NCBI GenBank assembly: GCA_002284855.1
Contig: CP015603.1
Coordinates: 744,001-808,000, forward strand
DNA from: Actinobacteria bacterium IMCC25003
GTDB lineage: Bacteria; Actinomycetota; Actinomycetes; Nanopelagicales; Nanopelagicaceae
Length of the DNA: 64,000 nucleotides
Direction: 5' to 3'
Notes under the pieces: generated by a model
What the model saw: only the letters and a program-made list of their open reading frames with translations
The model's database searches: none
Told to the model about the DNA's origin: nothing
Translations under genes and position numbers: made by a program
Shown here: in pieces, positions 1 through 64,000 of the stretch
Layout: every line of letters begins with the position of its first letter
Numbering within the stretch: position 1 is the first letter of the stretch

Positions 1-393
1 ATCTCGTGATGAGAAGGTGAGGGGAGAAGAGAGTGCATGCTCGACACTCGCCATAAGTTCACTGAGCGGCGCAGCTTTCTGCACAAAAGCGCTTGCACCA
101 GCGTTCATCGCAGCAAGTACATATTCATCGCTCTCGTTGAGACTTAAGACAACGAGGGCAGTTTGGGAAGAGATAGAGCGGACCCACGAGACTATTTCAA
201 GACCATTTCCATCGGGCAGATTGATATCGACGATGATGAGGGCGGGATTGATCTTTGCAATCTGCGCAAGCCCTTCGGAGCGAGAAGCTGCTTCAAATAT
301 CTCAAATTTCTCACGTTGCTCGAGAGCTTTACGAACGCCACTTCGCACGACAGCATGATCATCAATGATGAGGGCAATAAGTAAATGACTCAG
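1..393 (-). CDS. NarL-type response regulator, receiver domain (3' part outside window)
   Basis: Reading the minus strand from 393 gives an uninterrupted receiver domain that runs off the left edge. The acidic pair is in LIIDDHAVVRSG, the phospho-acceptor Asp in VDINLPDGNG, the switch Ser in VVLSLNE and the conserved Lys in FVQKA. A DNA-binding HTH domain, usual in this family, would lie outside the window. There is no ATG, GTG or TTG in frame before the first beta strand. The best candidate start is CTG at 393-391, which overlaps the stop codon of the histidine kinase as CTGA, like a common ATGA junction. It is the cognate partner of the upstream kinase by position and probably acts as a transcription factor. 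Function is certain at family level; the start codon is an inference. Confidence 0.8.
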   Translation of the reverse strand, partial: MSHLLIALIIDDHAVVRSGVRKALEQREKFEIFEAASRSEGLAQIAKINPALIIVDINLPDGNGLEIVSWVRSISSQTALVVLSLNESDEYVLAAMNAGASAFVQKAAPLSELMASVEHALSSPLTFSSRD

Positions 394-956
394 ATCAGTA
401 GTGCGATACGAGTCCCTTCGATACTTTCGATAGTGATACTTCCGCCGAGATTATGTACTCGCTCAATGAGACCGGGTAAACCGTAATGGCCATCTTGCAC
501 GTTCGCGCCTCCAATTCCGTTATCAATCACTTCAAGACAGATGCGATTGTTGACGGAGTAGAGGTTGATTCCAATGTGGGTAGCCCTAGAGTGAGCAAGA
601 CAGTTGCGTAGGATTTCGGTGGTTATTGCCACGATTTCATCATGTTCTTGAGGCGCTGCAACGATCTCTTCGAGATCAAGGGCGAGTTCTACTTCAGTGC
701 AGAGCCCAGTGGCAATCTCGCGCAGATGAAGATGCAATGGCTGCTCACTGGCTTTGCGGAGGTCGAGAATTTCCGCTCGAACTTTTGCGATGAGTTCATC
801 AACGGCGAAGCGGGTCTGACGAATATCAGAACGTGCTACGGCAGATAGTGACTCTTCGGAGAGTAAGAGATCGAGTGAGTAGCCGATTCCAACTAAATCC
901 TGAGCGATGCCGTCATGAAGTTCCTGGGCGATACGAATTCGCTCAGGTGTCGGCAT
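390..956 (-). CDS. Soluble NarL-family sensor histidine kinase (HisKA_3 + HATPase)
   Basis: This 188-residue kinase has the HisKA_3 dimerisation/phospho-acceptor motif ELHDGIAQDL near residue 14, an N-box (EILRNCLAHSRA) around residue 115, a G1 box (DNGIGG) and a G2-like box (GHYGLPGL) near the C-terminus. It has no membrane segment and no recognisable input domain, so it is shorter than most relatives and should be cytoplasmic, sensing through a partner or through its short N-terminus. AAGGAGAG lies just before the ATG. It sits 18 bases after the acyl-CoA synthetase gene and overlaps the response regulator gene, so the three are probably one operon. The signal is unknown; linkage to fatty acid activation is only positional. 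Confidence 0.85.
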   Translation of the reverse strand: MPTPERIRIAQELHDGIAQDLVGIGYSLDLLLSEESLSAVARSDIRQTRFAVDELIAKVRAEILDLRKASEQPLHLHLREIATGLCTEVELALDLEEIVAAPQEHDEIVAITTEILRNCLAHSRATHIGINLYSVNNRICLEVIDNGIGGANVQDGHYGLPGLIERVHNLGGSITIESIEGTRIALLI

Positions 957-974
957 CTCTTCTCTCCTTTGGAA

Positions 975-2762
975 TTACTTTGTAAAGAGAGCCGTAATCT
1001 CTGCTGCGTACTTCTGTGCTATGACATGGCGCTTCAAAGATAACTTTGCAGTGAGTTCGCCACCAGCGATAGTGAAATCACCTGGGAGAATGACAAATTT
1101 ACGAATTGACTCTGCCTTGGATACAGCCTTGTTAGCTTCATCAACTGCTGTTTGGATGACGGCAAGAAGATCAGGATCGTTGACCAGAGTATCGATAGTC
1201 GCACCAGACTTGTTATTGGCAGCAATCCAACCTTTGAGCATCTCTTGATCAATAGTTACAAGGGATGCAATAAATGGCTGGTTATCACCGACGACCATGC
1301 ATTGGCTGACCAATGGATGCGCACGTAGGCGATCTTCTAGGACTGCAGGGGCCACATTCTTTCCGCCAGCAGTAACAATGAGTTCCTTCTTGCGCCCTGT
1401 GATGTAGAGGTATCCCTCATCATCGAGACGTCCGAGGTCGCCTGATTTAAACCATTCACCTTCGAAGACTTCTTGATTGGCAGCATCGTTCTGCCAATAA
1501 CCGCGCATGACGATTGGTCCCTTAATGAGAACTTCCCCATCATCTGCAATCTTGATTGTTGTACCCGGAATTGGTCGCCCAACAGAGCCCACTCGCAAAT
1601 TCTTTGTGAGGTTAAGCGTTGCACCCGCTGTTGTTTCAGTGAGACCGTAGCCTTCAAGAATTGTGATTCCAGCGCCGCGATAGAAATGTCCCAAGCGTGT
1701 GCCCAACGGTGCACCACCCGAAATTGCTGCTTCGACGGACCCACCCATTCCAGCACGAATCTTTGAGTAAACGAGTTTGTCGAAGAGCGCATGCTTCAGA
1801 GTAAGAAGTGGATTGAAGCTGCGCTTATCTTTTCCTTCGCTATAGGCGATCGCAACGTCCGCAGCAGCTCGGAAAATCTTTCCCTTGCCTGCAGCTTCAG
1901 CCCTTGCCTCTGCTCCGTTATAAATCTTTTCAAAGATGCGCGGAACAGCAAGAACAAAGGATGGTTTAAATGAGGCGAGATCTGCCTGTAAGCGACCAAC
2001 GGGATCACTGCAATGTGCGAGATGGAGACCCGCATGGATAGCACCAATTTCAACCATGCGACCAAAAACGTGAGCAACAGGAAGGAAGAGAAGAGTTGAT
2101 CCGCCTGGTTTGAGGAAGAGGTCACTGGCACCTTCAACAACATTTCCACATTCGGAGAGGAAGTTTGCGTGAGTGAGCTGAACACCCTTAGGGCGACCGG
2201 TTGTACCCGATGTGTAAATCAGAGTCGCTAAACTTGCTGGAACGAGCGCGTTGCGGCGGCGTTCGATTTCATCATCGGAAATATGCGAGCCAGCGTTTTT
2301 GAGAATTGCGAGAACATCTTCTGTCATTACCCAGACATGCTTTGTATGTGGAGGAAGAACAGGAGTGACAAGCTCGCGATGTGCTGGTGTTTCAACAATG
2401 AGTCCGACAGAACCTGAGTCGTTGAGAATCCAATCGACCTGTTCAGCGGATGAAGTTTCGTAGATTGGAACAACGCAACCACCTGCATACCAAATAGCAA
2501 AGTCGAGAATGGTCCACTCGTATCGAGTGCGAGCCATGATGGCAACGCGATCGCCAATTTGAATTCCGGCCGCGATAAGACCCTTTGCAGTTGCACGAAT
2601 CTCTTCTTCTACTTGACGAGCAGTAAGTGGCTGCCAGCCATCACCGAGTGGTCGTGACATTGTGATGCGATCTGGTTCAAACCAGGCGCGCTCTGCAATG
2701 AGATTGGTGAGGTTTCCTGCAGTTGCAGCAGGAATGATGGCTGGATTTGTGACTTCGTTCAT
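975..2762 (-). CDS. Long-chain fatty-acid--CoA ligase (AMP-forming)
   Basis: This ANL-superfamily enzyme of about 595 residues activates long-chain fatty acids to acyl-CoA using ATP through an acyl-adenylate. The P-loop-like motif YTSGTTGRPKG, the adenylate-binding LEGYGLTETTAG, the ATP-contacting SGDLG and the C-terminal hinge YITGRKKELIV are all present. It resembles actinobacterial FadD15-type synthetases. An in-frame TTG at 2792 would add 10 residues, but ATG 2762 is preferred because TAGCGT lies 7 bases upstream, matching the leaderless layout seen across the window. It heads a probable operon with the histidine kinase and response regulator. Substrate chain length cannot be read from sequence. 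Confidence 0.9.
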   Translation of the reverse strand: MNEVTNPAIIPAATAGNLTNLIAERAWFEPDRITMSRPLGDGWQPLTARQVEEEIRATAKGLIAAGIQIGDRVAIMARTRYEWTILDFAIWYAGGCVVPIYETSSAEQVDWILNDSGSVGLIVETPAHRELVTPVLPPHTKHVWVMTEDVLAILKNAGSHISDDEIERRRNALVPASLATLIYTSGTTGRPKGVQLTHANFLSECGNVVEGASDLFLKPGGSTLLFLPVAHVFGRMVEIGAIHAGLHLAHCSDPVGRLQADLASFKPSFVLAVPRIFEKIYNGAEARAEAAGKGKIFRAAADVAIAYSEGKDKRSFNPLLTLKHALFDKLVYSKIRAGMGGSVEAAISGGAPLGTRLGHFYRGAGITILEGYGLTETTAGATLNLTKNLRVGSVGRPIPGTTIKIADDGEVLIKGPIVMRGYWQNDAANQEVFEGEWFKSGDLGRLDDEGYLYITGRKKELIVTAGGKNVAPAVLEDRLRAHPLVSQCMVVGDNQPFIASLVTIDQEMLKGWIAANNKSGATIDTLVNDPDLLAVIQTAVDEANKAVSKAESIRKFVILPGDFTIAGGELTAKLSLKRHVIAQKYAAEITALFTK

Positions 2763-2775
2763 GGCGCTAACGCTA
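2763..2775 (-). promoter_or_regulatory. Leaderless -10 element, acyl-CoA ligase
   Basis: TAGCGT (2775-2770 on the minus strand) is followed by 7 bases and then ATG at 2762. No Shine-Dalgarno sequence is present, consistent with transcription starting at the initiation codon. Confidence 0.5.
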
Positions 2776-2805
2776 GCGGGGGAGGCGGGCAAAAGGGAAG
2801 ATTGG

Positions 2806-2818
2806 TAGCCTTACGACT
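2806..2818 (+). promoter_or_regulatory. Leaderless -10 element, SRPBCC gene
   Basis: TAGCCT at 2806-2811 is followed by 7 bases and ATG 2819. It shares the 56-base divergent region with the acyl-CoA ligase promoter. Confidence 0.5.
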
Positions 2819-3253
2819 ATGTCAGAGAAAAGCGTATCCACGGTCATAATCGATGCACCTCTTGCCGACGTACAGGCAGCCCTCTTTGAAATTGGCGACT
2901 ATCCCGAATGGCTCTCCAGCATTAAGAAGGCAGATGTCATCGAGCGCGATAGCGAGGACCGAGTCATTAAAGCCAAGCTCGCTATTGATGCCGGCATGAT
3001 GAAAGACCGCGTTACCTTGGATTACGACTGGAGCGCAGCTCCTGCCACTCTCTCGTTCACCATGGATGAGGCCGATCTCTTAACTCAGATGGATGGCACA
3101 TATTCCTTAAAAGCAATTGATGCTGATTCCACTCAAGTGACATACGAACTCACAGTCGCAGTAAGCCTTCCGGTTCCTGCGATGATGATTACAAAGGCAC
3201 AACAACAAACTATTGATGCAGCGCTCAAAGAATTGGCTGAGCGAGTCGCATAA
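2819..3253 (+). CDS. SRPBCC (START-like) family protein
   Basis: This 144-residue protein has the helix-grip pattern of the polyketide-cyclase/SRPBCC superfamily: an N-terminal strand (STVIIDAPLADV), the PEWLSSIK helix region, central strands rich in acidic and aromatic residues, and a long C-terminal helix. Such proteins bind hydrophobic ligands in a cavity, but the ligand cannot be told from sequence. It is cytoplasmic, with no signal peptide. The start is the leaderless ATG. The stop codon directly abuts the ATG of the ROK kinase gene (TAAATG), so the two are co-transcribed. It lies opposite an acyl-CoA ligase, which hints at a lipid-related role without proving it. Confidence 0.75.
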   Translation: MSEKSVSTVIIDAPLADVQAALFEIGDYPEWLSSIKKADVIERDSEDRVIKAKLAIDAGMMKDRVTLDYDWSAAPATLSFTMDEADLLTQMDGTYSLKAIDADSTQVTYELTVAVSLPVPAMMITKAQQQTIDAALKELAERVA

Positions 3254-4198
3254 ATGGGATACACGATCGGTGTTGATGTTGGCGGAACAAAAGTACTTGG
3301 TGGCGTTGTTGATGAATTTGGTGCAGTTCTAAAGACTGCCCGTCGCGATACTCCACGCGAGGGTGGAGCAGCGCTAACCCAGGCAATCGCCGATGTAGCG
3401 AAAGAATTAATGGCTGAATTCACCGTTGATTCAGTAGGTGTCTCGGCAGCAGGATTTGTTTCATCAGATCGAAAGACCATGCTTGCAACACCAAATATCG
3501 CTGGGTGGAATGGCGTAGATCTAGATTATGAACTTACCTCTCTCATCGGACTTCCCGTCGTCATTGAGAATGATGCCAACGCTGCTGCTTGGGGAGAAGC
3601 GCGCTTCGGTGCAGGTCGCGGCAAGCGACATATGCTCATGTTGACTGTGGGGACTGGAATTGGTGGGGGAATAGTTGTTAACGGCGAGCTGTACCGCGGT
3701 GCATTTGGAATTGCCGCTGAGATTGGCCATATCCGCGTAGTTCCTGAAGGCCATCTCTGTGGCTGCGGTGCACGTGGGTGTTTCGAACAATATGGATCAG
3801 GTAACGCATTAATGCGCCATGCCCGCGAAGCTATCGCGGCGAGCCCTGACATTGCACGCAATCTACTTTCTCGTGGCGATGGAACTCTCGAAGGACTTAC
3901 CGGAAAGGCAATAACGGATGCTGCGCGCGATGGCGATGCGGTTGCTCTTGCAGCCTTCAATACAACTGGCCAATGGCTTGGCGCAGGTATTGCAACGCTT
4001 TCTGTAATCCTCGATCCGGAATGTGTAGTGATTGGAGGCGGAGTAATCGATGCCGGCGAAATTCTTCTTCAGCCGACTCGTGATGCCCTTCATCGCTATA
4101 TGCCATTTGCGGGAAAGCATCCCTATCCTGAAATTATCGCAGCTTCATTAGGTAACGAAGCAGGTCTCGTCGGCGTTGCAGATTTAGCGCGACTATAA
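3254..4198 (+). CDS. ROK-family sugar kinase, probable glucokinase
   Basis: This 314-residue ROK protein should phosphorylate glucose or a related hexose with ATP or polyphosphate. The N-terminal phosphate-binding loop is DVGGTKVLGG, the catalytic Asp is in ENDANAAAWGEA, and the ROK zinc signature reads CGCGARGCFEQYGSG after GHIRV. Length and motifs match actinobacterial glucokinases. There is no HTH extension, so it is an enzyme rather than a ROK repressor. It starts immediately after the SRPBCC stop codon. Glucokinase is the likeliest activity, but fructo-, allo- or N-acetylmannosamine kinase relatives cannot be excluded. Confidence 0.85.
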   Translation: MGYTIGVDVGGTKVLGGVVDEFGAVLKTARRDTPREGGAALTQAIADVAKELMAEFTVDSVGVSAAGFVSSDRKTMLATPNIAGWNGVDLDYELTSLIGLPVVIENDANAAAWGEARFGAGRGKRHMLMLTVGTGIGGGIVVNGELYRGAFGIAAEIGHIRVVPEGHLCGCGARGCFEQYGSGNALMRHAREAIAASPDIARNLLSRGDGTLEGLTGKAITDAARDGDAVALAAFNTTGQWLGAGIATLSVILDPECVVIGGGVIDAGEILLQPTRDALHRYMPFAGKHPYPEIIAASLGNEAGLVGVADLARL

Positions 4199-4200
4199 AT

Positions 4201-4482
4201 TTACAGAGCCGCTCCATCTTCGGGATGGTCGTTGTGAGGATTATTTTTCCAGCGAGTAATCGCTCGAATCGCATCTCGTATTTGATCCTTGATTCCTCGT
4301 TTTGGAATTGCTGGGGGAGTAAATCGATTGTGATCTTCGAAGGCAGCTAATTTATCGAGGTATGTTGTTGGCGCTGATTCATCGAGTGAGAGACTTTCAA
4401 CCATAGAATCGAATTCCGCTTTAATGAGTTCATCATCGAACTCTTCATAATTCCCGGAACCACCCTGATCACGCTTGCTCAT
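4201..4482 (-). CDS. Small hypothetical actinobacterial protein
   Basis: This 93-residue acidic protein has no signal peptide or membrane segment. The first half is rich in Glu and Asp; the second half carries a basic patch (PKRGIKDQIRDAIRAITRWKNN) and a His/Asp-rich tail. I do not recognise a named domain. It ends 2 bases from the convergent ROK kinase stop, and its start faces the PlsC gene, so it is an independent small gene. The codon pattern is like its neighbours. Confidence 0.6.
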   Translation of the reverse strand: MSKRDQGGSGNYEEFDDELIKAEFDSMVESLSLDESAPTTYLDKLAAFEDHNRFTPPAIPKRGIKDQIRDAIRAITRWKNNPHNDHPEDGAAL

Positions 4483-4515
4483 GGTTTATATTCGCACAAA
4501 GGGCATCTCTCAGGC

Positions 4516-4527
4516 TAAATTAGCGCT
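4516..4527 (+). promoter_or_regulatory. Leaderless -10 element, plsC-like gene
   Basis: TAAATT at 4516-4521, 6 bases, then ATG 4528. Confidence 0.5.
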
Positions 4528-5229
4528 ATGAACAATCTGCCCTACGGCACCCTCCGGGCATTTCTCACACCATTCTTGATGCTGCTCTTTCGCCCCAAGG
4601 TGAAGGGCTTACGCAATGTGCCAGCATCTGGGCCATTGATTCTTGCGTCGAACCATCTCTCATTTAGCGATTCCATCTTCATGCCGCTCGTAGTCCCACG
4701 AAAAGTTACCTTTCTGGCAAAGAGCGAATACTTCACATCTCCTGGACCTAAGGGGCTTCTGAAGAAATTAACCTTTATCGCACTCGGACAAGTACCCGTA
4801 GATCGTTCAGGTGGTCGTCGCAGTGAAGCTGCACTCATAACTGGACTTGAAGTTCTAGCGGGCGGAAACTCACTAGGAATTTATCCAGAAGGAACTCGTT
4901 CTCCTGATGGTCGTCTCTATAAAGGACGCACCGGAATTGCTCGCCTTGCAATTGAATCAGGGGCGCCTGTTATTCCTATTGCAATGTTTAACACCGACAA
5001 GATTCAACCTACAGGAACTGTGATTCCAAAGATTATGCGAGTTGGAATTACCTTCGGCGAACCCATGTATTTCGAAGGTGACTCAACTGATCTTTTATAT
5101 CTGCGCGAAGTCACAGATCAGATCATGAAACGTATTCAGCAGCTTTCGGGTCAAGAGTATGTCGACACCTATGCGGTGAAGGCGAAGAAGTCTGGTATCA
5201 ACGTAGAAAATAACGAAGAGAACGATTAA
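4528..5229 (+). CDS. 1-acyl-sn-glycerol-3-phosphate acyltransferase (PlsC family)
   Basis: This 233-residue LPLAT enzyme should transfer a fatty acyl group to lysophosphatidic acid, making phosphatidic acid at the membrane. Block I is NHLSFSDSIF (the NHxxxxD catalytic pair), block II is the VPVDRSGG region, block III is YPEGTRSPDG, and block IV is VIPIAM. It starts with a leaderless ATG. The 3' end overlaps the convergent nuclease gene by 4 bases. A second PlsC-family gene lies near 18 kb, so the two may act on different glycerophospholipids. Confidence 0.88.
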   Translation: MNNLPYGTLRAFLTPFLMLLFRPKVKGLRNVPASGPLILASNHLSFSDSIFMPLVVPRKVTFLAKSEYFTSPGPKGLLKKLTFIALGQVPVDRSGGRRSEAALITGLEVLAGGNSLGIYPEGTRSPDGRLYKGRTGIARLAIESGAPVIPIAMFNTDKIQPTGTVIPKIMRVGITFGEPMYFEGDSTDLLYLREVTDQIMKRIQQLSGQEYVDTYAVKAKKSGINVENNEEND

Positions 5230-5924
5230 TCAATCTGCAGTTCTGCTCGTTTAATTAAGTAGTTACAGACATTGCACTCGGGTCCTGAGTCAGGCATCCC
5301 ACCCTCGATAGTAGAGATGAGCTCTTCGAGAATTGAATTGAAGCGAGCAGCATCGCGCTCAACTGGAAGATAGACCTGATTTACTCCGAAGCCATGCGAA
5401 CCTGATGCAAGCTCACTCTGCGCAGTTTCAGTAACCCCTGCTAACTTCCAAATGAGAAGACCCATAGTTGAAACAGAGAAAGGTTTGCCGCGATCAGGAT
5501 TTTCGAGAGCATGTGCATAAGCCTCAAGTTGCGGAGCGTAGAAGGGGCCATTGTCGCGATCTGAGTCGGAGACTTTGCAATCAATGATTCCTACAGTTCC
5601 ATCGGTGTAATGGCCAAGAAGGTCGTATATACCGAGAATCTTCCAACGGGTTTCAAAGCCGTTGATAGTGATGGGCGCGCTCTTGACCCATTGACCCCAT
5701 TGCTTGACTACACCCGGCTTGAGCGATGGATCAATATCTTGCATAGATGCGCGGCGGAAATGTTCTTCCTGTGAATCGGCAAGTGGTTTAACTAGCGGAA
5801 ACTCTTTCTTGAGATCAAATTTAAACCAGTACTTAAGCCAGAGGCAGCGCTTGCAGGTAGAAAGTCCAAAGGTGAGATCGGATGGCGCGATCGTGTCGCG
5901 TGCTGGTATATCTGGTTTTTGCAT
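5226..5924 (-). CDS. RecB-like PD-(D/E)XK nuclease-family protein with cysteine pairs
   Basis: About 232 residues. The restriction-endonuclease-fold core is visible: a conserved Asp/Lys strand (VGIIDCKVSD, a D-x-K pattern), then PQLEAYAHAL, which matches the QxxxY motif of RecB/Cas4-type nucleases. An N-terminal CKRCLWLKYWF and a C-terminal CNVCNYL bracket the core, as in nucleases holding an Fe-S cluster. No cas gene, recB/addA helicase or phage gene is nearby. A start at 5996 would overlap lysE by 58 bases; ATG 5924 lies 14 bases after the lysE stop and is preferred. DNA repair is a reasonable guess; activity is not shown. Confidence 0.7.
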   Translation of the reverse strand: MQKPDIPARDTIAPSDLTFGLSTCKRCLWLKYWFKFDLKKEFPLVKPLADSQEEHFRRASMQDIDPSLKPGVVKQWGQWVKSAPITINGFETRWKILGIYDLLGHYTDGTVGIIDCKVSDSDRDNGPFYAPQLEAYAHALENPDRGKPFSVSTMGLLIWKLAGVTETAQSELASGSHGFGVNQVYLPVERDAARFNSILEELISTIEGGMPDSGPECNVCNYLIKRAELQID

Positions 5925-5938
5925 AGCTAATCTTCTCG

Positions 5939-6592
5939 TTACCCAGTGACAACTGCTGAGATTAAGACCGCGACACCCAAAATAATCATGATGCATCCGC
6001 CGGTGGCGCGCAGACGTTCGAGTCGCTTATTATCTGTAGCGAGCCAAGCGCGAGCAGTTCCAGCTAAGAGCCCCCACGTTCCATCTGAGATAAATGCTAA
6101 GACGCAGAAAACCAATCCGAGGAATATTAATTGCGTTGTCACATGGCCACCGTCAATATCTACAAATTGAGGCAGCACTGCTGCGAAGAAGACAATTGCC
6201 TTCGGATTGAGAACTCCAACCCAGAAACCATCGCGGATAGATTGACGAGCAGTGGGGGCAACTGGACCTTGGTTCGTCATATCAGCGGCATGCACTGCGC
6301 GTTTACGAATTGCATCAAAGCCGAGGTACATCAAGTAGAGGCCGCCAGCCCATTGCACGGCGATATAGGTGATATGCCACTTCTGCAGGATTGGACCCAC
6401 GCCAAGGGCTACCAAAGTTGAGAGTACAAAAGAGCCGGTGACATTTCCGGCGACGGTGAGGACAGAAATCTTCCTGCCCCAGGCAACGGCTCGAGCGATG
6501 ACGAAGAGGACGCTGGGACCAGGAGCGATGATGATGATCATCGCCGCGATGAGGTACTCAGGAAGGCGCGTAGGTATTGCTCCAGCGAACAT
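5939..6592 (-). CDS. LysE/RhtB-family amino acid exporter
   Basis: This 217-residue integral membrane protein has the family's N-terminal APGPSVLFVIARA signature, about six hydrophobic segments, and the NPKAIVFF motif in the middle. Family members export amino acids such as lysine, threonine or homoserine lactone, driven by proton exchange. The substrate cannot be assigned. The start ATG has TACCTT 6 bases upstream and no ribosome binding site. The nuclease gene follows 14 bases downstream on the same strand. Confidence 0.88.
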   Translation of the reverse strand: MFAGAIPTRLPEYLIAAMIIIIAPGPSVLFVIARAVAWGRKISVLTVAGNVTGSFVLSTLVALGVGPILQKWHITYIAVQWAGGLYLMYLGFDAIRKRAVHAADMTNQGPVAPTARQSIRDGFWVGVLNPKAIVFFAAVLPQFVDIDGGHVTTQLIFLGLVFCVLAFISDGTWGLLAGTARAWLATDNKRLERLRATGGCIMIILGVAVLISAVVTG

Positions 6593-6604
6593 GGAGCAAA
6601 GGTA
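6593..6604 (-). promoter_or_regulatory. Leaderless -10 element, lysE-like gene
   Basis: TACCTT (6604-6599 on the minus strand), 6 bases, then ATG 6592. Confidence 0.5.
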
Positions 6605-6657
6605 GCCAATAGGCGCGTCGATTTGCGCTTACCCCAGCTATGAGCTTGAATGTGCAC

Positions 6658-6679
6658 TCGATATATCGAATAGATATAT
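6658..6679. promoter_or_regulatory. Palindromic operator in the padR-ino1 promoter
   Basis: TCGATATATCGA at 6658-6669 is a perfect 12-base palindrome. It overlaps a second inverted repeat, ATATATC-5-GATATAT (6661-6679). The TATATT at 6675-6680 is a plausible -10 hexamer, so a bound dimer would block the promoter. PadR regulators commonly bind AT-rich dyads before their own gene, so this is the likely autoregulatory site. Confidence 0.6.
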
Positions 6680-6709
6680 TGCCGAGCTATAGACCGGGAG
6701 GGGCATTCG

Positions 6710-7246
6710 ATGCGTTCACGCTCAGATTCACTCGAATTCGCCTTACTCGGGCTCCTTTCTCAGGGACCGCTCCATGGCTATGAGCTCCGCAAACGACTCA
6801 TGGCGATATTCGGCCCCTTCCGAGCGCTCTCCTTCTCAGTTCTCTACCCGCAGTTGAAGCGGATGGTGATCTCTGAAGTGATTGAAGCGAAGGAGATTGG
6901 GGTGACATCTCGCAGAACCCGCATCGTCTACACGATCACTAAGAAGGGTTCCAAACGTTTCGAAGAGCTCAATGGCGCAGTCACCGCTGAGGCATGGGAA
7001 GACGAAGGATTCGGAGTGCGCTTCGCATTCTTTAGCCCCACAACAACCCCGAACAGAGTTCGAATCTTGGAAGGACGCCTACTTCGACTCGAAGAGAAGG
7101 CAGCAGTACTACGTAATGAACTTGATAGCGCACCCGTTGCGATTGATAGATACCTCGAAGAGTGGCGCCGCTTCTCTCTCGAATCGCTAGAGCGTGAAAT
7201 CGCCTGGCTCAAAGACATGATCACCACTGAGGGGAAAGTTAAATGA
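6710..7246 (+). CDS. PadR-family transcriptional regulator
   Basis: 178 residues. The N-terminal winged-helix PadR domain is plain ([21 protein letters not shown], then [10 protein letters not shown]), followed by a C-terminal helical dimerisation region with the [12 protein letters not shown] heptad-like segment. Unlike many starts here it has a clear ribosome binding site (GGGAGGGG), so the gene has a short leader. Its last codons overlap the ino1 ATG by 4 bases (ATGA). A PadR gene directly before inositol-phosphate synthase recurs in actinobacteria, so it most likely controls ino1 and itself through the palindrome at 6658-6679. The effector ligand is unknown. Confidence 0.9.
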
Positions 7247-8340
7247 ATATCACCACCGGAAAGGGCGACATCCGCGTTGCCATAGTTGGAGTAGGTAACT
7301 GTGCTAACTCACTCGTACAAGGCGTTACGTATTACAAAGATGCAGCGCTCGACCAAGAGATTCCAGGTTTGATGCATGCAGTCGTTGGTGGATATCACAT
7401 CAATAACGTGAAGTTCGTCGCAGCTTTCGATGTCGATGCTAAGAAAGTTGGTCTCGATCTCTCCGAAGCTATCTGGGCAAGTGAAAACAACACTATTAAA
7501 TTCTCCGAAGTTGCAAAGACTGGAGTCCCCGTTCAACGTGGTGTCACACTCGATGGTCTTGGAAAGTACTACAAAGAAACTATTCAGGAATCTACAGCTG
7601 CTCCGGTTGATGTCGTAGCAACGCTGAAAGAAGAGCACGTTGATGTTCTTATCTGTTACCTCCCAGTGGGCTCTGAAGAGGCTGCTAAGTACTATGCACA
7701 ATGTGCTATTGATGCAGGATGTGCCTTTGTCAATGCACTTCCAGTCTTCATCGCCTCAGATCCAATCTGGGCTAAGAAATTTGAAGATGCAGGCCTTCCA
7801 ATCGTTGGCGATGACATCAAGAGCCAAGTGGGAGCAACAATCACCCACCGCATCATGGCTAAGTTATTCCAAGATCGCGGAGTTCACCTCGATCGCACCT
7901 ACCAGCTCAATGTTGGTGGAAATATGGACTTCAAGAACATGCTTGAGCGCGATCGCCTCGAGTCGAAGAAGATTTCAAAGACAAACTCTGTAACGTCTCA
8001 GCTCGATCACGATATGGGCGCAAAGAATGTGCACATCGGACCATCGGATTACATTCCATGGCTTGATGATCGCAAGTGGGCTTATGTACGTCTTGAAGGT
8101 CGCGCATTTGGTGACGTTCCTCTGAACCTCGAATACAAGCTCGAAGTGTGGGACTCACCAAACTCTGCAGGTGTCATTATCGATGCACTGCGCTGTGCGA
8201 AGATTGGTCTCGATCGCAAGGTTGGGGGAGCGCTGCTCTCACCATCTTCATACTTTATGAAAACTCCACCTGTTCAATACACAGATGAACAAGCTCATAC
8301 GAAGGTGGAAGATTTCATCTCAGGAAAGCTCGATCGCTAA
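7243..8340 (+). CDS. ino1: Inositol-3-phosphate synthase
   Basis: This 365-residue NAD-dependent enzyme converts glucose 6-phosphate to 1L-myo-inositol 3-phosphate, the entry step to phosphatidylinositol and mycothiol in actinobacteria. The Rossmann motif is [13 protein letters not shown]. Actinobacterial-type family blocks follow: [12 protein letters not shown], the Lys-containing [14 protein letters not shown] active-site region, [12 protein letters not shown], and [13 protein letters not shown]. Length is typical of the short bacterial form. It is translationally coupled to padR and followed by a strong terminator, making a two-gene operon. Confidence 0.95.
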
Positions 8341-8350
8341 CTTTCCTCAA

Positions 8351-8397
8351 AAGAAGAAACCCCCGATTGCCTGAATGGGTGTCGGGGGTTTCTTCTT
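8351..8397. terminator. Strong terminator after ino1
   Basis: A perfect 16-base-pair stem (8351-8366 with 8382-8397) joins AAGAAGAAACCCCCGA to its complement around a 15-base loop. The GC core is flanked by A- and T-rich arms, so the 3' arm itself supplies a T-rich tract. Confidence 0.85.
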
Positions 8398-8411
8398 GCC
8401 AGAGCAGCCTT

Positions 8412-8423
8412 TAAGATTCACAA
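8412..8423 (+). promoter_or_regulatory. Leaderless -10 element, enoyl-CoA hydratase gene
   Basis: TAAGAT at 8412-8417, 6 bases, then ATG 8424. Confidence 0.5.
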
Positions 8424-9167
8424 ATGACGGAGATTACGACTTCAACGCAGGGCCAGACTCTTGTAATTCGCCTGAATCGTCCAGAGAAGATGAACGCGAT
8501 AACTCGAGGAATGTATGGAGAGTTGGCTCAAAATCTTAATAATGCAGCTGAGGATGAATCCATCCGCTGCGTTGTGATTACAAGCGAGGGTGATCATTTC
8601 ACTGCAGGCAACGATATTCGGGACTTTATGTCTAATCCGCCTACGGAAGAAGATTCGGATGTCGCAAAGTTTCTAGGTTCGCTCCTCGAATTTCCCAAGC
8701 CGCTTCTCGCGGCAGTAAAAGGAAATGCAGTGGGAGTTGGAACCACAATGTTGTTGCATTGCGACGTCGTCGTTGCTTCACCGACTGCCCAATTTTCTAT
8801 GCCATTTACTTCTCTGGGATTGGTTCCTGAGGCTGGTTCGAGCAAGTTATTCCCAGAGCTTGTGGGATATCAACGGGCGGCAAAGATCTTTATGACCGGA
8901 GAATCGTTCTCGGCTGATGCGGCACTTGAGATGGGAATGATTGCCAGCATTGCAGGAGATCCTGAAGCAGAAGCGCTTGCAATCGCCGAAAAGATTGCGC
9001 AACAACCTCCCAAGGCGATTATGAATACCAAAGCGCTCATGAAGGCCAATAAGCACGATGCAGTAGCTCATGTCATGCGTGCAGAGTTCCAGCTCTTTGC
9101 ACTCGCACTTCAATCCGAAGAAGCGGCTGAAGCCTTTATGAAATTTATGTCATCGAGAGGAAAGTAA
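8424..9167 (+). CDS. Enoyl-CoA hydratase/isomerase family protein
   Basis: This 247-residue crotonase-fold protein has the N-terminal LNRPEKMNAIT strand, the CoA-binding and first oxyanion-hole segment GDHFTAGNDI, and the second oxyanion-hole block AVKGNAVGVGTTMLLHCD. Where hydratases carry a catalytic Glu it reads LGLVPEAGSS, keeping one acidic residue, as in many isomerase-like members. Substrates would be acyl-CoA thioesters; the exact reaction (hydration, isomerisation) is not decided by the motifs. The stop TAA is followed directly by the ATG of the SDR gene, so they form one operon that follows the ino1 terminator. Confidence 0.85.
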   Translation: MTEITTSTQGQTLVIRLNRPEKMNAITRGMYGELAQNLNNAAEDESIRCVVITSEGDHFTAGNDIRDFMSNPPTEEDSDVAKFLGSLLEFPKPLLAAVKGNAVGVGTTMLLHCDVVVASPTAQFSMPFTSLGLVPEAGSSKLFPELVGYQRAAKIFMTGESFSADAALEMGMIASIAGDPEAEALAIAEKIAQQPPKAIMNTKALMKANKHDAVAHVMRAEFQLFALALQSEEAAEAFMKFMSSRGK

Positions 9168-9998
9168 ATGTCACTTCAAGGAAAGCGCATATTCATCACC
9201 GGAGGGTCGCGCGGTATTGGATTAGCAATCGCACTTCGTGCAGCCCAAGATGGAGCCTCTGTAGCTATTGCGGCCAAGACCTCGGATCCCAATCCAAAGT
9301 TACCTGGCACTATCCATACAGCTGCAGAGGAAATCCGAGCAGCCGGTGGAACCGCGCTTCCTATCCAATGCGATCTTCGTGATGAGAATCAGATAAGTGA
9401 GGCAATTGCTCTCGCAGCTAAAGAGTTCGGTGGCATCGATATTCTGATCAACAACGCAAGTGCTATCAATTTAACTCGCACAGAAGACACCCCTGCTAAG
9501 CGATTTGATCTCATGTTTGACGTCAACGTGCGTGGAACGTTCCTTACTTCCCAAGCTGCAATCCCATACCTACGCGAGTCAGCCGAAGCTGGTCGCAACC
9601 CACATATTCTGACTCTCTCGCCTCCTCTTTCGATGAAGGCGAAGTGGTTTAAGAATCACGTTGCCTACACAATGGCGAAGTACGGAATGAGTATGTGCGT
9701 CTTAGGAATGTCTGAAGAGTTCAAGCGAGACGGAATTGCAGTAAATGCGCTGTGGCCTCGTACTGCAATCGATACTGCCGCACTTCAAATGATTCCTGGA
9801 GTAGATACAGCTGCCTGCAGAACTCCAGAAATTCTCTCGGATTCTGCTTACATTATTCTCAATCGCAACTCTAAAGAATGCACAGGTAACTTCTTTGTTG
9901 ACGATGAAGTTCTAGCATCCGAGGGAGTAACTGATCTTGAGAAGTATTCAGTAGTTCCCGGCACGAAGGATTTCTTGCTCGACTTCTTCCTCGACTAA
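9168..9998 (+). CDS. SDR-family oxidoreductase (HSDL2-like)
   Basis: This 276-residue short-chain dehydrogenase has the NADP-type glycine motif TGGSRGIGLAIAL, the NNAS motif, and the active-site Tyr-x3-Lys in AYTMAKYGMS. The segment PKLPGTIHTAAEEIRAAGG is characteristic of the HSDL2/citronellol-dehydrogenase-like branch, whose members are linked to fatty-acid or terpenoid metabolism. The catalytic Ser lies in TLSPPLS. Coupled with the preceding crotonase-family gene, it could act on a hydroxyacyl substrate, but that is only inferred from position. Confidence 0.85.
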   Translation: MSLQGKRIFITGGSRGIGLAIALRAAQDGASVAIAAKTSDPNPKLPGTIHTAAEEIRAAGGTALPIQCDLRDENQISEAIALAAKEFGGIDILINNASAINLTRTEDTPAKRFDLMFDVNVRGTFLTSQAAIPYLRESAEAGRNPHILTLSPPLSMKAKWFKNHVAYTMAKYGMSMCVLGMSEEFKRDGIAVNALWPRTAIDTAALQMIPGVDTAACRTPEILSDSAYIILNRNSKECTGNFFVDDEVLASEGVTDLEKYSVVPGTKDFLLDFFLD

Positions 9999-10002
9999 AA
10001 AG

Positions 10003-10749
10003 TTAGAGACGCCCAGCCTGATGTAAGGCGCTGAGGAAGTCCTTGAGCTCTTGGGTCTGCGGATTACTAAAGATCGCATCTGGAGTCCCTGATTCATGGA
10101 CTCGCCCCTTATGTAGAAATACAACGCTATCGGCAATTTTCTTGGCGAATCCCATCTCGTGGGTTGCGATCACCATCGTCATACCTTCTTGCTTTAGCTC
10201 CGAGATCAAGGTCAAGACCTCAGCGATGAGTACAGGATCGAGAGCGCTGGTTACCTCATCGAGAAGGAGAATCTTTGGATTTGTCGCTACTGCTCGAATA
10301 ATGGCAACACGTTGCTGCTGTCCACCACTGAGTAAATTCGGAAATTCATCGGCCTTATCGGCAAGACCAAAGCGCTGAAGTAAATCACGCGCATTCTTAT
10401 CTGCAACATCTTTCTTGACGCCATGTACAAGACGTGGAGCGAGTGTGATGTTGTCAACGACAGATAAGTGAGGAAAGAGATTAAATGCTTGGAAAACTGA
10501 CCCGATCTGACCTCGGACTGAATCGATATCTGTTCCGTAGGCTGAGATATCTGCTCCATCGAGGTTTATCTGTCCATCATTGAGCTCTTCAAGGAGGTTC
10601 ATGCAGCGCATCAAGGTGCTCTTACCCGAGCCGCTGGCACCAATAATTACAGTCGCAGATTGGGCCGGAAAATTGATGGAGACATCATCGAGTACGAGAT
10701 TCTCGCCGAAAGATTTGCGAAGATTCTTGATCTCAAAGAGTGCGCTCAT
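10003..10749 (-). CDS. Amino acid ABC transporter, ATP-binding protein (GlnQ type)
   Basis: About 248 residues. Walker A is GASGSGKSTLMR, the Q-loop lies in GSVFQAFNLFPH, the signature is LLSGGQQQRVAI, Walker B is ILLLDEVTSALDP, and the switch His is in IATHEMGFAKK. This is the polar amino acid uptake (PAAT) class. GTG 10758 overlaps the permease stop, but ATG 10749 has AGGGA about 11 bases upstream and fits the family N-terminus (SALFEIKNL) better. It is the last gene of a binding protein-permease-ATPase operon on the minus strand. Confidence 0.93.
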   Translation of the reverse strand: MSALFEIKNLRKSFGENLVLDDVSINFPAQSATVIIGASGSGKSTLMRCMNLLEELNDGQINLDGADISAYGTDIDSVRGQIGSVFQAFNLFPHLSVVDNITLAPRLVHGVKKDVADKNARDLLQRFGLADKADEFPNLLSGGQQQRVAIIRAVATNPKILLLDEVTSALDPVLIAEVLTLISELKQEGMTMVIATHEMGFAKKIADSVVFLHKGRVHESGTPDAIFSNPQTQELKDFLSALHQAGRL

Positions 10750-10754
10750 GGCTA

Positions 10755-11600
10755 TCACTGTCCCTGTGCACGTTGGCGCGCATCTTGTTTACGTGTAAGC
10801 CAATCAGTGAAGCGAGTAAGAGGAATAGTGAGAAGTACGAAGAGAGCTCCTGCAACGAGGTAGGGCGTGAAGTTAAATGATTGAGCGGTTTGAATCCCAG
10901 CTGCGCGGATGGCATCGACTGCTCCGAGGACAGAGATAAGACCCGAGTCCTTCTGCAAAGAGACGAGATCATTGAGCAGCGGGGGAGTGACGTTACGAAA
11001 AGCTTGTGGCAGAACTACGTGCTCGAGCGTTTGAGATTGGGTAAGTCCGAGTGCTCGAGCAGCCTGGCGTTGTGTTGGATTGACTCCTTCAATTCCGGCG
11101 CGAATAACTTCAGCTACATACGCTGAGTAGGTCAAGACCAGGGCAACGGTTCCTAAAACCACAGCCGAATTGGGGATCCAGCTAATGCGAAGTCCTGGAA
11201 TTCCAAGGCCTACGAGCAATAAAACCAGCAGTAACGGAAGCCCACGGAAGAGATCTGTGTAGATAGTTGCTACGAGGCGGACTGGATAGAGAACTGGTGA
11301 CGTCGTAGTCCGGGCGATTGCAATGAGTAGACCGAGAAGGAGTACAAAAAATTCAGCGATTATTAAGACGCGGAGGTTGAGAAGTAGCCCATGAAAGACA
11401 GAGGGCATGGCTTGTATCGCATAATGCCAATTGAAGAATGAATTCTTTACCATTTCATAGCCCTGTGCACCTGTAACAACGACTACAAGAATGAAACCGA
11501 GAGCCAATGTGCTGGAAAGGGCTATAAGGGTGGAACGACGAGAGGCCCGACGCTTGGCAGCTTCGCGTTGCAATTGCAACGCAGATGGCTGATAAGTCAT
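10755..11600 (-). CDS. Amino acid ABC transporter, permease
   Basis: This 281-residue His/Glu/Gln/Arg-type (HEQM) permease has a short cytoplasmic basic N-terminus (AAKRRASRRS), about five or more membrane helices, and the EAA loop in AARALGLTQSQTLEHVVLPQAFR. The opening FRGLPLLLVLLL segment is typical of the class. A single permease gene suggests a homodimer. It sits 42 bases after the binding-protein gene and overlaps the alternative start of the ATPase gene. Confidence 0.93.
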   Translation of the reverse strand: MTYQPSALQLQREAAKRRASRRSTLIALSSTLALGFILVVVVTGAQGYEMVKNSFFNWHYAIQAMPSVFHGLLLNLRVLIIAEFFVLLLGLLIAIARTTTSPVLYPVRLVATIYTDLFRGLPLLLVLLLVGLGIPGLRISWIPNSAVVLGTVALVLTYSAYVAEVIRAGIEGVNPTQRQAARALGLTQSQTLEHVVLPQAFRNVTPPLLNDLVSLQKDSGLISVLGAVDAIRAAGIQTAQSFNFTPYLVAGALFVLLTIPLTRFTDWLTRKQDARQRAQGQ

Positions 11601-11642
11601 CGGACCTCTCGCTTTCCTAAGAATGTAATACGAAGTGAAGTA

Positions 11643-12464
11643 TTACTTGAGAACTGGTGCGCCGACTGTACTTGCGAGCCAAGTATCAGCAATCTTTGCA
11701 AGAGTTCCATTTGCACGAAGAGAGTCAACAGCAGCTGTTACATCCTTAGTGAGTTTGCTCCCCTTTGAAAGCACGAGACCGAACTGCTCGCCACCAGCTT
11801 GAGCAGGGAACTGACCGACGATGAGGCCGTTCTCAAGATCCACAGCTGTGATGTAGAAAGCGGTGGGAAGGTCAACGACAAGGCCGTCAATCTGTCCATT
11901 CGCAAGTGCTTGCTTTGCAACATCGTTGGTATCAAAGACAGCAGGTGCCTGTGTTGGCTTAATGACGTCAGTGATGGTTGCGTAAGAAGTTGTTCCAACC
12001 TGAGCTCCGAGCTTTGCGCCCTTGAGATCTGCGATGGACTTTGCTCCTGCAATCTTTGAACCCTTCACTGTGATGACTGTCTGAGATACGTCGTAGTAGC
12101 CAGATGAGAAGTCAACTGCCTTCTTACGCTCATCAGTGATGGAGACCTGGTTGATATCGAAGTCAAAATCCTTGCAACCTGGCTGGATTACCTTATTGAA
12201 AGGAACCTTTACCCACTCAACCTTGTCAGCTGAGTAACCGAGTTCTTTCGCAACTGCATATGCAACTGCTGCTTCGTAACCCTTACCGTTTGAAGGGGTG
12301 TTGTTATCAAACCATGGACCGTATGCAGGATCGTCAGTTCCGATAGTAAGGACGCCTTCCTTAATCTGGCCGCAACCAGAGCTCTTCTGAGCATTTACAA
12401 CTGGAATAGCAATCGCAACGATTGCAACGAGTGCTACGAGAGCAACTTTGATTTTTGTATTCAA
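11643..12464 (-). CDS. Amino acid ABC transporter, substrate-binding protein
   Basis: This 273-residue family-3 periplasmic-type binding protein starts at TTG with GGAAAG just upstream. A Sec signal peptide ends near PVVNA-QKSS; there is no lipobox, so it may be released or anchored in another way. The mature part has the GVLTIGTDDPAYGPW opening, a two-lobe architecture, the family segment FDINQVSITDERKKAVDFS, and GAKLGAQVGTTSY. The ligand is a polar amino acid, most likely basic or glutamine-type; sequence alone does not decide. Confidence 0.92.
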   Translation of the reverse strand: MNTKIKVALVALVAIVAIAIPVVNAQKSSGCGQIKEGVLTIGTDDPAYGPWFDNNTPSNGKGYEAAVAYAVAKELGYSADKVEWVKVPFNKVIQPGCKDFDFDINQVSITDERKKAVDFSSGYYDVSQTVITVKGSKIAGAKSIADLKGAKLGAQVGTTSYATITDVIKPTQAPAVFDTNDVAKQALANGQIDGLVVDLPTAFYITAVDLENGLIVGQFPAQAGGEQFGLVLSKGSKLTKDVTAAVDSLRANGTLAKIADTWLASTVGAPVLK

Positions 12465-12565
12465 CTTTCCACGCCTTTCATTGAGGGGCTTCTTGGGAAA
12501 TTTATGACCGACGCGAAGACTACCAAGAGTGCTCTGGTGTTTGAAACCGCGTAATCTTCGGCGCT

Positions 12566-13975
12566 ATGAACCTTGAATTGAACGGAACAAACGTCATTCG
12601 CGAGAGCGAACGTCAGGGCAAAGCGTCATCTCTCTTCTGGCCATGGTGTGGTGCAAACGTTTCGCTTTTAGCGCTCTCATATGGATCGTTCTTCCTTGGA
12701 TTTGGAATCTCTTTCTGGCAAGCAACGCTTGCTGCAATCCTTGGCACAGTTCTCTCTTTCTTATTAGTAGGAGTCAGCTCGCTTGCGGGTAAGAAATCGA
12801 ATGCACCAACAATGGTGCTTTCTCGTGCGACATTTGGAGTTAAAGGCAACCTCATTCCAGGTGCGCTTTCTTATTTGATTTTCGTTGGTTGGGAGACCGT
12901 TCTTGTCTCTCTTGCAACCCTTGCAACCGGAACAGTCTTTGTACGTGTGGGGCATCTTGAACATAACACTGCAATGATTATTGGATTTGCTATCTCAGTC
13001 GCACTTACTGTCTCTGCAGGCGTTCTTGGTTTTGACGTCATTATGAAACTGCAGCGTTATCTCACTTCTATCACTATCGTGATGACTCTTGTCTATATCG
13101 CTCTTACTATTTCCAAGGTTGATTGGGCGGCGCTCACTTCTATGAAGTCGGGTTCACTGCAAGGATTTATCGGAGCGTTGATATTCGGAGCAACAGGTAT
13201 TGGTCTCGGTTGGGTTAACTCCGCCGCCGACTATTCACGCTATCTTCCGCGCACTGTCTCGAGTCGCGGTGTGATCGGCTGGACAGTTTTTGGTGCATCA
13301 ATCGTTCCGATTATTCTCGTCATTTATGGAGCGGCACTTTCAGGAAGTAGCAAGGATCTTTCAGAAGCGATTGCATCTGATCCAATCGGTGCACTTACAA
13401 CAATTCTTCCAACGTGGTACCTAATCATCTTCGCACTCGTTGCGATTCTCGGTTTAGTTGGGGGAGCAATCCTTGACCTCTACTCTTCAGGGTTAACACT
13501 TATCTCTCTAGGACTGCCGGTGAAGCGACATATTGCCGCTTCCTTCGATGCGGTCCTGATGCTTATCGGAACTATCTACTTCGTCTGGATTGCCGATGAC
13601 TTCTTCTTCCCGTTCCAGGGTTTCTTGATCACTCTCGGAGTACCCATTGCTACGTGGTCTGCCATCTTTGTTACCGATGTCTTGATGCGTAAGAGTTACC
13701 ATGAAGAAGATCTCTATAAGTCGAATGGTCGATATGGTTCCTGGAATGTGGGATCCATCGCAGTCATGGCACTCGGAACCTTTGTAGGGTGGGGATTTGT
13801 CACCAATACATTCGCAAGCTGGCTATCGTGGCAGGGATATTTCCTCGGAGCCATCGGCGGAAAAGATGGAGCTTGGGCTTACGCAAACCTAGGAGTCTTC
13901 TTCGCTCTCATTATTGGGTTTATCGGATATTACTTCGTTGCTCGATCGACTATAGCGAAGCAGGAAAACGCCTAA
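12566..13975 (+). CDS. NCS1-family nucleobase:cation symporter (purine/cytosine permease)
   Basis: This 469-residue membrane protein has about twelve hydrophobic segments. Diagnostic NCS1 features are the N-terminal FWPWCGANVSLLALSYG, the PTMVLSRATFGVKG segment in the first repeat, and NSAADYSRYLPR in the middle. Members import cytosine, purines, allantoin, thiamine precursors or hydantoins with H+ or Na+. Actinobacterial relatives are usually called cytosine permeases, but the ligand is not determined. TAATCT lies 8 bases before the ATG. The 3' end overlaps the convergent NhaA-like gene by 26 bases. Confidence 0.87.
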   Translation: MNLELNGTNVIRESERQGKASSLFWPWCGANVSLLALSYGSFFLGFGISFWQATLAAILGTVLSFLLVGVSSLAGKKSNAPTMVLSRATFGVKGNLIPGALSYLIFVGWETVLVSLATLATGTVFVRVGHLEHNTAMIIGFAISVALTVSAGVLGFDVIMKLQRYLTSITIVMTLVYIALTISKVDWAALTSMKSGSLQGFIGALIFGATGIGLGWVNSAADYSRYLPRTVSSRGVIGWTVFGASIVPIILVIYGAALSGSSKDLSEAIASDPIGALTTILPTWYLIIFALVAILGLVGGAILDLYSSGLTLISLGLPVKRHIAASFDAVLMLIGTIYFVWIADDFFFPFQGFLITLGVPIATWSAIFVTDVLMRKSYHEEDLYKSNGRYGSWNVGSIAVMALGTFVGWGFVTNTFASWLSWQGYFLGAIGGKDGAWAYANLGVFFALIIGFIGYYFVARSTIAKQENA

Positions 13976-14744
13976 GCCAGAGTACTCCGCACAATCCAGA
14001 AACGATGGCGGCAAAGAAGAGCCCCATTCGAACTTGAGCCAACTCTGATTCGGTCTGAAGTGTAATTTCAGCGATAACAATAGAAACTGTAAGCCCCATG
14101 CCTGCGAGGAATCCGATTCCGACGACTTCTTTGATCTCAAGCGCAGATGGAAGTGTGAGCTTAGTAAATCTGGTTGCGAGACATGTAAAGAGAGTGATTC
14201 CGAGGACTTTGCCAACTACACGAGCAATCACTATCGAGGTAGAGATTTTCTCTGTTGAAACAGAGAAATCGAGTTGAGTGAGAAGGTTGATAAATATATA
14301 GACCGGAATAACTACAAAGGTGGCGATGGGCGAAAGAATTGCAATGAGTCGATGGCGGAAGGGAAGTACAAAACCAATTGTTGCGGCTCCCAGCGTGTAG
14401 ATGGCGCTAGCAAGGTGAAGATCATCGCTAAAGAAAATTCCAATAACAACGAGAGAGAAGAAGTCATCTGCTACAGCAAGAGTAAGAAGGAAGAGTCGAA
14501 CGGCAGGGTTTACCCGCTTGCCCAAGATACTCAAAGCTCCAATCGCCAGCGCAACATCTGTAGGCATTGAAACTGCCCATGCCCGTGATCCCGGGACCAA
14601 GAGAGTGAAAATCAGAGCTGGTAGAAGCATCCCGCCAAGTGCTGAGATTGCAGGAAGAATTGCGTCCTTAGGACGTTGTAGCCCCTCTCTAATTTCGAGA
14701 CCGATCAATACAAAGAAGATAAAGGTCAGAATCTCGGAAAGCAT
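13950..14744 (-). CDS. N-terminally short NhaA-like Na+/H+ antiporter
   Basis: 264 residues against roughly 390-430 for NhaA. Alignment by eye begins at the helix usually near residue 70 (FFVLIGLEIREGL) and continues to the normal C-terminus. The functional core is kept: PTDVALAIGAL (periplasmic Asp) and the paired aspartates in AVADDFFSLVVIG, equivalent to E. coli Asp163-Asp164. An in-frame TAA directly precedes the ATG, and the glnA terminator lies only about 60 bases beyond it, so the missing first helices are not encoded nearby. It may be a compact form or a decaying copy. Confidence 0.7.
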   Translation of the reverse strand: MLSEILTFIFFVLIGLEIREGLQRPKDAILPAISALGGMLLPALIFTLLVPGSRAWAVSMPTDVALAIGALSILGKRVNPAVRLFLLTLAVADDFFSLVVIGIFFSDDLHLASAIYTLGAATIGFVLPFRHRLIAILSPIATFVVIPVYIFINLLTQLDFSVSTEKISTSIVIARVVGKVLGITLFTCLATRFTKLTLPSALEIKEVVGIGFLAGMGLTVSIVIAEITLQTESELAQVRMGLFFAAIVSGLCGVLWLRRFPASL

Positions 14745-14805
14745 GGCTTAAGGGTAACCCCACTTCTCTTTCTGAACTCTCTTTGCGGGAGATGTGGGCA
14801 AAGAA

Positions 14806-14835
14806 AAGAACCCCGCCATTTCTGACGGGGTTCTT
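14806..14835 (-). terminator. Terminator after glnA
   Basis: A perfect 10-base-pair stem, AAGAACCCCG with CGGGGTTCTT, encloses a 10-base loop. It lies just 3' of glnA on the minus strand and is followed there by TTTCTTTT, a typical intrinsic terminator. Confidence 0.85.
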
Positions 14836-14848
14836 GATGTAATACTTT

Positions 14849-16282
14849 TTAGATGTCGTAGTAGAGCTCGAACTCAGCTGGGTGCGGACGTAGGCGCACA
14901 TAATCAACTTCGTTCTTACGCTTCCATTCGATCCATGTTGAGATGAGATCTTCTGTAAAGACTCCACCCTTTGTGAGGAAGTCATGGTCCTTCTCGAGTG
15001 AATCGAGAACTGCATCGAGTGAACCTGGAACCTGTGGGATAGCTGCAGCTTCTGCGCCCTCGAGTTCGTAGAGATCCTTATCAACTGGAGCAGGTGGTTC
15101 GATCTTGTTGACGATTCCATCGATACCAGCCATGAGCATTGCTGCAAATGCGAGGTATGGGTTTGATGATGGATCTGGGCAACGGAATTCAACGCGCTTT
15201 GCCTTTGGTGATGAACCGGTAATTGGAATACGGATACATGCTGAACGGTTACGAGCTGAGAAAACGAGGTTTACTGGCGCTTCGTATCCTGGAACCAAAC
15301 GACGGTATGAGTTCACTGTTGGGTTAGTGAATGCAAGAAGTGATGGAGCATGCTTCAAGAGACCACCGATATACCAGCGAGCCATATCTGAAAGATCGCC
15401 ATATGTGCCAGCTTCGAAGAAGAGTGGCTTGCCATCTTTCCAAAGTGATTGGTGAACGTGCATACCTGAACCGTTATCTCCGAAGAGTGGCTTTGGCATA
15501 AATGTTGCAGTCTTGCCGCCTTCCCATGCAACGTTACGAATGATGTACTTAAACTTCATCAATTCGTCGCCTGCGGAGAGAATATCTGTGAAGCGGTAGT
15601 TGATCTCCATCTGGCCAGCAGTTCCCACTTCGTGGTGCGAACGTTCAACCTGAAGACCTGCACGGCCGAGTTCCATAACCATTTCGTCACGGAGATCAGC
15701 AAACTGATCTGTTGGAGATACAGGGAAGTAACCACCCTTGATACGTGTGCGATAACCACGGTTAGGTGTTCCATCTGGATCTGCAACGATTCCTGTATTC
15801 CACGCGCCTTCATATGAATCAATGTGGTGGTAAGCCTCGTTTATTCCGGTCTTGAAGCGAACCGCATCGAAGACGTAGAACTCTGCCTCAGGAGCGAAGA
15901 ATGCCTGATCTGCAATACCAGTTGACTTCAAGAAATCTACTGCCTTCTTAACGACACCACGTGGGTCGCGTGAGTAAGGGGTGTTATCTGTTGGATTGTG
16001 AACAGAGAAGATGATGACCAAAGTCTTTTCAAGGCGGAATGGATCAATGAATGCTGATTCTGGAACTGGAAGCAACTTCATGTCAGATTCGTGGATTGAC
16101 TGGAATCCGCGAATTGATGAACCGTCGAACATCAGACCATCTGTGAAGACTGCTTCATCGAATGATTCAACAGGAACGTTGAAGTGGTGCTGAATTCCTG
16201 GAAGGTCTGTAAATCGTACGTCGACGAGCTTTACATCTTCCTTCTTAATGTATGCAAAAATTTCTGAAGAATTCTTAAACAT
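14849..16282 (-). CDS. glnA: Glutamine synthetase type I
   Basis: This 477-residue dodecameric-type enzyme makes glutamine from glutamate, ammonia and ATP. The N-terminal latch region ([16 protein letters not shown]), the ATP site ([12 protein letters not shown]), the glutamate-binding segment ([13 protein letters not shown]) and the Arg/Glu-rich [10 protein letters not shown] block are all present. The C-terminal DKDLYEL carries the Tyr adenylylated in the GlnA1 (beta) type, so control by GlnE is expected. It is a single-gene unit with its own terminator and a GlnR-like box upstream. The position next to RDD, DUF4191 and lipA/lipB genes matches the mycobacterial glnA1 locus. Confidence 0.96.
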
Positions 16283-16388
16283 ATGTTGTACTCCAATTGA
16301 GGCTGTTTATCGCCCAGCCGCCTCTTCATTGAGTACCGCTGATGGAGTGAAGGCTAGTTTGCCCGAGTAAAAAAGTCATAATTTGGGT

Positions 16389-16404
16389 GTTACAACTGTG
16401 TTAC
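16389..16404 (-). promoter_or_regulatory. glnA: GlnR-like box upstream of glnA
   Basis: On the minus strand GTAAC (16404-16400), 6 bases, GTAAC (16393-16389) fits the actinobacterial GlnR half-site pattern gTnAC-n6-GnAAC. CTGAC lies another 6 bases upstream, as a possible third half-site. The box is about 107 bases before the glnA ATG. Confidence 0.6.
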
Positions 16405-16448
16405 ATCATCGTCAGATGGCTCACATCGCGGACACCCAAGGCTCGGGC

Positions 16449-16460
16449 TAGGCTTGCGCC
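16449..16460 (+). promoter_or_regulatory. Leaderless -10 element, RDD gene
   Basis: TAGGCT at 16449-16454, 6 bases, then ATG 16461. Confidence 0.5.
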
Positions 16461-16835
16461 ATGTATCCACGCGTGAGTCAGGGTCGTCGCCTAATGGGTA
16501 TCACGATTGACTGGCTGGCCTGCTACGCAATCTCTCTGGGGTTCTTCGCCGGATCTGGTTCTCTGACCGACCGCGTGCCCCACGCCCGAATTCCCGTACT
16601 CATTCTCCTGTTCGCCGAATACACCATCTTTGTGGCGCTCGGGGGAGCCTCGTTCGGCCATCGATTGGTTGGCCTCAAAGTTGTGCGCTTCTCTGACGGG
16701 GGTTCACCGACACCGCTTCAGGCTCTTATTCGGGGCGCACTCTTAATGCCCCTCATCACCGCAATTACCTTCGATGAAAATGGTCGCGGAATCAATGAGC
16801 GGTTCTCAAATACTGTTTTGGTGAAGGTTCGCTAG
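16461..16835 (+). CDS. RDD-family membrane protein
   Basis: A 124-residue integral membrane protein. The RDD pattern is visible as GRRLMGITIDWL in the first helix (the Asp), GHRLVGLKVVR after the second and an Arg in ALIRGALL before the third. Three hydrophobic segments are present. RDD proteins have no uniform function; some are ion antiporters. The gene adjoins, tail to tail, the DUF4191 gene with no spacer, an arrangement conserved in actinobacteria between glnA and lipA. Confidence 0.85.
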   Translation: MYPRVSQGRRLMGITIDWLACYAISLGFFAGSGSLTDRVPHARIPVLILLFAEYTIFVALGGASFGHRLVGLKVVRFSDGGSPTPLQALIRGALLMPLITAITFDENGRGINERFSNTVLVKVR

Positions 16836-17507
16836 TTAGCGAATCTTTGTTCCCTTAGGCATTGGACCCTTTGGAATTGGCATAGACATTCCGCCAACAG
16901 CTTTCAGGCGCGCACGAACTTCGCGCATCTGGTGAGCAGATAACTTCTTAGGAAGTTTGGTGAGGTGCTTCTGAAGTTTGCGAATTGGAACCTGGCCATC
17001 GCCATCTCCGACATAAACCTCAGTGATGGGAACGCCAGGAGCAAATCGCTCTGACTTCTTCTTCTCGTCCTGCATCATCTGGCGAACAGCGAACCCGCCT
17101 TCACCAGTGATAACGATTCCTGCGCGACCAACGCTGCGGTGGACCATATCTTGCTGGCGATTAACTGCGACAGCAGGAGTTGTTGTCCAACCTTTGCGAA
17201 TAGCCATGAGGACGCTTGCCCCTGCACCGATCTGACCTTCGATTGATGAGTAAGCAGCAGAACCTGCGACGCGAGTAAAGAAGAACATGGTTGCAAGAGC
17301 AGCTAACGGAATAGTGACAAAGCCGCCGTAGACAGGATGTCCGAATGCGAAACCAAGGGAGATACCGACAACAAGTACGACCACAAAGATTGCTACGAGG
17401 GCTATTCCGATCCAAGGCTTTACAGATTTTGTGACGTTATAAGCATCGCGAAATGTCTGAAAACGAGGAGTCTTGATCTTTGCTTCCTTATTCTTCTTCT
17501 TAAACAT
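16836..17507 (-). CDS. DUF4191 membrane protein
   Basis: 223 residues. A basic cytoplasmic N-terminus (KKKNKEAKIK) precedes two transmembrane helices (WIGIALVAIFVVVLVVG and a segment near residue 60-80), followed by a cytoplasmic domain with HRSVGRAGIVITGEG and a Lys/Pro/Met-rich tail. This matches the actinobacterial DUF4191 family, found beside lipA/lipB in many genomes. Function is unknown. It starts 5 bases after the plsC stop and is the last gene of the lipB-lipA-plsC operon. Confidence 0.82.
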   Translation of the reverse strand: MFKKKNKEAKIKTPRFQTFRDAYNVTKSVKPWIGIALVAIFVVVLVVGISLGFAFGHPVYGGFVTIPLAALATMFFFTRVAGSAAYSSIEGQIGAGASVLMAIRKGWTTTPAVAVNRQQDMVHRSVGRAGIVITGEGGFAVRQMMQDEKKKSERFAPGVPITEVYVGDGDGQVPIRKLQKHLTKLPKKLSAHQMREVRARLKAVGGMSMPIPKGPMPKGTKIR

Positions 17508-17512
17508 GCGCG

Positions 17513-18211
17513 TTAGTTTAGGGGAGCAGGGGCTGTACCACCAAGGCGCACAGGCGCCCAGCGCTGACCCTCATGTGAATCTGGATACTTTTCCTGAACT
17601 TCATGGAGCATTGCCAGCATTGTTTCGCGCAATAGCTTCTCGCCGGCTTCGACATCTGATTTCTTATCAAAGTAGAGAGGTTTGCCGAAAGCGACAGTGA
17701 TTGGCACATTCTTTCGTCGCAGGTCTCGCTTGACCTTCTTAGTCCAGATTCGCTGAGAACCCCACACAATCGTTGGGATCACCGGGACACCCGCGCCCAT
17801 CGCAAGGCGAACTGCTCCAGATTTCAACTCTTTAATCTCAAAGCTGACCGAAATTGTGCCTTCGGGAAATATTCCAATAATCTCACCAGCACGCAATGCG
17901 CGAAGAGCGGTGACGAATGATGCAGAACCATTGGCGCGATCGACGGATATGTGGTGCATTCCGCGCATCAATGGACCAGCTAGCTTGTTATCAAAGATCT
18001 CTTTCTTCGCCATAAAGCGCACATAACGTCCAGCAGGAAGTGCCGCTGTTCCAGTGAGTGCAAAATCCAAGTAACCGATGTGATTAATTGCAAGGATTGA
18101 TCCGCCATCGCGAGGGATATTTTCTTCACCCTGAAAATCAAACTTTAATCCCAGGTATTTCCAGAACCCTTTGATAGCGACAATTACTGGGGGATAGACG
18201 AGATCAGCCAC
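17513..18211 (-). CDS. 1-acyl-sn-glycerol-3-phosphate acyltransferase (PlsC family, second copy)
   Basis: About 232 residues from GTG 18211, which overlaps the lipA stop by a few bases; a longer frame from 18283 lies inside lipA. The LPLAT blocks are [11 protein letters not shown] (NHxxxxD), [16 protein letters not shown] and [13 protein letters not shown]. It should acylate lysophosphatidate or a related lysophospholipid at the inner membrane face. Its place in the lipoate operon may simply be historical, although both processes use acyl chains. Compared with the copy at 4528 it has a different N-terminus and more basic C-terminus. Confidence 0.87.
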
Positions 18212-19136
18212 GCAGACTTCTCTTCTCAAGCGCTTGCTTGTAGAGGCGACCGGCTCGGTATGAGCTACGAACGAGTGGACCACTCATGACGCCGCTGAAA
18301 CCTATCTCGTCTGCTTCCTTGGCAAGCTCTACAAACTCATCAGGCTTCACCCAACGTTCAACTGGATGGTGCTTGTTTGTCGGACGAAGGTATTGAGTAA
18401 TAGTGATGAGATCGCAGCCCGCCGCATGGAGATCGACCAGCGCTTGTGAAATCTCTTCACGAGTTTCTCCGAGGCCCAGGATGAGATTCGACTTTGTAAT
18501 CAATCCAAATTCACGGGCTTGGGTAATAACGTTGAGTGAGCGTTCGTAAGTAAATGCAGGGCGAATTCGCTTAAAGATTCGCGGAACAGTTTCTAGGTTG
18601 TGAGCAAATACTTCAGGACGGGTTTCAAAAACTTCGTTGAGGTAGACAGGATTGCCGCTGAAATCTGGAGCAAGCATTTCAACTCCGGTACCAGGATTTA
18701 ACTCGTGGACCTTTCGAATCGTCTCTGCATAAAGCCAAGCACCTTCATCATCAAGATCATCACGAGTAACGCCAGTAATGGTCGCGTACTTCAAACCCAT
18801 TGATTGCACAGATTCTGCAACGCGACGAGGTTCATCGCGATCGAGTTCTTCTGGCTTTCCTGTATCGATATTGCAAAAATCGCAACGACGAGTACAACGC
18901 TCTCCACCGATGAGGAAAGTTGCTTCTTTATCCTCCCAGCATTCAAAGATATTTGGACATGCTGCTTCTTGGCAGACGGTGTGAAGTCCTTCGCTCTTCA
19001 CGAGCGATCGCAAGCGTGTGTACTCGGGGCCCATGTTGGCGCGGGTTTTAATCCACTCGGGCTTACGCTCAATTGGAGTTTCAGTATTGCGCGCTTCGAT
19101 ACGAAGAAGTTTGCGACCTTCGGGTGCGATTGTCAT
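18204..19136 (-). CDS. lipA: Lipoyl synthase
   Basis: This 310-residue radical-SAM enzyme inserts two sulfur atoms into octanoyl groups on lipoyl domains. The auxiliary cluster motif [12 protein letters not shown], the SAM cluster motif [10 protein letters not shown] and the C-terminal RSSYRAG with its conserved Ser ligand are present. It overlaps lipB by 4 bases (ATGA type), giving a lipB-lipA operon. Substrates in this window include the two-lipoyl E2 at 25 kb; the GcvH partner of gcvT is not in the window. Confidence 0.96.
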
Positions 19137-19804
19137 GCGCTCACCTTCATCAGAGTTTCGGTTAAGAACTTTTCTACAACGGGCGCTACTTCATTAATGG
19201 AGATATCCCTTGATAGCTCTTGCGCCATCGAGGTGACTTCCGCGTCATCAATGCCGCAGGGGATGATTCTATTGAATGCTCCGAGCTCCGGATTCACATT
19301 GAGTGCGAAACCATGCATGGATACGCCCTGGGCCACACGGATACCAATCGCGGCAATCTTTCGATCTCCGCGTGCATCGCGGATCCAAACCCCTGAGCGA
19401 CCATCGACTCGCTGGGTAATTATTCCAAATTCCGAACAGACCTTGATGATCCCTGCTTCAATTTCACGGACAAATCCAACAAGTTCGGTGGGCTTTGCCA
19501 ATTTCACAATGGGATATCCAACGAGTTGTCCTGGTCCATGCCATGTAATTTTTCCACCACGATCGACATCAATAACTGGAGTTCCATCTGTTGGCTTTTC
19601 GATTTCAGATGTGCGTTTTCCAGCGGTGTATACAGATGGATGTTCGAGAAGAATCAGAGTATTGGGGCGAATTCCCTGTGCAACTTCTGAATGCATGAAG
19701 CGCTGATGTGCAAGAGCTTCTTCGTAAGGAACTAGGCCAAAGCGTTGCATTTCGATAGAAATATTGGAAATATCCCTTTCAGAGGAGGCGCTAACAACTG
19801 GCAC
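19133..19804 (-). CDS. lipB: Octanoyltransferase
   Basis: This 223-residue enzyme moves octanoate from acyl carrier protein to lipoyl-domain lysines. Family motifs are [26 protein letters not shown] (with the catalytic-region His and Lys), GRSGVWI, and the catalytic Cys and Lys equivalents in [16 protein letters not shown] and FNRIIPCGI. The start is a GTG with TAGGCT 6 bases upstream, so leaderless initiation is likely. It is the first gene of the lipB-lipA-plsC-DUF4191 operon. Confidence 0.95.
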
Positions 19805-19816
19805 AGGGACAGCCTA
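19805..19816 (-). promoter_or_regulatory. lipB: Leaderless -10 element, lipB
   Basis: TAGGCT (19816-19811 on the minus strand), 6 bases, then GTG 19804. A mirror copy, TAGGCT at 19821-19826 on the plus strand, lies 4 bases away and could serve the divergent MMPL gene. Confidence 0.5.
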
Positions 19817-19877
19817 AAGGTAGGCTAGCCCTCTCGCGAATTACGCATAAAACAAAGCCTGAAGGGCCTGATCTATC

Positions 19878-22031
19878 GTGTCTATAAGTACTGCTCAGAA
19901 ATCTCGTAAGCCATTTGCCATCGCAATGTTGGTCGTCATCGTCTGGTTCATGCTCACCGGCGTCTTCGGGCCTCTCTTTGGCAAGCTCACCTCAGTTCAA
20001 GAGAATAATAATTCATCATTTTTGCCAAAGGGCGCCGAGGCAACCCTCGCAGCTGATGAGATCAAGAAATTTTCACAACAAGATTCCTTTAACTTTCCCA
20101 CACTTATCCTCTTTGAAGGAAAGGTAAATCCTCAGGCGCTCGGAGCGATCAATGAGCATATGGCTGGGGTCGGAGCACTCACACTCGGTGGAACAGATGC
20201 CAAGATCTCTGATTATTTGGCACCCGGGCAAGTCATCTCAGTATTTCCATCACAAGATGGTCAAGCCATTTTGGCAAATGTTCCTCTCGATGGAAATGCA
20301 ATCTCAAAAGTTCTTCCAAACGATAAACCTGTCCTCCCAGCTGTGGTTGAAGCGCTTCGCGAGGACATCAAGCCAGTTGCTGAAGCAAATGGAGTTACTC
20401 ACTACGTAACCGGACCTGGCGGTCTGCTCGGCGACCTATTCGGAGCATTTGCAACTCTCGATTCATCACTTCTTCTGACCACGCTCGGAGTCGTCGCAAT
20501 CATTTTGATTGTGGTTTATCGCTCTCCAGTGCTGTGGATCATTCCTCTCCTTTCAGCGATGTTTGCTCTCACTACAGCAGGCGGCATCGTGTACTTGCTA
20601 GCAAAGAACAACATCATCGATGTTGATGGCCAGTCTCAGGGAATTCTCTCTGTATTGGTTATTGGTGCAGCGACCGACTATGCGCTTTTATTGATTGCGC
20701 GTTATCGCGAAGAGCTACATCATCACGAAAATCGCTTCGATGCGATGCGAGCTGCCTACAAGGGAGTTTGGGAACCTATCTTGGCTTCCGGTTCAACTGT
20801 CTCAATCTCACTCCTCATCCTTCTCTTTAGTCAGTTAACAAATACGGCAGGTCTTGGCCCAATCGGCGCCATCGGCATTGTCTGCGCAATGATCACAATT
20901 CTTACCTTGCTCCCAGCACTCCTCTTGTTATTCGGCCGCTGGATCTTCTGGCCACGCATTCCGCGAAATGATGGCGATGATCATGTGATGTCAGGAACTT
21001 GGTCAAAGGTTGGCGGAGCTATTGGTCGCAATCCTCGTAAGGCTTGGGTTATTTCTGGAACTGTTCTTCTGCTCTTCGCCTTTGCATCAACCACGTTGAA
21101 GGCTGATGGAATTGGAACTGTCGATACATTTACCGGCAACCCTGAATCTGTTGTTGGCCAGCGTCTACTTACTAAGCACTTCCCTGGTGGAGAAGGCGAT
21201 CCAACTCAGGTCGTTGTGAGCGTCGACAAGGTTGCTGCCGTTACTGCAGCCCTCAAGAATGCTCCAGGCGTTACCGGAGTAACACCACAGCTAGATGGAA
21301 TTCCTGTTCCGGGGCAACCACTTCCAGCAATGAAGGTGGTGGGCGATCGCGCAATTCTCAATGTCACCCTCGACAAGGCGCCTGATAGCGTCGAGGCAGG
21401 AAATGACATCCCTGAAATTCGACGTCTGGCACATGCTGCAGATTCAACATCGCTCGTAGGCGGTACAAGTGCCGTTTACTTCGATGTGCGTACTGCTAAT
21501 AAGCACGACAATAGAACAATTATTCCTATTATTTTATTTGTCATCACACTTATCCTCGGGCTACTGCTACGAAGCATCCTAAGCGCAGTGCTTCTTCTCG
21601 GAACGGTAGTTCTCTCATACTTTGCCACCCTTGGAGTCTGTGCACTTGTCTTCAACCATATCTTCGGCTTCGCTGGGGGAGATAACTCATTCCCTCTCTT
21701 CGCCTTTATCTTCTTGGTTGCGCTCGGCATCGATTACAACATCTTCCTGATGACTCGAGTTCGCGAAGAGTCACAGAAGATTGGCACACGCGCTGGAGTT
21801 ATTAAGGGCGTCACCGTCACAGGTGCCGTCATTACTTCAGCTGGAATCGTCCTCGCTGCAACATTCGCGGTCCTTGGACTGCTTCCACTGGTACCGCTTG
21901 CCGAGCTTGGCTTTGCAGTGGCATTTGGCGTATTGCTTGACACCATCATCGTTCGCTCGATTCTTGTACCAGCTCTCGTTCATGAGATTGGTCCAAAGAT
22001 CTGGTGGCCATCAAAGTTACAGAATAAGTAA
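19878..22031 (+). CDS. MMPL-family RND transporter
   Basis: This 717-residue membrane protein starts at GTG. It has two repeats of one helix, a large external domain and about five helices. Diagnostic segments are GAATDYALLLIARYREEL in the first half and VALGIDYNIFLMTRVREE in the second, each with the proton-relay Asp-Tyr pair. It resembles streptomycete and mycobacterial MmpL proteins, which export lipids or siderophores using the proton gradient. There is no long C-terminal domain. The substrate is unknown. The next gene starts 6 bases after its stop, suggesting one unit. Confidence 0.9.
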   Translation: MSISTAQKSRKPFAIAMLVVIVWFMLTGVFGPLFGKLTSVQENNNSSFLPKGAEATLAADEIKKFSQQDSFNFPTLILFEGKVNPQALGAINEHMAGVGALTLGGTDAKISDYLAPGQVISVFPSQDGQAILANVPLDGNAISKVLPNDKPVLPAVVEALREDIKPVAEANGVTHYVTGPGGLLGDLFGAFATLDSSLLLTTLGVVAIILIVVYRSPVLWIIPLLSAMFALTTAGGIVYLLAKNNIIDVDGQSQGILSVLVIGAATDYALLLIARYREELHHHENRFDAMRAAYKGVWEPILASGSTVSISLLILLFSQLTNTAGLGPIGAIGIVCAMITILTLLPALLLLFGRWIFWPRIPRNDGDDHVMSGTWSKVGGAIGRNPRKAWVISGTVLLLFAFASTTLKADGIGTVDTFTGNPESVVGQRLLTKHFPGGEGDPTQVVVSVDKVAAVTAALKNAPGVTGVTPQLDGIPVPGQPLPAMKVVGDRAILNVTLDKAPDSVEAGNDIPEIRRLAHAADSTSLVGGTSAVYFDVRTANKHDNRTIIPIILFVITLILGLLLRSILSAVLLLGTVVLSYFATLGVCALVFNHIFGFAGGDNSFPLFAFIFLVALGIDYNIFLMTRVREESQKIGTRAGVIKGVTVTGAVITSAGIVLAATFAVLGLLPLVPLAELGFAVAFGVLLDTIIVRSILVPALVHEIGPKIWWPSKLQNK

Positions 22032-22037
22032 TACCCG

Positions 22038-23045
22038 ATGCGCGTAGGAATTGCCGGTTACGGACTCGCTGGACGTTCATTTCATGCTCCCTTATTAAAA
22101 GGGTGCGGATTTGATGTCGCAACAGTTCTTACCGGCAATTCAACGCGCGCACGTCAGGCGAAGGAAGATTTTCCACTCGCCACAGTTGTCGAAAATCTGA
22201 CCGATTTATTGGCACAAAAGCTCGATTTAATGGTTATTGCAACTGCCAATTCATCCCACGTGGAATATGCCCTTGCCGCAATTGCTGCAGGAGTTCCAGT
22301 CGTTGTTGAGAAGCCAATGGGTCGCACTGTTTCTGAAACTCTTCACATACTCGACGCGGGTGAAAAATCTGGTGTTCCGGTTACCGCTTTCTATAACCGG
22401 CGGTGGGATAGCGATATGTTGACGCTCAAGAAGGTAGCTAGTAATGGCCTCATCGGAAAAGTTTTTCGTCTTGATTCACGTTTTGAACGGTACCGCCCTC
22501 AGCTAAACCCGTCAGCTTGGCGTGAAACTCTTACTCCTGAAGAAGGTGGCGGCTTACTCCTAGACCTTCAAACGCATTTGCTCTCAACGGCCCTTGATGC
22601 GTTTGGGCCTGCAGATCTCACCTATTCCAGTGTTCGAAAGATTCGAGGAGAGTCAGAAGACGATGTGGTTCTCAATCTCCGACATCACTCAGGCGTTGAT
22701 TCTTATTGTTCTGTCAGTGCAATTTCTGGGTCAACAGGCCCGCGCATTCGCGCACTAGGCACCGAAGGCGCTCTCATTATTGAAGAACTCGATCCACAAG
22801 AAGCTCTCCTACGAGCCGGAAATTATCCTGAAGGTGGAATCTGGCAGGTGCCTACTTCGTCCAAGGCATACATTCAACGCGGCGATCAACGCGAAGAGAT
22901 TCAGGCGGTACCCGGAAATTACGGGCACTTCTATTTAGAAGTTGCAGGTGCGCTCGAAGGCAAGAATCCGATGCCAGTGAGTAGAGATCAGATTCTCGCC
23001 GTTGCCTCCATCATTGATAAGGCGCGTGAAATCAGTGTCCGATAA
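22038..23045 (+). CDS. Gfo/Idh/MocA-family oxidoreductase
   Basis: 335 residues. The N-terminal NAD(P) Rossmann fold opens with RVGIAGYGLAGRSFHAPLL, the conserved VVVEKPMGRT Lys-Pro motif follows at about residue 95, and the C-terminal alpha/beta domain has the FRLDSRFERYRP strand and a GGGLLLDLQTHLLSTAL helix carrying the family His. Members oxidise or reduce sugars, inositols or similar polyols; the substrate is unassigned. It overlaps the downstream FAD oxidoreductase gene by about 11 bases. Confidence 0.88.
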   Translation: MRVGIAGYGLAGRSFHAPLLKGCGFDVATVLTGNSTRARQAKEDFPLATVVENLTDLLAQKLDLMVIATANSSHVEYALAAIAAGVPVVVEKPMGRTVSETLHILDAGEKSGVPVTAFYNRRWDSDMLTLKKVASNGLIGKVFRLDSRFERYRPQLNPSAWRETLTPEEGGGLLLDLQTHLLSTALDAFGPADLTYSSVRKIRGESEDDVVLNLRHHSGVDSYCSVSAISGSTGPRIRALGTEGALIIEELDPQEALLRAGNYPEGGIWQVPTSSKAYIQRGDQREEIQAVPGNYGHFYLEVAGALEGKNPMPVSRDQILAVASIIDKAREISVR

Positions 23046-24171
23046 GAAGGTAGCAGTTGTAGGCGCTGGCCTTGCAGGTTTGAGTGCAGCGATCACGCTG
23101 CAGGATGCCGGATGCGACGTTGAAGTCTTCGAATCATCAGATCGAGTCGGCGGCAGAGTTGCGACAGACCTTATCGATGGATATCGATTAGATCGAGGAT
23201 TCCAACTCATCAATTCACGCTATCCAGAGTTACTTCGTTTAGATGTGATCTCTGAACTTAATTTTATTGAAGCCTCACGAGCTATCGATATTTCAATCGA
23301 TCAGAAGATAATTTCTTTAGGCGATCCTCGCCACAACCCATTGTCAGCCCTGAACTCTGCAACTGGATCCATCTTTGCGAAGTTGAGTTTCATCGGTTAC
23401 CTCACCAGCGCATCAAAGTCTGGCCATTCAGTGGAAGATGAACTCTCGCGCTACGGCAATCTTTATCAACGTGTCCTCAAACCATTCCTATCAGGTGTCT
23501 TTCTCACCTCACCATCCAACGTAGATGCAGTGAGCGGCAAGGAGATTATTCGCTCCTTTATCTCTGGCAAGCCTGGTCTACCAGCGTTAGGCGCGGGGGA
23601 GCTAGCGAAGGCGATTGCTCGAAGAGTTCAGAAGATCCACCTCAATTCTCGTATTGATTCACTCAATGATGTGAAAGCTGATGCAGTGATCGTTGCGGCA
23701 GATTTAACTACTGCAGCACAGCTACTAGATATTCCCAACGTCCCCAAACTCGCATCAAGCACCACCTGGTATCACGAAGTTCCTTTTGAAATGACGCAAT
23801 CAAATCGACTACTGATTGATGGTCAGGCTCGCGGGCCAGTTATCAATTCGATAGCAATTTCGAATATGGTTCCGCACTACGCCCCCCTTGGAAAGACCTT
23901 GCTCTCATCGACAACCATTGAATTCGCTTCCGAATCAGAAGTGCGTAGACATCTTGCAACCATGTGGGGCGTTTCAACATCTGATTGGTCTCTCATCGCC
24001 AAGTATGAGATTCCAAAGTCATTGCCAATCTTTGGCGTCGGAACTCAAGGAGCTCACTCCGCAAAAATTGCAGATGGACTCTTTATTGCTGGTGATTATC
24101 GAACTGCGCCTTCACAGAATGGCGCACTCTTGTCGGGACGCCTTGCAGCGCAGGAGTTACTCCTGAATTAA
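23035..24171 (+). CDS. FAD-dependent amine-oxidase-superfamily oxidoreductase
   Basis: About 378 residues from GTG 23035 (GTG 23026 is an alternative). The N-terminal FAD motif is VAVVGAGLAGLSAAITL, then the second flavin motif DRVGGRVATDLIDGYRLDRGFQLI; the C-terminal flavin segment GLFIAGDYRTAPSQNGALLSGRLAA closes the fold. This is the protoporphyrinogen oxidase / phytoene desaturase / amine oxidase superfamily. No carotenoid or heme genes are adjacent, so no substrate is assigned. It is translationally coupled to the Gfo/Idh gene, and its 3' end overlaps the convergent epimerase by 15 bases. Confidence 0.85.
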   Translation: MSDKKVAVVGAGLAGLSAAITLQDAGCDVEVFESSDRVGGRVATDLIDGYRLDRGFQLINSRYPELLRLDVISELNFIEASRAIDISIDQKIISLGDPRHNPLSALNSATGSIFAKLSFIGYLTSASKSGHSVEDELSRYGNLYQRVLKPFLSGVFLTSPSNVDAVSGKEIIRSFISGKPGLPALGAGELAKAIARRVQKIHLNSRIDSLNDVKADAVIVAADLTTAAQLLDIPNVPKLASSTTWYHEVPFEMTQSNRLLIDGQARGPVINSIAISNMVPHYAPLGKTLLSSTTIEFASESEVRRHLATMWGVSTSDWSLIAKYEIPKSLPIFGVGTQGAHSAKIADGLFIAGDYRTAPSQNGALLSGRLAAQELLLN

Positions 24172-25047
24172 AGCTGTCAGTGCGTTAGTGATGTGTGGGT
24201 AATCCCAAGTAAAGCCAGCATCGGTGAGCGCTTGTGGAATGACCTTCTTACTTCCCAAAATTTCAGAGGAGAAACCACCGAGTGCAATCTTGAGTGCAAT
24301 GGCAGGAGCAGGAAAGAGTGCTGGGCGATGCATCGCACGAGCAAGTGCTGAAGTAAATTCTTGATTAGTTACTGGGTTTGGTGAAGTCAGATTTACTGGA
24401 CCCGAAACTCTATTTTCAAGTAAGAATGTAATGGCACGGATAACATCGTGGAGAGTGATCCAAGACCACCACTGCTTTCCATTGCCAAGCTTTCCGCCGA
24501 GACCTAAGCGAAAGAGTGGAAGCATCTTGCCGAGTGCGCCACCTGTGGGATCAAGCACCAAACCTGTACGAATCTTTACTGTGCGCACATCTGTCACAAG
24601 ATCCGCGGCGCCTTCCCATTCACGACAGACAGCTGCGAGAAAGTCATCTCCTACGCGATCTGCCTCAACGACGGAGCGGTTACCTGATTCGCCATACCAA
24701 CCGATGGCACTCGCTGAGATGAATACCTGTGGTTTTACCTCGTTCACTGCATGGGCCATGGCAGTAGTCCCAAGTAAGCGAGAGTTGAGAATTTCAGATT
24801 TGTATTTTTTGCTCCAACGCTTATCGCCGACACCGACACCAGCTAAGTGAATGACTGCATCGACTCCACGGAGAGCTTCAATATCTACATAACCAGACTT
24901 GGGATCCCACTGAATTTCATCGGGTGCTACGACGGGACGGCGAACAAATCGCTGAACTGTGTGGCCCTCGCTCTTGAGGTGACCGACGAGAGCTGTACCG
25001 ATAAGTCCTGAAGCACCCGTGATTGCAATGCGTTGTGGGACTGACAT
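24157..25047 (-). CDS. TIGR01777-family (SulA-like) NAD-dependent epimerase
   Basis: 296 residues. The extended-SDR glycine motif is TGASGLIGTALVGHL, and the family marker blocks are VIHLAGVGVGDKRW, SRLLGTTAM, SASAIGWYG and a C-terminal DUF1731-like tail (GSKKVIPQALTDAGF). The catalytic Tyr lies in the SAIGWYG segment as in relatives. In actinobacteria, including mycobacteria, this gene commonly follows the lipoyl E2 gene, as here 5 bases downstream. The reaction is unknown; a cell-division role is only historical naming. Confidence 0.87.
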   Translation of the reverse strand: MSVPQRIAITGASGLIGTALVGHLKSEGHTVQRFVRRPVVAPDEIQWDPKSGYVDIEALRGVDAVIHLAGVGVGDKRWSKKYKSEILNSRLLGTTAMAHAVNEVKPQVFISASAIGWYGESGNRSVVEADRVGDDFLAAVCREWEGAADLVTDVRTVKIRTGLVLDPTGGALGKMLPLFRLGLGGKLGNGKQWWSWITLHDVIRAITFLLENRVSGPVNLTSPNPVTNQEFTSALARAMHRPALFPAPAIALKIALGGFSSEILGSKKVIPQALTDAGFTWDYPHITNALTALIQE

Positions 25048-25052
25048 CGACC

Positions 25053-26741
25053 TTAGAGACCTAAATCTGCTTCGAATGCTCCACCTTCGAGGCGCTCTTT
25101 CAGAGTTACCAAGAAGCGTGCTGCATCGGCGCCATCTACTACGCGGTGATCGTAAGAGAGACCGAGGTAGACCATGAAACGGATAGCGATTGTCTCGCCA
25201 CCATCTTCGCCCTTCACAACCATTGGACGCTTTACAACTGCACCGAGTCCAAGGATTGCAACCTGTGGTTGGTTAATGATGGGTGTATCAAAGAGGGCGC
25301 CGCGTGAACCTGTATTGGTGAGGGTAAATGTTCCGCCACCGAGTTCATCGGGAGTGACCTTGTTATCGCGTGTGCGAGCTGCGAGATCTGCAATCTTGCG
25401 AGCTACGCCTCCCATGTTGAGATCGCCAGCGTTATGGATCACTGGAACTAAGAGTCCGCGTTCAGTATCAACTGCGATACCGAGGTGTTCTGCACCGTGA
25501 TAAATAATTTGATCACCTTCGACAGATGAGTTGAGAACTGGGTGTTGCTTCAAAGCTTCGCATACAGCAACTGCAAAGAATGGAAGGAAAGAGAGCTTAA
25601 CTCCCTCGCGCGCTTCAAATGTTGCCTTTGAGCGATCGCGCAGACGAGCAATCTTTGTGACATCTACTTCAATCACTGTTGTGAGTTGCGCAGAAACCTG
25701 AAGTGATTCGACCATGCGCGCTGCAATGACTTTGCGAAGACGTGACATAGTCACGGTTGTTCCGCGAAGTGGTGATGCAACAGGAGCTGCTGGTCGTGGT
25801 GCTGATGCCGCAGGAGCAGGAGCAGTTGGTGTAGCTGAAGGCCTCGGAGCCGCAGCCTCTACATCTTCCTTGCGGATACGTCCGCCGATTCCTGTTCCAC
25901 GTACTGATGCAAGGTTTACGCCAAGATCATTTGCGAGTTTGCGAACAATCGGAGTGACATAAGCATCTTGTGGTTGTGAAACTGGAGCAGCTGGCGCAAC
26001 AGGTGTTGGAGCAACTGGTGGTGGAGTTGGAGCAGCAGGGGCTGCAGCAACAGGTGTTGGTGTTGGTGTTGGTGCCACGGGAGCCGAAGCTGGAGGAGTT
26101 GGTGCCGCAGCTACAGGTGCAGCACCTGATACACCAATTAAACCAAGACGTGCGCCAACAGGAACAGTTGTATCAACTGCAACATCAATTGCAAGGAGTG
26201 TTCCTGCAACAGGTGAAGGGATTTCTGTATCGACTTTATCTGTAGAAACTTCGAGAAGCGCTTCATCAACTGCAACAGAATCACCAACGTTTTTGAGCCA
26301 ACGAGTAACTGTTCCTTCGCTTACTGATTCACCGAGCGCTGGCATTGTGATGACGGTTCCGCCACCTGCAGGTGCAGCAGGTGTTGCAACTGGCGCAGCA
26401 GGTGGGGGAGTTGGAGTTGCTGCCACTGGTGAAGGGGCTGGTGTTTCAATGACTGGAGCTGGTGCAGGCGCTGCTGCTGGAGCTGCTGGTGCCGAAGCAC
26501 CTGCGCTGTCAGCGATGACGGCAAGTTCTGCGCCGACTGCAACTGTTTGATCGACTCCGACAACAATCTTTGAAAGAATTCCTGCAACAGGTGAAGGGAT
26601 TTCTGTATCGACTTTATCTGTTGAAACTTCGAGGAGCGGTTCGTCGACAGCGACCATGTCGCCTTCGTTCTTGAGCCAACGTGTAACTGTTCCTTCACTA
26701 ACGCTCTCGCCGAGAGCTGGCATTGTTACTGAGAATGACAT
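25053..26741 (-). CDS. sucB: 2-oxoacid dehydrogenase E2 (dihydrolipoamide acyltransferase) with two lipoyl domains
   Basis: 562 residues. Two lipoyl domains (about residues 2-80 and 130-205), each with the lipoylated Lys in [12 protein letters not shown], are separated by Pro/Ala-rich linkers. A peripheral subunit-binding domain follows ([13 protein letters not shown]...[13 protein letters not shown]), then the catalytic domain ending in [16 protein letters not shown] with the His and Asp of the HxxxDG site. Annotated actinobacterial homologues are called SucB or DlaT; which 2-oxoacid complex it serves cannot be told here. AGGAG precedes the ATG. It lies 19 bases after lpdA in an lpdA-E2-epimerase operon. 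Confidence 0.93.
26201..26243. repeat. 43-base direct repeat inside the E2 gene (copy 1)
   Basis: These 43 bases are identical to 26579-26621 and lie in the second lipoyl domain. The offset of 378 bases is in frame (126 codons). Confidence 0.85.
26579..26621. repeat. 43-base direct repeat inside the E2 gene (copy 2)
   Basis: This is the identical counterpart of 26201-26243 in the first lipoyl domain. Similarity continues on both sides with mismatches. Confidence 0.85.
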
Positions 26742-26760
26742 CGCTATTTTCTCCTCTTAC

Positions 26761-28128
26761 TTAACCGTGCGCGTGAAGTGGTTTGCCTGCAAGAGCCATA
26801 TGAGCTTCGCCCATAGCCTCAGACAGAGTTGGGTGTGCATGGATGAGAGGAGCAACATCATCTGCTGTCGCCTCCCAGTTAAAGATCAATTGTGCTTCAG
26901 CGAGTAACTCGCCAACACGTGCGCCGACCATATGGATTCCGAGTACGGGACCATTCTTCTGTGCAACAAGTTTGATGGAACCTGCTGTCTTAAGAATCTG
27001 CGCCTTGCCGTTGCCAGCAAGGTTGTAATCGAGTTCAACAACGTCGTAGCCGCGTTCCTTTGCGATCTTTGTTGATAGACCAACGGATGCAACTTCTGGC
27101 TCTGAATATGTAACGCGTGGCACGCCGTCGTAATTAATTGGGCGAGGGTTAAGTCCAGCGATTGTCTCGGCGACAAGAATTCCTTCTTGGAAACCAACGT
27201 GTGCAAGCTGAAGAGTAGGGATGATGTCTCCGACAGCAAAGATGCCAGGGATATTTGTGCGGCAGTGGTCATCGACGGTGATGTAACCGCGATCCATCGC
27301 AACGCCGACTTCTTGGTAGCCGATTCCATCTGTGACTGGGCCGCGGCCCACAGAGACGAGAAGTACGTCGGCTGTGAATTCGCGACCATCTTCAAGAGTG
27401 ACGGTGACTCCATTGGCATCGACGCGATGAGATTTGAAGCGAACTCCGAGTTCAAAGTTGATTCCACGCTTGCGGTATGCCCGCTCTAGAAGTTTGCTGG
27501 AAGATTCATCTTCTAACGCGATGAGGTGTGGAAGACCTTCGATGATTGTTACTTCTGCCCCAAAAGATTTCCATACAGATGCGAATTCGCATCCGATAAC
27601 TCCGCCACCGAGAACTATGACGCTCTTAGGCACATATCCAAGGGAAGTTCCATGATCTGAGGTGATGACGCGCTCACCATCGATGTCGAGACCAGGAAGT
27701 GTGCGAGCGTATGAACCAGTTGCAAGAACGATGTTCTTTCCCACGTATTGGGTGCCATTGACTTCGACCGTGTTATTGGAAATGAGGCGTCCGCTACCTT
27801 CAACGAATGTTATGCCGCGAGATTTAACGAGACCTTGCAAACCTTTAAAGAGACCGGCAATGACTCCATCTTTGTAAGAGTTGACTCCAGCCATATCGAT
27901 TGAGTTGAAGGTGGCATTTACTCCGAATTGCGAAGATTCGCGTGCACTATCTGCAACTTCGCCTGCGTGGAGGAGAGCCTTTGTAGGAATACATCCGCGG
28001 TGGAGACAAGTTCCGCCGACCTTATCTTTCTCGATGAGAGCAACTGAGAGTCCAAGTTGTGCTCCGCGAAGCGCTGCCGCATAGCCGCCGCTTCCACCGC
28101 CGAGAACTACAAGATCAAAATCTGCCAC
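26761..28128 (-). CDS. lpdA: Dihydrolipoyl dehydrogenase (E3)
   Basis: This 455-residue flavoprotein re-oxidises dihydrolipoyl groups and passes electrons to NAD+. The FAD motif is VVLGGGSGGYAAAL, the redox disulfide is in GGTCLHRGCIPTKALL, the NAD motif is VIVLGGGVIGCEFAS, the second FAD segment is GIFAVGDI, and the C-terminal catalytic His-Glu pair is in HAHPTLSEAMGEA. AAGGAG lies before the GTG start. It is followed 19 bases later by the E2 gene, an arrangement matching its job in the same complex. Confidence 0.96.
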   Translation of the reverse strand: MADFDLVVLGGGSGGYAAALRGAQLGLSVALIEKDKVGGTCLHRGCIPTKALLHAGEVADSARESSQFGVNATFNSIDMAGVNSYKDGVIAGLFKGLQGLVKSRGITFVEGSGRLISNNTVEVNGTQYVGKNIVLATGSYARTLPGLDIDGERVITSDHGTSLGYVPKSVIVLGGGVIGCEFASVWKSFGAEVTIIEGLPHLIALEDESSSKLLERAYRKRGINFELGVRFKSHRVDANGVTVTLEDGREFTADVLLVSVGRGPVTDGIGYQEVGVAMDRGYITVDDHCRTNIPGIFAVGDIIPTLQLAHVGFQEGILVAETIAGLNPRPINYDGVPRVTYSEPEVASVGLSTKIAKERGYDVVELDYNLAGNGKAQILKTAGSIKLVAQKNGPVLGIHMVGARVGELLAEAQLIFNWEATADDVAPLIHAHPTLSEAMGEAHMALAGKPLHAHG

Positions 28129-28202
28129 CGAGATACTCCTTCACCGTCGTTGAGCTCAACAGCCGTATCTTGCCAGCCTATGCGGGTGATTGCATAACGC
28201 GA

Positions 28203-29717
28203 TTAGGCGCTTGCAGCGACAGCTAGCTCAACGAGAGTACGGAGCGCGACCCCTGTTCCGCCGACGGGGGTGTAGCCATGAGGTTGGCCCTCATTGAAGG
28301 CAGGACCTGCAATATCCAAATGGAGCCAAGGAAGTTCATCTGCGACGAAATCCTTCAGGAATAGTCCAGCAACGAGCATGCCACCCATGCGTTCTCCAAT
28401 ATTGGCCAAATCTGCAACAGGCGAATCCAGGGAGGCGCGAAGTTCTACGGGAAGTGGCATAGGCCAGAATGCTTCTCCGGTTATCTTCGTTAGTTCCATA
28501 AAGTGAGATGAAAATTCTTGGTTATTTGTCATCACTGCGCTGGTCCGTGTGCCGAGTGCGACAACTTGCGCACCAGTCAAGGTAGCAACGTCGACGATGC
28601 CATCGAGGTCCTTACTCTCTTGGGCACGGACAAGTGCATCACCGAGAATTAATCGTCCTTCAGCATCAGGATTAAGAACTTCAACAGTCTTTCCACCGTA
28701 CATAGTGATGACATCACTTGGACGCGTAGCGGTATCGCTGACCATATTTTCTGCAAGTGGGGCCCATGCCTCGATTGCAACAGGAAGTTTCAGCAGAGCG
28801 ATTGCAATCGTGGCTGCACATACAGCAGCAGCACCACTCATATCTGATTTCATCGCCTCCATGCCTTTAGCTGGCTTGAGGGCGAGACCACCTGAATCAA
28901 AAGTGATTCCCTTACCTACATATGCATATTTCTTCTTGGCCTTAGCGCCCTTTGGTGAGTATGAAATATTGAGTAGCCGCGGAAGATTAGCCGATCCCTG
29001 GCCTACTCCGATAATTCCGCCATAGCCCTTCGACTTCAATTGTGCATCTGTCATGACTGAAACTTTGAGTCCCGCAGATGCGCCACCAGCTTTCTTCACT
29101 ATATCTGCGATTGTTTTACAGAAAGTTTCGGGATTGAGATGACTTGGGGGAGTATTGATTAAGTCGCGAACTAAATTTGTATATGTCCCAATAATCTCAG
29201 CCGATTTGGCTAACGACTTAATCTCGGCCTTGCCTGCAAGTTCTGTATGAATAGTTACAGTCTTGAGTGGACTTTTCTGCGCCGACTTTGTTGAGCCTCT
29301 AAATTGATCAAAGAGATATGAACCCAGCACGGCGCCCTCAGCGATTGCCTTTACTCCTGCAGCTTTTTTGGCAGGAAGCGAGAAGGTGGCGCTCGAATTT
29401 CCAACTAATGCGCGCGCTGCTGCGCCAGCGGCTCGACGAAGAACTTCGTGATCGTAATGCGCAGAGGACTTTCCAAGACCTGTCAGGACGATGAGCCGAG
29501 TTGAAACACCCGGAAGCTTGATAACCTCATCAGGCTTTGCTGTCGCACCCAAGTCGGCAAGAGTCTGCATCAGCGCTTTGGTATCGATAGCGAGATCGCC
29601 GGATTCAATCTGAAGTGAGACCGCTCCTGTCTTGGAAGACTTTGAGCTCTTATATGAAAGCCCAACGACTAGGACATCATCTTTAACGATTCCGTCCGAA
29701 AGGCGGATGGTGGTCAT
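28203..29717 (-). CDS. pepA: Leucyl aminopeptidase (M17)
   Basis: This 504-residue two-metal aminopeptidase removes N-terminal residues, notably Leu, from peptides in the cytoplasm. The C-terminal catalytic domain has the metal and catalytic segments GKGITFDSGGLALKP (Lys and Asp), MKSDMSGAA and NPDAEGRLILGDAL (Asp, Glu, Arg), and the N-terminal domain (about 170 residues) is complete. AGGAG precedes the ATG. It lies 74 bases before lpdA on the same strand, and the order pepA-E2-epimerase-lipB-lipA resembles mycobacteria. Confidence 0.94.
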   Translation of the reverse strand: MTTIRLSDGIVKDDVLVVGLSYKSSKSSKTGAVSLQIESGDLAIDTKALMQTLADLGATAKPDEVIKLPGVSTRLIVLTGLGKSSAHYDHEVLRRAAGAAARALVGNSSATFSLPAKKAAGVKAIAEGAVLGSYLFDQFRGSTKSAQKSPLKTVTIHTELAGKAEIKSLAKSAEIIGTYTNLVRDLINTPPSHLNPETFCKTIADIVKKAGGASAGLKVSVMTDAQLKSKGYGGIIGVGQGSANLPRLLNISYSPKGAKAKKKYAYVGKGITFDSGGLALKPAKGMEAMKSDMSGAAAVCAATIAIALLKLPVAIEAWAPLAENMVSDTATRPSDVITMYGGKTVEVLNPDAEGRLILGDALVRAQESKDLDGIVDVATLTGAQVVALGTRTSAVMTNNQEFSSHFMELTKITGEAFWPMPLPVELRASLDSPVADLANIGERMGGMLVAGLFLKDFVADELPWLHLDIAGPAFNEGQPHGYTPVGGTGVALRTLVELAVAASA

Positions 29718-29771
29718 GGCGACTCCTCAAATTTCACTCTGCCGCAACTCAACAGATGCGAGCCGTAAGTG

Positions 29772-29783
29772 TAAGTTGTCGCT
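29772..29783 (+). promoter_or_regulatory. gcvT: Leaderless -10 element, gcvT
   Basis: TAAGTT at 29772-29777, 6 bases, then GTG 29784. Confidence 0.5.
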
Positions 29784-30872
29784 GTGAAAAACTCACCTTT
29801 ACTTCAAAGGCATATAGACCTTCAGGCGAAGATGGCCGATTTCGGTGGATGGTTGATGCCTATCGAATATCCAGGAGCTGGTGTCCTCGCCGAGCACACT
29901 GCTGTTCGTGAACGGGTGGGACTCTTCGATGTCTCACATTTAGGAAAGGTGAGCGTCACAGGTGATGGCGCGCTCGAATTCCTCAATGCAATATTTACCA
30001 ATGATCTCAATCGCATTGTCGATAGCAAGGCTCAATACACCTTGCTCTGCAATCCCGATGGCGGTGTCGTGGACGACCTTATTGCCTATCGAAATTCAGA
30101 TTCAGATTTCTTCCTGATTCCCAATGCAGCAAACACGACCGATGTTGTCAGGGTTCTCATTGAGAACGTTCCTTCGGGAATATCAGTTACTAATCTCCAC
30201 GAAAGTTTTGCTGTGCTCGCTCTTCAAGGTCCTCAAGCAGTCGAAGTCATTCGCAGCTTAGGAATTAATCCAACAATGGATTACATGGCATTCGCTCATG
30301 TCTCCATCGCCGGCTGCGATGTCATTCTCTGTCGTACTGGTTATACCGGCGAACATGGATATGAATTAGTCCCAACCTGGAGCGATGCACCCGTTGTCTG
30401 GGATGCACTCGTTGAAGCGATGAAGCCTTTCGACGGACTCATTTGTGGTCTAGGAGCTCGTGACACATTGCGCACCGAGATGGGTTATCCGCTTCACGGC
30501 CATGAACTCTCTCTAGAGATTTCTCCAGTGCAGGCAAGTGCTGGCTGGGCAATCGGGTGGAAGAAAGAGAGTTTCCGAGGTTCTGATGTTCTGCAATCTC
30601 AGAGAGAAGCCGGAACAGTTCGAACTCTTAAAGCCTTGAAATCAAATGATCGTGGCATTCCCCGCGCAGGAATGGCGGTCAAGGCAGCTGATGGACACGA
30701 AATCGGCGTAGTAACGAGCGGAACTTTCTCACCCTCACTCAAAGTTGGTATTGCGCTAGCGCTCCTTGATCCAGAGTACGCAGTAGGAGATTTAGTCACG
30801 ATCGATGTTCGCGGACGCGAATCAACAGCGACGATTAGCGCGCTGCCTTTTGTACCTTCACATGTTCGATAA
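29784..30872 (+). CDS. gcvT: Aminomethyltransferase (glycine cleavage T-protein)
   Basis: This 362-residue enzyme releases ammonia from the aminomethyl-lipoyl H-protein and passes the C1 unit to tetrahydrofolate. Family blocks are MADFGGWLMPIEYPG, LFDVSHLGKV (catalytic-region Asp), YTGEHGYELV, GLGARDTLRTEMGYPLHGHEL and the C-terminal G-I-V-TSGTFSPSL stretch. It starts at a leaderless GTG. gcvH and gcvP are not in the window. The 3' end overlaps the convergent ECF S-component gene by 38 bases. Confidence 0.94.
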   Translation: MKNSPLLQRHIDLQAKMADFGGWLMPIEYPGAGVLAEHTAVRERVGLFDVSHLGKVSVTGDGALEFLNAIFTNDLNRIVDSKAQYTLLCNPDGGVVDDLIAYRNSDSDFFLIPNAANTTDVVRVLIENVPSGISVTNLHESFAVLALQGPQAVEVIRSLGINPTMDYMAFAHVSIAGCDVILCRTGYTGEHGYELVPTWSDAPVVWDALVEAMKPFDGLICGLGARDTLRTEMGYPLHGHELSLEISPVQASAGWAIGWKKESFRGSDVLQSQREAGTVRTLKALKSNDRGIPRAGMAVKAADGHEIGVVTSGTFSPSLKVGIALALLDPEYAVGDLVTIDVRGRESTATISALPFVPSHVR

Positions 30873-31644
30873 ATTCAATCGGAGTTAAGAAAGCTGCCCG
30901 CGTATGGGATCGACGAAGAGTCTGAAGAATTGGCTTTCCAGCAATTGTAATGAGTGAAGCGGTAAATACAGCGCGCGGAATATCCCAGGCCATTGCCGAT
31001 AAGAAGTGATACGAAAAGAAACGTGAGAGATTTTCACTTATCGGCGCACCTGCAAGGTATGAGAGCTGAGTATCTGCACCCAACGCCCAAGGCCAAAATT
31101 GAAGATCCATGGCGACACCAAAGAACTCAGCAGCAACAACGGCATACAGTGCAAGGATAAATATTTCTCTCTTGCCACGAACCATTCGTGGAATAAGTGC
31201 GACACCTAAACCGATCCAGCCAGCTGCAAAAGATTGATATGCAACCCATGGACCTAAGCCACCAGTCAGAATAGCTGAGAGGAACATGGAGAGTACTCCC
31301 AACAAGAAACCAAAAGATGGACCGAAGACTCTGGCTGAGAGAATCAAGACAAACCACATAGGTTCAATTCCCACAGCTCCAGTTCCCATTGGGCGCAGAG
31401 CTGCAATAAGCGCGGTAAGAACAGCTAAGAGCGCGACAGATTTACTATCTAATTCATTATTACTGACGCTCACCATAAGGAGAAGAAGCGCAAAGGGAGT
31501 TGCCAGAAGGAATATCCATTGGGGATGACCTTGCTTCTCGTGGATTAAGAATGGCCAGATGAAAGCGAGGGCGCTGATGGCACTTGTGAAAATGAGTGCA
31601 ATCAGCGATGCGCCTTTAAATGTGAAGATTCCAGAAGTCTTCAT
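30835..31644 (-). CDS. ECF transporter S component (probable cobalamin/precursor binding)
   Basis: 269 residues with about six hydrophobic helices, as expected for a substrate-capture subunit that pairs with EcfT and EcfA. The region TGAVGIEPMWFVLILSARVFGPSFGFLLG is typical of ECF S components. It overlaps the fused EcfA stop by 4 bases (ATGA), and the whole operon lies behind a cobalamin riboswitch, so B12 or a corrinoid precursor is the likely ligand. The ligand assignment rests on the riboswitch and the operon, not on motifs in this protein. Confidence 0.8.
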   Translation of the reverse strand: MKTSGIFTFKGASLIALIFTSAISALAFIWPFLIHEKQGHPQWIFLLATPFALLLLMVSVSNNELDSKSVALLAVLTALIAALRPMGTGAVGIEPMWFVLILSARVFGPSFGFLLGVLSMFLSAILTGGLGPWVAYQSFAAGWIGLGVALIPRMVRGKREIFILALYAVVAAEFFGVAMDLQFWPWALGADTQLSYLAGAPISENLSRFFSYHFLSAMAWDIPRAVFTASLITIAGKPILQTLRRSHTRAAFLTPIEFIEHVKVQKAAR

Positions 31645-33245
31645 GCCGAGCCCTCAATTGCGTGAACAACATCGGCAACAGTCAACCAAGGTTTGGGAGA
31701 CATGACCTTTGCAACTTGAGGGGCAAAGGCCGGTGATGAGAGTAAAACGTCAAGCGTTGTTCCATCAGCGACGATTTCACCCTCTGCAAGGAAGAGGACT
31801 CGGTCTGCGAGTTCTGCCACAAGTTCGACATCGTGCGTTGCTAGGAGAACTGGTCGATTGAACTGCCGTGCATATTCTTTGAGAGCGATTGCAAAGAGGT
31901 TCTTGGCGCGGTAATCGAGGCCACGAGTTGGTTCATCGAGAACAAGCACGTCGGGATTTCCAGAGAGCACAATGCTTAAAACGAGCGCTAATCGTTGACC
32001 TTCAGATAGGTCATTGGGATGCGCATGCAGAGAGATATGTGGAACTAAGCGATTGAGAAGTGCCGCGGTAGAACCAAGTGCAATCTCATTATTGCGATCT
32101 GCAAGAAGGCACTCTTCTTCGACGCTTGATGCGAAGAGAAGATCACTAGGTTCTTGGGGGACATAGCCAATCGCTCGCCTGCGAGCTGCGCCTTTGAGAA
32201 GGGTCGGATCTGCGCCATTGACCCTGATTTCACCCGAGTGTGGTGAGTGAAGTCCAACAATGCAGTGAAGCAAAGTGCTCTTACCGGCGCCATTACGGCC
32301 CATGATGGCGACGATTTCACAGTGGTTGATAACAGCGTTAACTTTATTCAGCGCGCTCTTCTCAGAGTAAGAGTGCGAAACTCGTGAAATAGCAATTGCT
32401 GGTGATACTTCTAGTGATGGTGAAAGAGGACGTGAGTACTGACTATTTCGAATATCTTCAGTCTGACGCCTGACCTCACGAACGCTCGTTCCGATTTCAG
32501 AGAGATTGAGAGCGCGGGCTAATTTCACAATCGGTGGAACAAGTGCTGAGCGCTTCAGAATTTCATCGGCCGTACCGATAGAAGTATCACCATTGCCTTC
32601 GATATAGATAATACGATCGACAAATTGAATGACACGTTCCAAGCGATGTTCAGCGATGATGACTGTAACGCTGAGGTCATGAACGAGGCGATGCAAGACC
32701 GAGAGAACTTCTTCAGCAGCAATTGGGTCGAGAGCGCTTGTAGGTTCATCGAGAACCAAAACCTTCGGGTGCATGACAAGAGCGGCGCCGATTGCTACTC
32801 GTTGCTGTTCGCCACCGCTTAGCGTTGCAATAGAACGGTTACGAAGCGCGCTCAAACTCAGGAGATCGAGAACTTCCTCGACTCGCTTTCGCATGACATC
32901 AGGAGGGAAGTTAAGAGCTTCCATGCTAAATGCCAACTCTTCTTCGACAATATCTGTGACAAAACCATTGATGGGATTCTGTCCAACAATTCCCACAAGA
33001 TGGGCAAGAGAGCCAGGCTTTACTGATCTGGTCGAGATCCCATCGACAGAGATATCACCAGCCAAAATTCCACCCGTGTGATGGGGGACTAGACCATTAA
33101 TGAGACGCAGGAGAGATGATTTACCAGAGCCAGTTTCGCCCATGACCAAGACCATCTCACCCTCTTCAATTTGAAAGGAGAGATCTTCAAGAATCGTCTT
33201 AGTTGATTGTGGATATATGAGTGAAACGTTGGAGAAGGTAATCAT
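31641..33245 (-). CDS. ECF transporter fused double ATPase (EcfA-EcfA')
   Basis: About 534 residues with two ABC ATPase domains in one chain. Domain 1: Walker A GETGSGKSSLLRL, signature LSGGEQQRVAIG, Walker B VLVLDEPTSALD, His in IIAEHRLE. Domain 2: Walker A GRNGAGKSTLLHC, signature DLSEGQRLALV, Walker B VLVLDEPTRGLD, His in LATHDVE. The true start is ATG 33245, which overlaps the EcfT stop (ATGA); a longer frame to 33311 lies inside ecfT. Fused EcfA pairs are usual in actinobacterial dedicated ECF systems. Confidence 0.92.
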   Translation of the reverse strand: MITFSNVSLIYPQSTKTILEDLSFQIEEGEMVLVMGETGSGKSSLLRLINGLVPHHTGGILAGDISVDGISTRSVKPGSLAHLVGIVGQNPINGFVTDIVEEELAFSMEALNFPPDVMRKRVEEVLDLLSLSALRNRSIATLSGGEQQRVAIGAALVMHPKVLVLDEPTSALDPIAAEEVLSVLHRLVHDLSVTVIIAEHRLERVIQFVDRIIYIEGNGDTSIGTADEILKRSALVPPIVKLARALNLSEIGTSVREVRRQTEDIRNSQYSRPLSPSLEVSPAIAISRVSHSYSEKSALNKVNAVINHCEIVAIMGRNGAGKSTLLHCIVGLHSPHSGEIRVNGADPTLLKGAARRRAIGYVPQEPSDLLFASSVEEECLLADRNNEIALGSTAALLNRLVPHISLHAHPNDLSEGQRLALVLSIVLSGNPDVLVLDEPTRGLDYRAKNLFAIALKEYARQFNRPVLLATHDVELVAELADRVLFLAEGEIVADGTTLDVLLSSPAFAPQVAKVMSPKPWLTVADVVHAIEGSA

Positions 33246-33985
33246 CGAGTCACCATCGTTACTGCCGCTGCAGTGGTGAGAAGAAGAGCGAGATTGTCGC
33301 GCAGCAACCATGGCTGCGGCCTATACCGGGAACGTTTTCTGCTGATTCCATAGCCACGAGCATCCATCGCGGCTGCGAGCTGAAGTGAGCGAGAGAGGGA
33401 CTCCTCAAGTAGCGGGATTGCTATCGAGCGAAGTTCAATCTTTTCAAAACCACGTAACTTTTGCGCAGTTCGGATACGGCGAGCGCTGGTTGCAAGTTGC
33501 GGAAAGAGAGATGTGGCGATGACGAGAGTGATGCCAATTTCATAGATAAAGGAGGGAGTGACGCGTAACAACTTGTGAGGACTAGTGAGGGATGTTGCGG
33601 CTCCGAATAAGGCAATCATTGTTGCAATGATGACGCCTTCATGAAGAGAAGAAGAAAGTCTTTCTAGAGTTACTACACCGCCGATACGAATACCGGGCAT
33701 CCAGGATGGGAGATCAAGAATAGGAATTGAGAAGAGTTTTGTGCCAGGAATCGGAACTCCAATAAGGATTCCGACGACGGAACGTATCGTCAAGATAATG
33801 GCACCGATGCGCAGCGAGAGAAGAAAACTTCTCTGCCAGGGCGAGCCATCGCGACGAATATAGACAAGAAGCGCCACCGCACCCACTATCGCGAGTGCGA
33901 TAAATGCGTTATCGAGCGCGACAACTCCAATTGCGAGGAGCATCGCGCAGATCCACAAGGTCAGTGGATGCAGTGGCTTCTTCAT
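33242..33985 (-). CDS. ECF transporter T component (CbiQ/EcfT family)
   Basis: 247 residues: about five membrane helices around a cytoplasmic region with the coupling motif AMDARGYG (the A-R-G signature that contacts the ATPases), preceded by RTAQKLRGFEKIE. It is the membrane scaffold that links the S component to EcfA. It lies 11 bases downstream of the secreted-protein gene and overlaps ecfA. Together these form a four-gene operon on the minus strand. Confidence 0.9.
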   Translation of the reverse strand: MKKPLHPLTLWICAMLLAIGVVALDNAFIALAIVGAVALLVYIRRDGSPWQRSFLLSLRIGAIILTIRSVVGILIGVPIPGTKLFSIPILDLPSWMPGIRIGGVVTLERLSSSLHEGVIIATMIALFGAATSLTSPHKLLRVTPSFIYEIGITLVIATSLFPQLATSARRIRTAQKLRGFEKIELRSIAIPLLEESLSRSLQLAAAMDARGYGISRKRSRYRPQPWLLRDNLALLLTTAAAVTMVTR

Positions 33986-33996
33986 CTATTAATCTC

Positions 33997-34536
33997 TTAC
34001 TTCTTGAGTAGTGCAGCAGGAGTTTCGATCTCTACTCCACATTCCTTCTTTGGATATCCGTTGAAACCACAGATAAGACCAGAACTTGCTGCACGCACTT
34101 TGACTACCTGTGCCAATACATCAATTCCTTGTGAACTCTTGGCAGTTGTCACACAACGAACAATGGGCTTCTGAACCTTTTCACCTTTAGGCGCATAAGC
34201 AGGATTTCCAAATTCAATGACGAGGCCGATTCGCTTGGTGTCGGAATCAGCCTTTGTCTTGCCGCAGATTGAGGCAAACGATGGCTTTGTCATAGGAGCT
34301 ACAGATGGAACATCATCGCTACTGAATACAAAAGACCATCCTTCAACCGCCCCATCTTCAATATCGACAGTAGGTCCAGTCATGGCTGCTTTCCATGTGG
34401 TTGAACCGGGAGCTGCCTGGAAGTAGCCCCAGTAACGCCAACCCTTTGTAGCAGCTTGAGATGATGGCATAGCCACCAATTGCGATGTGATGAGAACGAT
34501 TGCAATGGCAATCTTCTGAATAGATGTTTTTTTCAT
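33997..34536 (-). CDS. Secreted protein of the ECF operon (SCO2322-like)
   Basis: About 179 residues from ATG 34536, which has AGGAG 8 bases upstream; a longer frame to 34566 has no such site. A Sec signal peptide (basic KKTSIQK, hydrophobic core, cleavage near SSQA-ATKG) is clear. The mature domain begins WRYWGYFQAAPG and holds four cysteines (ICGK, VRCVT, LICGF, KECGV) that could form two disulfides. It recalls the secreted SCO2322-type proteins beside ECF genes in streptomycetes, recognised from memory. A role in capturing the vitamin outside the membrane is possible but unproven. Confidence 0.75.
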   Translation of the reverse strand: MKKTSIQKIAIAIVLITSQLVAMPSSQAATKGWRYWGYFQAAPGSTTWKAAMTGPTVDIEDGAVEGWSFVFSSDDVPSVAPMTKPSFASICGKTKADSDTKRIGLVIEFGNPAYAPKGEKVQKPIVRCVTTAKSSQGIDVLAQVVKVRAASSGLICGFNGYPKKECGVEIETPAALLKK

Positions 34537-34566
34537 TGTGTGAACTCCTAAATAGAAGAGTCTCAC

Positions 34567-34775
34567 AGGGGTAGCTCGCTAGCGGTCGGCCGAATACGCC
34601 AAATACCTTTGGACTACACCCCGCAAACCTCGGCGGGTGTTGGTCATAATCAAATATCGCCAATAGGTAATCCGACTTGAACGGTTCATTTCTGAACTGT
34701 CTTACGGTTGCGGGTCAGCGTCGGATTTGCACCGAACTTCCCCTACTGGAATATCTATTAAGTTGTGGGGGTACC
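34567..34775 (-). ncRNA. Cobalamin riboswitch
   Basis: On the minus strand the conserved B12-aptamer core is plain: GGGGAAGTTC-GGTGCAAATCC followed by GACGCTGACCCGCAACCGTAA (34744-34701), then AGTCGGATTACCTATTGG (about 34683-34665) for the distal conserved segment. A stable hairpin at 34639-34617 (CACCCGC with GCGGGGTG) and sequence near the AGGAG of the secreted-protein gene probably form the expression platform. Boundaries are approximate. It should repress the ECF operon when cobalamin is plentiful. Confidence 0.9.
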
Positions 34776-34817
34776 AAACCATAGCTCGTTGCTGTTGGCA
34801 ACTCACCACGCTGCACT

Positions 34818-34829
34818 TAAGGTGAAGCC
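34818..34829 (+). promoter_or_regulatory. Leaderless -10 element, aldo/keto reductase gene
   Basis: TAAGGT at 34818-34823, 6 bases, then ATG 34830. Confidence 0.5.
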
Positions 34830-35831
34830 ATGGAATATAGACGCCTTGGCAATACCGGAATGTATGTCTCAGAAATTTCTTACGGCAACTGGATCACTCA
34901 TGGTTCACAGGTCGAGACCGAATCAGCCATTAAATGCGTGCGCGAAGCTCTCAATCAAGGAATTACCACCTTTGATACCGCCGATGTCTATGCCGGAACT
35001 AAAGCAGAAGTAGTTTTAGCAAAAGCTCTCAAAGGCGTTCGTCGAGAATCATATGAACTATTCACAAAAGTTTATTGGCCAACCGGTGAAGGAAAGAATG
35101 ACCGCGGTCTCTCACGCAAACACATCATGGAGTCTTGTCACGCTTCACTCAAACGCCTCAACACCGATCACATCGATCTCTACCAAGCTCACCGCTTCGA
35201 TGTGGAGACTCCACTTGAGGAAACGCTCAGCGCCTTCGATGACTTAATTCGCCAAGGCAAGGTCAGTTACATCGGTTTCTCTGAATGGAATGCGCAACAA
35301 ATTTCTGATGCCCTCAAGATTCAAGATGCGCGTGGCTATAACCGCTTTGTCTCTAGCCAACCTCAATACTCGGCGCTATGGCGAGTTATCGAAAGTGAGG
35401 TAGTTCCGCTCTCGAAGAAAGAAGGGATCGGACAGATTGTCTGGTCACCTATGGCGCAAGGAGTCTTGACTGGGAAATATCTTCCAGGAAAGAAAGCTCC
35501 AGCAGGTTCACGCGCCACCGATAAGAAGAGCGGAGCGAACTTCATCTCTCGTTGGATGTCGGAAGAGGTGCTCACCGCTGTTCAGAAGTTAAAGCCAATT
35601 GCAGATGGCCTCGACCTATCAATGTCTCAATTGGCACTGGCCTGGGTTCTCCAGAACTCCAATGTTTCTAGCGCAATCATGGGAGCGACGAAACCTTCTC
35701 AGGTGAAAGAGAATGTGAAGGCCTCTGGAGTAAAGCTCAGTTCAGATGTGATGAGAGCGATTGATGACGCACTTGGAAAACTTCCAGAACGCGATCCGAA
35801 GAAGAACGAGAGCCCTAACCCTCGAGCTTAG
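34830..35831 (+). CDS. Aldo/keto reductase
   Basis: This 333-residue (beta/alpha)8 NADPH-dependent oxidoreductase is like the voltage-gated potassium channel beta-subunit branch (MEYRRLGNTGMYVSEIS start). The catalytic tetrad residues are visible: Asp and Tyr in FDTADVYAGTKAE, Lys in LFTKVYWP, His in YQAHRFD. The C-terminal cofactor-binding stretch is SSAIMGATKPSQVKEN. Physiological substrates of this branch are usually aldehydes. It is a monocistronic gene divergent from the riboswitch operon; its end overlaps DUF3043 by 4 bases. Confidence 0.9.
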   Translation: MEYRRLGNTGMYVSEISYGNWITHGSQVETESAIKCVREALNQGITTFDTADVYAGTKAEVVLAKALKGVRRESYELFTKVYWPTGEGKNDRGLSRKHIMESCHASLKRLNTDHIDLYQAHRFDVETPLEETLSAFDDLIRQGKVSYIGFSEWNAQQISDALKIQDARGYNRFVSSQPQYSALWRVIESEVVPLSKKEGIGQIVWSPMAQGVLTGKYLPGKKAPAGSRATDKKSGANFISRWMSEEVLTAVQKLKPIADGLDLSMSQLALAWVLQNSNVSSAIMGATKPSQVKENVKASGVKLSSDVMRAIDDALGKLPERDPKKNESPNPRA

Positions 35832-36358
35832 AAGCTCTCACCAACTTTAATCTGAGGCTTTGGTGAGCGCATTCTGCGCATTTGAGTTGAGCGAAGCCAT
35901 CCGTACATTCCGATGCCCTTGAGTTCAGTGCCCGGGAATTTAGCAATCACTGCGCTCTTGATTTTGCGACTGAGGAAGAATCCATCGATCACTGAGATTA
36001 AGAGAACTCCGTACATAATGATGATGCTTCCAATTTGAAATATTGGAGATGGAATCAAAGTGAGGAAAAGTACGACGAAGATAATTGGCAAGAAGTATTC
36101 ACCAATTGATTTACGTGAATCAACGTAGTTACGTACGAATCTCTTAACAGGACCTTTATCGCGAGCTGGGAGAGCGCTTTCATCTCCACGCATATATGCA
36201 GCGCGAGCTGCAATACGACCGGCGCGGGCAGCATCCTTAGCGCGCTTCTTCTCTTCCTTTGTGGAAGCCGGCGCTAGGGATGAAACTTTGCGAGCTGCTT
36301 CAGCCTCTTTGCGCTTTGGAGTAGGGCGACCTTTTTTATTCTCTGTTGATTCAGCCAT
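35828..36358 (-). CDS. DUF3043 membrane protein
   Basis: 176 residues. A highly charged N-terminal half (GRPTPKRKEAEAARK, KKRAKDAARAGRIAARAAYMRGDE) is followed by two adjacent transmembrane helices (EYFLPIIFVVLFLTLIPSP and IIIMYGVLLISVIDGFFL) and a basic tail. This is the actinobacterial DUF3043 family, of unknown function. It has its own leaderless promoter overlapping the nadA stop, so it can be expressed apart from nadA. Confidence 0.85.
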   Translation of the reverse strand: MAESTENKKGRPTPKRKEAEAARKVSSLAPASTKEEKKRAKDAARAGRIAARAAYMRGDESALPARDKGPVKRFVRNYVDSRKSIGEYFLPIIFVVLFLTLIPSPIFQIGSIIIMYGVLLISVIDGFFLSRKIKSAVIAKFPGTELKGIGMYGWLRSTQMRRMRSPKPQIKVGESF

Positions 36359-36371
36359 GAACCGAACTATA
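36359..36371 (-). promoter_or_regulatory. Leaderless -10 element, DUF3043 gene
   Basis: TATAGT (36371-36366 on the minus strand), 7 bases, then ATG 36358. It overlaps the end of nadA. Confidence 0.45.
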
Positions 36372-37512
36372 GAGCGAGCATCTGGTCGAGAGCCAACTTC
36401 GAGAACTTGGCAACGCGCTCGTCTACCTTAATTTCATTGACAATATGGCCGGCAACGATGGATTCCATAGCCCAGACAAGGTGAGGTAAATCGATGCGGT
36501 TCATTGTTGAGCAGTAGCAGACGGTCTTATCCAAGAAGACAATATCCTTATCTGGGTTGTTCTGGGCTAGACGAGAGACGAGATTGAGTTCGGTTCCTAT
36601 CGCCCATTTGCTGCCAGCGGGGGATGAGGTGACCGTCTGAATGATTTTTTCAGTACTTCCGACGACATCTGAATCAACCACAACTTCATGTTGGCACTCA
36701 GGGTGCACGATTACCTGAACGCCTGGGATGCGGGTGCGAACTTCTTGAATCGATTCGCGGGTAAAGCGACCATGTACTGAACAATGGCCGCGCCAGAGAA
36801 TCATCTTTGCGCCCTTAATTTGATCCTCTGTCAATCCACCCATTGGCTTCCATGGATTCCACAGAACGCAATCATCGAGTGAGAGACCAAGTGATAGAAC
36901 CGCTGTATTGCGACCGAGGTGTTGGTCGGGAAGAAAGAGAACCTTCTCCGCTTTAGCAAAAGCCCATTCGAGGGTCTTCTGCGCATTTGAGGATGTACAT
37001 ATTGTTCCTCCGTGTTCGCCGGTGAAGGACTTTATTGCAGCAGATGAATTCATGTAGGTAACGGGAACTGTCTTGGAGGCCACGCCAATTTTTTCAAGAT
37101 CTTTCCAACATTGATTGACTTGATTCGCAGTTGCCATATCTGCCATTGAACAACCAGCAGCGAGATCGGGGAGAATTACTTTCTGCTGTGCAGATGTGAG
37201 GATGTCGGCGCTCTCGGCCATAAAGTGAACGCCGCAGAAAAAGATAAACTCAGCAGAACTCTGTGCAGCTGCCGCTTGTGCTAACTTAAATGAATCTCCG
37301 GTGATGTCAGCAAATTGAATGACTTCATCCCGTTGGTAGTGATGGCCCAAGATGAGGGCACGGTCACCGAGGGATGCCCGGGCCGCAATGGCGCGTTCGA
37401 CAAGGTGCGGGTCACTGGCAGGTGGAAGTTCGCCAGTACAGGAAACTCCTCGCTCAGATGCAAGGTCTGAGCCTTGGCCAAGGACTAATAGCTCGCTCAG
37501 ACTGATGGACAT
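36367..37512 (-). CDS. nadA: Quinolinate synthase A
   Basis: About 381 residues. The 4Fe-4S enzyme condenses iminoaspartate with dihydroxyacetone phosphate to make quinolinate for NAD. Cluster cysteines are in the AAGCSMADMA, HPECQHEVV and KTVCYCSTMN segments; LGHHYQRDEV, YMNSSAAIK and WRGHCSVHGRF are family blocks. ATG 37512 is preferred to an upstream frame reaching 37572, because the family start begins near ISLSELL and the longer frame overlaps the divergent Fe-S carrier gene. nadB and nadC are not in the window. It lies back to back with erpA, fitting its need for a cluster. Confidence 0.94.
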   Translation of the reverse strand: MSISLSELLVLGQGSDLASERGVSCTGELPPASDPHLVERAIAARASLGDRALILGHHYQRDEVIQFADITGDSFKLAQAAAAQSSAEFIFFCGVHFMAESADILTSAQQKVILPDLAAGCSMADMATANQVNQCWKDLEKIGVASKTVPVTYMNSSAAIKSFTGEHGGTICTSSNAQKTLEWAFAKAEKVLFLPDQHLGRNTAVLSLGLSLDDCVLWNPWKPMGGLTEDQIKGAKMILWRGHCSVHGRFTRESIQEVRTRIPGVQVIVHPECQHEVVVDSDVVGSTEKIIQTVTSSPAGSKWAIGTELNLVSRLAQNNPDKDIVFLDKTVCYCSTMNRIDLPHLVWAMESIVAGHIVNEIKVDERVAKFSKLALDQMLAL

Positions 37513-37559
37513 GTTCCTATTGTCATGCGTTTGGGTTCGCCACGGCAACCCGACGCGAG

Positions 37560-37572
37560 TATCCTTAAGCAC
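37560..37572 (+). promoter_or_regulatory. Leaderless -10 element, erpA-like gene
   Basis: TATCCT at 37560-37565, 7 bases, then ATG 37573. Confidence 0.5.
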
Positions 37573-37935
37573 ATGACTACTGAAACAACATCAACTCCAG
37601 TCGAAATCACAACAGGCATCACACTTACTGATGTCGCAGCCGCAAAGGTTGCAGCGCTTCTTGCTCAAGAAGGCCGCGATGACCTCTACCTTCGCGTTGC
37701 TGTTCAGCCAGGAGGCTGCTCAGGTCTTCGTTACCAGCTCTACTTTGATGATCGCAATCAAGATGGCGATATCACACGTGAATTTGGCGCGGTCAAGGTT
37801 GTCGTCGACAAGATGAGCGATCCATACCTTATGGGAGCCTCTATTGATTTCGTAGACACTATTGAGAAGCAGGGCTTCACAATTGATAATCCAAATGCAC
37901 AGGGTTCATGTGCATGCGGCGATTCATTTAACTAA
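37573..37935 (+). CDS. erpA: A-type iron-sulfur cluster insertion protein (HesB/ErpA)
   Basis: This 120-residue A-type carrier has its three cluster-binding cysteines in PGGCSGL and the C-terminal CACGDSFN. The core VDKMSDPYLMGASIDFVD is typical. Start ATG 37573 (leaderless) trims an upstream frame that begins inside the divergent nadA region. It likely delivers Fe-S clusters to targets such as NadA, whose gene is divergent 60 bases away, and LipA. It precedes the adenosine kinase gene by 38 bases, as in mycobacteria where a HesB gene lies near adoK. Confidence 0.92.
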   Translation: MTTETTSTPVEITTGITLTDVAAAKVAALLAQEGRDDLYLRVAVQPGGCSGLRYQLYFDDRNQDGDITREFGAVKVVVDKMSDPYLMGASIDFVDTIEKQGFTIDNPNAQGSCACGDSFN

Positions 37936-37973
37936 TAAGCGTTAAAACTCAGCTGCTGTAGTTAGATTCCAAC

Positions 37974-38951
37974 ATGAAAATTGGCGTTGCTGGTTCTGTT
38001 GGTCTTGATCACTTGATGACTTTCCCTGGAAAGTTCACCGACTCACTTGTCGCTGGTTCTCTTGAAAAGGTTTCCCTCTCCTTTCTTGTTGATGGACTAG
38101 ATGTACGTCGTGGGGGATGTGCAGCAAATATCGCCTTCGGTCTTGGCGTTCTTGGCCTGAACCCGATTTTGATTGCTGCTGTAGGTAAGGATTTTGCTGA
38201 TTACGATGCTTGGCTTTCTCGTCATGGCGTTGATACATCGCACGCTCTTGTTTCAACGACGCAGCACACGGCCCACTTCACAGTCACAACAGATACAGAG
38301 CTCAATCAGATTGCATCTTTCTTTCCTGGTGCAATGTCTGAAGCTCGCAATATCGAACTCAAACCGATCATGGATAAGGTCGGAAAACTCGACCTCTTAG
38401 TGGTCTCACCAGATGATCCCGAAGCGATGCTCCGCCACACAGAGGTTGCCCAGGCGATGGGCGTTGCCGTTGCTGCCGATCCATCTCAACAGATGGCTCG
38501 TATGAGCGGAGAAGAGATTAAGAAACTTATTTCTGGCGCGACCTATCTCTTTATGAATGAGTACGAACTTGCTCTTGCTATTCAAAAGACAGGGTGGAGC
38601 GATCACGAAATTCTGGAACGAGTGAAATATCGAGTTGTAACACTCGGCGCGGATGGTGCACGCATTGAAAGTATCGATGGAACTTTTATCAAAGTTGGTT
38701 GCGCACAAGAGAAGGCGAAGATTGATCCGACCGGAGTCGGAGACTCATTCCGCTCTGGATTTGTAGCTGGACTTGCCTGGGGACTTTCGCATGAACGATG
38801 CGCGCAGCTTGGCTCGATGATTGCAACGTATGTCATCGAAACGACGGGCACTCAGGAATATAGATTTACCAAAGATGAATTTGTGAGCCGATTTAGCGAG
38901 GCTTACGGTGCAGATGCTGCCGCTGAAATAGCAGCACACCTACCTGCGTAA
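37974..38951 (+). CDS. adoK: Adenosine kinase (PfkB family, mycobacterial type)
   Basis: 325 residues. It matches mycobacterial AdoK from memory over the whole length, with shared stretches such as VSLSFLVD, FADYDAWL, SFFPGAMSEARNIEL, ADPSQQMARMSGEEI and STGTQE-like ETTGTQEYRF. The PfkB C-terminal signature DPTGVGDSFRSGF contains the catalytic Asp and anion hole. It phosphorylates adenosine to AMP for purine salvage. The close similarity supports this over ribokinase or fructokinase. Its end overlaps the convergent aminotransferase-fold gene by 12 bases. Confidence 0.92.
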   Translation: MKIGVAGSVGLDHLMTFPGKFTDSLVAGSLEKVSLSFLVDGLDVRRGGCAANIAFGLGVLGLNPILIAAVGKDFADYDAWLSRHGVDTSHALVSTTQHTAHFTVTTDTELNQIASFFPGAMSEARNIELKPIMDKVGKLDLLVVSPDDPEAMLRHTEVAQAMGVAVAADPSQQMARMSGEEIKKLISGATYLFMNEYELALAIQKTGWSDHEILERVKYRVVTLGADGARIESIDGTFIKVGCAQEKAKIDPTGVGDSFRSGFVAGLAWGLSHERCAQLGSMIATYVIETTGTQEYRFTKDEFVSRFSEAYGADAAAEIAAHLPA

Positions 38952-40019
38952 CTTCTGAAGAGTTCCTCTTAAGGTATTTATCAGCGCGGATATATCTTCT
39001 CGGGTTGTACCGCTATGAAGAGTAAAGCGAATATGGCCATCAGTCTCATATCCCATTGCGGCAAGAACATGGCTGGGCTGTAGATCTTCAGCTGAGCAGG
39101 CAGAGCCTGAATCGACATCGAAGCCAAGCGAGGCTAACTCTCGGACTGTGGCTTCACCAGAGACTCCCGCGGCCACAATAGAAATGAGATGTGGAAGTGA
39201 AGCAGTATTGGGGGCAACTACTTCAACACCATCGATGGTCAATAGTTGAGCGATTGCATATTCACGGAGTCCCAAATCTTCACTCGTGAAATTATCGAGA
39301 GCAATGGATGAAGCGATAAGTAATGGCAACGAATAACTTCCGGGAGAGCTGATTGGCGCGATACGGGGAAGTGGGTAGGAAAATTCAGAGCGATTCTTGA
39401 TCGCCATAATGGCAAGGCCACTTGGTCCATTCCACGACAGTGAGTCGAAGAGCGCGGTGTTCCAGTGATGAGGTAAAGGTAAGCGAGCGCCTGAAGTTGT
39501 GGCATCAACTGCTACGCGAACTGAGGTAGGAATTTCGAGTGCACTTTGAATCACGCCAGTTTCGCCATTTGCCAATTGCAGCGAGAGGACGGAGTGTTCG
39601 GGAATTTCTTCGAGATTGAGAATAGCGCCCACCTTATTTGCAGGAAGTTCGATGACGTGGGCGGTGTGGGCACGGGCGATGGCTCGAACCTTTCCTTTAT
39701 CGATTGCTGCATATGCAAAAGGGGAGCGATCGGTAAAGAGTCCAGTTATCGAGAGGAAGTGGCCTAGAGAGGGTTCACCGAGGACTTCGATAGATGTTGC
39801 AGGAAGACCTAATTTCTCCGCGATATTTTCAACTGCCTGATTTCGAAGGATGGCAGCCTTGGAGGCGCTCTGTGAAATCTTCTTAGGATCTGCCCAACCC
39901 TGGTCGAAAGCGGCTAAAAGCGCCTCTCTGGCGGCAGGGTGGAGCGCGCTTTCAGAGGCGAAATTTCCTGTGACACGAACCACCGAATCAACGCTACTCG
40001 CTCGGACGAGCGCATGCAC
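38940..40019 (-). CDS. Degenerate cysteine-desulfurase-fold (class V aminotransferase-like) protein
   Basis: This 359-residue protein has the NifS/IscS overall pattern, most clearly at the C-terminus, where the active-site loop keeps Cys308 in SGSACSAEDLQPSHVL and ends with IRFTLHSGTT. The PLP site is gone. The DAAQ motif reads DATT (172-175), and the SxHKxxGPKG segment that holds the PLP lysine reads SLSWNGPSG (193-201) with no Lys. The N-terminal TSGATE and EH motifs are also missing. It is probably not a PLP enzyme. It starts at GTG, divergent from ctaC by 22 bases. Role unknown; a link to cytochrome oxidase assembly is speculation from position. Confidence 0.75.
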   Translation of the reverse strand: MHALVRASSVDSVVRVTGNFASESALHPAAREALLAAFDQGWADPKKISQSASKAAILRNQAVENIAEKLGLPATSIEVLGEPSLGHFLSITGLFTDRSPFAYAAIDKGKVRAIARAHTAHVIELPANKVGAILNLEEIPEHSVLSLQLANGETGVIQSALEIPTSVRVAVDATTSGARLPLPHHWNTALFDSLSWNGPSGLAIMAIKNRSEFSYPLPRIAPISSPGSYSLPLLIASSIALDNFTSEDLGLREYAIAQLLTIDGVEVVAPNTASLPHLISIVAAGVSGEATVRELASLGFDVDSGSACSAEDLQPSHVLAAMGYETDGHIRFTLHSGTTREDISALINTLRGTLQKLRR

Positions 40020-40029
40020 CTTGCGCCAC

Positions 40030-40041
40030 TATCCTTAGGCC
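40030..40041 (+). promoter_or_regulatory. ctaC: Leaderless -10 element, ctaC
   Basis: TATCCT at 40030-40035, 6 bases, then ATG 40042. Confidence 0.5.
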
Positions 40042-40812
40042 ATGTCCAATCATGCTCCGCGCTCAAAGCGCACTGTTGCAGCTGTGGCGTTAATACTGCC
40101 CGCACTACTTCTCTTATCAGGATGCTCCTTCAACTCGAAGGATATCTCTGGGATGGGCTTCCCTAAGGGAGTAACCAGCGTCAATGACATCTCACTCTCT
40201 TTGTGGCAGGGCGCATGGATTGCAGCAGGAGTTGTTGGCGTCTTCACCTTTATCTTGATTATCTGGCCAGCGATCTTCCATCGCGCCAAGGTTGGCAAAG
40301 GTGAATTTCCAAAGCAGACCCAGTACAACATTCCCGTTGAAATTCTTTACACGGTGATTCCTTTTGTGATTGTTGCAGTCCTTTTCTACTTTACTGCCAT
40401 TAAAGAGAACAAGATCATTGATAAGACTTCTCCGGTAAAGCATGAGATTTCCGTTGAAGGTATTCAGTGGTCTTGGCAGTTCGGCTATCCCGAAGCAGGG
40501 GATAAGGCGATTGTCACTGGCACGCCTGCGCAACCGCCAACTCTGTACATGCCTCTTGGCGAGAAGGTCCGTTTCACTCTCACCGCAAATGATGTGGTTC
40601 ATGGTTTCTGGATTCCAGCGTTCATGATTCAGATGCAGAACCTTCCCGGAGAGACAAACCACTTGCAATTCACTGCAAACAAATTGGGTGAATTCCCAGG
40701 TCGTTGCAACATCCTCTGCGGACGAAACCACTCACAGATGATTTTTAAAGTAAAAGTTGTAACCCCCGAGCAGTATCAGAAATATCTTGACTCACTGAAG
40801 GCGAGCGCATAA
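40042..40812 (+). CDS. ctaC: Cytochrome c oxidase subunit II
   Basis: This 256-residue CuA-bearing subunit accepts electrons for the aa3 oxidase. A lipoprotein signal peptide ends at LLSGC; two transmembrane helices follow ([18 protein letters not shown] and a second near residue 105), then the cupredoxin domain with [10 protein letters not shown]. The CuA loop reads [14 protein letters not shown]: Cys222, Cys226, His230 and Met233 are kept, but the usual Glu two places after the first Cys is Ile224. That Glu normally also binds Mg2+ at the subunit I/II interface. It is the first gene of a ctaC-ctaD-ctaF operon. Confidence 0.94.
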
Positions 40813-42470
40813 TGACAACATTTGCAGAACGTCCAACTATCGCTGCACCTCGCCAGGGAGTTCAAAAGACTTCCCGCGGAAACCAATTTGTAAAGACCAT
40901 TACCTCTACCGATCACAAGCGCATCGGTTATCTATACCTAGCAACCTCATTTGCCTGGTTCCTCATCGGTGGTCTCTTGGCGCTGCTTCTGCGCATCGAA
41001 CTGACTCGTCCAGGTATGCAGTTCTGGAGCAATGAGCAGTACAACCAGCTCTTCACAATGCACGGAACCATCATGTTGCTGATGTTTGCAACGCCGCTCT
41101 TCGTTGGCTTTGCCAACGTCATCATGCCACTTCAAATCGGTGCAGCAGATGTGGCTTTCCCGCGTTTGAACATGCTCTCTTACTGGCTCTACTTCTTCGG
41201 CTCCATCGAAGCCACAATCGGTTTCTTAACTCCTGGTGGAGCAGCTTCATTCGGTTGGACTGCCTACGCACCACTTGCTAACTCAACTTACTCACCGGGT
41301 ATCGGTGGAGATCTCTGGGTGATGGGCCTTACAATTTCAGGACTCGGAACAATTCTGGGTGGCGTTAACTTCATTACAACAATCTTCACTATGCGTGCGC
41401 CAGGTATGACGATGTTTCGCATGTCAATCTTTTCTTGGAACGTCCTGCTTACATCGATCCTTGTACTTCTTGCCTTCCCTCCATTAGCTGCTGCTCTTCT
41501 TGGACTTGAGTCAGATCGACTCTTCGGTACACACATCTTTGATCCAGCAAATGGTGGGGCGATGCTGTGGCAGCACCTCTTCTGGTTCTTCGGCCATCCC
41601 GAGGTTTATATCCTTGCGCTCCCATTCTTCGGAATCGCAACAGAAATTTTGCCAGTCTTCAGCCGTAAACCAATCTTTGGTTACAAGGGATTGATCGCAG
41701 CAACTATTGCAATCTCAGCTTTATCTGTTGCCGTGTGGGCACACCACATGTTTGCATCAGGAAAGGTTTTGCTCCCGTTCTTCTCATTTATGACATTCCT
41801 TATCGGAGTGCCGACAGGCGTGAAGTTCTTCAACTGGATCGGAACAATGTGGCGCGGCCATGTCACCTTCGAAACACCGATGTTGTGGGTCATGGGCTTC
41901 CTCGTAACATTCCTCTTCGGTGGACTTACTGGAATCATCCTTGCTTCACCACCACTTGATTTTGCAGTCTCTGCCTCTTATTTTGTGGTTGCACACTTCC
42001 ACTACGTTCTCTTCGGAACTGTGGTCTTTGCAATGTTCGCAGGTTTCTACTTCTGGTGGCCTAAGTTCACAGGCCGCATGCTCAATGAGCGCCTTGGAAA
42101 GATCCACTTCTGGACTCTCTTCTTCGGCTTCCACACAACCTTCCTTATCCAGCACTGGCTTGGAATTAAGGGATTCCCACGTCGCTATGCAGATTATTTA
42201 GCAACTGATGGATTTACCGGAATGAATATGATTTCAACAGTAGGTTCGTTCTTGCTTGCTCTCTCGATGATTCCATTCTTCGTCAACGTCTGGATTACTC
42301 GTAAGTCTCCAAAAGTTGAAGTTGATGATCCATGGGGTTACGGGGCATCACTCGAATGGGCGACATCATGTCCTCCGCCACGCCACAACTTCACATCTAT
42401 GCCGCGCATTCGCTCTGAGCGACCTGCCTTTGATCTCCACCATCCACACATCAAGACAGAAGGTCACTAA
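40812..42470 (+). CDS. ctaD: Cytochrome c oxidase subunit I
   Basis: This 552-residue heme-copper oxidase core subunit has twelve membrane helices. The low-spin heme His is in [12 protein letters not shown], the CuB His and cross-linked Tyr in [12 protein letters not shown], the CuB His pair in WAHHMFASG, the K-channel region in [20 protein letters not shown], and the heme a3/a ligands in [11 protein letters not shown]. It is the A-type aa3 form. It overlaps ctaC by one base (TAATG). Its C-terminal tail [13 protein letters not shown] is typical of actinobacteria. Confidence 0.97.
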
Positions 42471-42472
42471 GC

Positions 42473-42877
42473 ATGAAAGCTAATTGGAAACTCTTCACTG
42501 GTCTTTCAATCTTCTACATCTTGATGGCAGTCGTCTATTACTACGTCGGTGGAGAAGCTGTCGGAATCACAGGAATGACGCTGGCAGCTTGCCTAGCTGG
42601 CATGGTTGGTTTCTATCTCTGGTTCACACAGAAGCGCATTGGCTTTGATATCCCATCGGACAATATCAATGCAGAGATCGCAGATGATGCTGGTGAACTT
42701 GGTTTCTACAGCCCACATTCATGGTGGCCGCTGCCGGTAGCTCTAAGCGCAACAGCGATGGGGCTTGGCCTCATCATTGGCTGGTGGCTTACTCTGATTG
42801 CTCTTGGCTCACTTGTTATCAGCATCATCGGAATGGTGACTGAATACGAGAAGCCTGTCTCAGTCTCTTCTCACTAA
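42473..42877 (+). CDS. ctaF: Cytochrome c oxidase subunit IV (actinobacterial CtaF)
   Basis: 134 residues with two N-terminal helices (LFTGLSIFYILMAVVYYYVG and ITGMTLAACLAGMVGFYLWF), a short loop with AEIADDAGELGFYSPHSWWPLP, then two more helices. The GFYSPHSWWP segment identifies the actinobacterial subunit IV that stabilises the bc1-aa3 supercomplex. It lies 2 bases after ctaD and ends the operon. Confidence 0.92.
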   Translation: MKANWKLFTGLSIFYILMAVVYYYVGGEAVGITGMTLAACLAGMVGFYLWFTQKRIGFDIPSDNINAEIADDAGELGFYSPHSWWPLPVALSATAMGLGLIIGWWLTLIALGSLVISIIGMVTEYEKPVSVSSH

Positions 42878-42899
42878 CGAATAGCCCATCTCAGCGCCA

Positions 42900-43763
42900 A
42901 TGAAGAAGCTAGTTGGCGTAGCTCCATGGTTCTTTATCGTTATTTGGAGCTCCGGTTTCGTCGTAGCAAAGTATGCATTTGCCGACGCAGATGCGATCTT
43001 CTTCTTGGCCATCAGACTTCTCTTGGCAGCGGTGATTCTCTTTCTTCTGACAGCAGCGCTTCGCCAACCACTTCTACTTTCGCGTGAAGATCTTCGCGCT
43101 TCTCTACTGATTGGCGTTTCGCTCCATGGACTCTATTTAGCAGGCGTTTGGTACGCAATCGAACTGGGTGCTCCTGCTGGGCTATCGTCTGTAATCACAA
43201 GTATGCAGCCAATCATCGTCTCGGTATTGGCAGTCAGATTATTGGGTGAACCGCTGACGCGTAGACAGATAGGCGGCCTCGTCTTCGGATTGTTTGGAGT
43301 CTTTCTTGTTGTTCTGCCAAAGTTATCGAAGGCAAATGGATTTACTGCAGAGTCTTTAGCCTTTCTCTTCTTGGCACTTGCTGGCAGCACCATTGCGACG
43401 CTCTTACAGAAAAAAGTTGGACATTCAATTCCGTTGATGATTGGCACGACTTATCAATTTGCTATCGCAGGAGTTGGAATGCTTGTCATATCACTTGCTC
43501 GAGGAAGAACGCATTTTGAATTAACGCATACGACATTCTGGACTATGGCGTGGGCGGTTCTTGTGACATCAATTGCTGCCGTACTTCTTCTACTCTGGTT
43601 GCTGAATCAAGGATCTGCTGCAAAGGTTTCGAGCCTTCTCTATCTCGTTCCTCCCATGGCAGTATTACAAGCCTTTATTCTCTTTGGTGAGAGGGTTACC
43701 TCACTTGGAATTCTTGGAATTGCGATGACTGCACTCGGCGTAGCTCTCGTTATTCGTTCCTAG
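42900..43763 (+). CDS. EamA/DMT-family transporter
   Basis: 287 residues with ten predicted helices in two EamA repeats (FVVAKYAFADADAIFFLAIR opens the first; the second contains TYQFAIAGVGML). Members export or import small metabolites such as amino acids or purines; the substrate is unknown. It follows ctaF by 22 bases and precedes the aminotransferase by 33, so the two may belong together in amine or amino acid metabolism. No cox role is expected. Confidence 0.85.
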   Translation: MKKLVGVAPWFFIVIWSSGFVVAKYAFADADAIFFLAIRLLLAAVILFLLTAALRQPLLLSREDLRASLLIGVSLHGLYLAGVWYAIELGAPAGLSSVITSMQPIIVSVLAVRLLGEPLTRRQIGGLVFGLFGVFLVVLPKLSKANGFTAESLAFLFLALAGSTIATLLQKKVGHSIPLMIGTTYQFAIAGVGMLVISLARGRTHFELTHTTFWTMAWAVLVTSIAAVLLLLWLLNQGSAAKVSSLLYLVPPMAVLQAFILFGERVTSLGILGIAMTALGVALVIRS

Positions 43764-43796
43764 ATACTCTCTTTTTCTGGCGGAAACTGATTAGAT

Positions 43797-45155
43797 ATGG
43801 CTATGACTCAACCTCCAGCAGATCCAGCACGTGGCAAAGCAGTCGCTGACTTAGACCGCACACATGTATTTCACTCATGGTCAGCACAAGGTCAAATTTC
43901 TCCACTGCCAGTTGCTGGGGGAGAAGGAAGCTACTTCTGGGACTTCGAGGGCAATAAATATCTGGACTTCTCAAGTCAGTTGGTATTTACCAATATTGGC
44001 CATCAACATCCGAAGGTGATTCGTGCAATTCAGGATCAAGCGCAGCTCTATACGACTGTGGCCCCACAGCATGCCAACGAGGCGCGTGGAGAGGCGGCAA
44101 AGCGCATTACTGCTCGAGCTGGAGCTCATCACAATAAAGTTTTCTTCACCAATGGTGGCGCAGATGGAATTGAAAATGCGATCCGTCTAGTTCGCCTTCA
44201 TACCAATCGCCACAAAGTTCTCTCTTTCTATCGTAGCTACCATGGAAATACAGGAGCGGCGATTACCTCAACAGGTGATCCACGTCGTTGGCCTAATGAA
44301 TACTCCTACGGACATGTGCATTTCTTCGGTCCATATCTCTATCGCTCAGCTTTTTGGGCACAGAACGAAGAAGAAGAGTGCAAGCGCGCACTGGAACATC
44401 TAGAACAAGTCATCATCTTTGAAGGCCCCAACACGGTGGCCGCGATTCTTATCGAATCCGTTGTAGGCACCGCAGGTGTTCTCGTCCCACCAGTCGGATA
44501 TCTCGAGGGTGTTCGCGCTCTCTGCGATAAATATGGAATCAAATGGATAGCCGATGAAGTCATGTCTGGCTTCGGTCGCACCGGTAAATGGTTCGCATAT
44601 CAACATTCATCAGTTGAGCCAGATCTCATAGTCTTCGCAAAGGGTGTCAATAGCGGTTATGTCCCACTAGGTGGCGTCATCATCAGCGATGAAATTGCAG
44701 CAACCTTTAACGATCGGGTTTTCCCAGGTGGCCTCACTTACAGTGGCCACCCACTTGCTACCGCGGCTGCTGTAGCAACGATTGATGTGATGGCTGAAGA
44801 GCAGATGGTCGAAAATGCTGCAGCTATTGGCGAGAACGTTATTAAGCCACTACTTCAAGAGCTTATGGCGAAGCATAAAGTTATCGGCGAAGTACGCGGC
44901 AAGGGAGTCTTCTGGGCCCTCGATCTCGTCACTGATCGAGCCACTCGTGCACCTCTTGCTCCATATGGTGCTTCAAGTCCTGCGATGAACGAATTAGTTG
45001 CGGCATGCAAGAAGTTGGGGCTCTTCCCATTCAATAATTACAACAGAATGCATATCTGCCCACCATGCAATGTGAGCGAGGCAGAGATTCGTGAAGGCTT
45101 TGCAATTCTCGATCAAGCTTTTGCAAGTATCGCCCACCACTACACCGGCGCATAA
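43797..45155 (+). CDS. Class III PLP-dependent aminotransferase
   Basis: This 452-residue omega-aminotransferase-type enzyme has its PLP lysine in LIVFAKGVNSGYVPLGGV, the phosphate-binding TNGGADGIENAI, and the Asp of WIADEVMSGFGRTG that contacts the pyridine nitrogen. N-terminal residues (VFHSWSAQGQISPLPVAGGEG) resemble taurine/beta-alanine:pyruvate aminotransferase relatives. The amino donor cannot be chosen from motifs. A second ATG at 43803 has TTAGAT 6 bases upstream and may be the true start. A terminator follows. Confidence 0.87.
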   Translation: MAMTQPPADPARGKAVADLDRTHVFHSWSAQGQISPLPVAGGEGSYFWDFEGNKYLDFSSQLVFTNIGHQHPKVIRAIQDQAQLYTTVAPQHANEARGEAAKRITARAGAHHNKVFFTNGGADGIENAIRLVRLHTNRHKVLSFYRSYHGNTGAAITSTGDPRRWPNEYSYGHVHFFGPYLYRSAFWAQNEEEECKRALEHLEQVIIFEGPNTVAAILIESVVGTAGVLVPPVGYLEGVRALCDKYGIKWIADEVMSGFGRTGKWFAYQHSSVEPDLIVFAKGVNSGYVPLGGVIISDEIAATFNDRVFPGGLTYSGHPLATAAAVATIDVMAEEQMVENAAAIGENVIKPLLQELMAKHKVIGEVRGKGVFWALDLVTDRATRAPLAPYGASSPAMNELVAACKKLGLFPFNNYNRMHICPPCNVSEAEIREGFAILDQAFASIAHHYTGA

Positions 45156-45158
45156 AAA

Positions 45159-45187
45159 ATAGACCCTGCCACTTGGACAGGGTCTAT
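45159..45187. terminator. Bidirectional terminator between aminotransferase and qcrB
   Basis: A perfect 10-base-pair stem, ATAGACCCTG with CAGGGTCTAT, encloses a 9-base loop. The AAAAAA on its left becomes a U run for minus-strand transcripts ending after qcrB; TCTCTCT on the right is weaker for the plus strand. Confidence 0.85.
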
Positions 45188-45198
45188 CTCTCTACTCT

Positions 45199-46788
45199 TT
45201 AGTGATGGCCCTCGAGCTCGCGACGTTCTGTCTCGGTTGCCTTAGGAACAGCAACAGCCGCAGCACGTGAGATTCGATTACGGAGTTTATTCTTCAAGGC
45301 AGCAGGACGTCGTACTCCTGAAGCATCGTGCTCTGGAAGTTCGAGCGGAGCAAGCTGTTCGTGTGAAGTAAGGAGCCAAGCCTTTTCTGCAGAGATTGGC
45401 TCGTGAACTTCGACGAATTCACCGTTAGGCATACGAACAAGGCGACCTGTTTCACGACCATGCAAAACAAGATCACGATCTGCACGCTGCAATGAGAGGC
45501 AGAGACGCTTGGTGATAATGAATGCAATTGGAGGGAGAACTAGAACGCTGATGCGAGCAAACCACATCATCTGATTGATGGTGAGATGGAAAGTCGTTGC
45601 GATGATGTCGTTTCCACCATTAATCAATGAGACCAATGTGAAGGTAAGGGCCATGACACCGATAGCGGTGCGGTTCGGTGTATTGCGAGGACGATCAAGG
45701 AGATGATGCTCGCGCTTATCGCCGGTAGCCCAGCTCTCGATAAATGGATAGAGAGCAAGACCGGTAAACATAATTCCAGGCAGAATCAAGCCAGGAATCA
45801 AAATATTCCATGAGATTGTGTGACCGAAGGCATGTGTTTCAAGCGGCGGGGCCATACGGACTAGTCCATCTAACCAACCCATGTACCAATCGGGCTGTGA
45901 TCCCGCAGAAATTTGTCCTGGTGTATATGGACCATAAAGCCAAATTGGGTTAATCGATGCGACGGCGCCCAAGAATGCAGTGACGCCAAAGACGATAAAG
46001 AAGAATCCTCCAGCTTTAGCCATATAGACAGGCATGAGTGGATATCCAACAACGTTCTTTTCGGTACGTCCTGGACCCGGGAATTGTGTGTGCTTCTGAT
46101 ACCAAACGAGCATCAAGTGCACCGTAATGAGCGCAAGGAAGATTCCTGGAAGGAGAAGTACGTGAACGGTGTAGATACGAGGGATAAATGCTTCACCAGG
46201 GAAGGCTCCACCGAATGCAAAGAAGGCGAGATATGAACCAACAAGTGGAAGCGCTTGAATAATCGCTTCAGCGATACGGATACCTGTTCCTGAGAGGAGA
46301 TCGTCGGGGAGTGAGTAACCCAAGAAGCCTTCAACGATTCCAAGAGTAAGAAGTCCGACGCCGATGATCCAGTTAAATTCACGTGGCTTACGGAAAGCGC
46401 CGGTGAAGTAGACGCGAAGAAGGTGAACAACGATTCCCACCATAAAGATAAGCGCTGCCCAGTGGTGAATCTGCCGCATCAAGAGACCGCCACGAACCTC
46501 GAAGGAGATATCGAGAGTTGATGCGTATGCCGCAGACATCTCAAGTCCCTTAAGTGGCGCGTACGAGCCGTCATAGACAACCTCGCGCATTGATGGGTCG
46601 AACCAGAAAGTTAAGAAAGTTCCGGAGAGGAGAAGGATGACGAATGAGTACAAGCAAATTTCGCCAAGGAGGAATGACCAGTGGTCAGGGAAGACCTTGG
46701 TGAGGTTCTTCTTCATCCACTTTGCAGCGCCTGTGCGATCGTCTACATATCCTGCGACGTTACCGGCGATTCGTTCGCGTGCTGTCAT
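45199..46788 (-). CDS. qcrB: Cytochrome bc1 complex cytochrome b subunit
   Basis: This 529-residue actinobacterial-type cytochrome b has an extended C-terminal region. Heme-ligand histidines are in IHHWAALIFMVGIVVHLLRVYFTGAFRKPRE and HVLLLPGIFLALITVHLMLVW; the quinol-site PEWY equivalent is QPDWYMGWLDG. Eight or more helices are present. It oxidises menaquinol and works with QcrA and QcrC in the supercomplex with aa3 oxidase. It overlaps qcrA by 4 bases and ends at a terminator. Confidence 0.96.
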   Translation of the reverse strand: MTARERIAGNVAGYVDDRTGAAKWMKKNLTKVFPDHWSFLLGEICLYSFVILLLSGTFLTFWFDPSMREVVYDGSYAPLKGLEMSAAYASTLDISFEVRGGLLMRQIHHWAALIFMVGIVVHLLRVYFTGAFRKPREFNWIIGVGLLTLGIVEGFLGYSLPDDLLSGTGIRIAEAIIQALPLVGSYLAFFAFGGAFPGEAFIPRIYTVHVLLLPGIFLALITVHLMLVWYQKHTQFPGPGRTEKNVVGYPLMPVYMAKAGGFFFIVFGVTAFLGAVASINPIWLYGPYTPGQISAGSQPDWYMGWLDGLVRMAPPLETHAFGHTISWNILIPGLILPGIMFTGLALYPFIESWATGDKREHHLLDRPRNTPNRTAIGVMALTFTLVSLINGGNDIIATTFHLTINQMMWFARISVLVLPPIAFIITKRLCLSLQRADRDLVLHGRETGRLVRMPNGEFVEVHEPISAEKAWLLTSHEQLAPLELPEHDASGVRRPAALKNKLRNRISRAAAVAVPKATETERRELEGHH

Positions 46789-47777
46789 GATGAGCGCTCC
46801 CAGAAGCTAGGTCCTACAGGTTCATTAAATGGTGCTTGAGCTACCAGGTAGCCATCGGCATCCACGGTGATAGCCAATTGTGGCAGAGGTCGCGCCGCGG
46901 GGCCAAAGATAACTTTGGCAGCACGTGTGACATCGAATGTTGATTGATGGCATGGACAGAGAAGGTGCTTGGTCTGCTGTTCGTAGAGAGCAACCGCACA
47001 ACCCATATGAGAACAAATCTTGGAGAAGGCGATGATGCCCTCATGTGTCCAAGAAAGTCGCTCGGCATCAAGATTAAATTCTTCAGGGCGGAGGCGGATC
47101 AAGAGAACTGCATCCTTACCAATATCGGCTAGAGATCGATGCGCTCCCGGTGCGATCTCGGGAAGCGTTTGTGCGACTGCACCCACTTCAAGATCTTCGG
47201 GGCGCAATGGTCGATCGCCTGGATCTGTGACTAAACGAGTTCCGGCTTTCCAGGAAGTCTTAGAGAGGCTGTCTTTTGGAAGTGGACCTAAATCGCGAAG
47301 CAGAAGTAGGGGAGTCAGTGCAGAAAGGCCAAGTGCAGCACCGAGTGTTCGCTTGATGAGTGGGCGACGACCAAGTCCTGCCGCAGATGCGCCAGCCTTA
47401 ACGGTCTTTACGAATTCAGAACGATCTTCATCCTCTGAACGAAATTCGTGACGGTGCGCAATAACCTCTTCATCAGGCATCAAAGTCTTTGCCCAGTGAA
47501 TGAGACCGGCACCGATACAGAAGAGTGCGATTGCCATTCCCATTCCGAGCCCAAGTTGATGGGCATTGGTTTCACCAAGAATCGGAATAAAGATAAAGGT
47601 CTTATCGGAAACGAAGATGTAAGAGAAGATGAGAAGAAGGGTTCCGAGAGCTGATAGGCCGAAGAGGATAGCTACTTGTCGCTCTGCGCGAGCTGCAGCC
47701 TTTGGGTCAGTATCAGTTGAGCGATGCACGTGGGCAGGAAGTCCGGGATCCTTTATCTGCTCGATCTCATTAGACAT
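46785..47777 (-). CDS. qcrA: Cytochrome bc1 complex Rieske iron-sulfur subunit
   Basis: 330 residues, long as in actinobacteria. Three N-terminal helices (residues about 35-60, 70-95 and 145-165) precede the Rieske domain with the cluster motifs CSHMGCAVAL and CPCHQSTFD, separated by 13 residues. It carries electrons from menaquinol to cytochrome cc. It lies 3 bases after qcrC and overlaps qcrB by 4 bases. Confidence 0.95.
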   Translation of the reverse strand: MSNEIEQIKDPGLPAHVHRSTDTDPKAAARAERQVAILFGLSALGTLLLIFSYIFVSDKTFIFIPILGETNAHQLGLGMGMAIALFCIGAGLIHWAKTLMPDEEVIAHRHEFRSEDEDRSEFVKTVKAGASAAGLGRRPLIKRTLGAALGLSALTPLLLLRDLGPLPKDSLSKTSWKAGTRLVTDPGDRPLRPEDLEVGAVAQTLPEIAPGAHRSLADIGKDAVLLIRLRPEEFNLDAERLSWTHEGIIAFSKICSHMGCAVALYEQQTKHLLCPCHQSTFDVTRAAKVIFGPAARPLPQLAITVDADGYLVAQAPFNEPVGPSFWERSS

Positions 47778-47780
47778 GTT

Positions 47781-48572
47781 CTATCTCGCCTTCATCGCTA
47801 GCCAGACTGCAACACCAACGAGCAGTCCGATTCCAAGAGTCCATACAAGTAAACCTTCAGTAACTGGACCAACGCGTCCGAGTGCTACGCCACCTAGCTG
47901 TGGTTCAGATTCAGCAGCTTTAATCCATTTAATGATGGAGAGCTTTTCTTCCGGAGTAATTGTCTTATCGCTAAAGACCGGCATTGACTGTGGGCCGGTG
48001 ATCATCGCTTCGTAGATATGGCGTGGTTCAACGCCCATGAGAGTTGGTGCATATTTACCTTGAGTAAGTGCTCCACCTTGTGCGGCGAAGTTGTGGCACA
48101 TGGCGCAGTTGGTACGGAATAGCTCTCCACCTTCTGCAACAGATCCATCGCGTTCGTAATTCAACATCTCTTCACCTGGAACCTGAGGTCCTGGTGCAAG
48201 AGAAGCGACATATGTTGCAAGAGCATTTACCTCTTCCGCGTTATAGACAGGCTTCTTACGCATCGCCTGAGTGCTCATATCTGCCATTGGCATACGACCT
48301 GTAGCGACTTGGAAATCAACTGATGCAGCACCTACTCCAATGAGTGATGGTGCGATTCCGCCTCCTTCAGCATTGAGACCATGGCAGGAAGAACATCCCT
48401 TCAAGAAGATCTGCTTACCTTCTTCAATGGTGACGGCACGATCCGCGACTGAAGTGGCGTCTTTGTTGACCGCACTTGCAACCTGAAATGTGGTGCCAAT
48501 GGTGAAGAGAGCAAAGATCAAGAGAATTGGTCCTGCTGCACGATGTCTGCGTAGACGCGAGAGACGCTTCAC
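47781..48572 (-). CDS. qcrC: Diheme cytochrome c of the bc1 complex
   Basis: 263 residues: an N-terminal membrane anchor or signal (PILLIFALFTIGTTFQVASA), two c-type heme motifs (CSSCHG and CAMCHN) with distal methionines in MADMSTQAMRK and MPVFSDK, and a C-terminal transmembrane helix (TLGIGLLVGVAVWLAM). This diheme cytochrome links bc1 directly to CuA, with no separate soluble cytochrome c, as in other actinobacteria. It lies between ctaE and qcrA. Confidence 0.95.
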   Translation of the reverse strand: MKRLSRLRRHRAAGPILLIFALFTIGTTFQVASAVNKDATSVADRAVTIEEGKQIFLKGCSSCHGLNAEGGGIAPSLIGVGAASVDFQVATGRMPMADMSTQAMRKKPVYNAEEVNALATYVASLAPGPQVPGEEMLNYERDGSVAEGGELFRTNCAMCHNFAAQGGALTQGKYAPTLMGVEPRHIYEAMITGPQSMPVFSDKTITPEEKLSIIKWIKAAESEPQLGGVALGRVGPVTEGLLVWTLGIGLLVGVAVWLAMKAR

Positions 48573-48606
48573 TGTTTTCCTTTCAGTAGGTTAAATCGTA
48601 GAGTCA

Positions 48607-49236
48607 TTATTTGATGAGATAGATAGAGGCGAAGAGAGCGATCCAGACAACATCAACAAAGTGCCAGTAGTACGAAACCACGATTGCAGTGGTGGCTTGG
48701 CCCTGAGTAAATCGACGCGCCTTTGCAATTCGCACCATCACGATAAGGAATGCGATGAGACCACCTGTTACGTGGAGACCGTGAAATCCTGTAGCGATGT
48801 AGAAGACAGAACCGTATGCATTGGTGGAGAGAGCAAGGCCTTCGGTCACCAAAGAGGCATATTCGTAGATCTGTCCTGCGATGAAGAAGCCGCCCATGAG
48901 GAATGTCATCGCAAACCACTCGCGCATTCCCCAGTACTTCACATTGATGAGAGATGCAGTGCGACGAGCTTGATAGCGCTCAGCTGCAAAGACTCCGAAC
49001 TGACATGTGACAGAGGAGAGCACAAGCACCGTGGTGTTGATTGCAGCGAATGGAATATTGAGAATCTCGGTTGATTGCAGCCAGATCTTCGGTCCTTGCA
49101 CTGCGCGAGTCGTGAAGTACATTGCGAAAAGTGCGGCGAAGAACATGAGCTCGCTAGAAAGCCAAACGATTGTTCCGACTGCCACCATGTTGGGGCGGGT
49201 AATCTTGTGGTGAGCGCTCACGCTGGTGCTTGTCAT
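48607..49236 (-). CDS. ctaE: Cytochrome c oxidase subunit III
   Basis: About 209 residues from ATG 49236 (an ATG at 49245 is an alternative; a frame to 49329 is unlikely). Five helices are visible; the motifs [34 protein letters not shown] and [15 protein letters not shown] are family-typical, including the conserved Glu and His residues. It begins the ctaE-qcrC-qcrA-qcrB operon, separate from ctaC-ctaD-ctaF, as in mycobacteria and corynebacteria. It starts in a divergent region with the receiver-like gene. Confidence 0.95.
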
Positions 49237-49388
49237 GGGTCGCATTATTCCCGAAAAGAGCCTGACTAACCTATTTAGAGCGCTCAGGAATGGCCCCGTT
49301 TTCCCCATAACCAGGGTGAAAAGGGTCACGCAGAATGAGCCAGATTTACAGTGACTTTGAGGTGAGTTCCCCTATTAGACTTTGGCCT

Positions 49389-49838
49389 ATGTCAGAGAAC
49401 ACCGGAGCTCGAGAGCGCCAATACTCAATCGTTCTCTACTCGGACGATGTGACGGTTCGCGATGCTGTTATCGGAGCCCTCGGCACTCGAGTTGCACCCG
49501 ATATGGCAGAGCATGTCATCCATCAATTCGCGACAGCTCCTGCCCTTCGCCTCTTTGTTGATGGCAAGAAGCCTGACTCTGATTCTCCTATTGATCTCTT
49601 TATCTTGGATGGCGAGTCAGTTCCCGAAGGTGGCATCGGAATGGCACGCCAGTTGAAGGACGAGGTCTACAACTGCCCACCTGTCATGGTCATTACAGGT
49701 CGCAAGGAAGATGCGTGGCTTGCCGCGTGGTCTCGCGCCGAAGCAAATGTTCTCCATCCCGTAGATCCATTTACGCTCTCTCACACAGTTGCAGATTTAC
49801 TGCGCGCCCGTACAGTCGTCACAAACGCAAACGCCTAA
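49389..49838 (+). CDS. Receiver-like domain protein (REC fold, no output domain)
   Basis: About 149 residues from ATG 49389; an upstream frame to 49335 has no start signals. The protein follows a CheY-like alternation: SIVLYSDDVTVRDAV (acidic pair), LFILDGESVPEGG (candidate phospho-Asp), PPVMVITGRKED and a final segment ANVLHPVDPFTLSHTV, where the conserved Lys position is His-Pro. No DNA-binding domain and no kinase lie nearby. A protein of this kind between ctaE and trpD is, from memory, a recurrent actinobacterial arrangement. Phosphorylation and role are unproven. Confidence 0.65.
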   Translation: MSENTGARERQYSIVLYSDDVTVRDAVIGALGTRVAPDMAEHVIHQFATAPALRLFVDGKKPDSDSPIDLFILDGESVPEGGIGMARQLKDEVYNCPPVMVITGRKEDAWLAAWSRAEANVLHPVDPFTLSHTVADLLRARTVVTNANA

Positions 49839-49850
49839 ACGGAGTTTATT

Positions 49851-50903
49851 GTGGCCACTTCTTCTATGAGTTGGAGTGCGCTCACCGAGAAACTTATATC
49901 GGGGCTTGATCTAGAAAAAGATGAGATTCAAAGCGCGATGCGCGAAATCCTGAGCGGTGAATCAGATATCGAAAATGTGAAGAGTTTTCTTCTTGCTCTT
50001 AAAGCCAAGGGGGAAACATCTGATGAAGTCGGAGCCCTCGTCGAAGTTATGTATGCACATGCAGCTCCAATTTCAATCAAGGAGCGTGCAGTAGATACCG
50101 TCGGCACAGGTGGCGATGGAGCGCACACAATAAATATCTCGACAACTGCGGCGATTATTGCCGCGGCCGCTGGCGTTCGAGTTGTAAAACATGGAAATCG
50201 CGCGGTCTCTTCGAAGTCCGGAGCCTCAGACTTTCTTGAAGCACTTGGCGTCGTTCCAGGTCTTGATGGTTCTGGAGTTGAAAGAACAGTGCGCGAGTTA
50301 GGAATTGGCTTCTGCTTTGCGCCCATCTTCCATCCAGCGATGCGATTTGCTGCCCCTGCCCGCAAAGAGTTAGGCGTACCAACGGTATTCAATATCTTGG
50401 GGCCCTTAGCCAATCCTGCCCGACCGCAAGCGGCAGCAATCGGGGTCGCAAATGAGCGGATGCATCTTGTGATGGCACAAGTACTCGCTGAAAAGGGATG
50501 CGATGGTTTTGTCTTTCGTGGCGATGATGGTCTCGATGAAATCACTCTTGTAACAACAACTTCAGTACTTTCCATTGGCAATGGCGAAATTAAGAGCGAT
50601 CGCATAGATGCGAAAGATTTCGGAATGCAGAATGCTCCTATCGAAGCGATTGTTGGGGGAGATGCAGCCGAGAATGCACGTATATCTCGAGCAATCTTTG
50701 CCGGTGAAAGAGGCGCTCCACGCGATGCCGTACTACTTAATGCAGCTGCAGCAATAGCCGCATTTGAAGGCGATATGGAGCGCGATCTGAAAGAACGTTT
50801 AACACTAGGACTCGAACGTGCAGAACGCGCTATTGATTCAGGCGCTGCGCTTAACCTTTTAGATAAGTGGGCAGCTCTTACTCAGGAGATTTCGGCTTCT
50901 TAA
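49851..50903 (+). CDS. trpD: Anthranilate phosphoribosyltransferase
   Basis: This 350-residue enzyme attaches phosphoribosyl to anthranilate in tryptophan synthesis. PRPP-binding blocks are DTVGTGGDGAHTINIST and KHGNRAVSSKSGASDFLEALG; the metal and anthranilate region includes PIFHPAMRFAAPARKELG and TVFNILGPLANP. It starts at GTG, 12 bases after the receiver-like gene. No other trp genes are in the window; isolated trpD next to the cox/qcr cluster is also seen in mycobacteria. The end overlaps the convergent exonuclease by 26 bases. Confidence 0.94.
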   Translation: MATSSMSWSALTEKLISGLDLEKDEIQSAMREILSGESDIENVKSFLLALKAKGETSDEVGALVEVMYAHAAPISIKERAVDTVGTGGDGAHTINISTTAAIIAAAAGVRVVKHGNRAVSSKSGASDFLEALGVVPGLDGSGVERTVRELGIGFCFAPIFHPAMRFAAPARKELGVPTVFNILGPLANPARPQAAAIGVANERMHLVMAQVLAEKGCDGFVFRGDDGLDEITLVTTTSVLSIGNGEIKSDRIDAKDFGMQNAPIEAIVGGDAAENARISRAIFAGERGAPRDAVLLNAAAAIAAFEGDMERDLKERLTLGLERAERAIDSGAALNLLDKWAALTQEISAS

Positions 50904-51540
50904 CTTTCTTGCCGAAGTTGTTGAGTTCTTCAAGAGTGTAGATATCGTGAGAACCAAGTCGTTCAAGTAGCCCGTGAAAGACATCAACCGTTGCGCGGGC
51001 ATCATCGAGAGCCCGATGGTTTGGGGTGGTAGAAGTTCCAAAGAATTCGGCAAGTGTGCCTAACTTGCAATTGGGAACTTCATCTCGAGAAAGTACTTTG
51101 CGGGCGATGATTGCGGTATCAAGCACCGGAAAATTAGGCCAATTAAATCCATGTGCTCGTGCTGAAAATGTGAGGAATGAGAGATCGAAGGGCGCATTCT
51201 GGGCGACTAGAACTGTCTCTAAGTCAGAGCCTAAGAATTCGAGAAGTGAAGGAAATATCTGGGCAATCGTGGGGGATTGAAAGACCATATCATCTGTAAT
51301 TCCGGTGAGATCGGTGATGTAGGCAGGGACTGGATGTTGCGGGTCGATAAATGTTTTGAACTCTGCGAGCACTTCGCCCCCACGAACTTTGACGGCCCCT
51401 ATCTCTGTAATCCCGGCACCGAGATGTGGTGCGCCACCTGTCGTCTCTAGATCAAGAACGACAAATGTGATCTCGTTCAAAGGTCGCCCAAAATCTTGCA
51501 GAGTGCTCTGCCAAGTTGCGCCCTCAGAATCGTTCACCAT
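50878..51540 (-). CDS. DnaQ-type 3'-5' exonuclease (DNA polymerase III epsilon-like)
   Basis: 220 residues. The DEDDh exonuclease motifs are ExoI FVVLDLETTGG, ExoII NAPFDLSFL and ExoIII HRALDDARAT. The mycobacterial neighbour of trpD is a longer fusion with a UvrC-like nuclease part; here only the exonuclease domain is present, ending in a Lys-rich tail. It could proofread or process DNA ends. The start ATG has TAGGGT 6 bases upstream. Confidence 0.88.
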   Translation of the reverse strand: MVNDSEGATWQSTLQDFGRPLNEITFVVLDLETTGGAPHLGAGITEIGAVKVRGGEVLAEFKTFIDPQHPVPAYITDLTGITDDMVFQSPTIAQIFPSLLEFLGSDLETVLVAQNAPFDLSFLTFSARAHGFNWPNFPVLDTAIIARKVLSRDEVPNCKLGTLAEFFGTSTTPNHRALDDARATVDVFHGLLERLGSHDIYTLEELNNFGKKVKKPKSPE

Positions 51541-51552
51541 AACTTAACCCTA
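51541..51552 (-). promoter_or_regulatory. Leaderless -10 element, DnaQ-like gene
   Basis: TAGGGT (51552-51547 on the minus strand), 6 bases, then ATG 51540. Confidence 0.5.
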
Positions 51553-51580
51553 GATGATTGCGATGACATAGCTTGCGTAA

Positions 51581-51592
51581 TACTCTCGATGC
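51581..51592 (+). promoter_or_regulatory. Leaderless -10 element, hydrolase gene
   Basis: TACTCT at 51581-51586, 6 bases, then ATG 51593. It is divergent from the exonuclease promoter. Confidence 0.5.
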
Positions 51593-52360
51593 ATGGGAGT
51601 TGAAGGCGCGCCAGCAGGATTGTTAAGCGATTGGCATGCAGAGGGAAAAGGCACCAATAAGAAGGTTGGAATTCTTCTCGTTCACGGATTTACCGGTTCT
51701 CCAGCTTCGATGAGGCCTTGGGCTGAATATCTCAATCAACGCGGATATACCGTCACTGTTCCTCTTCTACCTGGACATGGCACTCGTCCCGAAGATCTCA
51801 ATATGGTGAAGTGGCAAGAATGGCCCGCAAAGGTCGAGAACGATCTCAACGCAATGCTTCAGAGTTGTGAAAAAGTCTTCATCTGTGGTTTGTCGATGGG
51901 TGGCGGAACAACGCTGAATGTTGCTACACGTTATTCGAAAGAGTTGGCTGGAATCATTCTCGTAAATCCCATGATCCATGTGAAATTCATCCCGGCCCAA
52001 GTTGCCTGGGTTATCTCTCGTTTCCAGAAGATGCGCGATTCTGTTGGCGATGACATCAAGCGTCCCGGCATAACTGAATATGGTTATGACTCACTTCCGG
52101 CAGTGGGCGTATATCAACTGCTCAAAATGCTTTCGTACACACGGAAGAGATTGCACGATGTGACAGCGCCACTTCAACTATTTCATAGCGTAGAAGATCA
52201 CACCTTGCCCGTTTCAAATACGGAAATCATCATGCAGGGCGTCGGCTCTCGTGAGAAGAATCGAATTGAGCTGGTAAATAGTTACCACGTTGCCACTCTC
52301 GACTATGACGCAGAGATCATCTTCGAGAATTCACGCCTCTTTATTGAATCGCACTCATAA
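51593..52360 (+). CDS. Alpha/beta hydrolase, carboxylesterase or monoacylglycerol lipase-like
   Basis: 255 residues. The oxyanion-hole HGFTGSPASM, the nucleophile elbow GLSMGGG, an Asp in VEDHTLPV and a His in SYHVATLDYD form a complete catalytic triad. It resembles bacterial Est30/thermostable monoglyceride lipase types, which cleave short to medium chain esters. It has no signal peptide. The 3' end overlaps hutH by 20 bases on the other strand. Confidence 0.87.
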   Translation: MGVEGAPAGLLSDWHAEGKGTNKKVGILLVHGFTGSPASMRPWAEYLNQRGYTVTVPLLPGHGTRPEDLNMVKWQEWPAKVENDLNAMLQSCEKVFICGLSMGGGTTLNVATRYSKELAGIILVNPMIHVKFIPAQVAWVISRFQKMRDSVGDDIKRPGITEYGYDSLPAVGVYQLLKMLSYTRKRLHDVTAPLQLFHSVEDHTLPVSNTEIIMQGVGSREKNRIELVNSYHVATLDYDAEIIFENSRLFIESHS

Positions 52361-53858
52361 CTTTTCCTGCCGCCACAAAGCTGGTTGCAGCCATGAGTTC
52401 GGGGGATAAATAGCGATCCGGACCAGGACCTGCAACTGTCTTACGGAGCTCAGAGATAATTGCGGCTGAAACAGGGCTTGGCTTCAGCGGCGCACGTAGC
52501 TCTATTGCGCGAGAAGCAGTCACCAATTCAATCGCAATGATTCTGGTGAGGTTATCGACAGCTGTACGTAGTTTGCGAGCTGCCGACCATCCCATAGATA
52601 CATGATCTTCCTGCATTGCAGAAGATGGAATTGAATCAACGCTGGCAGGGGAAGCGAGTCGCTTATTTTCGCTGACAAGAGCAGCTTGAGTGTATTGAGC
52701 AATCATCAAACCTGAATCAACGCCTGGATCATCGGCGAGAAAAGGAGGAAGACCTGCATTTCGATTCTTATCGAGCGCTCTATCTGTGCGACGTTCAGCA
52801 ATACTTCCGAGATCTGCAACGGCGATTGCGAGGAAGTCGAGAACATAAGCGACCGGGGCACCATGGAAATTTCCGTTGGAAGAGATTCGTCCATCTTCAA
52901 GAACGACAGGGTTATCAATGACCGCTGAAAGTTCGCGTAGCGCAACTGTCGCGGCATATTGGATGGTGTCGCGGACAGCGCCTGCAACCTGTGGCGCGCA
53001 TCGAAGCGAGTAAGCATCTTGAACACGATCATCATTACGTAAATGTGAAGCCACGATTCCTGAATCTTTCAGAGTTGCTAGCATGCGCGCTGCACTCTCG
53101 GCTTGTCCGGGATGTGAACGAAGTGGTTCGTGCAACTCTGGAATGAAGACACGGTCTGTACCAAGCAAACCTTCAACGCTCATTGCTGCGACGACATCTG
53201 AAGAATTGACGAGCGTACGTAGATCTTCAATTGCGAGAATCAACATTCCGAGCATTCCATCTGTTCCATTGATAAGGGCTAAGCCCTCCTTCTCTGCTAA
53301 CTGAACAGGTGCAATCTTTGCGTCAGCGAGAAGTTCTGGAACTGGGCGTTGAATACCGTTATTATCGACAGCTTCCCCTTCGCCCATGAGAACTAAGGCG
53401 CAATGAGCAAGTGGCGCAAGATCTCCACTACAGCCAAGAGATCCGAATTCACGAACGAGGGGAGTGATACCTGCATTGAGAATCGCAGCCATCGTCTGCG
53501 CAACAACGGGGCGAACTCCAGTCTTACCTGAAGCCAATGTTTTGAGTCGAAGCGCCATCAGCGCGCGAACAACTTCTCGTTCTACAGGTTCGCCCACACC
53601 AGCGGCATGTGAACGAATAAGTGAACGTTGGAGCTGAGTGCGAAGTTCTTGAGAAACATGGCGGTTGGCAAGCGCGCCAAAACCAGTGGAAATTCCATAG
53701 ACGGGAGTCTCTGATGCAGCGAGGCTCTCGACATGATCGCGTGACGATTGCATTGCATCAATCGATGTCTGTGAGAGCGAGACTGTGGCGTTGTTGCGCG
53801 CGATAGAAATGAGATCGCTAAATGTCATCCCGGATGTCGAAATTACTACTTCTGCCAT
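52341..53858 (-). CDS. hutH: Histidine ammonia-lyase
   Basis: This 505-residue enzyme removes ammonia from histidine to give urocanate. The MIO prosthetic group forms from Cys143-Ser144-Gly145 in GSLGCSGDLAPLAH; Cys replaces the more usual Ala, a known variant. YGISTGFG supplies the catalytic Tyr, and QDAYSLRCAPQVAGA and SSNGNFHGAPVAY are family blocks. It is the last gene of hutU-hutI-hutH, overlapping hutI by 13 bases. Confidence 0.95.
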   Translation of the reverse strand: MAEVVISTSGMTFSDLISIARNNATVSLSQTSIDAMQSSRDHVESLAASETPVYGISTGFGALANRHVSQELRTQLQRSLIRSHAAGVGEPVEREVVRALMALRLKTLASGKTGVRPVVAQTMAAILNAGITPLVREFGSLGCSGDLAPLAHCALVLMGEGEAVDNNGIQRPVPELLADAKIAPVQLAEKEGLALINGTDGMLGMLILAIEDLRTLVNSSDVVAAMSVEGLLGTDRVFIPELHEPLRSHPGQAESAARMLATLKDSGIVASHLRNDDRVQDAYSLRCAPQVAGAVRDTIQYAATVALRELSAVIDNPVVLEDGRISSNGNFHGAPVAYVLDFLAIAVADLGSIAERRTDRALDKNRNAGLPPFLADDPGVDSGLMIAQYTQAALVSENKRLASPASVDSIPSSAMQEDHVSMGWSAARKLRTAVDNLTRIIAIELVTASRAIELRAPLKPSPVSAAIISELRKTVAGPGPDRYLSPELMAATSFVAAGKVMSAIQ

Positions 53859-55018
53859 GAGGTCACTGCTCTTCCTGATTTGTAGGTACTGTGAATGAGA
53901 TTTACACCTGGACGATAGGCAAGATGGATATAACTGGGAGCATCGAGAAGAACGAGGTCTGCCCTCTTACCAATTGTGAGTTGGCCAATATCTTCTCTGC
54001 GCAGCGCTTGTGCTCCACCCAAGGTTGCAGCGAGAACTGCTTCTTCAACGGTGAAACCTAAGAGACTCACAGCTGATGCGATGCAGAAGGGGATCGATGT
54101 CGTGTAGCTCGAGCCAGGATTGCAATCAGAAGCAATCGCAACACGTGCTCCTGCATCAAGAAACTTTCGGCCGAGGTTGCTTTCGAGATGAGTTGAAAAT
54201 TCAGCTCCCGGCAGAAGGGTGGCCACGGTATTACTTGATGCAAGCAATTCGATATCTGAATGTGTGGATTTACTCAAATGATCGGCTGATGATGCACCCA
54301 GAGCGACTGCGAGCTCGACACCTTTTCCAGCTGAGAGTTGGTTGGCATGAATGCGAGGGAGCATTCCATGTGCGATTCCTGCTCGAAGAATTGCCTCTGA
54401 TTGTTCGGGAGAAAACGCTCCTTGGTCGCAGAAAACATCAATCCATTTCGCGGACGAAGCCGGGATGATTGAGTCGATAATGAGCGCGACGTAAGCATCT
54501 GGGTCGTCCTTGAATTCAAGGGGAATGACATGTGCTGCTAGGAGAGTTGTCTCATCGGTGAATCTCTTGGCGATCTCAATAGAGCGAAGTTCATCTCGCT
54601 CGGTAAGCCCATACCCAGATTTAATCTCAATTGTGGTCGTGCCTGAAGCCAGGGCTTCATCCAATAAACGTTGAGCATTCTGAGAAAGCGCTGCATCGGA
54701 AGCGGCTCTTGTGGCTGCCACCGTCGATGTGATTCCGCCGGCTGAATATTTCTCGCCTTGTGACCGTGCGGAAAATTCGTGAGCACGATCTCCGGCAAAG
54801 ATGAGATGGGAATGTGAATCGACAAAACCTGGGAGCAGAGTCTTTCCAGAGCAATCGATTTCAGAATCGACACCGGATGGAATCTGCTGGGCTATCTGAG
54901 CAATAACTCCATCTTCAACAACAAGAGTGGCACCGTGCAACACGCCAAGTACGCCGTCACCGATATGAGAATCATTAGTGACGAGAGTTTCTATGTTGGT
55001 GAAAGCTATAGAGCTCAC
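53846..55018 (-). CDS. hutI: Imidazolonepropionase
   Basis: This 390-residue amidohydrolase opens imidazolone propionate to N-formimidoyl-glutamate, the third step of histidine degradation. Metal and active-site residues are in [31 protein letters not shown] and [29 protein letters not shown] closes the fold. It overlaps hutU by 4 bases at its start and hutH by 13 at its end, so the three are coupled. Confidence 0.95.
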
Positions 55019-56685
55019 TTGATAGGCGCACCGTTCAACATGGGAACATGTACCCCTTTATCAATGGCGACTTCCTTTGCATGCTCATAACCAGCATCAA
55101 CGTGGCGAATAACTCCCATGCCCGGGTCGTTGGTGAGAACTCTCTCAAGTTTCTGTGCTGCAAGTGGGGTTCCATCTGCAACGCTTACCTGACCAGCATG
55201 GATAGAACGGCCGATACCGACGCCGCCACCATGATGAATGGAAACCCATGATGCTCCGGATGAAATATTTATCATCGCATTGAGCAGTGGCCAATCTGCA
55301 ATTGCATCGGAACCATCGAGCATTGCTTCTGATTCGCGATAAGGAGATGCGACGCTGCCGCAATCGAGATGATCGCGACCGATGACGATGGGTGCACTTA
55401 CCTCGCCACTTGCAACGAGATCATTAAATTTCAGCCCTGCTTTGTCGCGTTCGCCGTATCCGAGCCAGCAGATGCGAGCAGGAAGACCCTCGAACTCAAC
55501 GCGATCTTGCGCCATCTTGATCCAGCGATGCAGATGCTTGTTCTCAGGGAATAGATCAAGAACGGCTTGATCAGTGCGAGCAATATCTTTCGGATCTCCA
55601 GAAAGTGCAACCCATCGGAATGGGCCCTTTCCTTCACAGAAGAGTGGGCGAATGTATGCAGGAATAAACCCAGGGAATTCAAATGCGCGCTGATATCCAC
55701 CTTGACGTGCTTCATCGCGAATCGAGTTACCGTAATCAAAGACAACTGCGCCCTTATCTTGGAAATTAACCATCGCTTCTACATGTTTAGCCATGGACTC
55801 TTTGGCTCGCTTGGCGAAGTCGACTGGATCGCGGTCTGCCTTATCTCGAGCATCGTTGATGTCGATACCTTCAGGAATATAGAAGAGTGGATCATGTGCT
55901 GAAGTTTGATCGGTGACAATATCGATAGGGACACCCATCGCGAATAACTGGGGGAGAACGGTTGCGCTATTTCCAACGAGTCCGATGGAGATTGCCTTCT
56001 TCTCGCCCTTAGCCTTAACCGCCATCGATACAGCTTCTTCAAGGCTGTCAGCGATGACATCGAGGTATCTCTTACTCACGCGTCGTTTAAGGCGCGATCC
56101 GTCGATATCGATAATCAAGCAGGTTCCCTCATTCATGGTGACTGCAAGTGGCTGAGCTCCACCCATTCCACCGCATCCACCTGTGACGGTGAGAGTTCCT
56201 GCGAGAGTTCCTCCAAAATGTTTCTCAGCAACTGCTGCAAAAGTTTCGTACGTGCCCTGCAAAATTCCTTGTGTGCCGATGTAAATCCATGAACCAGCTG
56301 TCATTTGGCCATACATAGTGAGACCAAGATCTTCAAGGCGGCGGAATTCTGGCCAAGTAGCCCAATCTCCTACGAGATTTGAATTAGCAAGAAGTACACG
56401 TGGAGCCCATTCGTGAGTTTGAAAGACGCCTACTGGTTTACCTGATTGAACCAGCATGGTTTCGTCATCCTTGAGATGCGTCAGAGTCTTGACGAGCGCA
56501 TCGAAAGATTCCCAATTGCGAGCAGCTTTACCCGTGCCACCATAAACAACCAACTTATCTGGATGTTCTGCTACCTCGGGATCAAGATTGTTCTGCAACA
56601 TTCGAAGTGCGGCTTCTTGCCCCCAACCGACTGCACTCTTTGAAGTTCCGCGAGGCGCTCGTACTGGACGTGGTCCTGACATCAT
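55015..56685 (-). CDS. hutU: Urocanate hydratase
   Basis: This 556-residue NAD-dependent lyase converts urocanate to imidazolone propionate. Family motifs are [61 protein letters not shown] and [25 protein letters not shown]. It starts at a leaderless ATG (TATAGT 6 bases upstream); a second ATG follows immediately. It leads the hutU-hutI-hutH operon, divergent from hutG. Confidence 0.96.
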
Positions 56686-56697
56686 TCGAGCACTATA
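56686..56697 (-). promoter_or_regulatory. hutU: Leaderless -10 element, hutU operon
   Basis: TATAGT (56697-56692 on the minus strand), 6 bases, then ATG 56685. Confidence 0.5.
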
Positions 56698-56722
56698 TCT
56701 CTGCCGTCAATGCACTTACCAC

Positions 56723-56734
56723 TACCCTTTCACT
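56723..56734 (+). promoter_or_regulatory. hutG: Leaderless -10 element, hutG
   Basis: TACCCT at 56723-56728, 6 bases, then ATG 56735. It lies back to back with the hutU promoter in a 49-base region. Confidence 0.5.
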
Positions 56735-57604
56735 ATGGCACTGCCTCATGATCCACTCTGGCCTAGAGCTGCTTCACTCTTTTCGCAAGTGAAGAGTGGT
56801 TCTTCTGATGTCACAGTCGTAGGCATACCTGCATCGCGTACAAGTCTGAGTCCTACTTCGGCGCATCAAACTCCTGATGCAATTCGAAGCGCGTTACAGA
56901 GATATTCCACTGCGCATTCTGATCCTCGTGTTTCGCTTGCAGAGTTATCTCTTCGCGATGCGGGAAATACATCTTCGCCTGATAGCGATGAAACTTCTGT
57001 TATTTCTGAGCTGAGTACATTAATGGCAGAGACAGCTCTCTTGCTCTCATTGGGTGGCGACAATTCAATTACCTATGCAGGAGTAAAAGGAACAGGCGCA
57101 ACTGGTCTGATTACGCTCGATGCTCATTACGATTTACGCGATGGAGTAAGCAATGGCTCCCCGGTCCGCCGACTCATTGAGGCTGGATTAGATGGAACGA
57201 AAGTAGTTCAGATCGGGATTGCTGATTTCTCGAATTCTTCTGAATACGCCAAGCGCGCGAGGGACTTTGGAATCACAGTAATTCCTCGCAGCACTCTTCG
57301 TTCACGAAGCGTTAGTGATGTATGGGCCGAGGCAATCTCCATCGCAGGTGGTAAAACTTTTGTTGATTTTGATATGGATGTATGTGATCGCTCTGTAGTT
57401 CCTGCATGCCCTGCAGCAGCCCCAGGCGGAATCAGTGCAGATGAAATTCGCCAGTTCGCATTCTTGGCAGGAAGCTCACCATTAGTCATCGGAGCCGACA
57501 TTACAGAGATTGATTCCACAAAAGATTCCAGTGATGAGCGAACAGTTCGCCTTGCCGCACTTGTAGTTCTTGAATTGATAGCAGGTTATTCGACGCGTGA
57601 ATAA
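56735..57604 (+). CDS. hutG: Formimidoylglutamase (arginase/agmatinase superfamily)
   Basis: About 289 residues from ATG 56735, trimming an upstream frame that runs through hutU. Metal-site motifs are DAHYDLRD and DFDMDVCDRSVVP, with a C-terminal GADITEIDSTKD. The first ligand motif reads GGDNSIT, with Asn where most ureohydrolases have His (GGDHS). Context with hutUIH makes formimidoylglutamate hydrolysis to glutamate and formamide the likeliest activity; the Asn may be a trait of this actinobacterial branch. Its end overlaps the MpaB gene by 8 bases. Confidence 0.85.
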   Translation: MALPHDPLWPRAASLFSQVKSGSSDVTVVGIPASRTSLSPTSAHQTPDAIRSALQRYSTAHSDPRVSLAELSLRDAGNTSSPDSDETSVISELSTLMAETALLLSLGGDNSITYAGVKGTGATGLITLDAHYDLRDGVSNGSPVRRLIEAGLDGTKVVQIGIADFSNSSEYAKRARDFGITVIPRSTLRSRSVSDVWAEAISIAGGKTFVDFDMDVCDRSVVPACPAAAPGGISADEIRQFAFLAGSSPLVIGADITEIDSTKDSSDERTVRLAALVVLELIAGYSTRE

Positions 57605-58496
57605 ATTTTTAGGCGCTCTTGGCGGAAATAGAGCAGCCGATGCATTTCGTAAGACGGTATCAGGTGATCCCAGCGGGGCGCCTGAATGGTCGAAGCAAAT
57701 GGCAATCGGAAATGACGCGGGGCTATTTGGCCCTGATAGCGCGGTCTGGCAAGTGCATGGATGCATTGCAACTCTTGTCGGTGGTATTCGTGCGTTGCTG
57801 ATGCAAGCTGCCCATCCGGCGGCACTCACTGGAGTCGCCGAGCATTCGGCTTATGACACTGATCCATTAGGCCGATTAGAGCGGACAACTCGCTGGTTGA
57901 CGATTACCTCATTTGGATCGACCGAGGCAATCGAGTTGGAAGCGCGGCGAGTACGTGAGATGCATAAGCGCGTTACCGGAACATTTGAAGAAAAGTCTGG
58001 CGCACATTCTCCCTATAGCGCCTCAGATCCACGCTACCTACTCTGGGTGCACTGTGCTTTTACAGATTCCTTTCTTAGGGCCCATGAAGAACTTGGTTAT
58101 TCGTTACCTCAAGGCGCTGATCAATATGTCCGTGAATGGTCAAAGAGCGCAGTACCTTTGGGATTGAGTGATGCACCACTATCAAAAAAGGAATTAGCTG
58201 ATGTCATGGCAACTTTTGCGGAGAAAGAGGTCACGCGTATTGCGATGACGCCTCCGATAGTCGGTTTCATTCTGAAGCCTCCCTTTGGAAGAGGGGGCCT
58301 CTTCTTCTACCGAATTCTTGCAAATGCAGCTATCGCCACAATCGATGAACCATTTCTTTCGGTACTTGGCTTGAAACCTCGCTCAAAGAAGTGGCTACGG
58401 GTCAGCAAGGTACTTCTCGATTTTCTCTCGTACATGCTGGGCCATGAATCTCCGAGCCAGAAGATTGCACGCAAAAGAATTGACGCCCTAAAGTAA
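57597..58496 (+). CDS. Oxygenase MpaB family (DUF2236) protein
   Basis: 299 residues from a GTG inside the end of hutG. The DUF2236 pattern is clear: ALLMQAAHPAALTGVAEHSAY, DPLGRLERTTRWL and RRVREMHKRVTG with the conserved heme-region histidines, then a helical C-terminal half. Fungal MpaB and bacterial latex-clearing relatives are heme-dependent oxygenases. No substrate can be assigned. The position between hutG and the hydroxyproline genes may be incidental, but the overlap with hutG implies co-transcription. Confidence 0.83.
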   Translation: MNKFLGALGGNRAADAFRKTVSGDPSGAPEWSKQMAIGNDAGLFGPDSAVWQVHGCIATLVGGIRALLMQAAHPAALTGVAEHSAYDTDPLGRLERTTRWLTITSFGSTEAIELEARRVREMHKRVTGTFEEKSGAHSPYSASDPRYLLWVHCAFTDSFLRAHEELGYSLPQGADQYVREWSKSAVPLGLSDAPLSKKELADVMATFAEKEVTRIAMTPPIVGFILKPPFGRGGLFFYRILANAAIATIDEPFLSVLGLKPRSKKWLRVSKVLLDFLSYMLGHESPSQKIARKRIDALK

Positions 58497-58500
58497 CTCC
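58489..58500 (+). promoter_or_regulatory. Leaderless -10 element, HIT gene
   Basis: TAAAGT at 58489-58494, 6 bases, then ATG 58501. It overlaps the MpaB stop codon. Confidence 0.4.
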
Positions 58501-58905
58501 ATGTCAGATTGCATCTTCTGCAAGATTGTTGAAGGCTCCATTCCTTCTTATAAGGTTTTTGAAGACGAATTCTGTTGCGCCTTCTTGGATATCTTTCCCG
58601 CTAATCGCGGACACACTTTGGTGATTCCGAAGAAGCATGTAAAAGATATTCATGAAGTTGATGCTGAAACATATGGTCGCGTCGCGAGCACGGCCAAGAG
58701 TGTTGCCGATCTCTTACAGGCGCAATTGGGTTCAGATGGAACAACGGTCTTTCAGATGAGCCGTGAGGCTGGTTGGCAGACCGTCTTTCACCTTCACATG
58801 CACGTGATTCCACGTTGGGAGAGCGACGGATTGCATAAGCCTTGGGATATTGCTCCAGCAACCGAATCTGACCTTCTTGAAGTTCTGCAACAGATTACGA
58901 AGTAG
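58501..58905 (+). CDS. HIT-family nucleotide-binding protein
   Basis: This 134-residue histidine-triad protein has CIFCKIVEGSIPS at the N-terminus (Hint/PKCI type with a Cys pair), the VIPKKHVKDIHE segment and the catalytic HLHMHVIPRW. Members hydrolyse adenosine phosphoramidates or dinucleoside polyphosphates. The start lies 4 bases after the MpaB stop. Its role here is housekeeping as far as can be seen. Confidence 0.92.
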   Translation: MSDCIFCKIVEGSIPSYKVFEDEFCCAFLDIFPANRGHTLVIPKKHVKDIHEVDAETYGRVASTAKSVADLLQAQLGSDGTTVFQMSREAGWQTVFHLHMHVIPRWESDGLHKPWDIAPATESDLLEVLQQITK

Positions 58906-58919
58906 AGCAGACTTCGCCT

Positions 58920-60077
58920 ATGCAAAACCCTGACGCAATTGTTATTGGCGCAGGGATTGTGGGCGCTTCGGTGGCGCTCTCACTGACAAACGCTGGATTC
59001 AAAGTATTGGTCATCGATCGCGGAGCAGTGTCGAGCGGAACTACGGGTGCGGGCGAGGGAAATATTCTCGTCTCCGATAAAGATCCAGGTCCCGAGCTCA
59101 CTCTTGCTCTTCGCTCGCGAGATTTGTGGTTTGAGATGCAAGAAGATGTGGGTGACGCCTTTGAACTTGAAGCTAAAGGTGGGGTCGTAGTTGCACGTAA
59201 TGACGATGGCCCATTAATGAAATTATCGTCGGAACAGAGTCTTCATGGAGTCACTATTCAAAAATTAGATCATGCATCGTTGCACGAGCTAGAACCATAT
59301 TTGGATCAGAGATATCAATCTGGAGTTTTCTATCCTCAAGATGCTCAATGTCAGCCGATGCTTGCTGCAGCTCATGTGATTCGAGCTGTCGTGCGAAGAG
59401 GCGGAGCATTTATCTCGCAGGCGAAAGTGACAAAGATTCATGTGCGTGAAGGTGCAGTAACTGGAATCGAAACTTCGCAAGGAAGTTTCTCTGCACCAAT
59501 TATCGTGAATGCAACAGGTACATGGGCGGGGGAGTTGGCGCAGATGGCCGGCTCGCATCTTCCGATAGCGCCACGTAAGGGATTTATCCTGGTTACCGAA
59601 CCAACGAAGAAATATGTTTTCCATAAGGTCTACGACTCAGATTATGTCGCTAACGTTGCAAGTAGCGATGCAGATTTACAGACCAGCACTGTGGTTGAAG
59701 GAACTCGTGCTGGCACAATTCTGATTGGTGCGAGTCGTGAGCGCGTTGGATTTGATGGTTCGATGAATTACGAAATCTTGCGCCGCCTTGCAGCGCAAGC
59801 CACCTCGCTCTTTCCCATTCTTCGCGATGTACAACTTCTTCGCGCTTATCGAGGATTTCGCCCTTATGCGCCAGATCATCTTCCTGTCATTGGCGAGGAT
59901 GCAACGGTGAAGGGTTTATGGCATTCAGCAGGCCATGAAGGCGCAGGCATTGGGTTGGCTCCAGGATCTGCAGCGCTTATTACAGATGCAATTCTTGGAC
60001 GCGAGCAATTTATGGATCCATCACCATTCTCTCCACAAAGATTTTTGAGTATGGGGATTGAGAAAGTATTGTCATGA
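58920..60077 (+). CDS. FAD-dependent oxidoreductase, probable D-hydroxyproline dehydrogenase beta subunit
   Basis: This 385-residue D-amino-acid-oxidase-fold (DAO) flavoprotein is of the HcnC/LhpB type. The FAD motif is VIGAGIVGASVALSL, the substrate-binding region is NATGTWAGELAQMAG, and the C-terminal flavin segment is GLWHSAGHEGAGIGLAPGSA. It overlaps the 2Fe-2S gene (ATGA), which overlaps the third gene, so the three encode one heteromeric enzyme. With the downstream deaminase and epimerase, oxidation of cis-4-hydroxy-D-proline to pyrroline-4-hydroxy-2-carboxylate is the likely reaction. A related role on D-proline or other D-amino acids is the alternative. Confidence 0.85.
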   Translation: MQNPDAIVIGAGIVGASVALSLTNAGFKVLVIDRGAVSSGTTGAGEGNILVSDKDPGPELTLALRSRDLWFEMQEDVGDAFELEAKGGVVVARNDDGPLMKLSSEQSLHGVTIQKLDHASLHELEPYLDQRYQSGVFYPQDAQCQPMLAAAHVIRAVVRRGGAFISQAKVTKIHVREGAVTGIETSQGSFSAPIIVNATGTWAGELAQMAGSHLPIAPRKGFILVTEPTKKYVFHKVYDSDYVANVASSDADLQTSTVVEGTRAGTILIGASRERVGFDGSMNYEILRRLAAQATSLFPILRDVQLLRAYRGFRPYAPDHLPVIGEDATVKGLWHSAGHEGAGIGLAPGSAALITDAILGREQFMDPSPFSPQRFLSMGIEKVLS

Positions 60078-60325
60078 CAGAGAGAATCACATTCACTTTT
60101 AACGATAAAGAATTTACTTGCGAATCAGGACAGAGTATTGCTGCTGCTCTCATCGCTGCAGATAATCGCGAATTACGGAAGACTCGTTTCGGGAATGAAC
60201 CGCGCTCAATATTCTGTGGAATCGGAATCTGCTTTGACTGTGTTGTCGAAATTGATGGCGTTGCTAATCAACGTTCGTGTCTTGTGGAAGCTAAGCAAGG
60301 AATGAAAGTTGTGAGTGCCACATGA
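60074..60325 (+). CDS. 2Fe-2S subunit of the D-hydroxyproline dehydrogenase
   Basis: 83 residues, HcnA/SoxD-like. The plant-type ferredoxin cysteines are in FCGIGICFDC and the downstream RSCLVEA. It has no other domain. It carries electrons between the two flavin subunits or to an acceptor. ATGA overlaps join it to both neighbours, so expression should be stoichiometric. Confidence 0.88.
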   Translation: MTERITFTFNDKEFTCESGQSIAAALIAADNRELRKTRFGNEPRSIFCGIGICFDCVVEIDGVANQRSCLVEAKQGMKVVSAT

Positions 60326-61659
60326 TTATTGTGATAGGCGCAGGTCCCGCTGGTCTTGCCGCAGCAGAAGCAGCTTCCCGCAACGGCTCAGATATTGCGT
60401 TGATTGATTCATCGCCGAGAGTTGGCGGCCAGTACTGGCGTAACCGGGGCACCGTGAAGGGTTATCGGAGCGGGCGTGCTGACCAACTCTTTTCAAAAAT
60501 TTCGAGCGCAAAATCTATTACTCACATTTCCGAAGCAACGGTATGGAGTATTGAGAAGGAAGGAGATCTCTTCCGTGTGAACTATCTACAAGGTGGAGAA
60601 GAGAGCTCTCTCACTGCCGAAAAATTGATTCTTGCAACTGGTGCTTACGACCGATCTCTTCCATTTCCAGGTTGGGATAAGCCTGGATCTATGACACCTG
60701 GTGCTGCGCAAGCGATGCTGAAAGGCAGCGGAGTTCTGGTGGGCAAGAGAGTCGTCGTTGCCGGAACTGGACCATTCTTGTTACCCGTTGCCACCGGATT
60801 GGCAGAATCTGGCGCGGAGATTGTTGGCCTCTATGAAGCCAATAGCCCGATTCGTTGGCTGCTCTCGCTCCATGCCCTTCTCCTCAACCCAGGGAAATTT
60901 GCTGAACTCTTCTATTACGGAAATCTTCTGAAGAGATTCAAGATCTCTCTGAAATTTAATCGTGCGGTCTCATCTTTTGCTGATGGTTCTGCAACGGTTT
61001 CTCACATAAATTCTCACTTCATGGTGAAGTCACAGCGCGAGAAGATAGTGCATACCGATGTGGTGGCAGTGGGATGGGGCTTCCTTCCAGATCTCACTCT
61101 GGGTGGAATCGTGGGTTGCGCTCAGCGAGTTGATAGTGACGGAACAACAATCTTTGCGGTGGATGGCGAGCAGAGAAGTTCGGTAGAAAATGTATGGATT
61201 GCTGGAGAAGCAACGGGCATCGGTGGCGCTGATTTATCTCTTATCGAGGGAGAAATTGCTGGGCTATCTGCATCGAGCCAGAGCATTTCACCATCGAAGA
61301 GATTTACCCGTATTCGCAAAGAGATTTTTGCTAATGCCCTCAAGCGTTCTTATCCGATTGGTGATGGCTGGCAAAGCTGGCCGCAAGAGTCAACAACAAT
61401 TTGTCGCTGTGAAGAAGTGACTATGCACGAGATACGTGAATCCGTAACAGAACTAGGCGCGGAAGATTCGCGGACTGCAAAACTCTTTACCCGCGCAGGT
61501 ATGGGGCTATGCCAGGGAAGAGTGTGCTCGCGAAATGTGTCAGAAATTGTTGGTGGATTAACTCACTGTTCTGTAACGGATGGAGAACGTATAGCGTCCA
61601 GCAATCGACCGATCGCAAGCCCTATTTCATTGGGACTTCTAGGAGATGGAAAAAAGTAA
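60322..61659 (+). CDS. NAD(P)/FAD-dependent oxidoreductase, alpha subunit of the D-hydroxyproline dehydrogenase
   Basis: 445 residues, HcnB-like. The N-terminal flavin motif is IVIGAGPAGLAAAEAASR, followed by the GGQYWR motif, the second nucleotide motif VVVAGTGPFLLPVATGL, and a C-terminal BFD-like cysteine region (ICRCEEVTMHEI and GLCQGRVCS) that can hold a 2Fe-2S cluster. Such chains partner a DAO-fold subunit and a small ferredoxin-like subunit in hydroxyproline and opine dehydrogenases. It ends 23 bases before the deaminase start. Confidence 0.88.
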   Translation: MIIVIGAGPAGLAAAEAASRNGSDIALIDSSPRVGGQYWRNRGTVKGYRSGRADQLFSKISSAKSITHISEATVWSIEKEGDLFRVNYLQGGEESSLTAEKLILATGAYDRSLPFPGWDKPGSMTPGAAQAMLKGSGVLVGKRVVVAGTGPFLLPVATGLAESGAEIVGLYEANSPIRWLLSLHALLLNPGKFAELFYYGNLLKRFKISLKFNRAVSSFADGSATVSHINSHFMVKSQREKIVHTDVVAVGWGFLPDLTLGGIVGCAQRVDSDGTTIFAVDGEQRSSVENVWIAGEATGIGGADLSLIEGEIAGLSASSQSISPSKRFTRIRKEIFANALKRSYPIGDGWQSWPQESTTICRCEEVTMHEIRESVTELGAEDSRTAKLFTRAGMGLCQGRVCSRNVSEIVGGLTHCSVTDGERIASSNRPIASPISLGLLGDGKK

Positions 61660-61669
61660 GATAACGAGC

Positions 61670-61682
61670 TAGGTTGTGTCGC
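61670..61682 (+). promoter_or_regulatory. Leaderless -10 element, deaminase gene
   Basis: TAGGTT at 61670-61675, 7 bases, then ATG 61683. This supports ATG 61683 over the TTG at 61674. Confidence 0.5.
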
Positions 61683-62576
61683 ATGACTAACCCATGGAAT
61701 GGCGTATTAACCGCCACAGCGACCCCGTTCAAATCTGATCTCTCTGTTGATTACGACAAGTATGCCGAGCACGTTGCTTGGCTTGCTGCGAATGGAACAC
61801 ATGGTGTAATTCCCAATGGTTCTCTAGGCGAGTATCAAGTTTTGACTGCCGAAGAGCGCGCAAAGATGGTTGAAGTTGCAGTCGCTGCAGCTCCCAAAGG
61901 TTTTAGCGTTGTTCCAGGCGTTGCCGCATATGGCGCTTCTGAATCACGTAAGTGGGCAGAGCATGCACAGAAAGCGGGCGCGGGAGCAGTGATGTTGCTG
62001 CCACCTAACGCCTATCGCGCATCTGATGATGAAGTTGTTGCTCACTATAAAGAGGTAGCAAAGGTTGGAATTCCAATTATCGCCTATAACAACCCATTTG
62101 ATACGAAGGTTGATCTCACTCCAAAGTTAGTTGCACGCATCGCAGACGAAGTTCCTAATGTTGTTGCTATTAAAGAATTCTCTGGCGATGTTCGCCGCAT
62201 CTGGCAGATTAAGAAACTTGCTCCTCGCATTGAAGTTATTGTCGGAGCTGACGATGTATTCCTCGAGCTTTCGACCGCTGGGATTTCGGGTTGGATCGCA
62301 GGTTTCCCGAATGCGCTCCCTAAAGAATCTATGGAGCTCTACAACCTTGCAACATCGGGTAACTTCAAGGAAGCCGCCCCAATGTATGCAGCGCTTCATG
62401 ATGTATTCCATTGGGATTCAAAGAAGGAATTTATCCAGGCGATTAAGTTGGGTATGGACCATGTAGGTCGTTACGGCGGACCAACTCGTCTTCCGCGTCT
62501 GCCTTTGCCACAGCTTGAGCAGGATCAAATCCATCGCGAGATGGATGTAGCACTGGCCTACTTCAAGAATCGCTAA
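61683..62576 (+). CDS. 1-pyrroline-4-hydroxy-2-carboxylate deaminase (DHDPS family)
   Basis: About 297 residues. TIM-barrel Schiff-base lyase fold: Lys in NVVAIKEFSGD forms the Schiff base, Tyr in PIIAYNNPFD is the catalytic tyrosine, and GSLGEY is at the phosphate-like loop. The neighbours (dehydrogenase, epimerase, 2-oxoglutarate semialdehyde dehydrogenase) make it the deaminase that yields 2-oxoglutarate semialdehyde and ammonia, rather than a dihydrodipicolinate synthase for lysine. Start ATG 61683 is chosen for its leaderless promoter; it precedes the epimerase by 8 bases. Confidence 0.88.
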   Translation: MTNPWNGVLTATATPFKSDLSVDYDKYAEHVAWLAANGTHGVIPNGSLGEYQVLTAEERAKMVEVAVAAAPKGFSVVPGVAAYGASESRKWAEHAQKAGAGAVMLLPPNAYRASDDEVVAHYKEVAKVGIPIIAYNNPFDTKVDLTPKLVARIADEVPNVVAIKEFSGDVRRIWQIKKLAPRIEVIVGADDVFLELSTAGISGWIAGFPNALPKESMELYNLATSGNFKEAAPMYAALHDVFHWDSKKEFIQAIKLGMDHVGRYGGPTRLPRLPLPQLEQDQIHREMDVALAYFKNR

Positions 62577-62584
62577 ATCGATCC

Positions 62585-63589
62585 ATGAATAGCATCCGCA
62601 CCGTTACGACAGTGGAGACGCATACCGAAGGCATGCCAACTCGCGTTGTCACCTCAGGAATTGGTGAAATTCCAGGTGAGACGATGTTCGATAAGCGCCT
62701 GCACTTCATGGAACATATGGATTACTTCCGCCATTGGTTGATGTACGAGCCTCGCGGACATAGCGCCATGAGTGGAGCGATCTTGCAGAAACCAACTCGA
62801 CCTGATGCTGACTGGGGAGTTGTTTATATAGAAGTTTCTGGATGCCTACCAATGTGTGGACATGGAACTATCGGAGTTGCTACAGCGCTCGTCGAGAAGC
62901 AGTTGGTGAAGGTTGTTGAACCCGTAACGACTATCCGCCTTGATACTCCAGCAGGGTTAGTGGTCGTAGATGTTGCCGTCGAAAATGGCAGAGCTAAGAA
63001 CGTCACCCTCACAAACGTCCCGTCATTTTCCTATGCACTAGATCAAGAGGTAGATGTTCCTGGCCTTGGCAAGATTAAGTACGACATGGCCTACGGTGGA
63101 AATTTCTACGCAATCGTTCCTGTCGATCGAGTAGGTCTTGAATTCAAGCGAGAGAACGGTCAGAAGTTTCTCGATTATGGACTTCTTATCTCCGACGCGA
63201 TCAATGAACAAAATCGCCCGGTGCATCCTGAAAATCCAGATATCGCGATTTGCCACCACATCGATTTCATAGCTCCAGGCAACGAAGGACCGCTGCATTG
63301 GCGCAATGCAATGGCGATTCACCCTGGCTGGTTCGATCGTTCTCCATGTGGAACTGGCACTAGTGCGCGCCTAGCTCAAATGGTTGCTCGCGGAGAATTT
63401 ACCGATGGCGATGTACTCAACAATGAATCATGGATTGGTTCTCACTTTGAAGGAAGAATTAAGGAGCGCACCAAAGTGGGTAACTTCGATGCAATCATTC
63501 CGATGATTACTGGACGTGCCTGGGTGATGGGTGAAGCTACCTGGATGCTCGATGAGAACGATCCATTCCCAAGCGGTTTTATCGTCTAG
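62585..63589 (+). CDS. 4-hydroxyproline 2-epimerase (proline racemase family)
   Basis: This 334-residue two-base epimerase has both catalytic cysteines, in GCLPMCGHGTIGVA and in DRSPCGTGTSARLA. In the trans-3-hydroxyproline dehydratase branch one of these is replaced, so this is a racemase or epimerase. Beside the rest of the pathway it should convert trans-4-hydroxy-L-proline to cis-4-hydroxy-D-proline. The order is dehydrogenase subunits-deaminase-epimerase, with the aldehyde dehydrogenase convergent. Confidence 0.9.
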   Translation: MNSIRTVTTVETHTEGMPTRVVTSGIGEIPGETMFDKRLHFMEHMDYFRHWLMYEPRGHSAMSGAILQKPTRPDADWGVVYIEVSGCLPMCGHGTIGVATALVEKQLVKVVEPVTTIRLDTPAGLVVVDVAVENGRAKNVTLTNVPSFSYALDQEVDVPGLGKIKYDMAYGGNFYAIVPVDRVGLEFKRENGQKFLDYGLLISDAINEQNRPVHPENPDIAICHHIDFIAPGNEGPLHWRNAMAIHPGWFDRSPCGTGTSARLAQMVARGEFTDGDVLNNESWIGSHFEGRIKERTKVGNFDAIIPMITGRAWVMGEATWMLDENDPFPSGFIV

Positions 63590-63597
63590 CTAAGTAT

Positions 63598-64000
63598 TTA
63601 ATTGATGGATTGCGGGACAGCCCAAGAGTTAGCATCTTGTAGCGGTTCTGGAAGAACGTTCTGCGCAAAACCTTGATATGCCACAGGGCGCATAAAGCGA
63701 TAGATCGCATCTGTGCCAACCGAGGTTGTATGTGATGACGATGAAGGCCATGGGCCACCATGATTCATTGCAGATGTCACTGCGACTCCTGTAGGAAATC
63801 CATTCCAGATAACTCGACCAGCCTTCTCCTTCAATATAGAAAGGAGTTCGGCTGGTTTATCATCATCTGTTCCTTGAATGGTGGCAGTCAATTGACCTTG
63901 GAGTGACGATGCGATTTCGACATACTGGTTTTCATCGCAGGTAATGACAACGGTGGTAGGACCGAAGTGCTCTTCGAGAAGTTCGTGGTTGGCAGCAGCG
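63598..64000 (-). CDS. 2,5-dioxovalerate (2-oxoglutarate semialdehyde) dehydrogenase, C-terminal part
   Basis: The minus-strand frame is open to the right edge of the window, so this is the last 133 codons of a longer gene. The ALDH-family segment HFGPTTVVI (usual E-xx-FGP) and the family end with WNGFPTG and GGPWPSSSSHTTSVG, then RFMRPVAYQGF, are characteristic of 2-oxoglutarate semialdehyde dehydrogenase. It would complete hydroxyproline degradation by making 2-oxoglutarate. It converges with the epimerase at 8 bases. The catalytic Cys and Glu are outside the window. Confidence 0.87.
   Translation of the reverse strand, partial: AAANHELLEEHFGPTTVVITCDENQYVEIASSLQGQLTATIQGTDDDKPAELLSILKEKAGRVIWNGFPTGVAVTSAMNHGGPWPSSSSHTTSVGTDAIYRFMRPVAYQGFAQNVLPEPLQDANSWAVPQSIN

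Follow-up and report, generated by a model that had tools for sequence, protein, structure and literature searches.

ECF transporters are usually thought to depend on the S component alone. In transcobalamin, the two domains sandwich one cobalamin between them, the β domain binding first and the α domain closing afterwards (PMC5599065, PMC11107200). On its own, the β domain also binds cobalamin, less tightly than the complete protein and with virtually no change of shape (PMC5599065, PMC11107200). In bacteria, Burroughs et al. defined the SLBB superfamily in 2007 and described transcobalamin-like proteins in which the toroid is located N- or C-terminally (PMC1796856). They reported operons with CbiO/CbiQ-like genes as well as an absence of B12 synthesis, and proposed B12 scavenging (PMC1796856); the general idea of bacterial transcobalamin-like B12 scavenging is therefore theirs. 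The crystal structure of the S component CbrT has been described (PMC5997447). In addition, passages of a 2017 study of acI genomes report an ECF module behind cobalamin riboswitches, putatively for cobalamin (PMC5301498). Here we describe an operon from a complete, single-contig actinobacterial genome of 1.354 Mb, located in a 64,000-nucleotide stretch of DNA (the window), in which a predicted cobalamin ECF importer is accompanied by a secreted protein. Genome size, phylum and gene context suggest that the host, a lake actinobacterium, belongs to the Nanopelagicales (acI, 'Ca. Planktophila'-like).

Results

Organization of the operon

The ECF operon spans positions 30835–34775 on the minus strand and comprises, in order of transcription, an AdoCbl riboswitch, a predicted hairpin, a secreted protein, EcfT, a fused EcfA-EcfA and an S component. 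The EcfT membrane component (33242–33985, minus strand) matches PF02361 CbiQ with 39.9 bits against a threshold of 25. The fused double ATPase (31641–33245, minus strand, start ATG at 33245) contains two ABC_tran stretches and corresponds to TIGR04520/04521; its TIGR04520 score of 314.7 bits lies 0.3 bits under the equivalog cut-off of 315. The S component, predicted to be cobalamin-specific (30835–31644, minus strand), matches PF07155 with 41.5 bits against 26.7. EcfT, two EcfA and an S component encoded in one operon, as given here by PF02361, the two ABC_tran stretches and PF07155, make this a group I ECF transporter. The gene of the secreted protein ends 11 nt from EcfT, and overlaps of 4 nt join EcfT to EcfA-EcfA and EcfA-EcfA to the S component, in agreement with the initial annotation, which had noted at these coordinates the close coupling of EcfT, a fused double EcfA and an S component with a secreted protein bearing four cysteines. 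The flanking gene order, AKR on one side of SCO2322-T-AA-S and GcvT on the other, is shared without exception by the 20 relatives compared, within the reach of their contigs.

Riboswitch and putative expression platform

A cobalamin riboswitch ahead of the operon had likewise been proposed, and the Rfam search bears it out. The aptamer (34609–34769, minus strand) aligns with RF01482 over model positions 1–149 of 149 and scores 51.5 bits against a gathering threshold of 50 (E 1.6e-6 for the whole window). The cobalamin model RF00174 reaches 29.3 bits, under its cut-off of 31.5. Although the RF01482 score is near the threshold, a chance match is ruled out because an AdoCbl or Cobalamin riboswitch occupies the same position in nine of ten relatives from the same family, with scores of 33–66 bits (52–66 bits for RF01482). 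Cobalamin riboswitches are also found in many SCO2322-ECF loci across classes of the Actinomycetota and often head the operon.

Folding of the RNA between 34520 and 34600 predicts a hairpin, UGUGAGACUC/GAGUUCACA, at 34539–34567 (minus strand) in which the ribosome-binding site, AGGAG, is base-paired to the upstream arm GUGAGACUC. The 5' arm, GUGAGRCUC, is nearly invariant among 11 relatives. This predicted hairpin is likely to be the expression platform, acting by control of translation.

The secreted protein and its relatives

The protein encoded at 33997–34536 (minus strand) comprises 179 amino acids, with a signal peptide and four cysteines, and belongs to the SCO2322 family (NCBIfam NF040672, 162 bits against a cut-off of 85, model positions 2–144). 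The names of this family and of the SCO2321 family (NF053823) carry no function. Pfam, including DUF4430, yielded no match for the window's protein nor for a canonical relative, and the alignment of the SCO2322 family with DUF4430 by hhalign is weak (probability 34) but in register. Sequence matches of the β family to PsaF in the PDB are short, with E 0.03 or worse, and were dismissed as chance.

The AlphaFold model of a non-permuted β domain by itself (L136) has a pLDDT of 92.8, and its top 17 Foldseek matches comprise transcobalamin, intrinsic factor, the human TC β domain in isolation (5np4, 5no0) and 3u7z, with probabilities of 0.98–1.00. The 18th match has a probability of 0.47; the E-values are modest (3e-3 upward) and the ranking is clean. 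A natural fusion of toroid and SCO2322 domain (L110) was modeled with a pLDDT of 82, the β part lying mostly at 84–97 and the region 269–324 being poor. Transcobalamin or intrinsic factor accounts for every one of its 12 best Foldseek matches in the PDB, with E values of 2e-9 to 2e-7 over ~480 columns. The superposition has a large RMSD, ~22 Å, probably because it is uncertain how the two domains of the fusion are oriented relative to one another. Matches in Pfam and among PDB sequences had suggested a squalene-cyclase-like enzyme for the upstream toroid; this candidate was rejected, as transcobalamin and intrinsic factor rank first once the β domain is attached, with squalene-hopene cyclases behind them (2.9e-7). 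The transcobalamin fold is thus predicted for non-permuted relatives and is carried over to the window's protein by sequence profile. The best reading of the latter is a predicted circularly permuted transcobalamin/intrinsic-factor β domain, a β-grasp of the SLBB/DUF4430 type.

Circular permutation

The order of the two halves in most Actinomycetota is [VVVDF...C...FICRI.G.P...C][YWSYW...W.YS..G......VEGWSF]. The halves are exchanged in the window's protein, in Streptomyces SCO2322 and in two further loci (L033 and L034). An HMM built from either form matches the other form as two segments in swapped order. With the halves in their native order, hhalign aligns the permuted and non-permuted families over 51 columns (E 1.8e-13); once the halves are exchanged, the alignment covers 115 columns (E 2.9e-19). 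Both E-values are pairwise and uncalibrated against a database. All four cysteines have counterparts in the permuted and non-permuted forms, as judged by eye. The toroids of Streptomyces and of one related genus (g253) match in swapped order as well. A scan of viral contigs for permuted relatives found none.

Distribution across the Actinomycetota

Among 397 genomes of the phylum, the NF040672 search returned 22 matches above the cut-off together with further partial, weaker ones. In nearly all fetched loci, strong and weak matches alike, the T, AA and S genes directly follow the SCO2322-like gene. Scanning the genomes with the S component instead gave 80 named loci, including Amycolatopsis, Micromonospora, Nocardioides, Streptomyces, Janibacter and Acidimicrobiia, 70 of which could be scored in that they contain T and at least 1.5 kb of upstream sequence. 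A SCO2322-like gene lies directly 5' of T and ends within 400 nt of it in 66 of these 70 loci, with a median gap of 24 nt, and a secreted α/α-toroid protein is encoded upstream in 56. This toroid closely resembles both NCBIfam SCO2321 (NF053823) and the squalene-cyclase/prenyltransferase toroids. Toroid and SCO2322 domain also occur as one polypeptide, with the toroid first in four loci (L110, L111, L041 and L051) and the β domain first in three (L108, L126 and L145). The fusions of L041 and L051 also carry cell-wall-binding repeats. In other classes (L085–L102), a true DUF4430 protein takes the position of SCO2322 beside T, AA and S, often with a toroid, and both kinds are found within one locus in L036, L085 and L129.

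Co-occurrence and losses within the order

Across 121 genomes of the order, SCO2322 was detected in 76 and the S component in 75. The two are either both present or both absent, with three mismatches that all fall in fragmented assemblies. The toroid was looked for in the window's genome and none was found. It is present in three of the 121 genomes, all of genus g253, which belongs to the same family as the window's genome; there its gene immediately precedes SCO2322 and follows the same riboswitch, and its detection serves as a positive control for the absence from the window's genome. Most of the order has lost the toroid.

In genera g253, g252, g256 and g257, SCO2322 carries a C-terminal membrane anchor, which is absent from the window's genus and from g247. 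The four cysteines are retained across all compared genera, anchored or not. As a counter-point, an anchorless secreted protein could diffuse off a planktonic cell.

B12 requirement and ligand of the S component

The host genome encodes a MetH-type B12-dependent methionine synthase and a single TP_methylase gene (287 aa), which is probably RsmI. With this one gene of RsmI size as the only TP_methylase, the host very probably cannot make the corrin ring, and the reliance on outside B12 suggested in the initial annotation is upheld by these two observations. Within the order, MetH and the transporter are not distributed together: the operon occurs in several genomes that have no MetH, and MetH in several genera that have no operon. 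The use of MetH as a marker that follows the transporter is therefore not borne out, and other B12 users and importers must exist.

The S component forms one family across the phylum, with a mean column identity of 61%. A profile of this family found no match among PDB sequences at E ≤ 10 and no sequence relation to CbrT. A riboflavin or folate importer, suggested by Pfam and NCBIfam matches of the S component, was discarded; these matches are sub-threshold or generic and conflict with the riboswitches.

Discussion

The operon is most plausibly a riboswitch-controlled cobalamin importer that combines a group I ECF transporter with a dedicated extracellular B12 binder of the transcobalamin β-domain type, a reading to which we assign a probability of roughly three in four. 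Binding of B12, its hand-over to the S component and the control of translation are steps that we infer. Since the secreted protein resembles the B12-gripping half of transcobalamin, ECF importers of this type probably have an extracellular B12 catcher. In most Actinomycetota, SCO2322 and the secreted SCO2321-like toroid, the counterpart of the transcobalamin α domain, would together enclose a single cobalamin at the cell surface before passing it to the S component. With toroid and anchor gone, the lone β domain of the streamlined genome would perform the first, lower-affinity capture as well as the delivery. At high levels of adenosylcobalamin the operon would be switched off, with the riboswitch masking the ribosome-binding site. 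A further proposition, which we consider slightly better than an even bet, is that an ECF transporter has, as its dedicated extracellular subunit for cobalamin binding, a lone permuted transcobalamin β domain, kept by a very abundant lake lineage that discarded the toroid.

The strict linkage of the secreted protein to EcfT-EcfAA-S and their joint presence or absence would also fit an extracytoplasmic partner in assembly or gating of the ECF complex, comparable to CbiN and similar small accessory subunits of cobalt ECF transporters, the toroid being the sole binder where it is present. A structural partner of this kind would persist in toroid-less streamlined genomes, as the lone β domain does. 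However, the relatives share the fold of the transcobalamin β domain, and the human domain is able to bind cobalamin in isolation (PMC5599065), which makes such a role unlikely. Another question concerns the ligand, as S component and binder might import, in place of cobalamin itself, cobalt, cobinamide or some other corrinoid or precursor. The riboflavin family is the best Pfam match of the S component, the latter has no solved relative by sequence, and cobinamide is also bound by some animal B12 carriers (PMC4350170). Cobalamin riboswitches at or near the operon heads across classes and the transcobalamin-type fold nonetheless argue for cobalamin, and cobalt would not supply B12 on its own because the genome appears to be without corrin synthesis; a different ligand is thus improbable.

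Absence of the C-terminal anchor from the window's genus, with several sister genera having one, would be compatible with a protein released into the surroundings, where it would hold or shield B12 as a shared or defensive binder that does not feed the cell's own importer. This is highly improbable given the invariant operon with the importer and their joint loss, and release would presumably be costly for a sparse planktonic cell. The dedicated cobalamin binder of the importer hence remains the preferred interpretation.

If it is correct, two orphan families of Actinomycetota, SCO2321 and SCO2322, gain a concrete function and a link to human B12 carriers, and the cobalamin ECF importers that Gram-positive bacteria use would appear to have an extracellular catcher. 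Having lost both toroid and anchor, streamlined lake bacteria would serve as a natural experiment that shows how small a part of the carrier suffices, and the exchange of halves would be a case of circular permutation arising in nature within the fold of a B12 carrier.

Comparison with known systems

The initial annotation regarded the extracellular member as being without precedent. This view does not hold: relatives of the protein have the fold of the transcobalamin β domain, and kindred proteins beside CbiO/CbiQ were predicted in 2007 (PMC1796856). Apart from that paper, the search of open-licence papers on SCO2322, and on transcobalamin together with ECF, retrieved nothing on the pairing. 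The assignment of SCO2322 and SCO2321 to the transcobalamin-like kind was not found in the open-licence literature searched, and an earlier description elsewhere is possible. The same literature yielded neither the permutation of the β domain, nor the Actinomycetota-wide link to cobalamin riboswitches, nor the finding that streamlined lake bacteria have lost toroid and anchor. What is new here is the permuted, toroid-less, riboswitch-controlled actinobacterial branch of the predicted bacterial transcobalamin-like systems.

The surface proteins of the SLBB/DUF4430 type (PMC1796856) are secreted β-grasp domains, with or without a toroid, beside genes for ECF ATPases and EcfT, as is predicted for the window's operon. 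The words Streptomyces and permutation are both missing from the text of that paper, and the Pfam model DUF4430 misses SCO2322; riboswitch, permutation and toroid loss are additions of the present analysis. The cobalamin ECF module of acI genomes (PMC5301498) is the same kind of locus and probably stems from the same lineage, the secreted protein not being discussed in the passages of that source considered here. ECF-CbrT of Lactobacillus delbrueckii (PMC5997447) shares ECF-type cobalamin import with the window's operon. However, CbrT is of group II and uses an ECF module common to other S components, whereas in the window the S component is served by a module of its own and by an extracellular partner. 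Transcobalamin, intrinsic factor and haptocorrin of animals (2bb5, 2pmv, 5np4) combine an α/α toroid with a β-grasp domain, and the same combination is predicted for the actinobacterial toroid and SCO2322. The actinobacterial pair differs from the animal carriers in being bacterial, usually made of two polypeptides and coupled to an ECF importer, and the predicted β domain of the window's protein differs further in its circular permutation and in having no toroid partner.

Gene arrangement and domain permutation at ECF loci

At the 3′ border of the operon, the S-component gene and gcvT are convergent and share 38 nt at their 3′ ends (30835–30872), an overlap with a similar counterpart in nearly all examined relatives. 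Circular permutation, which marks the SCO2322-family beta domain of the window, also appears to affect the alpha/alpha-toroid (SCO2321-like) at loci L032, L050, L220 and L234–L236, in the same genomes as the permuted beta domain. The toroid and DUF4430 genes lie 3′ (downstream) of the S component in four Streptomycetaceae cassettes (L036, L112, L129 and L147), and genome G163 carries two cassettes, L036 and one of the SCO2321/SCO2322 type (L035). Four cobalamin riboswitches within 12 kb (locus L044, 4173–15899) surround a single ECF cassette that contains two toroids and two SCO2322-like genes. At loci L089–L100, the DUF4430 gene is preceded, at a distance of ~3 kb, by a strong cobalamin riboswitch (89–116 bits), with other genes intervening.

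B12 users and a possible B12-responsive regulator

Across the order, genera g248, g249, g251 and g254 possess the B12-type methionine synthase MetH and lack both SCO2322 and an S component of the operon's type, whereas several genomes of the window's genus possess the operon without a MetH match. This pattern implies further B12 importers and further B12 users. A gene for a MerR-type regulator, adjoined by an IMP dehydrogenase-like gene, is located at about 488.8–490.0 kb of contig C1 of genome G000 (640–1845 of locus L054). Its match to the B12-binding domain is weak (26.9 bits, below the cut-off of 32.1), and the protein resembles the light- or B12-responsive regulators of the CarH/LitR type.

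Follow-up and report, generated by a model that had tools for sequence, protein, structure and literature searches.

Genes at the locus

The window, a stretch of 64,000 nucleotides from the genome of Actinobacteria bacterium IMCC25003 (contig CP015603.1), encodes on its minus strand a protein that we call a pseudo-desulfurase. As first annotated, the gene extends over 38940..40019 (minus strand; 359 codons plus stop, GTG start), and its reading frame is unbroken, as the sequence-only reading of this DNA had stated. The flanking genes considered here all lie on the plus strand. These are erpA (37525..37935; start uncertain), whose product is the sole A-type Fe-S carrier found in the genome; a gene named pfkB-family kinase from its sequence (37974..38951), which is convergent with the pseudo-desulfurase gene and overlaps it by 12 bases; ctaC, encoding cytochrome oxidase subunit II (40042..40812), in which a CuA motif was recognized by eye; and ctaD, encoding oxidase subunit I (40812..42470). 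At 37525-37600 the erpA ORF, as listed, runs over the start listed for nadA on the opposite strand, and the start of one or both genes probably lies further downstream.

The pseudo-desulfurase itself also seems to start later than annotated. Because two relatives, L015 and L022, have no open frame before residue 13, residues 1-23 are disordered in the AlphaFold model, and the motif TAGCGT is conserved 7 bases before a GTG at 39983 in 11 aligned upstream regions, we think that this GTG is the true start, that the gene is leaderless, and that the likelier coding extent is 38940..39983 (minus strand), yielding a protein of 347 residues. The gene had been described as divergent from ctaC by 22 bases; the divergent arrangement stands, but some 58 bases probably separate the two start codons. 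The DNA between these starts (39960-40045) is strongly conserved (TAAGGATAGTGG and TAGCGT), which suggests two putative leaderless promoters placed back to back.

The order erpA-pfkB-[gene, opposite strand]-ctaC-ctaD recurs across the class. Of 185 family loci, a total in which a genome fetched repeatedly counts each time, 180 have a ctaC match; none was found at L121, L149, L156, L159, and L189; at L187 the gene order differs.

Fold and family assignment

Pfam Aminotran_5 matches residues 237-346 only (38.9 bits); the predicted fold reaches beyond this part and spans the whole IscS fold. The AlphaFold model, built from an alignment of 24 relatives, has a mean pLDDT of 83.4, and apart from the N-terminus it is disordered at residues 219-226 and in the Cys loop (305-313). 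Foldseek and VIA-align 2 place the model on IscS, NFS1, and Archaeoglobus fulgidus IscS, with Z scores of about 34-35 and rmsd values of 2.3-2.7 over 329-338 residues (E. coli IscS 3lvm_B, Z 34.7; A. fulgidus IscS 4hvk, Z 34.5). As modelled, the protein has the IscS-type fold of the PLP-dependent cysteine desulfurases (IscS/NifS). None of the NCBIfam desulfurase cut-offs was reached, the best match being TIGR03402 with 66.3 bits against a cut-off of 530.75 bits. PADLOC matched the family to DndA and SspA, which is to be expected for relatives of NifS. The gene belongs to a second, NifS-like actinobacterial family that adjoins ctaC. Automatic annotation would call such proteins cysteine desulfurase or aminotransferase class V, and labels of this kind would lead models of sulfur metabolism astray for the acI actinobacteria, which are abundant in fresh water.

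The PLP site is largely dismantled and the loop cysteine is kept

We aligned 156 distinct family members together with the genome's own IscS-like protein (L002). The members came from automatically returned loci, to which a class-wide sample of 40 hand-picked regions was added; duplicates, identical ORFs, paralogues, and six short ORFs (L053, L063, L064, L066, L121, and L159) were dropped before counting. The label Nanopelagicaceae was read from named relatives (Candidatus Planktophila and Candidatus Nanopelagicaceae).

In the alignment with L002, the column of the PLP Schiff-base lysine (IscS Lys206) holds Ser195 in the window protein (codon 39435..39437, minus strand). The adjacent Trp196 corresponds to the conserved Trp of the family motif HKWGGP and not to the lysine column. 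The sequence-only reading had deduced the absence of the lysine from a motif string; the alignment now assigns the residue, and neither L002 nor the ctaC-adjacent homologues bring another lysine into the PLP position. The residues that we take to contact the phosphate and ring of PLP are mostly replaced as well: IscS Thr76, His104, Gln183, Ser203, and His205 correspond to Ser84, Lys108, Thr175, Asp192, and Leu194. This bears out both the proposed change from DAAQ to DATT and the loss of the N-terminal PLP-contact motifs, where the Thr of the GTEA type has become Ser84 and the ring-stacking His has become Lys108.

These replacements are widespread in the 82 Nanopelagicaceae rows. At the position of the phosphate-binding Ser203 (Asp192; codon 39444..39446, minus strand) 75 rows have Asp, and at that of His104 (Lys108; codon 39696..39698, minus strand) 80 rows have a basic residue, the composition being 56 Arg, 24 Lys, 1 Leu, and 1 Val. 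The Thr of GTEA is retained by few if any of them. The equivalents of IscS Asn155 and Asp180 (Asn151 and Asp172) are retained in all 82. Among the 58 rows that contain the lysine, the His104 and Ser203 positions are invariably His and Ser. A conserved replacement lysine was not found in the alignment, in which Lys exceeds a frequency of 0.4 only at columns 46 and 47, distant in sequence from the site. Lys108 was considered as a substitute PLP lysine and rejected, as it sits at the stacking-His site, where Arg is commoner. With no lysine in place and most contacts to PLP replaced, Schiff-base PLP chemistry, as judged from the alignment, cannot occur in the window protein.

The loop cysteine shows the opposite pattern, and its retention, already noticed in the earlier reading, extends to the whole family. 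Cys308 (IscS Cys328; codon 39096..39098, minus strand) is the only cysteine of the protein and corresponds to the catalytic loop cysteine of IscS/NifS. This position is Cys in 156 of 156 rows, including all 82 from Nanopelagicaceae and all 16 lysine-less rows from elsewhere, and the loop around it is flexible in the model. The Cys loop and the following PSHVLAAMG helix (residues 303-324; 39048..39113, minus strand) form the most conserved region, with a mean column conservation of 0.81 in Nanopelagicaceae versus 0.48-0.59 in four other regions. In three members from genus g29 (L117, L119, and L120) the N-terminus is shortened or unrelated and the Trp of SW-GP is replaced by Phe; their Cys loop is intact.

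Distribution, selection, and origin of the lysine-less state

The lysine is present in 58 rows and absent from 98, the latter comprising all 82 Nanopelagicaceae and 16 from other groups. The loss is complete in Nanopelagicaceae as sampled, where the column holds 63 Ser, 14 Ala, 3 Thr, 1 Leu, and 1 Ile; the 16 other lysine-less rows have 8 Asp, 4 Ser, 2 Ala, 1 Gly, and 1 Met. Since lysine-containing and lysine-less members share the same place in the genome, they are positional orthologues.

The family search (E value of 1e-15 or better) found the gene in 173 of 201 genomes. The only genus in that search to lack it, g28, is represented by a genome that is 85% complete. In the window's genus, at least 20 genomes with and at least 20 without the gene were counted among the matches listed, and 8 further genomes had no match. 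In all seven lacking genomes of this genus that were examined, ctaC comes straight after pfkB, so that the deletion is a clean one. The gene is therefore dispensable in those members of the genus that have lost it in this way. Where present, the gene is, by dN/dS, under purifying selection: the ratio ranges from 0.089 (window protein versus L039) to 0.219 over 21 pairs of seven close relatives, with several dS values above 1.5 and saturated. We rejected an artefact or pseudogene in view of the intact frame, the family-wide relatives, and dN/dS values of 0.09-0.22. One genome that is 86% complete (G071) has two divergent lysine-less copies (L110 and L122) on different contigs, which may reflect contamination of the bin.

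The number of times that the lysine was lost was addressed with trees of the gene and of its neighbors; the 57-row and 55-row trees were hand-picked subsets of the 156 rows. On the gene's own tree, the lysine state needs 7 changes in a quick reconstruction (87 rows) and 6 in a careful one (57 rows; bootstrap range 6-7), and a single lysine-less origin is not rejected by the AU test on the gene tree (p 0.331). The tree of ctaC plus ctaD from 55 of the same loci requires at least 6 changes, 4 of them forced by well-supported branches, and rejects one lysine-less clade (AU p 2e-6). As the neighbor tree rejects one origin, repeated loss of the lysine is favored if inheritance at this conserved locus was vertical. 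In the Cellulomonas-type members L067, L068, and L181, the His104 position is Arg and the Ser203 position is Asp; this pocket swap, the same as that of Nanopelagicaceae, looks convergent.

Other desulfurases and possible partners in the genome

The genome encodes two ordinary desulfurases, SufS (L001) and the IscS-like protein L002, whose gene adjoins mnmA. Both keep the lysine within a canonical SGHK motif. Among 20 genomes sampled (19 from the window's genus and one other), the IscS-like paralogue has both Lys and Cys in all. Because the IscS-like paralogue and SufS are canonical, desulfuration is provided elsewhere in the genome and the loss of the lysine is particular to the ctaC-linked gene. 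No IscU-type partner is known in this genome: its one NifU_N protein is SufU, encoded in the suf operon, and the NifU C-terminal domain had no match in the genome. The candidate partners are this SufU and ErpA, the A-type carrier encoded two genes away.

Proposed function and alternatives

We favor the view that the protein is a pseudo-desulfurase that has kept the fold and whose loop thiol takes part in Fe-S assembly or transfer, either by ligating a cluster or by accepting a persulfide, and we rank this reading ahead of the alternatives considered below while holding it tentatively, as a proposal by analogy that falls somewhat short of probable. Cys308 would still be presented by the flexible loop and would act without PLP, binding a cluster or receiving persulfide on a protein that is an Fe-S scaffold or carrier. 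The model for this role is the lysine-less A. fulgidus IscS, which ligates a [2Fe-2S] cluster on IscU. SufS and the IscS-like protein would supply the sulfur, with SufU or ErpA, encoded nearby, as the partner. Against this reading stand the lack of a known IscU-type partner, the clean losses in the window's genus, and the gene's own tree, on which a single lysine-less origin is not rejected. The suggestion that the scaffold had been repurposed for a role without PLP is well supported by the family-wide loss of the lysine, the missing replacement lysine, purifying selection, and the invariant cysteine; its companion, sulfur handling, is possible.

The presence of active paralogues in the same genome and the conserved docking loop would also suit a regulatory partner, an inactive subunit or competitor that tunes sulfur flow through association with L002 or its acceptors. 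That class-V desulfurases are dimers also speaks for it. The identity to L002 is only about 25% over 326 residues, which makes hetero-dimers doubtful, and we regard regulation as unlikely. Retention of the ring contacts Asn151 and Asp172 in every Nanopelagicaceae row would instead suit PLP bound without a Schiff base, with a slow desulfurase or other PLP activity kept, and a figure legend in PMC9769115 names PLP in the lysine-less A. fulgidus structure 4EB5. In contrast, the phosphate-site Ser and the stacking His are replaced in most rows, the GTEA Thr has nearly or entirely disappeared, and the Lys108 of the window protein is Arg in other members; residual PLP binding is thus more doubtful still.

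A chaperone role at the CuA site of CtaC, for copper or thiols and with Cys308 as metal ligand, would account for a gene that is divergent from ctaC across the class. This adjacency was the whole case for the copper handling raised in the sequence-only reading, and it is common to the lysine-containing members, which occupy the same place. The seven genomes of the window's genus that lack the gene keep both ctaC and ctaD. Moreover, the protein is cytoplasmic, judging from the lack of a signal peptide by eye, whereas CuA is built outside the membrane, and it has a single Cys and no CxxC. The copper role was not upheld by these comparisons, and we consider it improbable. Decay of a functionless gene, in which chance or the fold alone preserved the Cys motif, could explain why part of the window's genus has clean deletions and why conservation is lower outside the loop. 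It is difficult to reconcile with low dN/dS over 21 pairs, even with several dS values saturated, with a cysteine that never varies, and with genes that are intact in genera across the family, and it is the least credible of these readings.

Beyond the window protein, the ancestral job of the ctaC-linked family may have been independent of PLP, the loop thiol being the part under selection, so that the lysine was shed repeatedly and the cysteine in no member seen; we offer this as a possibility, on the doubtful side. If true, scaffolds that offer a thiol without PLP, for the transfer of Fe-S or sulfur, would be a general class among desulfurase-fold proteins. The family is a natural experiment that parts two functions of one enzyme, PLP-dependent sulfur production and the display of a thiol by a mobile loop. 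Should the loop be all that is selected in several lineages, an idea derived from one archaeal protein, a cluster ligand without desulfuration, would become a testable and widespread bacterial strategy.

Comparison with known systems

The closest known counterpart is A. fulgidus IscS (PDB 4EB5, 4EB7, and 4HVK; D199K form 4R5F), on which the primary papers are reportedly those of Marinoni 2012, Yamanaka 2013, and Pagnier 2014. Its chains are the nearest solved sequences by phmmer and are among the top fold matches, and the two proteins share the IscS fold, the replaced lysine, and the loop cysteine. According to a passage in PMC7585200, A. fulgidus IscS has no desulfurase activity, its essential lysine being an aspartate, and supplies a cysteine ligand to the [2Fe-2S] cluster of IscU; a passage in PMC9769115 names this ligand as Cys321, alongside three Cys of IscU. 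The two proteins also differ. The lysine is replaced by Asp in A. fulgidus IscS and by Ser in the window protein; the former is archaeal with IscU as its partner, whereas the window genome has only SufU as a U-type protein; and PLP is named for 4EB5, whereas the window protein has lost most PLP contacts and is encoded beside ctaC. IscS1 of Methanosarcina acetivorans, also archaeal and likened here by description, is another without the catalytic lysine and is suggested, in the same passage of PMC7585200, to act like A. fulgidus IscS.

Within the genome, L002 and L001 have the class-V fold in common with the window protein, and L002 has the same type of loop; the paralogues carry the canonical SGHK that the window protein lacks. 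A bacterial counterpart is the group of lysine-containing NifS-like proteins encoded next to ctaC in other Actinomycetia, such as P0002 from L033, which have the same locus and the same loop, are orthologous by position, and match the NCBIfam NifS model best, below its cut-off. All 58 of their rows retain Lys, His104, and Ser203, none of which the window protein has. The literature searched held no report of a ctaC-linked or lysine-less actinobacterial desulfurase. Lysine-less proteins with the desulfurase fold are already known from archaea; new, within the searches made, is an actinobacterial family in which the lysine seems to have been lost in several lineages and the loop cysteine in none.
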